The notes under the pieces are model-generated. The model was not told where the DNA came from. It searched no databases and saw only the letters and a list, made by a program, of their open reading frames with translations. Of a DNA stretch of 15,726 nucleotides, positions 1-15,726 are shown piece after piece. The DNA comes from Zymomonas sp. (GTDB lineage Bacteria; Pseudomonadota; Alphaproteobacteria; Sphingomonadales; Sphingomonadaceae): positions 1 through 15,726 of the forward strand of contig JAIYAJ010000341.1 in assembly GCA_027489105.1 (NCBI GenBank), given 5' to 3'. Every line of letters begins with the position of its first letter. Position 1 is the first letter of the stretch. The translations under genes were made by a program, and so were the position numbers.

Positions 1-1019
1 ACCTCGTCGCGACGTCGCAGTATCGCACGCTGATCGACCGGTTCATCGATGCGCTCAAGCAGGTCGAAGGCGCCTATTCGCTGATCTGCATGACGCCGGA
101 AGGGATGATCGCCTGTCGCGATCCGCTGGGCGTGCGCCCGCTGGTCCTCGGCCGGGTCGGCGATTCCTATATCTTCGCTTCGGAGACGGTTGCGCTCGAC
201 GTCGTCGGCGCCACCTTCCTGCGCTCGGTCGAGCCGGGCGAACTGGTGATCGTGTCCGAACAGGGCATCCGCTCGATCCGCCCGTTCGCGGAAATGCGTC
301 CCCGCCCCTGCATCTTCGAGCATGTCTATTTCTCGCGTCCCGACTCGATCGTCGATGGTTCTTCGGTCTATTCGGTTCGCAAGAGCATCGGCGCGCAGCT
401 CGCGATCGAAAGCCCGATCGACGCCGACCTCGTCGTCCCGGTGCCCGACTCGGGCACGCCGGCTGCGATCGGCTATGCGCAGGAATCGGGGATCCCGTTC
501 GAACTCGGGATCATCCGCTCGCACTATGTCGGCCGCACTTTCATCCAGCCCGGCGATCAGGTCCGCCACCTCGGCGTGAAACTGAAGCACAATGCCAACC
601 GTGCGCTGATCGACGGCAAGCGGCTCGTCCTTATCGACGATTCGATCGTGCGTGGTACGACCAGCGTGAAGATCCTGCAGATGCTGCGCGATGCCGGTGC
701 GCGTGAGGTGCATCTGCGCATCGCCAGCCCGCCGACACGGCACAGCTGCTTCTACGGCGTCGACACGCCGGAACGGGCGAAGCTGCTGGCAGCTCAGATG
801 AACGTCGCCGAGATGGCCTCCTATATCGGCGCGGACAGCCTCGCCTTCCTGTCGATCAACGGCCTGTACAAGGCGCTCGGCGAGCCGTCGCGCGACGACA
901 AGGCACCGACCTATTGCGATGCCTGCTTTACCGGCGACTATCCAACCCATCTCACCGACCACGAGGAAATGACGCCGACCGACCAGCTGGCGCTGAACGG
1001 CGAGCGCGTCGTCGCCTGA
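1..1019 (+). CDS. purF: Amidophosphoribosyltransferase, C-terminal part (5' end outside window)
   Basis: This enzyme makes 5-phosphoribosylamine from PRPP and glutamine, the first committed step of purine synthesis in the cytosol. The reading frame is open from base 3 and runs into the window edge, so the first ATG at 90 is internal: codons before it encode the VEGAYSL segment of the glutaminase domain. About 339 of the usual roughly 490 residues are present. The rest of the Ntn glutaminase domain comes first (RDPLGVRPLVLG), then the phosphoribosyltransferase domain with the PRPP loop IDDSIVRGTTS encoded near 635-665, and the conserved RIASPP and FLSINGL segments. The catalytic N-terminal Cys lies outside the window. 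The gene is followed after 16 bases by a dehydrogenase on the same strand, probably co-transcribed. Identification is very secure. Confidence 0.97.
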   Translation, partial: LVATSQYRTLIDRFIDALKQVEGAYSLICMTPEGMIACRDPLGVRPLVLGRVGDSYIFASETVALDVVGATFLRSVEPGELVIVSEQGIRSIRPFAEMRPRPCIFEHVYFSRPDSIVDGSSVYSVRKSIGAQLAIESPIDADLVVPVPDSGTPAAIGYAQESGIPFELGIIRSHYVGRTFIQPGDQVRHLGVKLKHNANRALIDGKRLVLIDDSIVRGTTSVKILQMLRDAGAREVHLRIASPPTRHSCFYGVDTPERAKLLAAQMNVAEMASYIGADSLAFLSINGLYKALGEPSRDDKAPTYCDACFTGDYPTHLTDHEEMTPTDQLALNGERVVA

Positions 1020-1035
1020 ACCGACGGACATTCGC

Positions 1036-1746
1036 ATGACCAAGCCCCTTTCCGGGAAGACCGCGCTCGTCACGGGCGCTTCGCGCGGCATCGGCGCCGC
1101 AACGGCGCAAGCCCTCGGGGCTGCCGGGGCTCATGTGATTCTGGTCGCACGGACGGCCGGTGGCCTCGAAGAGGTCGAGGAGCGGATCCACAAGGCGGGC
1201 GGCAGCGCCACCATCGCTCCCGTCGACCTGGCCGAAAATGACAGCATCGCCAGGCTGGCCGAAGCCATCGCCGGACGCTGGCCGGTACTCGACATCCTCG
1301 TCCTCAACGCCGCCATGCTGGGCACGCTTGCGCCGGTTGCCGCGATCGACGCTAAGGAGTTTGCCAAGCTGCTGACGCTCAACCTGATGGCACAGCAGCA
1401 GATGATCGCAGCCTTCGATCCGCTGCTGCGCGCCAGCGAAGCGGGCCGCCTGATCGGTGTCACGAGCAGCGTCGGCGCTGCACCACGAGCCTATTGGGGT
1501 GCCTATGGCGCGTCGAAGGCGGCCCTCGACACGCTGCTGCTCGCTTATGGCCTGGAGGTCGCCAACATCAGCCCGGTTCGCGTCGCAATCGTCGATCCGG
1601 GTGCCACCGCGACCGCGATGCGCAGCAAGGCTTTTCCCGGCGAGGACCCGTCGACGCTGAAGAGCCCCGAGACGGTGGCGAAGGCGATCCTGGATCTGGT
1701 CAGCGAGGGTTACGAAACCGGCAAGCGTATCCGCGTAGAAGCCTGA
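1036..1746 (+). CDS. Short-chain dehydrogenase/reductase (SDR)
   Basis: A 236-residue classical SDR, the usual length for the family: a Rossmann-fold NAD(P)-dependent oxidoreductase of the cytosol. Visible motifs are the cofactor loop TGASRGIG at residues 13-20, NAA at 91-93 (the NNAG position), a catalytic Ser at 144 or 145, and YxxxK with Tyr157 and Lys161. Arg residues after the glycine-rich loop make NADP(H) plausible, but this is not proven. The substrate cannot be told from sequence; SDRs act on sugars, steroids, fatty acyl groups and many others. The ATG lies 16 bases after the purF stop with only a weak GGA ribosome site, so translation may be coupled to purF. The link to purine synthesis is positional only. 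A hairpin follows its stop codon. Confidence 0.9.
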   Translation: MTKPLSGKTALVTGASRGIGAATAQALGAAGAHVILVARTAGGLEEVEERIHKAGGSATIAPVDLAENDSIARLAEAIAGRWPVLDILVLNAAMLGTLAPVAAIDAKEFAKLLTLNLMAQQQMIAAFDPLLRASEAGRLIGVTSSVGAAPRAYWGAYGASKAALDTLLLAYGLEVANISPVRVAIVDPGATATAMRSKAFPGEDPSTLKSPETVAKAILDLVSEGYETGKRIRVEA

Positions 1747-1750
1747 GGAC

Positions 1751-1770
1751 GAGGGCGACCGATCGCCCTC
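1751..1770. terminator. Hairpin between convergent SDR and cfa-like genes
   Basis: An 8-bp perfect inverted repeat (GAGGGCGA, 4-base loop CCGA, TCGCCCTC) starts five bases after the SDR stop codon and sits 22 bases from the end of the opposing methyltransferase gene. The stem is GC-rich and placed like a terminator shared by convergent genes. It has no T-run on either side, only a C-rich tail, so intrinsic termination is uncertain and it may serve as an mRNA 3'-end stabiliser. Confidence 0.5.
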
Positions 1771-1791
1771 TCCCCCAGCGATCCGGTAGGT

Positions 1792-3072
1792 TCAGGGTTT
1801 GACCAGCGTCACCTGCACGACGTCGATCCCGCCTCCGGCAAAGCCGCCCTCGCAATACATCAGGTAGAAGCGCCAGAGCTTCACGAAGGCCTCGTCGAAC
1901 CCCTTGGGCAGCGTGCCGGCGGCGACCGCACGATCGAAGCTTTCGCGCCAGCGTCGCAGCGTCTCGGAATAGTGCAGTCCGAAGCGGTGCAGGCTCTCCT
2001 GTTCCCAGCGCAGCCCCGCCTTCTCGGCCGCAGCACGGAAGCGGCTTTCCGAGATCAGCATGCCGCCGGGGAAAATATAGGTCTGAATGAAGTCGGCGTC
2101 GGTCCGGTAGCTCTCGAAGATCGCATCGTCGATGTCGATATACTGGATCGCCGCCCGCCCGCCCGGCTTCAGCGCGCGGGCGATGGCGTCCATATAGGCC
2201 GGCCAATATTCCTCGCCCACGGCTTCGACCATCTCGACACTGGCGACCGCGTCGAACTGGCCGGGAACATCGCGATAGTCGCAGATCTCGAAACGGGCCC
2301 GGTCGGACAGGCCCGCAGCGGCGATGCGCGCATCTGCATAGGCCTTCTGCTCGACCGACAGGGTGATGCCGGTAACGTCTGCGCCATAGCCCGCAGCAGC
2401 GATCTCCGCGAGCCCGCCCCAACCGCAGCCGATTTCGAGCAGGCTTGATCCCGGACGCAGATCGAGGCGGTCGAGCAAAGCCGACACCTTGCGATGCTGG
2501 GCGTCCTCGAGGCTCTCGCTGTCCGAGATCGGATCGGCGAACAGCGCCGATGAATAGCTCATCGTCCGATCAAGCCATTGCTCGTAGAAGTCATTGCCCA
2601 GATCATAATGGAAGGCGATGTTCCTGCGAGCGTTGGCGCGGCTGTTGCGGCGGAACGCATGCAGGACGAGATTGAACAGACGCAGCGGTCCCTGTGCCCG
2701 GCCAAGTTCTCCGAGCGGATGCCGGTTGCGCATGAACAGGTCGAAGATCGGCACCGGATCGGGGCTGGTCCACTCACCCTCGGCCCAGCTGCGATACCAA
2801 CCCACCGAGCCGGTCGTGACCAGGCGAACGAGCGGGCGCCAGGTCTTGAGTTCGACCACGGCCACCGGCCCCGGCTTGCGACCGCCGAGAACGCGGAAAC
2901 TGCCATCCGGCAAAGTTGCCTCTATGGAGCCTTCTTCGAGCCCCCGGTCGATCGTGTCGAGCAATCGCTGAAAGCCCGGCGACAGCAGGCGGGCGAGCCA
3001 GCTGGCGCCCGTGGCGAAACGGCGATCGGCGAGAAGCAGGTGCTGGCCACGCAGCGGCGGTTGGGCATTCAT
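1792..3072 (-). CDS. cfa: Cyclopropane-fatty-acyl-phospholipid synthase-like SAM methyltransferase
   Basis: A 426-residue protein of the CFA synthase / mycolic acid cyclopropane synthase family. Family members transfer a methylene or methyl group from S-adenosylmethionine to unsaturated acyl chains of membrane phospholipids. After a roughly 150-residue N-terminal domain come HYDLGNDFY (155-163), the SAM motif LEIGCGWGG (212-220), a second SAM-contact region ICDYRDV (263-269), the SVEMVEAVG segment (278-286) and YIFPGGML (332-339). The Cys of the MQYSCAYW-type segment of E. coli Cfa (Cys139, a bicarbonate ligand) appears here as Ser in MSYSSALF (171-178). It could therefore be a true cyclopropane synthase or a relative making methyl-branched or otherwise modified acyl chains. 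The gene is separated by 104 bases from the upstream photolyase and may have its own promoter there. Start ATG at 3072 has a weak ribosome site. Confidence 0.88.
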   Translation of the reverse strand: MNAQPPLRGQHLLLADRRFATGASWLARLLSPGFQRLLDTIDRGLEEGSIEATLPDGSFRVLGGRKPGPVAVVELKTWRPLVRLVTTGSVGWYRSWAEGEWTSPDPVPIFDLFMRNRHPLGELGRAQGPLRLFNLVLHAFRRNSRANARRNIAFHYDLGNDFYEQWLDRTMSYSSALFADPISDSESLEDAQHRKVSALLDRLDLRPGSSLLEIGCGWGGLAEIAAAGYGADVTGITLSVEQKAYADARIAAAGLSDRARFEICDYRDVPGQFDAVASVEMVEAVGEEYWPAYMDAIARALKPGGRAAIQYIDIDDAIFESYRTDADFIQTYIFPGGMLISESRFRAAAEKAGLRWEQESLHRFGLHYSETLRRWRESFDRAVAAGTLPKGFDEAFVKLWRFYLMYCEGGFAGGGIDVVQVTLVKP

Positions 3073-3104
3073 TCGAAACTGTCCGTCCTATCCCCAAATC
3101 GGCG

Positions 3105-3140
3105 CGGTCCCATTCCGCTTATATGCAGGCTTACGGTCCC
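3105..3140 (-). promoter_or_regulatory. Directly repeated GGGACCG pair upstream of the cfa-like gene
   Basis: The 104-base gap between photolyase and cfa-like gene contains GGGACCG twice on the minus strand (3140-3134 and 3111-3105), exactly 29 bases apart, ending 33 bases before the cfa start codon. Tandem 7-mers at a near three-turn spacing could be a regulator site. No convincing sigma-70 pair was found here. Chance occurrence in GC-rich DNA cannot be excluded. Confidence 0.22.
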
Positions 3141-3176
3141 GCGAGAGGCTTTGTTGCAGGTGAGCAAGAAATATCG

Positions 3177-4547
3177 TCAGCGTTTCTCCGCTGCGGCAAG
3201 AGCACGGGCCCTGCCCTCCTTGTGCCCGATGATCGGGCGCGGATAGCCGGGCGGCGACAGTCCGGCCTCGAACGGATCGTGGATCGCATCCCCCTTGATC
3301 ATCGCCAGTTCGGGGACCCAGCGCCTGATATAGGCGCCGGCATCGAACTTGGGCGACTGGACGAGCGGCGCCATGATCCGGCCAAAGGGGTTGGAGTCGA
3401 ATCCCGAACCCGCAACCCACTGCCAGTTGACGGCGTTGCTGCCATAATCGGCGTCGAGCAGCGTATCCCAGAACCAGCGCTCGCACTTCTGCCAGTCGAT
3501 CAGCAGATGCTTGATCAGGAAGGACGCCGCGATCATCCGCACCCGATTGTGCATGAACCCCGTCGCCCACAGCTCTCGCATGCCGGCGTCGACGATCGGA
3601 TAGCCGGTCTTCCCCTTGGTCCAGGCTGCGAAATCCTTGTCGGCGGCAGCGCCGGACCGCCATGGAAAGCTCGCGAAGCCCTCGCGCCCAGGTGCATCGC
3701 CATAATCGGGCTGGATATCGATGATGTTCGCGCAGAAGTCGCGCCAGGCGATCTGCCTGAGCCAGGGCTCGGCTGCTGCCCGCGACTGACCTGCCGCCTT
3801 GAACCACAGGGTCGCCGGCGAGATCTCCCCGAAATGCAGGTGCGGAGACAGGCGGGAGACGCCCTCGACCGATGGCATGTCGCGATCATGATCGTAGCGT
3901 TCGAGCGCAGGCAGGAACTGGTCGAGCGCCTTGCGTGCGCCCTTCTCGCCCGGCGTCCAGACCGAGAAACCGCCCGACCAGTCGGGAGCGGTCGGCAGCA
4001 GATTCCATTGCTTCAACGGCTCGCTCGATGCCGATGCACAGGGGGCCTCGAACGCCGTCGGGGGCGGCGACGGCTTGGGCGGCGGCATCTGCTCCTTCAG
4101 CGCCCGCCAGAAGGGCGTGAAGATGCGATAGCGGCCACCCGTTCCGGTCAGTACGCCCTCAGGGGGCGCGAGGCGGCTGCCGTCATGGAGCACAAGATCG
4201 AACTCGCTGCCGACGCGCGCCTCCAGACTCTTCCACCAGGGCTCATAATGGCGAAGGCCATGGATCCGCCGCGCACCCGTCGCCTCGGCGATGTCCCGCA
4301 GATGTTCGAGCGTGTCGCCCGATCGCAGGATGAGCTGGCCGCCGCGCGCAGCGATATCCTCCTGCAGCGCAGTCAGGCTGTGGTGGAGCCACCAGCGCTG
4401 CGCACCGCCCAGGCACCAATGCCCTGCCACCGCATCATCGAGGACATAAACACCCAGCCACGATCCCTTGCGCGTCGCCTCGGCCACGGCCGCCTGATCG
4501 GCAAGCCGCAGGTCCTGACGGAACCAGACGAGCGACGGGGCCGTCAA
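3177..4547 (-). CDS. phrB: Deoxyribodipyrimidine photolyase (cryptochrome/photolyase family)
   Basis: A 456-residue FAD photolyase that would split UV-induced pyrimidine dimers with blue light. The N-terminal antenna domain begins LVWFRQDLRL (6-15). The FAD domain contains RLSPHLHFGEIS (232-243), GKTGYPIVDAGMRELW (312-327), MHNRVRM (332-338) and NWQWVAGSGFDSNPFGRIM (374-392). Asn371 falls where E. coli Asn378 contacts flavin N5, and Trp375 and Trp352 fall at E. coli Trp382 and Trp359 of the electron chain; the outer Trp could not be placed with confidence. FGRIMAP replaces the common FRIFNP, a variation I recall from alphaproteobacterial members. The start is TTG at 4547: it puts LVWFR at the usual distance from the N-terminus, and its TG is part of the TGA stop of the upstream gene, giving TTGA and implying translational coupling. 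Confidence 0.95.
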   Translation of the reverse strand: MTAPSLVWFRQDLRLADQAAVAEATRKGSWLGVYVLDDAVAGHWCLGGAQRWWLHHSLTALQEDIAARGGQLILRSGDTLEHLRDIAEATGARRIHGLRHYEPWWKSLEARVGSEFDLVLHDGSRLAPPEGVLTGTGGRYRIFTPFWRALKEQMPPPKPSPPPTAFEAPCASASSEPLKQWNLLPTAPDWSGGFSVWTPGEKGARKALDQFLPALERYDHDRDMPSVEGVSRLSPHLHFGEISPATLWFKAAGQSRAAAEPWLRQIAWRDFCANIIDIQPDYGDAPGREGFASFPWRSGAAADKDFAAWTKGKTGYPIVDAGMRELWATGFMHNRVRMIAASFLIKHLLIDWQKCERWFWDTLLDADYGSNAVNWQWVAGSGFDSNPFGRIMAPLVQSPKFDAGAYIRRWVPELAMIKGDAIHDPFEAGLSPPGYPRPIIGHKEGRARALAAAEKR

Positions 4548-5017
4548 TTGGCAGGCTTGGCCGGCGCGGTACCGACCGAATTTTGCGGCTTTGCGGGGTT
4601 GATGAGTGCCTGCACCAGCGCGGCGCGGTCGCCTTCGGGCAAAGCGCGCAACAGGGACAGCAAGCGGTCATTCTGGCGGGTGCGCAATTCGCTCTGCAGC
4701 GCCTCTTCCTTGCGAACGATCCCTTCTAGCTTGTCGACGTCGATCGATGCCGCGCCGACGACCTCCAGCTTCTGCTGCTTGAGCTGCGCCAGCTCGGCCT
4801 GGATCTGGCCGGTGCGTGGATCGGCCTCGCCGAACACGCGCGCGGCGATCGCGCGCCCCTCGGGAGACAGGCTGATCTTCCGCGCGCCGGGCACGAGGGG
4901 CAGCGGCGTCGCTGCCGGAGGCTTAGCGGCCGCCTCGACCGCCTTCGGTTTGGCGGGCACAGCCGCCTGCGCAGCGGCAGGCGCCAGTAAGGTGAGCAGC
5001 AGCAGGGCAGGCTTCAT
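4544..5017 (-). CDS. Exported small helical protein of unknown function
   Basis: A 157-residue protein with a clear signal peptide: Lys2, a leucine-rich core and a likely cleavage site after AQA at residue 18. An Ala/Pro-rich linker (19-45) follows, then a charged, Gln/Glu-rich helical region (about 50-140), and a Pro/Ala tail. The opening LSPEGRAIAARVF and the later LLSLLRALPEGDRAALVQAL resemble the overall pattern of periplasmic Spy/CpxP/heavy-metal-sensor proteins, but this is a weak pattern resemblance, not a recognised family. ATG at 5017 is preferred to GTG at 5020 because GAGG (5026-5023) lies five bases before it. The gene follows folE by 21 bases and shares TTGA with the photolyase start, so it belongs to the same transcript. 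Confidence 0.75.
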   Translation of the reverse strand: MKPALLLLTLLAPAAAQAAVPAKPKAVEAAAKPPAATPLPLVPGARKISLSPEGRAIAARVFGEADPRTGQIQAELAQLKQQKLEVVGAASIDVDKLEGIVRKEEALQSELRTRQNDRLLSLLRALPEGDRAALVQALINPAKPQNSVGTAPAKPAN

Positions 5018-5038
5018 CACAACCTCATATGCAGACTA

Positions 5039-5659
5039 TCAGCCGAGCCCCATCAGGCTCAGCACTTCCTTACGGCTGCGATCGTCGTCGCGGAAGACGC
5101 CCATCATGCGGCTCGTCGTCATGCCGACACCGGGCGTCCGCACGCCCCGCGCGGTCATGCAGGCATGGCTGGCCTGGATGACCACCGCGACCCCGGCCGG
5201 TTCGAGATGGTGCCAGATGCAATCGGCCACCTCGGCCGTCAGCCGCTCCTGGATCTGCAGCCGGCGCGCAAAGCCCTGAAGCACGCGCGCCAGCTTGGAG
5301 ATGCCGACCACGCGGTGACGCGGCAGATAAGCGATATGCGCATGGCCGATGATCGGCGCCATGTGATGTTCGCAATGCGACTGGAAGGGGATGTCCTTCA
5401 GCAGCACGATCTCGTCATAGCCCCCGACCTCCTCGAAGGTGCGGCTGAGGTGCAGCGAGGGATCCTCTTCATAGCCCTTGCAATATTCCCGCCATGCCCG
5501 GCCGACCCGCGCCGGCGTGTCGAGCAGGCCCTCGCGATCGGGATCGTCCCCGGCCCAGCGGATCAGTGTGCGAATCGCGTCCTGAACATCCTGCGGCACT
5601 TCGAGCTTCTGCGGCAATGCGTTGCGATCTTCCGGCTCGCGGTCACGAATAGCAGACAT
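5039..5659 (-). CDS. folE: GTP cyclohydrolase I
   Basis: A 206-residue homolog of GTP cyclohydrolase I, which converts GTP to 7,8-dihydroneopterin triphosphate at the head of folate and pterin synthesis in the cytosol. The zinc site is complete: Cys96 and His99 in SHCEHHMAP (94-102), and Cys167 in HACMTARGV (165-173). The catalytic His98 and His165 are also present. RVVGISKLARV (116-126) and GVMTTSRMMGVF-like residues (178-189) match the family. It starts at ATG 5659; an upstream in-frame ATG is followed by TGA two codons later, which fixes the start. The folate product could feed the methenyl-tetrahydrofolate antenna used by many photolyases, and a photolyase gene lies two genes downstream. 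That link is inference; folE is a general housekeeping gene. Confidence 0.97.
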   Translation of the reverse strand: MSAIRDREPEDRNALPQKLEVPQDVQDAIRTLIRWAGDDPDREGLLDTPARVGRAWREYCKGYEEDPSLHLSRTFEEVGGYDEIVLLKDIPFQSHCEHHMAPIIGHAHIAYLPRHRVVGISKLARVLQGFARRLQIQERLTAEVADCIWHHLEPAGVAVVIQASHACMTARGVRTPGVGMTTSRMMGVFRDDDRSRKEVLSLMGLG

Positions 5660-5683
5660 CCTTCATCCCATCTTGTTCGTTTG

Positions 5684-5706
5684 CGGACCAATTACCCCAT
5701 GGTCCG
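5684..5706. promoter_or_regulatory. Inverted repeat between cytochrome b561 and folE
   Basis: A perfect 7-bp inverted repeat, CGGACCA and TGGTCCG separated by nine bases, fills the middle of the 63-base gap between the b561 stop and the folE start. It could be a dyad operator for folE or a weak hairpin attenuating read-through from b561. It has no T-run. The function is unknown. Confidence 0.25.
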
Positions 5707-5722
5707 TACGAATGTAAGCATA

Positions 5723-6298
5723 TTAGCGGGGCCACATCCGTCGAAATTCGGGATGACCGTCAACGAATTGATGCTTCAACGCCCCCGCAATGTGCAGGAT
5801 CAACAGGATAATCAACGCATATCCGCCGATTTCGTGCATCTCTCCCAAAAGGCCATGCAGGCGCTCCTTCGGCTCGTCGGGCATGGCCATGATGAAGGAC
5901 AGGCGCGGCCATTCGAACAGACCGAACAACTTCATCGGGACTTCGGGTGCGGCCTTCCAGGCGCTGTCGTGCATCCATCCGGTCAGCGGCATGAACAGCA
6001 TGATCGCATAGAGCCCGAAATGCGCGACATGGGCGAGCCCCCGTTCCCAGGCCGCCATGCCCGCCGAGAAAGGAGGCGGCTTGTGCCCCAGACGCCACAA
6101 TATCCTCAGCAGGACCAACCCGAGCACCGTTATGCCGATCGACTTGTGGGTGTCGATAGCGAAGCGGATATTTTCCTCGGGGAGCTTTTCGGCAAGAAGG
6201 CCAAGCGCAAGATTGCCGATCATCAGCAGGGCGACGAGCCAGTGGGCGACAATCGCGGGCGTCGTGTAGCGGCCCGCAAGCCCCGGTTCATCCGCCAT
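5723..6298 (-). CDS. Cytochrome b561 family membrane protein
   Basis: A 191-residue inner-membrane dihaem cytochrome of the bacterial b561 (CybB-like) family, which moves electrons between the quinone pool and other carriers; E. coli CybB oxidises superoxide to feed ubiquinone. Four membrane segments can be read: around residues 15-35, 49-66, 86-106 and 155-175. Candidate haem ligands are His19 (VAHWLVALL), His51 in the THKSIG motif, His144 or His155 region histidines near LHGLLGEMHE, and His in LILHIAGALKHQF near the C-terminus. ATG at 6298 has GGGAG (6311-6307) eight bases upstream. It is the first gene of the minus-strand run ending with cfa, 63 bases ahead of folE. A role in oxidative stress would fit its neighbours but is inferred. 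Confidence 0.9.
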   Translation of the reverse strand: MADEPGLAGRYTTPAIVAHWLVALLMIGNLALGLLAEKLPEENIRFAIDTHKSIGITVLGLVLLRILWRLGHKPPPFSAGMAAWERGLAHVAHFGLYAIMLFMPLTGWMHDSAWKAAPEVPMKLFGLFEWPRLSFIMAMPDEPKERLHGLLGEMHEIGGYALIILLILHIAGALKHQFVDGHPEFRRMWPR

Positions 6299-6409
6299 CG
6301 ATCATGCTCCCAAGTTCGTATTGCACCGCAGAAAGGCGACGCCCATAGCGCCCACAACCTGTCTGTCGGTGCATATCGACCCAATGTCGTTTCGGAAACA
6401 ACCCAGCGC
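6299..6409. promoter_or_regulatory. Divergent intergenic region, b561 / glycosyltransferase
   Basis: This 111-base gap separates divergent genes and must hold promoters for both. Toward the glycosyltransferase there is a poor match, TTGCAC with a 17-base spacer to CATAGC; toward b561 nothing convincing was found. No CRP-, FNR- or EcfG-type operator was recognised. Confidence 0.3.
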
Positions 6410-7861
6410 ATGAAAACAGCCGACACGCTCAGCCGCCGCTTCGCCGCCTATTCGCCGCGGCTGAACCGCCGCCCGATCACCCCGGCCAGCGTCGCGCTGC
6501 ACGGCGGGGCACTGTTGCTCCTGATCCTGCTGACGAGTCAGGCCTGGCATCAATCGGGCGTGCTGGCCTGGTCAGTCGGGCTCGCCTATCTCGGCTATGA
6601 TACGCTGCTGCTGATCTTCGTCGGATCGCGCATTGCGCCGTTGCGCCATAGTCGCCCGGCTCGGCAACCGGAAGGCCTTGCCCCGACACTCGCCGTGCTG
6701 GTCGCCGCGCACAATGAGTCCGCGGTGATCGAAACGACGGTCCATGCGCTGCTGCGCCAGTCCTCACCCCCCGACCAAATCTGGATCGTCGACGACGGTT
6801 CGACCGATGCGACGCCCGATGTCATGCGGCACAGCTTCGGCTATGCCGATGTCGCTGTGGGGCAAGACGCGCAGTCCCCGATTGTGCCGCAACTCCGCTG
6901 GATCCGGCTGCCGCATGGCGGCAAGGCGCGGGCCCTCAACGCCGCGCTGGAGCGGGTCGATTGCGAGATCGTGCTGACGGTGGATGCCGATACCCTGCTC
7001 GCCCCGGATGCGATCGAGGCGATGCGCAACGCCTTCCACCGCGAACCGGCCCTGGTCGCGGCGACCGGCCTGCTGCGCCCGATCTGCGACCACAGCCTGT
7101 CGGGCCGCATGTTCGAGTGGTTCCAGACCTATGAATATGTCCGCAACTTCATCTCACGCTTCGCCTGGATGCGCGTCGACGGGCTTCTGCTGATCTCGGG
7201 TGCCTTCGCCGGCTTCCGGCGGGACGCGGTCGTCGCCGTCGGTGGCTTCGACCCCGACTGTCTGGTGGAGGACTATGAGTTGATCCACCGGCTGCACCGG
7301 TGGTCCGTCGACCACCGGCGTAACTGGAAGGTCCGCGTGCTCGGCGAAGCCCGTGCCAGCACCGACGCGCCCGGCACCGTTGGTGCCTTTCTCCGCCAGC
7401 GGCGGCGATGGTTCGGCGGCTTCCTCCAGACGCAATATTGGAACCGGGACATGGTGGGCAATGCCCGCTTCGGGCGGCTCGGGACGATGATGCTGCCGGT
7501 CAAGGCGCTCGATACGGTGCAGCCGCTCTATGGGCTGGTCGCCTTCGCTCTGCTGGCCAAATTCCTTGCAGCGGGTAGACTCCCCGTGGTCGGTCCGATC
7601 CTTGTCGCGATGCTGGCGAAGGTCGCGATCGACCTCGGCTTCCACCTCTGGTCGATCATGCTCTATCGGCGCTGGTCAGGAGGCATGCTCCCCGAGGGCT
7701 GGGGCCGCGTGCTGCTCGCATCCTTCGTCGAACCGTTCAGCTTCCAATTGCTCCGCCACCTCGGTGCAGCCTGGGGCTGGCTCGCCTTTCTCGGCCGCAG
7801 TTCGACCTGGGGGCACGCGCAGCGCGGGGGCATATTGTCGCGAACCGCTCCGGCCGAATGA
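6410..7861 (+). CDS. Membrane-bound family 2 glycosyltransferase, processive type
   Basis: A 483-residue inner-membrane GT2 enzyme resembling the catalytic subunits of cellulose, poly-N-acetylglucosamine and hyaluronan synthesis. Two N-terminal membrane segments (about 28-44 and 52-71) lead to a cytosolic GT-A domain with AAHNES (99-104), VDDGSTD (127-133, sugar-nucleotide Asp), DAD (192-194, metal site), the GGF acceptor region (278-280), VEDYE (286-290, catalytic base) and RQRRRW (329-334, the QxxRW position). Three or more membrane segments follow (about 360-386, 394-415, 434-456). The full D, DxD, ED and (R/Q)xxRW set indicates an active, polymerising enzyme. The polymer is unknown and there is no c-di-GMP PilZ domain or export partner beside it. 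ATG 6410 is chosen because homology begins after it; the frame is open far upstream only across antisense of folE and b561. The ribosome site is weak. Confidence 0.88.
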   Translation: MKTADTLSRRFAAYSPRLNRRPITPASVALHGGALLLLILLTSQAWHQSGVLAWSVGLAYLGYDTLLLIFVGSRIAPLRHSRPARQPEGLAPTLAVLVAAHNESAVIETTVHALLRQSSPPDQIWIVDDGSTDATPDVMRHSFGYADVAVGQDAQSPIVPQLRWIRLPHGGKARALNAALERVDCEIVLTVDADTLLAPDAIEAMRNAFHREPALVAATGLLRPICDHSLSGRMFEWFQTYEYVRNFISRFAWMRVDGLLLISGAFAGFRRDAVVAVGGFDPDCLVEDYELIHRLHRWSVDHRRNWKVRVLGEARASTDAPGTVGAFLRQRRRWFGGFLQTQYWNRDMVGNARFGRLGTMMLPVKALDTVQPLYGLVAFALLAKFLAAGRLPVVGPILVAMLAKVAIDLGFHLWSIMLYRRWSGGMLPEGWGRVLLASFVEPFSFQLLRHLGAAWGWLAFLGRSSTWGHAQRGGILSRTAPAE

Positions 7862-7864
7862 CCG

Positions 7865-7882
7865 GCCGCCTGGTCAGGCGGC
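7865..7882. terminator. GC hairpin between convergent glycosyltransferase and phosphodiesterase
   Basis: GCCGCCTG and CAGGCGGC form a near-continuous palindrome over the 12-base gap between the two convergent stop codons, overlapping the end of the minus-strand gene. It could act as a shared 3'-end hairpin. It has no T-run, so it is only a possible terminator. Confidence 0.35.
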
Positions 7883-8743
7883 AGCGGCGCCCGGCTCGGC
7901 AACCTCATGCTCTTCGGCGAGCGCCTGGACGAGCGGTTGAAGACGCCGATCGAACCGCGCCAGCACATCGGGGGCTCCGACCTGTGCATGGTGGGTGACG
8001 AAGCCCTCGCCGCTCCACAGATGCAGCGCAACGCCGGGATGCTCGGCCACGATCATCGGACGCTCGTCGGGACAGGCGGGGTCGATCGGGGCCATCTCCA
8101 GCGCGACCTGCGGCGCCGTCGACGGCGCGACCGCAAGCATCCGGCCATGCCACTGCGTCGTGATCGAGCGGTGGATATGCCCCGTGATCATGGTGACGTT
8201 CGGGTGGTCGCCAATGGCCTTGTCGAGCGTCACCACCCAGGGCTCGGTCGGGTGTGCCGTCATCCAGGGAATGCCCGTCTCGATCGGCGGGTGGTGGAGG
8301 ACGATCAGAACGGGCAGGCCTGGGACTTCCGCGAGACGCGCCTTCAACCAGGCCGCACGGCGGTGGCAAAAGGCCCCGCCATGGTGGCCGGGGTCGAGCG
8401 TGTCGAGAACGATGATGCGAACGCCGGGTTCGTCGATCACATATTGCACGAAGCCGTCCTGCATCGGGAGGTCGGGAAAGACCTCGCGCATCGCGGTTCG
8501 ATCGTCATGATTGCCGGTGCAAAGATGAACCGGAAAGGTGCAGTCTGCGATCAGATCGCGCAGCCGTTCATAGCTTTCCCGGTCTCCATTGTCGGTCAGG
8601 TCGCCGGTCAGGAACAGGCGGTCAGGCGGCAGCGCAAGGCCCTTCACATAATCGATGGCTGCCGCGACCCGCCGGAAGTTGAGCTCGTCGGGATTGTTCT
8701 TCTCGAACCCGATATGCAGATCGGTCAATTGGGCGAACAGCAT
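7874..8743 (-). CDS. Class III cyclic-nucleotide phosphodiesterase-like metallophosphoesterase (CpdA/Rv0805/GpdQ type)
   Basis: A 289-residue soluble calcineurin-like phosphoesterase. The binuclear metal site is complete: DLH at 8-10, GDLTDNG at 47-53, GNHD at 77-80, LHHPP at 149-153 and GHIH at 188-191. Length and motif spacing fit class III phosphodiesterases, whose members hydrolyse cAMP (CpdA, SpdA, Rv0805) or glycerophosphodiesters (GpdQ); sequence alone does not settle the substrate. ATG at 8743 is chosen over the longer frame from 8788 because GAGGG (8755-8751) lies seven bases upstream and MLFAQLTDLH puts the first motif at the usual position. It follows the decahaem cytochrome gene by 126 bases. 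A CRP-like operator in that gap and the cyclic-nucleotide-binding domains two genes upstream favour a cAMP or cGMP role. Confidence 0.88.
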   Translation of the reverse strand: MLFAQLTDLHIGFEKNNPDELNFRRVAAAIDYVKGLALPPDRLFLTGDLTDNGDRESYERLRDLIADCTFPVHLCTGNHDDRTAMREVFPDLPMQDGFVQYVIDEPGVRIIVLDTLDPGHHGGAFCHRRAAWLKARLAEVPGLPVLIVLHHPPIETGIPWMTAHPTEPWVVTLDKAIGDHPNVTMITGHIHRSITTQWHGRMLAVAPSTAPQVALEMAPIDPACPDERPMIVAEHPGVALHLWSGEGFVTHHAQVGAPDVLARFDRRLQPLVQALAEEHEVAEPGAAAA

Positions 8744-8824
8744 GCGATTACCCTCTACTCCGCCGAAAAACTCTCGGCCCAACTCCAACGCTGCTGAAAG
8801 TCACCACGACCAGCGATCGAACGC

Positions 8825-8840
8825 TGTGATCTCCTACACA
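8825..8840. promoter_or_regulatory. CRP-type operator, near consensus, upstream of the phosphodiesterase gene
   Basis: TGTGA-TCTCCT-ACACA on the plus strand matches the CRP consensus TGTGA-N6-TCACA at nine of the ten defined positions (read on the minus strand, TGTGT-AGGAGA-TCACA). The outer bases extend the symmetry to GCTGTG...CACAGC. The site centre lies about 89 bases upstream of the phosphodiesterase start codon and inside the 126-base gap after the decahaem cytochrome gene. No clear -10 or -35 could be placed relative to it, so activation versus repression is unknown. Confidence 0.55.
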
Positions 8841-8869
8841 GCCGCCCCAAAAAGAGGGTGAAGCGCGAT

Positions 8870-10693
8870 TCAGACTCCCGTTCCCGCCTGCTTGAGCGCC
8901 TTTTCTTCGATATGCTCCGCCGCCTTGCCCCGCTCGCGGCTCTTGCGGACCGCCGAGGGAGCGAACTCGGTGCGATGATAATCGTGGCAGAGCGCACAGG
9001 AGGACGGCACCTCCTTATGCGCGTCCTGGCTGCCGTGGCATTCCTGGCACGTCGCCAGCTTGGGCAGGTTCACATCGTTGGCCGAGCGCGACAGATTGAC
9101 CGCGTGGCAGCTCGTGCAGCTCTCGGTTTCGTGTGCCGAATGGTCGAACCAGCCCTTCTTGAGATAGCGGCTCGCCAGTTGCACCGGCGCGACGGCGAAG
9201 GGCGTCGTCCGGTTCCCCGTCTCGCGGATGACGTGGCAGTCGAAACAGGCACCGCCCTTCGAGAAGACCGACCGGATCGCCTGATCGGCATTGCCGACAT
9301 ATAGAGCGCTGGTCGGCGCGACATTGGCGCGATGCGTCGCCGCCATGACCTCTCCCGGCCGACGCCGCTCCATGCCGCCGAGCATCGGCGCGCGCGGCGC
9401 GCCGGCGCGGTAGAAGGCGCGAATATCGGCGATGACCTGTGCCGGATCACCATGGCGCAGCGTGCGGACCGTATCGCCGACCTTGTCGAACGCCAGCGAA
9501 TGGCAGGCGCCGCACGCCGGCTCCATGTTCACCGTGGCGAAGCTCGCCCCGGTCGCATCGCGGACGTGGCAGCTGGCGCAGTCGAGCGGTGCTCCATAGC
9601 CTTCGCCCTTGCCGAGCGTCTTTGCCATCTGCGCGACGCCGTTGGTCTTCGACAGATGGATGTCGTGCGGGAATTTCAGCCCGTTATATTCCTTGGGGTT
9701 CTGATCGAGCGACACGCGGCTGAACATCGGCACGCCGTTGAGCCCCACCGACCGGACCGTCGGCGCGAATTGCGGATGGTGCTTGTCAAAATCCGATGCG
9801 TCCTTGAGCACCGTCTTGATCCGGCTGCTCATGCCGTCATGGCACGTCGTGCAGAAACGCTCGTCGGTCACCGGCATGGCGGTTTCGCCCTGATGCTCGG
9901 TATGGCATTCGACGCAGCGGCCGGGCTTGATCCCGAAGAAACCGCCGACGAACTGTTTCGTCCCCGTCACGATACCCAGCGGGCCCTTGGCGGCGTTGAG
10001 CTTGGCCGGGTCACCATGGTCGTGAACCGTCGTGTGGCAGGCGATGCAGGCGCTGTCCCTGACCGATTCGCCGGGCTTGACGTGACAGGCCTGGCAGTTG
10101 TTTTCGAGCGGCTTGTGCGCGCGCGACAGCTTGCCCGAGGTCCAGAACTCGTCGGCATGGAAAGCGACCTGGCGGGTCGCATCGGTCGGCTGGGTGTTGA
10201 TCGACGTCAGCGGCCAGATCAGGAAAATGGCGAGGACAAGCAGGGCGCCCGCCCAGGCCATTGCGCGCTTGCCCGGCAGCACCGCCGCCAGCGAGAAAAC
10301 GCGCGCTTCCTCCTTGTCTTCCGAAGCGTTGGAAATCGCGCCGACGCGCTCCACCGTGACGATGATCAGACCCTGCTCGTCGCCCTCGCCCGGTTCGATC
10401 GTCAGCGAATGGCTGCCGATGCGGACATTGGCGCCGGGCGACACCGAGAAGCGCTGATGCTCGGTCGACTTGCCGTCGACGACGAAAGGCATGCCGGCCG
10501 TCGCCGCGACTTCGACCATACCGCCGGGGACGGCACGGATCACCGCATGATTCAGTACCACGGCCAGATCGGGCAGATGGATGTCGCTCGACGGGCTGCG
10601 GCCGATGCTCAGTTCGGCCTGGTCGAATCTCTTGGGGCGGACGATGTCCCGCCCATCGGCGGTGCGCGCTACCGTGCGAACGATGAAGCTCAT
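8870..10693 (-). CDS. FHA-like domain fused to membrane-anchored decahaem cytochrome c
   Basis: A 607-residue protein with three parts. Residues 1-115 look like an FHA domain: LSIGR (28-32), SSDIHLPD (35-42), His49, and the IGSHSLTIEPG end (92-102). A single membrane helix at about 144-161, preceded by GKR, places the N-terminus inside. The periplasmic part carries ten CXXCH haem c motifs with first Cys at 200, 216, 260, 281, 372, 394, 483, 526, 549 and 566. FxHxxH-type segments (FPHDIH 341-346, FDHSAH 516-521, DKHHP 303-307) are typical distal haem ligands of c3/c7/NapC-like multihaem proteins. It would receive electrons from the membrane b-type protein encoded 10 bases upstream and carry them into the periplasm. 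The final acceptor is unknown. A putative pThr-contact Ser of the FHA domain is missing (Val46-Leu47 in place of Ser-Arg). Confidence 0.9.
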   Translation of the reverse strand: MSFIVRTVARTADGRDIVRPKRFDQAELSIGRSPSSDIHLPDLAVVLNHAVIRAVPGGMVEVAATAGMPFVVDGKSTEHQRFSVSPGANVRIGSHSLTIEPGEGDEQGLIIVTVERVGAISNASEDKEEARVFSLAAVLPGKRAMAWAGALLVLAIFLIWPLTSINTQPTDATRQVAFHADEFWTSGKLSRAHKPLENNCQACHVKPGESVRDSACIACHTTVHDHGDPAKLNAAKGPLGIVTGTKQFVGGFFGIKPGRCVECHTEHQGETAMPVTDERFCTTCHDGMSSRIKTVLKDASDFDKHHPQFAPTVRSVGLNGVPMFSRVSLDQNPKEYNGLKFPHDIHLSKTNGVAQMAKTLGKGEGYGAPLDCASCHVRDATGASFATVNMEPACGACHSLAFDKVGDTVRTLRHGDPAQVIADIRAFYRAGAPRAPMLGGMERRRPGEVMAATHRANVAPTSALYVGNADQAIRSVFSKGGACFDCHVIRETGNRTTPFAVAPVQLASRYLKKGWFDHSAHETESCTSCHAVNLSRSANDVNLPKLATCQECHGSQDAHKEVPSSCALCHDYHRTEFAPSAVRKSRERGKAAEHIEEKALKQAGTGV

Positions 10694-10703
10694 CTGCGCG
10701 ATC

Positions 10704-11582
10704 TCACCAGTAATAGAAGACGGAAACGATGTGGACGAGCAACGCCGCGATCAGGGCGAAGGTCACCGGCACATGGATGTAGAGCCAGATCTCCAGCAGC
10801 GCCTTGTAACGTAGATGCTTCCGAATGCGCGACAGAGAGGACTTCTTGCGCTCCAGCAGAACCTCGACATGATCGAGCGGATCCGGACCTGCCTCCTGCC
10901 GGCTCTTATGCTCACGCACCGCCGCAAGGGCCGCGCGGGTACCGCAACGATTATAACGCCCGGTCAGGCGTGCGATCAGGCCCCCACCGAAGGGATCATC
11001 CTCCAGCGCCATGCGCACGATCGCCGCGCCCTCGGCATCGAGCGGCTGGGCGGCTTCGTTGAGCTGGCGGTCGATCATCCGGAGATTGTCGAGCATCTGG
11101 ATCTGGGTCGTCTCGCCGCGATTGGCGGACAAAGCCTGGGGCAGCATCGCATAAGCCGCGATCCCGAACACGCCCGAGACGATCACCAGCAGCATCAGCA
11201 CATAAGCGAGCGTGTGGACGTTCCACCCGAAGTCGAAGCCGGTGTGGAGCGTTCCGATGACGATCAGCGCCAGCCCCAGATAGACATGCGCCGACGTCCA
11301 GGACTTGAGCGACCAGCGACCGGGCGTGATCGCCCTTTTGCGGACGCCCAGCAACGACAGCCACAGGATCAGGGCGACGCCGGCCGTGCCGGTGACATAG
11401 CCATAGATGCTGCCGCCATTGGGCCTGGGCTGAACGTCGTTGACCGCATAGACGAACAGGCACAGCAGGCTGACCACCACCGCGATCTTCAGCCATTTAT
11501 AGCGCTGAAACCGCAGGAAACCCTCATGATCCGAGGCGCGCTCGCGACCCGATGTCGCCTGACGAAGAGGCTTGCTCGCCAT
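10704..11582 (-). CDS. Membrane b-type cytochrome subunit, putative dihaem
   Basis: A 292-residue integral membrane protein I do not recognise as a named family. Membrane segments lie at about 31-48, 60-80, 97-115, 122-147 and 262-290. His99 and His113 in segment 3, and His270 and His284 in segment 5, are each 14 residues apart, the spacing used for haem b ligation in cytochrome b and ferric-reductase-type proteins, so two stacked b hemes are likely. His123 is a further candidate. Positive residues put the N-terminus and the large loop 148-261 in the cytosol, where the loop can meet the flavo-iron-sulfur protein. The ATG shares one base with the upstream stop (TGATG), implying coupled translation, and the downstream decahaem gene starts 10 bases after its stop. 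Function as the membrane electron carrier of this unit is inferred. Confidence 0.82.
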   Translation of the reverse strand: MASKPLRQATSGRERASDHEGFLRFQRYKWLKIAVVVSLLCLFVYAVNDVQPRPNGGSIYGYVTGTAGVALILWLSLLGVRKRAITPGRWSLKSWTSAHVYLGLALIVIGTLHTGFDFGWNVHTLAYVLMLLVIVSGVFGIAAYAMLPQALSANRGETTQIQMLDNLRMIDRQLNEAAQPLDAEGAAIVRMALEDDPFGGGLIARLTGRYNRCGTRAALAAVREHKSRQEAGPDPLDHVEVLLERKKSSLSRIRKHLRYKALLEIWLYIHVPVTFALIAALLVHIVSVFYYW

Positions 11583-14035
11583 CAGGCGTCATCCCTTTGC
11601 AAACGGGCAACCGTCAGAAATTCCTCAGGCGCGACGCGGATCGCGGCGCCGGTGGGGCAGGCGCGCACGCAGCTCGGCCCGCCCTCGATGCCCGAACACA
11701 TATCGCATTTCACGGCCCGCTTCGCCTTCTCGACGCCAGGCGTCGCATTGGCATAGGCCCATTCGTGGCTCGGCTCGCCGGGCCCCGGCCCCTGACCGAA
11801 CAGGAACCATTTCCACAGGCTCGGCTTCTTCGGCGGCTCCTTCTCCATGCGGATCACGCCATAGGGGCAGTTGCGCTGACAATTGCCGCAGCCGATACAA
11901 GTGTCGTCGATATAGACCTCGCCGTCCTGGCCGCGATGGATAGCGGTCGGGGGGCAGTCGGCCATGCAATGCGGATGCTCGCAGTGGCGGCAGCTGGTCG
12001 GCACATGGAGATGCGCAAAGGTACGCCCCGCCTCGCGGTCGAGCCGCGAAATGCCTTCATGGCTGTCGGCGCAGGCTTTTTCGCAGTTATCGCAGCCGAC
12101 GCAGAGATTCTCGTCGATCAGCAGCACGTCGGTTGCCTCGCCCACGCCATTGTCGACGAGGAAATTGGCGATCGAACTGTACATGTCGACGACCGTCGCG
12201 AAGCTGTCCTTCTTCGCTTCGATGAAGGAGGCAAGGTCCTCGCGCTCCCCGATCGCGGTCTTGGCACGGGCGAAGAATTGAGGCTTGGCCTCGAGCAGGC
12301 GGTGGAAGGCCGGGCCGTTGAGTTTGATGACCTCGGACTTCACCGCCGCGCGGACCGTCTGCTTGCGGATGCCGTTGTCGAACAGCTCAAGCTCGCCGAC
12401 ATAATTGCCGGCGGGGACGTAGGACAGGAACACCGGCTTGCCGCCGATCGACTTCTCCACCACGACCGAGCCGGAGCGGATGACGTAGACGTCGGTCCCC
12501 TCCTCGCCCTCGCGGAAAATCGTCTCGCCGGCGCGCACGCCCTTGATCTCGGCGGTTTCGAGCAATTCGGCCAGATCGGCGGACTGGAGGCCCGACTGCC
12601 ACATCTGGAGCAGCTGGCGCTCGGTCGAGATGCGGGTGACCGCGCGCTTCACGCCGGGCACGGAGGCCATCAGCTTGAGAATCGCATTGCGCGGAATCTC
12701 GACCACGATGGTCTCGGCGATCGAGCGGATGGTGGAACCGCGGCGACGGCCCGACACGAGGCCGACCTCGCCGAAGATCGAGCCTTCCGGGATGACGATG
12801 CCGGTCGACCGGCCATCGGGCAGCGGGATATCGACGGAGCCCTGCGCGATGCAGAAGAGCGACGATCCCGGCGCGTTCTTCTCGAAGATGATCTCGTTCT
12901 TGCCGTAATAGCGGACGTCCGAGTCGAGCATGAACTCGCGCATCTGCAGCGGCGACAGATCGTTGAGAATCTGCACCTGCGTGCGGATGAACTCCAGCCA
13001 CTCGTCGACCGACTTGCGGACCGGCAGGTTGACGAACTTGCCTTCCAGGATCGGCTCGTCGGCCGGCTTCAGCGAGGTGTTGCCATTGATGAACTCGACG
13101 ACGTCATAGCCCTGGTTCATGCAGTGCTTGATCAGCGGATAGCCCGCGAGCGCGCCGATGACGTAGATACCGGGGTTGGTGGTCTCGAACTGCGGCGACA
13201 GGGTCGGAAAGGCCTCGCGATCGGGGCTGGTGAACTGGATGCCGCATTCCTCGATGAACTTGCGCGGCGCGGCCGACCCCATACGGGCGATGATGCGGTC
13301 GCAGCGGATGCGCGCCTCGCCATCGCGCGTATCGAGCACCAGATGACCGGCCTCGATGCGATTCGGCGCCGTGTCGGTCATCACGTTGATGCGCCCCTCG
13401 TCGCGCGCCTGCATCAGCAGCTTGACGTTGGCGCCCTTGGCGCGGCTGAAGTCTGCGGAGCGGTTGAGGATCGTGACGACGTTACCCTGCGCAAGATCCT
13501 GCGCGAGGCCGAGGGCATTTTCGATACCGGCGTCGCCCGAACCGACGACGGTGATATGCTCGTCGACATATTCGCCGGGATCGTCGAGCTGATACTGGAC
13601 GGTGACGCCGCTGCCTTCGGCGCCCGGACAGCGCAGCAGGTTCGGATTGCCCTGCGTCCCGATCGCCAGGATGATCGCTTCGGCCTTGATCTCGGCCTTG
13701 TCGGCGAGGAGGATCGTGAAGTCCCCCTTCTGGCCGGTGATCGCCTTCACTTCGCTGTTCAGCCGGACATTGATGCCGGCGGCGGCGGCCTGCTCGTCCC
13801 AGATGCCGAGAATTTTCTCGCGCTTACCTGCGTCGAAGTCCACGTCCGAGCGCAGCACGAGCTGACTCGGCGTCGCCATGACGTGCTTGCCCTTCTGATA
13901 TTTGAAGATCGTATCGGAAAGATGATCGGTCTTTTCGAGCAGGACGTGCGAAAGACCGAGCTTGGCCGCATGCGCCGCCGCGCTGAGCCCCGCCGGCCCA
14001 GAGCCAACGATGGCTATCCGGTAGGTATCCGCCAC
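11582..14035 (-). CDS. FAD/NAD(P) oxidoreductase - two cNMP-binding domains - four-cluster ferredoxin fusion
   Basis: An 817-residue cytosolic protein with no signal peptide and four modules. Residues 1-320 are a thioredoxin-reductase-fold flavoprotein: FAD motif VGSGPAG (10-16), NAD(P) motif VVGSGDAG (163-170), and YVIGALAGYP (291-300) near the flavin. The CxxC of true thioredoxin reductase is absent, so it resembles YpdA-like single-electron-relay reductases. About 360-475 and 483-590 are two cyclic-nucleotide-binding domains, each with a phosphate cassette (FGE 421-423 with Arg432; VGE 546-548 with Arg557). Residues 640-800 hold sixteen Cys in four groups (645/648/651/655, 682/685/690/694, 713/716/719/723, 777/780/789/793), as in DmsB/HycB-type four [4Fe-4S] subunits. 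The start is GTG at 14035, with AGGGGG (14046-14041) five bases upstream. It opens a three-gene operon with the b-type and decahaem proteins and would supply their electrons. Confidence 0.93.
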   Translation of the reverse strand: MADTYRIAIVGSGPAGLSAAAHAAKLGLSHVLLEKTDHLSDTIFKYQKGKHVMATPSQLVLRSDVDFDAGKREKILGIWDEQAAAAGINVRLNSEVKAITGQKGDFTILLADKAEIKAEAIILAIGTQGNPNLLRCPGAEGSGVTVQYQLDDPGEYVDEHITVVGSGDAGIENALGLAQDLAQGNVVTILNRSADFSRAKGANVKLLMQARDEGRINVMTDTAPNRIEAGHLVLDTRDGEARIRCDRIIARMGSAAPRKFIEECGIQFTSPDREAFPTLSPQFETTNPGIYVIGALAGYPLIKHCMNQGYDVVEFINGNTSLKPADEPILEGKFVNLPVRKSVDEWLEFIRTQVQILNDLSPLQMREFMLDSDVRYYGKNEIIFEKNAPGSSLFCIAQGSVDIPLPDGRSTGIVIPEGSIFGEVGLVSGRRRGSTIRSIAETIVVEIPRNAILKLMASVPGVKRAVTRISTERQLLQMWQSGLQSADLAELLETAEIKGVRAGETIFREGEEGTDVYVIRSGSVVVEKSIGGKPVFLSYVPAGNYVGELELFDNGIRKQTVRAAVKSEVIKLNGPAFHRLLEAKPQFFARAKTAIGEREDLASFIEAKKDSFATVVDMYSSIANFLVDNGVGEATDVLLIDENLCVGCDNCEKACADSHEGISRLDREAGRTFAHLHVPTSCRHCEHPHCMADCPPTAIHRGQDGEVYIDDTCIGCGNCQRNCPYGVIRMEKEPPKKPSLWKWFLFGQGPGPGEPSHEWAYANATPGVEKAKRAVKCDMCSGIEGGPSCVRACPTGAAIRVAPEEFLTVARLQRDDA

Positions 14036-14164
14036 TGATTCCCCCTGCCCCGTTTTCCCTCGCCGCCGAGCCAGCGGCCAAGTCTCGACATAGGCTTTCC
14101 CCGGCTGCCCTCCGGAAAACGCTACGTCTGCCCCAGAGCCACTCTATCAGCTTCGACGCGTTCC

Positions 14165-14193
14165 GCTAGACTTTCCTTAGCATAGGCTGTCAA
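14165..14193 (-). promoter_or_regulatory. Putative sigma-70 promoter of the electron-transfer operon
   Basis: On the minus strand a perfect TTGACA -35 (14193-14188) is followed by a 17-base spacer and TCTAGC (14170-14165), a weak -10. It would start RNA near 14158 and leave an untranslated leader of about 120 bases before the GTG at 14035. It overlaps the region upstream of the divergent TPR gene. No FNR (TTGAT-N4-ATCAA) or CRP box was seen in the 188-base gap. An 8-base direct repeat CATAGGCT occurs near 14090 and 14181. Confidence 0.4.
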
Positions 14194-14223
14194 AGCCCAT
14201 AGTCTTCTATTGTGGAGAGAAAT

Positions 14224-15192
14224 GTGACGAAGGACAGTGGCTCGACCAAGGGCTTTTCCCTCCCGTTCGCGCGCGTCGCGCTCATCCTCGCTGCGCTGGT
14301 CGCACTCGCTGCGGTCGCCGTGGCGGTGCTCCGCTCGGGTGCCGGATCGCCGGAATCCGGCGCCGAGAAAGCCGAGGCAACGGCCGTTCCCGAGGTCGAG
14401 ACGATGATCGCCGGGCTCGAAAAGAAGCTGCAGGACAATCCCCAGGACGCGCGGGGCTGGCACCTCCTCGGCCAGGCTTATTATCATGTCGGCCGTTATC
14501 CCGACGCGGTGAAAGCCTATTCCCGCGCGGTCGAACTCGATCCGAAGGATGCCGAAGCCTGGTCGGCGCTGGGCGAGGTTCAGGTTCTGACCGGGCCCGG
14601 CAAGATCACCCCCGAGATGCACAAGTCCTTCGAGATGGCGCTGAAGCTCGACCCGAAGGATTTCCGCGCCCGCTATTTCCTCGCGATCGAGAAGAACGAG
14701 AGCGGCGACAACAAGCAAGCGCTCGACGATCTGGTCGCAATCGTGAACGAAAGCCCCGCCGACGCCCCCTGGCTTCAGCCCGTGCGCGAACTGGCCGAGC
14801 GAATCTCCAAGCAGCATGGCCTGCCGATCGAAGGACGGATGAAGGAAGCCGAGGCGGCTCCGCCCCCGGTTTCGGCCCCGACCATGGGGGCCGGCGGCCA
14901 GATCGCGGCGGCCGGCATTCCCGGCCCGAGTTCCGCCGATCTCCAGGCGGCAAGCCGGATGACGCCGACCCAGCAGGACGAGATGGCGCGCGGCATGGTC
15001 GCCCGACTTGCCGCCCGGCTGGAGGAAAAACCCCGCGATGCGGATGGCTGGATTCGCCTGATGCGCGCGCGACTGGTGCTCAAGGACCCGGCCGGTGCCC
15101 GCCAGGCGCTCACCAAGGCGAAGGCCGCCTTTACCGGCGACACGGCCCAGATCGCCCGGTTCGACGAGGCTGCCCGGACGCTGGGCCTGTAA
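14224..15192 (+). CDS. CcmI/CycH-like TPR protein, cytochrome c maturation
   Basis: A 322-residue protein with one N-terminal membrane helix (about 16-36) and a periplasmic TPR region. TPR-like helices span about 58-196 (LLGQAYYHVGRYPDAV 81-96, and KSFEMALKLDPKDFRARYFL 134-153), a Pro/Ala-rich linker follows (210-240), then a helical C-terminal block (247-322) containing RGMVARLAARLEEKPRDADGW. This architecture matches the periplasmic part of CcmI, the chaperone that hands apocytochrome c to the haem lyase; canonical CcmI has two membrane helices, here one. GTG at 14224 is preferred to GTG at 14212 because GGAG (14214-14217) lies six bases before it. No other ccm gene is visible. It diverges from the multihaem cytochrome operon, whose product needs ten haem attachments, so a dedicated role is plausible but unproven. 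A generic TPR protein is the alternative. Confidence 0.78.
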   Translation: MTKDSGSTKGFSLPFARVALILAALVALAAVAVAVLRSGAGSPESGAEKAEATAVPEVETMIAGLEKKLQDNPQDARGWHLLGQAYYHVGRYPDAVKAYSRAVELDPKDAEAWSALGEVQVLTGPGKITPEMHKSFEMALKLDPKDFRARYFLAIEKNESGDNKQALDDLVAIVNESPADAPWLQPVRELAERISKQHGLPIEGRMKEAEAAPPPVSAPTMGAGGQIAAAGIPGPSSADLQAASRMTPTQQDEMARGMVARLAARLEEKPRDADGWIRLMRARLVLKDPAGARQALTKAKAAFTGDTAQIARFDEAARTLGL

Positions 15193-15209
15193 GTCCCCGC
15201 TCTCTCACA

Positions 15210-15249
15210 ATGAAAAGGCTCCGGATGTTTCCACCCGGAGCCTTTTCAT
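15210..15249. terminator. Bidirectional rho-independent terminator
   Basis: A perfect 15-bp stem (15210-15224 pairing with 15235-15249) has a 10-base loop. The arms begin with A4 and end with T4 around a GGCTCCGG core, so a U-run follows the hairpin in either direction. It sits 18 bases after the stop of the TPR gene and 21 bases beyond the clpX stop, and would end both convergent transcripts. Confidence 0.88.
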
Positions 15250-15269
15250 GCGTGAATGCCGGCAACCGA

Positions 15270-15726
15270 TCAGGCGGCGTCGCCGGCTTTCTCCTTGGCC
15301 TTCTTCGAGAAGACTCGGACCGGGTCCTTGCGGCCCTCGACCACATCCTTGTCGACCATGATCTCGTCGACACCGTCCATCGAGGGCAGGTCGAACATCG
15401 TGTCGAGCAGCAGGCCTTCGAGGATAGAGCGCAGGCCGCGCGCGCCGGTCTTGCGGGTGATCGCCTTGCGGGCAACTGCCACCAGCGCATCATCGGTAAA
15501 GCCGAGCTTGACACCCTCCATCTCGAACAGCTTCTGATACTGCTTTACCAGCGCGTTCTTCGGCTGGGTCAGGATCGCGACCAGCGCCTCCTCGTCGAGG
15601 TCCATCAGTGTCGCGATGACCGGCAGACGTCCGACGAATTCGGGGATCAGACCGAACTTCAGCAGATCCTCTGGCTCGCACTGCTGCAGCGTCTCACCGG
15701 TGCGGCGCTCCTCGGGAGCTGCGACA
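15270..15726 (-). CDS. clpX: ATP-dependent Clp protease ATP-binding subunit ClpX, C-terminal part (5' end outside window)
   Basis: The last 152 residues of ClpX, the AAA+ unfoldase that feeds substrates to the ClpP protease in the cytosol. The frame is open to the window edge; codons before the internal ATG at 15605 encode the [19 protein letters not shown] segment that includes the sensor and arginine-finger region of the AAA+ module. The C-terminal small domain follows, with [15 protein letters not shown], the sensor-2 segment [12 protein letters not shown] and the ending DLPS. The N-terminal zinc domain and Walker motifs lie outside the window. The end of about 20 residues is Lys- and Ala-rich, as is common. 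The gene is unrelated in function to its neighbours and is insulated by the terminator at 15210-15249. Confidence 0.97.

What the first reader, a model, noticed from the sequence alone, without database searches (positions are those of the whole stretch)
8870..14035. Three-gene NAD(P)H-to-periplasm electron conduit with sensing domains at both ends
Three tightly packed genes (1-base overlap, then a 10-base gap) encode a cytosolic FAD and four [4Fe-4S] protein, a membrane protein with two His pairs for b hemes, and a membrane-anchored decahaem c protein. The parts line up as a complete chain across the membrane. Both soluble ends carry signalling modules: two cyclic-nucleotide-binding domains and an FHA-like domain. 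I know of no described respiratory or extracellular-electron-transfer system with this composition; NrfBCD, Dms and Mtr systems use some similar parts in other arrangements. No outer-membrane porin or terminal reductase is nearby, so the acceptor may be soluble or the chain may act in redox sensing. Electron direction is inferred.
Basis: partly seen in the sequence, partly recalled or inferred. Interest (0 to 1): 0.85.

Follow-up and report, generated by a model that had tools for sequence, protein, structure and literature searches.

The report
Inner half of a two-membrane electron conduit
Three bacterial genes look like a wire that carries electrons from the cell's NAD(P)H through the inner membrane, and related genomes that carry them nearly always also carry a separate set of genes for an outer-membrane wire, so together they probably let these bacteria pass electrons to something outside the cell.

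Summary
A, B and C encode an FAD/NAD(P)-type flavoprotein with two cyclic-nucleotide domains and sixteen [4Fe-4S] cysteines, a five-helix protein with two HX13H motifs, and an FHA-like, membrane-anchored decahaem protein. Predicted cofactor ligands are conserved; A-B-C stand together in 75 of 80 relatives (the other 5 stop at contig ends).

(1) B carries the signature of the inner-membrane proteins described in 2017 for the putative porin-cytochrome systems PCC3 and PCC4, so the kind is not undescribed. (2) An outer-membrane side exists: a four-gene cluster (c554-like cytochrome, HbpS-domain lipoprotein, barrel, ~1345-aa decahaem/LVIVD protein) whose giant cytochrome co-occurs with B in 39 both/157 neither/0 discordant of 196 Sphingomonadales genomes, and 66/81/2 of 149 within one genus. 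In six more distant genomes both halves stand on one strand. A class III cyclic-nucleotide phosphodiesterase gene follows C in 68 of 75 loci.

Best reading: an NAD(P)H-driven, possibly cyclic-nucleotide-tuned inner-membrane module feeding a new outer-membrane conduit. Direction, acceptor and gating are inferred. The FHA-like domain is cytosolic and lacks the usual phosphothreonine-binding serine. The window's own genome was not available. New variant of a known (putative) kind.

The parts
11582..14035 (-). Gene A: FAD/NAD(P) flavoprotein domain (residues 1-330, 13046-14035), two cyclic-nucleotide-binding domains (about residues 360-470 and 484-600, within 12236-12958), four-[4Fe-4S] ferredoxin domain (residues 638-812, 11600-12124)
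   Evidence: conservation (16 cluster cysteines; CNB1 E423 and R432 91/91; CNB2 E548 90/91, R557 91/91; G165/G167/D168/A169/E172/N173 91/91); no CXXC in the flavin domain
10704..11582 (-). Gene B: five-helix membrane protein with two WX3HX13H motifs (W95/H99/H113 and W266/H270/H284) and SGXXG (136-140); predicted di-haem b conduit, PCC3/PCC4-type inner-membrane protein
   Evidence: motif definition from PMC5566968
8870..10693 (-). Gene C: FHA-like domain (residues ~22-100), one membrane segment (141-168), periplasmic decahaem domain (CXXCH at 200-570) with ten further conserved His
7874..8743 (-). Constant neighbour: class III (SpdA/CpdA/Rv0805-like) cyclic-nucleotide phosphodiesterase, metal-binding motifs present; the ATG at 8743 is preferred to the TTG at 8788 listed (my choice)
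   Evidence: (same strand after C in 68 of 75 loci that hold C)
14212..15192 (+). Constant divergent neighbour: CcmI/CcmH-type TPR protein of cytochrome c maturation
   Evidence: 75 of 80 loci, in all 75 divergent from A; in L059 a CcmF and a redoxin/CcmG-like gene, and in L033 a CcmH and a CcmI-like gene, stand there too
14036..14211 (.). Divergent intergenic region between A and the ccmI-like gene (presumed promoters)
   Evidence: no convincing FNR- or CRP-like box

Best explanation
A-B-C is the inner-membrane half of a two-membrane electron conduit. A takes hydride from NAD(P)H on FAD and passes single electrons through four [4Fe-4S] clusters to two b haems of B, which cross the inner membrane to the ten bis-His c haems of membrane-anchored C. 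C hands electrons, perhaps through the c554-like tetrahaem protein, to an outer-membrane module made of a beta-barrel, an HbpS-domain lipoprotein and a ~1345-aa decahaem/LVIVD cytochrome, encoded elsewhere in this kind of genome, and from there to an extracellular or outer-face acceptor. The paired CNB domains probably bind cAMP or cGMP and tune electron entry; the linked phosphodiesterase would reset the signal. Shown: gene set, residues, conservation, co-occurrence, gene order, homology to PCC3/PCC4-like proteins. Inferred: cofactors, NAD(P)H use, outward direction, contacts between the halves, acceptor, nucleotide gating, presence of the outer cluster in the window's own strain.
For: Domain content and conserved ligands. 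B (E below 1e-80) and the giant cytochrome co-occur: 39 both / 157 neither / 0 discordant of 196 Sphingomonadales; 66 both / 1 B only / 1 cytochrome only / 81 neither of 149 genomes in the genus of G177, Novosphingobium by its record title (B at E below 1e-30), often on different contigs. 14 genomes of the first draw and 21 of the second hold only a weak B relative; none of these 35 has a strong giant-cytochrome match (1 weak, G265). In six more distant genomes (B 42-47% identical) A-B-C-HbpS-barrel-giant cytochrome stand in this order on one strand (L144-L149). The cytosolic NAD(P) module differs between families: the 90 loci with fused A (L001-L080, L144-L153) show no separate FAD/NAD/2Fe-2S reductase in the fetched stretches, while all 4 complete A'-type, PCC4-like loci (L155-L158) have one, of other Pfam families. 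Such replacement points to NAD(P) coupling.
Against: No biochemistry. He et al. proposed that PCC3/PCC4 inner-membrane proteins exchange electrons with quinone and drew flow from an extracellular donor inwards; a PCC3 inner-membrane gene rose in iron-oxidising cells of Sideroxydans sp. CL21 (PMC12442390 passages). Two discordant genomes (G759, G737) and G654, with the cytochrome but no B (2.7 Mb, cytochrome split over two contigs). Of 13 B-positive genomes in 142 Alphaproteobacteria, 5 show no giant cytochrome: G028 ends inside the HbpS gene, G063, G108 and G123 carry a PCC4-like outer module, G055 shows neither in 20 kb; a sixth, G010, has only a 165-residue piece. L154 (G123) has B and C without A in the fetched stretch. 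Co-occurrence was not corrected on a tree. The barrel model was unusable. The window's genome is not held.
Confidence: 0.55

Rival explanations
1. Quinone-linked electron uptake: the outer module oxidises an extracellular donor (Fe(II), Mn(II), other), C and B pass electrons to the quinone pool, as He et al. drew for PCC3/PCC4; A is a side exit or regulator.
For: PMC5566968 model; PCC3 inner-membrane gene up in iron-oxidising cells; B matches the prokaryotic cytochrome b561/Ni-hydrogenase family just above cut-off.
Against: An NAD(P)-type flavoprotein stands with B in fused-A and A'-type loci, of different protein families; a passive conduit from such donors to NAD+ would run uphill and against the membrane potential (general bioenergetics); the named carriers are mostly genera that I know, from recall, as aerobic heterotrophs.
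Confidence: 0.22
2. Dedicated periplasmic or surface reductase of a soluble toxic acceptor (for example selenite, tellurite or another oxyanion), with the giant decahaem/LVIVD protein as the reductase rather than a wire.
For: Best NCBIfam match of the giant cytochrome is ExtM of the selenite/tellurite operon (E 4.4e-17), but at 61.6 of 800 bits and with a short best stretch; some carrier genera are known to me, from recall only, for tellurite reduction.
Against: The match is partial and far below cut-off; the same inner module pairs with other outer modules (L150, L151), so ABC is not tied to one reductase.
Confidence: 0.13
3. Redox-sensing complex without meaningful electron flux; CNB and FHA-like domains are its outputs.
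For: Conserved CNB phosphate-binding residues; linked phosphodiesterase gene.
Against: Ligands of 17 predicted redox centres (FAD, four Fe-S, two b, ten c haems) are kept and the outer-membrane cytochrome cluster co-occurs; the FHA-like domain lacks the phosphopeptide serine.
Confidence: 0.1

Closest known systems
PCC4, putative porin-cytochrome complex (He et al. 2017, PMC5566968; abstract, passages and sections 16-17 seen)
   Same: Five-helix inner-membrane protein with two WX3HX13H and SGXXG; an Fe-S gene (PF13247) upstream of it (subgroup II); 10-haem and 4-haem cytochromes. Window-type ABC sits beside PCC4-like 5-haem and porin genes in L150 and L151; those of L151 are 62-64% (5-haem) and 48-51% (porin) identical to the PCC4-like loci L156 and L158
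   Different: In the Sphingomonadales-type loci the 5-haem protein and PCC4-like porin are absent, and an HbpS lipoprotein, another barrel and a giant decahaem/LVIVD cytochrome take their place; the NAD(P) flavoprotein is fused to the CNB-ferredoxin protein; linked phosphodiesterase. The labels for my loci rest on gene content, not on the paper's own sequences
PCC3, putative porin-cytochrome complex (PMC5566968; also PMC10734462 and PMC12442390, passages seen)
   Same: Homologous inner-membrane protein (profile match 97.3%, 243 columns, to PCC3-like L160/L163)
   Different: PCC3 uses ~21-haem periplasmic and ~34-haem outer cytochromes (medians); none here
CymA, CbcL/MtrH/MtoC, ImcH inner-membrane modules (PMC6295460, abstract seen)
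   Same: Pass electrons between the cytoplasmic membrane and outer-membrane conduits
   Different: [quoted passage not shown] here a cytosolic flavo-iron-sulfur protein is predicted to feed a di-haem b protein
Gallionellaceae 'Forkhead-associated protein' with 10 CXXCH, in 27 of 87 iron oxidisers (PMC10734462 Table 1, passage seen)
   Same: FHA plus ten haem motifs, like C
   Different: Only listed there under 'Other'; sequences not compared here
Ferric reductase/NOX transmembrane domain (PF01794)
   Same: Two HX13H motifs (stated for that domain in PMC5566968); NAD(P)H/FAD on the cytosolic side (recall)
   Different: PF01794 match of B is below cut-off (15.4 vs 28 bits); the flavin part is of another family and c haems follow

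Membership tests
PCC4-type porin-cytochrome system | Inner-membrane protein with five helices, SGXXG on helix 4, WX3HX13H on helices 3 and 5 | tested here: met
   Motifs in B; profile match to PCC4-like proteins 98.9%, 251 columns; five membrane helices agree with the hydropathy and with the model (pLDDT 73)
PCC4-type porin-cytochrome system | Periplasmic cytochromes with 4, 5 and 10 haems | tested here: not met
   10-haem C present; 4-haem c554-like protein in the partner cluster; no 5-haem relative found in any of the 80 loci L001-L080 (stretches of 4.7-18.6 kb)
PCC4-type porin-cytochrome system | Porin in the same cluster | tested here: not met
   No barrel gene seen in the window; a different barrel (weak Alginate_exp match) stands in the partner cluster; PCC4-like porin next to ABC only in L150 and L151
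PCC4 subgroup II | Fe-S (PF13247) gene upstream of the inner-membrane protein gene | tested here: met
   A matches PF13247 (E 7.8e-11) and lies directly upstream of B
PCC3 | Very large periplasmic and extracellular cytochromes (median 21 and 34 haem sites) | tested here: not met
   C has 10, the giant cytochrome 10, the c554-like protein 4 CXXCH
CymA / CbcL / ImcH quinol oxidases | Multihaem c-type quinol oxidase in the inner membrane | tested here: not met
   B has no CXXCH; C has one anchor and no NapC/NirT match at E 0.1; quinone reactivity itself not testable
Thioredoxin/bacillithiol disulfide reductases | Curated family score or CXXC active site | tested here: not met
   YpdA 124.7 of 339.9 bits, TrxR 64.4 of 343.5 bits; cysteines of the flavin domain at 136, 245, 264, 305 only, no CXXC
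Cyclic-nucleotide-binding domain (functional) | Phosphate-binding Glu and Arg of the binding cassette | tested here: met
   E423/R432 and E548/R557 in 90-91 of 91 rows; the role of the motif is recalled; binding itself not testable
FHA phosphothreonine-binding domain | Conserved Gly-Arg and phosphothreonine-binding Ser | tested here: not met
   G31 86/87 and R32 85/87 kept, but the expected serine position (46) is variable; Pfam FHA below cut-off; motif recalled
Class III cyclic-nucleotide phosphodiesterase (neighbour) | Metallophosphoesterase motifs and SpdA/CpdA similarity | tested here: met
   DLH, GDLTDNG, GNHD, GHIH; SpdA 149 of 400 bits and CpdA 84 of 225 bits, both below the equivalog cut-offs, so family-level only

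The most novel reading that the evidence does not exclude
A cyclic-nucleotide-gated, quinone-independent NAD(P)H-to-cell-surface electron conduit, common but patchy in sphingomonads, built by pairing a PCC4-like inner module with an apparently undescribed outer-membrane module (HbpS-domain lipoprotein, barrel, giant decahaem/LVIVD cytochrome).
Probability: 0.35. Interest if true: 0.9.

Novelty: new variant of a known kind. Interest (0 to 1): 0.74.

Why it matters
[quoted passage not shown] A module that couples NAD(P)H directly to an outer-membrane conduit would be a different way to dump reducing power, and cyclic-nucleotide gating of such a wire would, to my knowledge, be new. The pair of clusters is in 39 of 196 sampled Sphingomonadales and 66 of 149 genomes of one genus, so it would mean that much-studied sphingomonads carry an unrecognised cell-envelope electron pathway, testable by ordinary deletions. 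It also ties the functionally untested PCC3-like and PCC4-like inner-membrane proteins, for which He et al. saw no significant overall homology, to one superfamily with interchangeable cytosolic reductases and outer modules.

Tried and rejected
Viral contigs: no relative of B. Whole genome of the window: not held, so the outer cluster could not be looked for there. AlphaFold model of B: pLDDT 73, no Foldseek match at E <= 0.001, so no fold claim is made. AlphaFold model of the barrel (L053:1025-2845): pLDDT 46, unusable; strand number and any MtrB likeness stay open. Boxes upstream of A in 91 sequences: FNR-like 0 exact, 4 vs 1.5 in shuffles at one mismatch, 25 vs 18 at two; TGTGA-N6-TCACA 0, 1 and 20 vs 7.5 at two mismatches; looser CRP-like pattern no excess. 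Shuffles kept only base composition, so I use none of these. Solved structures: no match for the giant cytochrome at E 0.1, only marginal ones for B and C. Papers: ten searches listed no paper that I could recognise as describing this ABC set or the four-gene outer cluster; the library lacks most subscription papers, I saw listings and the passages named, and supplements could not be opened, so the tables of He et al. (which may list ABC-like clusters among 'other multiheme cytochrome c') were not seen. That third-group reading (cytochrome plus inner-membrane protein without porin, judged less likely EET in that paper) was considered and set aside because of the outer cluster. Phylum-wide search with the B alignment: 14 of 299 genomes, 9 of them at E <= 1e-50; not followed further.

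Full report
What is there. On the minus strand, A (11582-14035), B (10704-11582) and C (8870-10693) are tightly packed as described. The best database match of B is 97% identical and named from Rhizorhabdus sp., so the window is from a sphingomonad. A has an FAD/NAD(P) domain, two CNB domains and a HycB/DmsB-like domain with sixteen cysteines for four [4Fe-4S] clusters. Its flavin domain lacks the CXXC of disulfide reductases. B has five hydrophobic segments and the motifs W95-x3-H99-x13-H113, S136-G137-x2-G140 and W266-x3-H270-x13-H284. C has an FHA-like domain, one membrane segment and ten CXXCH.

Is it conserved? I aligned 91 A, 89 B and 87 C sequences, window included, from these and from eleven more distant loci. 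Kept in at least 98% of rows: the sixteen cysteines of A, H99/H113/H270/H284 of B (89/89), the ten CXXCH of C and ten further histidines of C, which suits ten bis-His haems (pairing inferred). The phosphate-binding Glu/Arg pairs of both CNB domains are kept (E423, R432 and R557 91/91, E548 90/91; motif role recalled). In the FHA-like domain G31 and R32 are kept but the expected phosphothreonine-binding serine is not, so phospho-sensing is doubtful; docking is as likely. Since c haems are attached in the periplasm and C has one anchor, the FHA-like domain should be cytosolic, on the same side as A.

Constant neighbours. A metallophosphoesterase of the SpdA/CpdA/Rv0805 kind (7874-8743) lies after C on the same strand in 68 of the 75 loci that hold C; of the seven misses, L039, L064 and L071 end within 182 bases of the C match, the other four (L024, L033, L054, L074) have 2.5 to 5.4 kb left and lack it. 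In 67 of the 68 it is within 300 bases; in L070 it is 2.8 kb away. A ccmI-like gene stands divergently upstream of A in 75 of 80 loci. In L059 a CcmF and a redoxin-type gene, and in L033 a CcmH and the CcmI-like gene, stand in that place. So c-haem maturation and, by similarity, cyclic-nucleotide turnover are the usual company of this operon.

The missing half. In 38 of 80 loci the fetched DNA also encodes part or all of a ~1345-residue decahaem protein with LVIVD repeats, 37 times on the strand opposite to ABC. Of 40 loci asked, the genomes of 39 were held; all 39 have it, at one place each, some as adjacent pieces. In a draw of 196 Sphingomonadales genomes, 39 have it strongly and exactly the same 39 have B at E below 1e-80. 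In 149 genomes of the genus of G177 (L043, titled Novosphingobium mathurense), 66 have both, 1 only B, 1 only the cytochrome, 81 neither. Genomes with only a weak B relative (14 and 21) have no strong cytochrome match (one weak, G265). In the genus of G001, 14 of 14 have the cytochrome and 13 of 14 have B, the miss (G654) being a 2.7-Mb genome with the cytochrome split over two contigs; the two closest relatives of the window's B (97% and 94%) both have the cytochrome. The window's own genome is not held, so presence there is inferred. The Fisher values ignore kinship; patchiness within one genus is the better argument.

What the second cluster is. In all 20 regions that I fetched around the giant cytochrome (14 chosen as not adjacent to ABC in the fetched stretch, 6 as adjacent) the order is c554-like cytochrome, HbpS-domain protein, barrel, giant cytochrome, all on one strand; in L127 about 3 kb separates the second and third. 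Read in full in L112 and L128 the four are nearly without gaps. The first has four CXXCH; the second has a lipobox-like start (by eye) and HbpS-like matches; the barrel has only a weak Alginate_exp match in L112 and none in L128, and some database relatives are named 'Alginate export domain-containing'. This looks like an outer-membrane porin-cytochrome module of a type for which my paper searches found no description.

More distant genomes. In 142 genomes of the class, B is strong in 13 and the giant cytochrome in 8 (G010 only as a piece), all among the 13. In six loci (L144-L149) A-B-C-HbpS-barrel-giant cytochrome stand in this order on one strand; a c554-like gene is in the stretch in L147 and L148. 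Kinship is not told for these genomes; their B is 42-47% identical to the window's, whereas every strong B of the Sphingomonadales draw is 51% or more, so they are probably outside the order. L153 ends inside the HbpS gene. L150 and L151 carry instead a 5-haem cytochrome, another porin-like protein and c554-like genes; L152 has only a c554-like gene nearby; L154 has B, C, 5-haem and porin-like genes but no A in the fetched stretch.

Relation to what is known. He et al. 2017 (PMC5566968; abstract, passages and sections 16-17 seen) proposed two porin-cytochrome types, PCC3 and PCC4, whose inner-membrane proteins share five helices, SGXXG and two WX3HX13H; PCC4 has cytochromes with 4, 5 and 10 haems, a porin and, in subgroup II, an Fe-S gene upstream. 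B has this signature and matches profiles of PCC4-like (98.9%, 251 columns) and PCC3-like (97.3%, 243 columns) proteins; those labels for my loci rest on gene content. L150 and L151 bridge the two: window-type ABC with PCC4-like outer genes. So the finding is a variant of a described but functionally untested kind. A 2023 pangenome paper lists a 'Forkhead-associated protein' with ten haem motifs in 27 of 87 iron oxidisers; the word occurs once in its main text (PMC10734462, passages).

Why NAD(P)H, and which way. The four complete PCC4-like loci whose A-like protein lacks the flavin domain (L155-L158) each carry a separate FAD/NAD/2Fe-2S reductase, whereas none was found in the fetched stretches of the 90 loci with the fused A. 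PCC3-like L163 has another flavoprotein, with ferredoxin domains, and L160 a relative of it. Exchange of the flavin module suggests that its constant job is to trade electrons with NAD(P)(H). Flow from NAD(P)H outward is downhill and helped by the membrane potential; inward flow to NAD+ through a passive wire from donors such as Fe(II) is not (general bioenergetics). Quinone exchange by B, as He et al. proposed, is not excluded.

Verdict. Observation confirmed; interpretation partly supported and enlarged. Direction, acceptor, nucleotide gating and physical contact of the two halves are inferred.

Noticed in passing
L163:5573-16077 and L160:6246-15699: PCC3-like clusters in Sphingomonadales-draw genomes (G196, G265): flavoprotein (with ferredoxin domains in L163), a ~614-aa protein that in L163 has ankyrin repeats, distant B, 21-CXXCH cytochrome, 19- to 33-CXXCH cytochrome (MtrC/MtrF-like domain in L163), and a ~710-aa protein with weak TPR matches in L163, perhaps the barrel.
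   Followed up: partly
L161:2350-7460: Two adjacent large cytochromes with 11 and 10 CXXCH, weakly related to the giant cytochrome, in the genome (G265) that also has a distant B.
   Followed up: no
L145:13918-14367 and relatives in L146, L147, L153: A ~150-aa protein without Pfam match, encoded between C and the HbpS gene in the one-strand form of the system.
   Followed up: no
L154:5396-12731: B and C with 5-haem cytochrome and porin-like gene but no A in the 20 kb; what feeds B there is unknown.
   Followed up: partly
window 12359-12364 (residues 558-559 of A): The residues after the second CNB arginine are Lys-Gln in the window but mostly Thr/Ser-Ala in relatives (T558 60/91, S558 18/91, A559 87/91), which may change nucleotide preference in this strain.
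   Followed up: no
5723-6298: A separate cytochrome b561 gene lies in the window but is a neighbour in only 2 of 80 loci (L001, L002).
   Followed up: no
15270-15605: Partial frame at the window's end with a ClpB_D2-small domain; reads like the C-terminus of ClpX (recall).
   Followed up: partly
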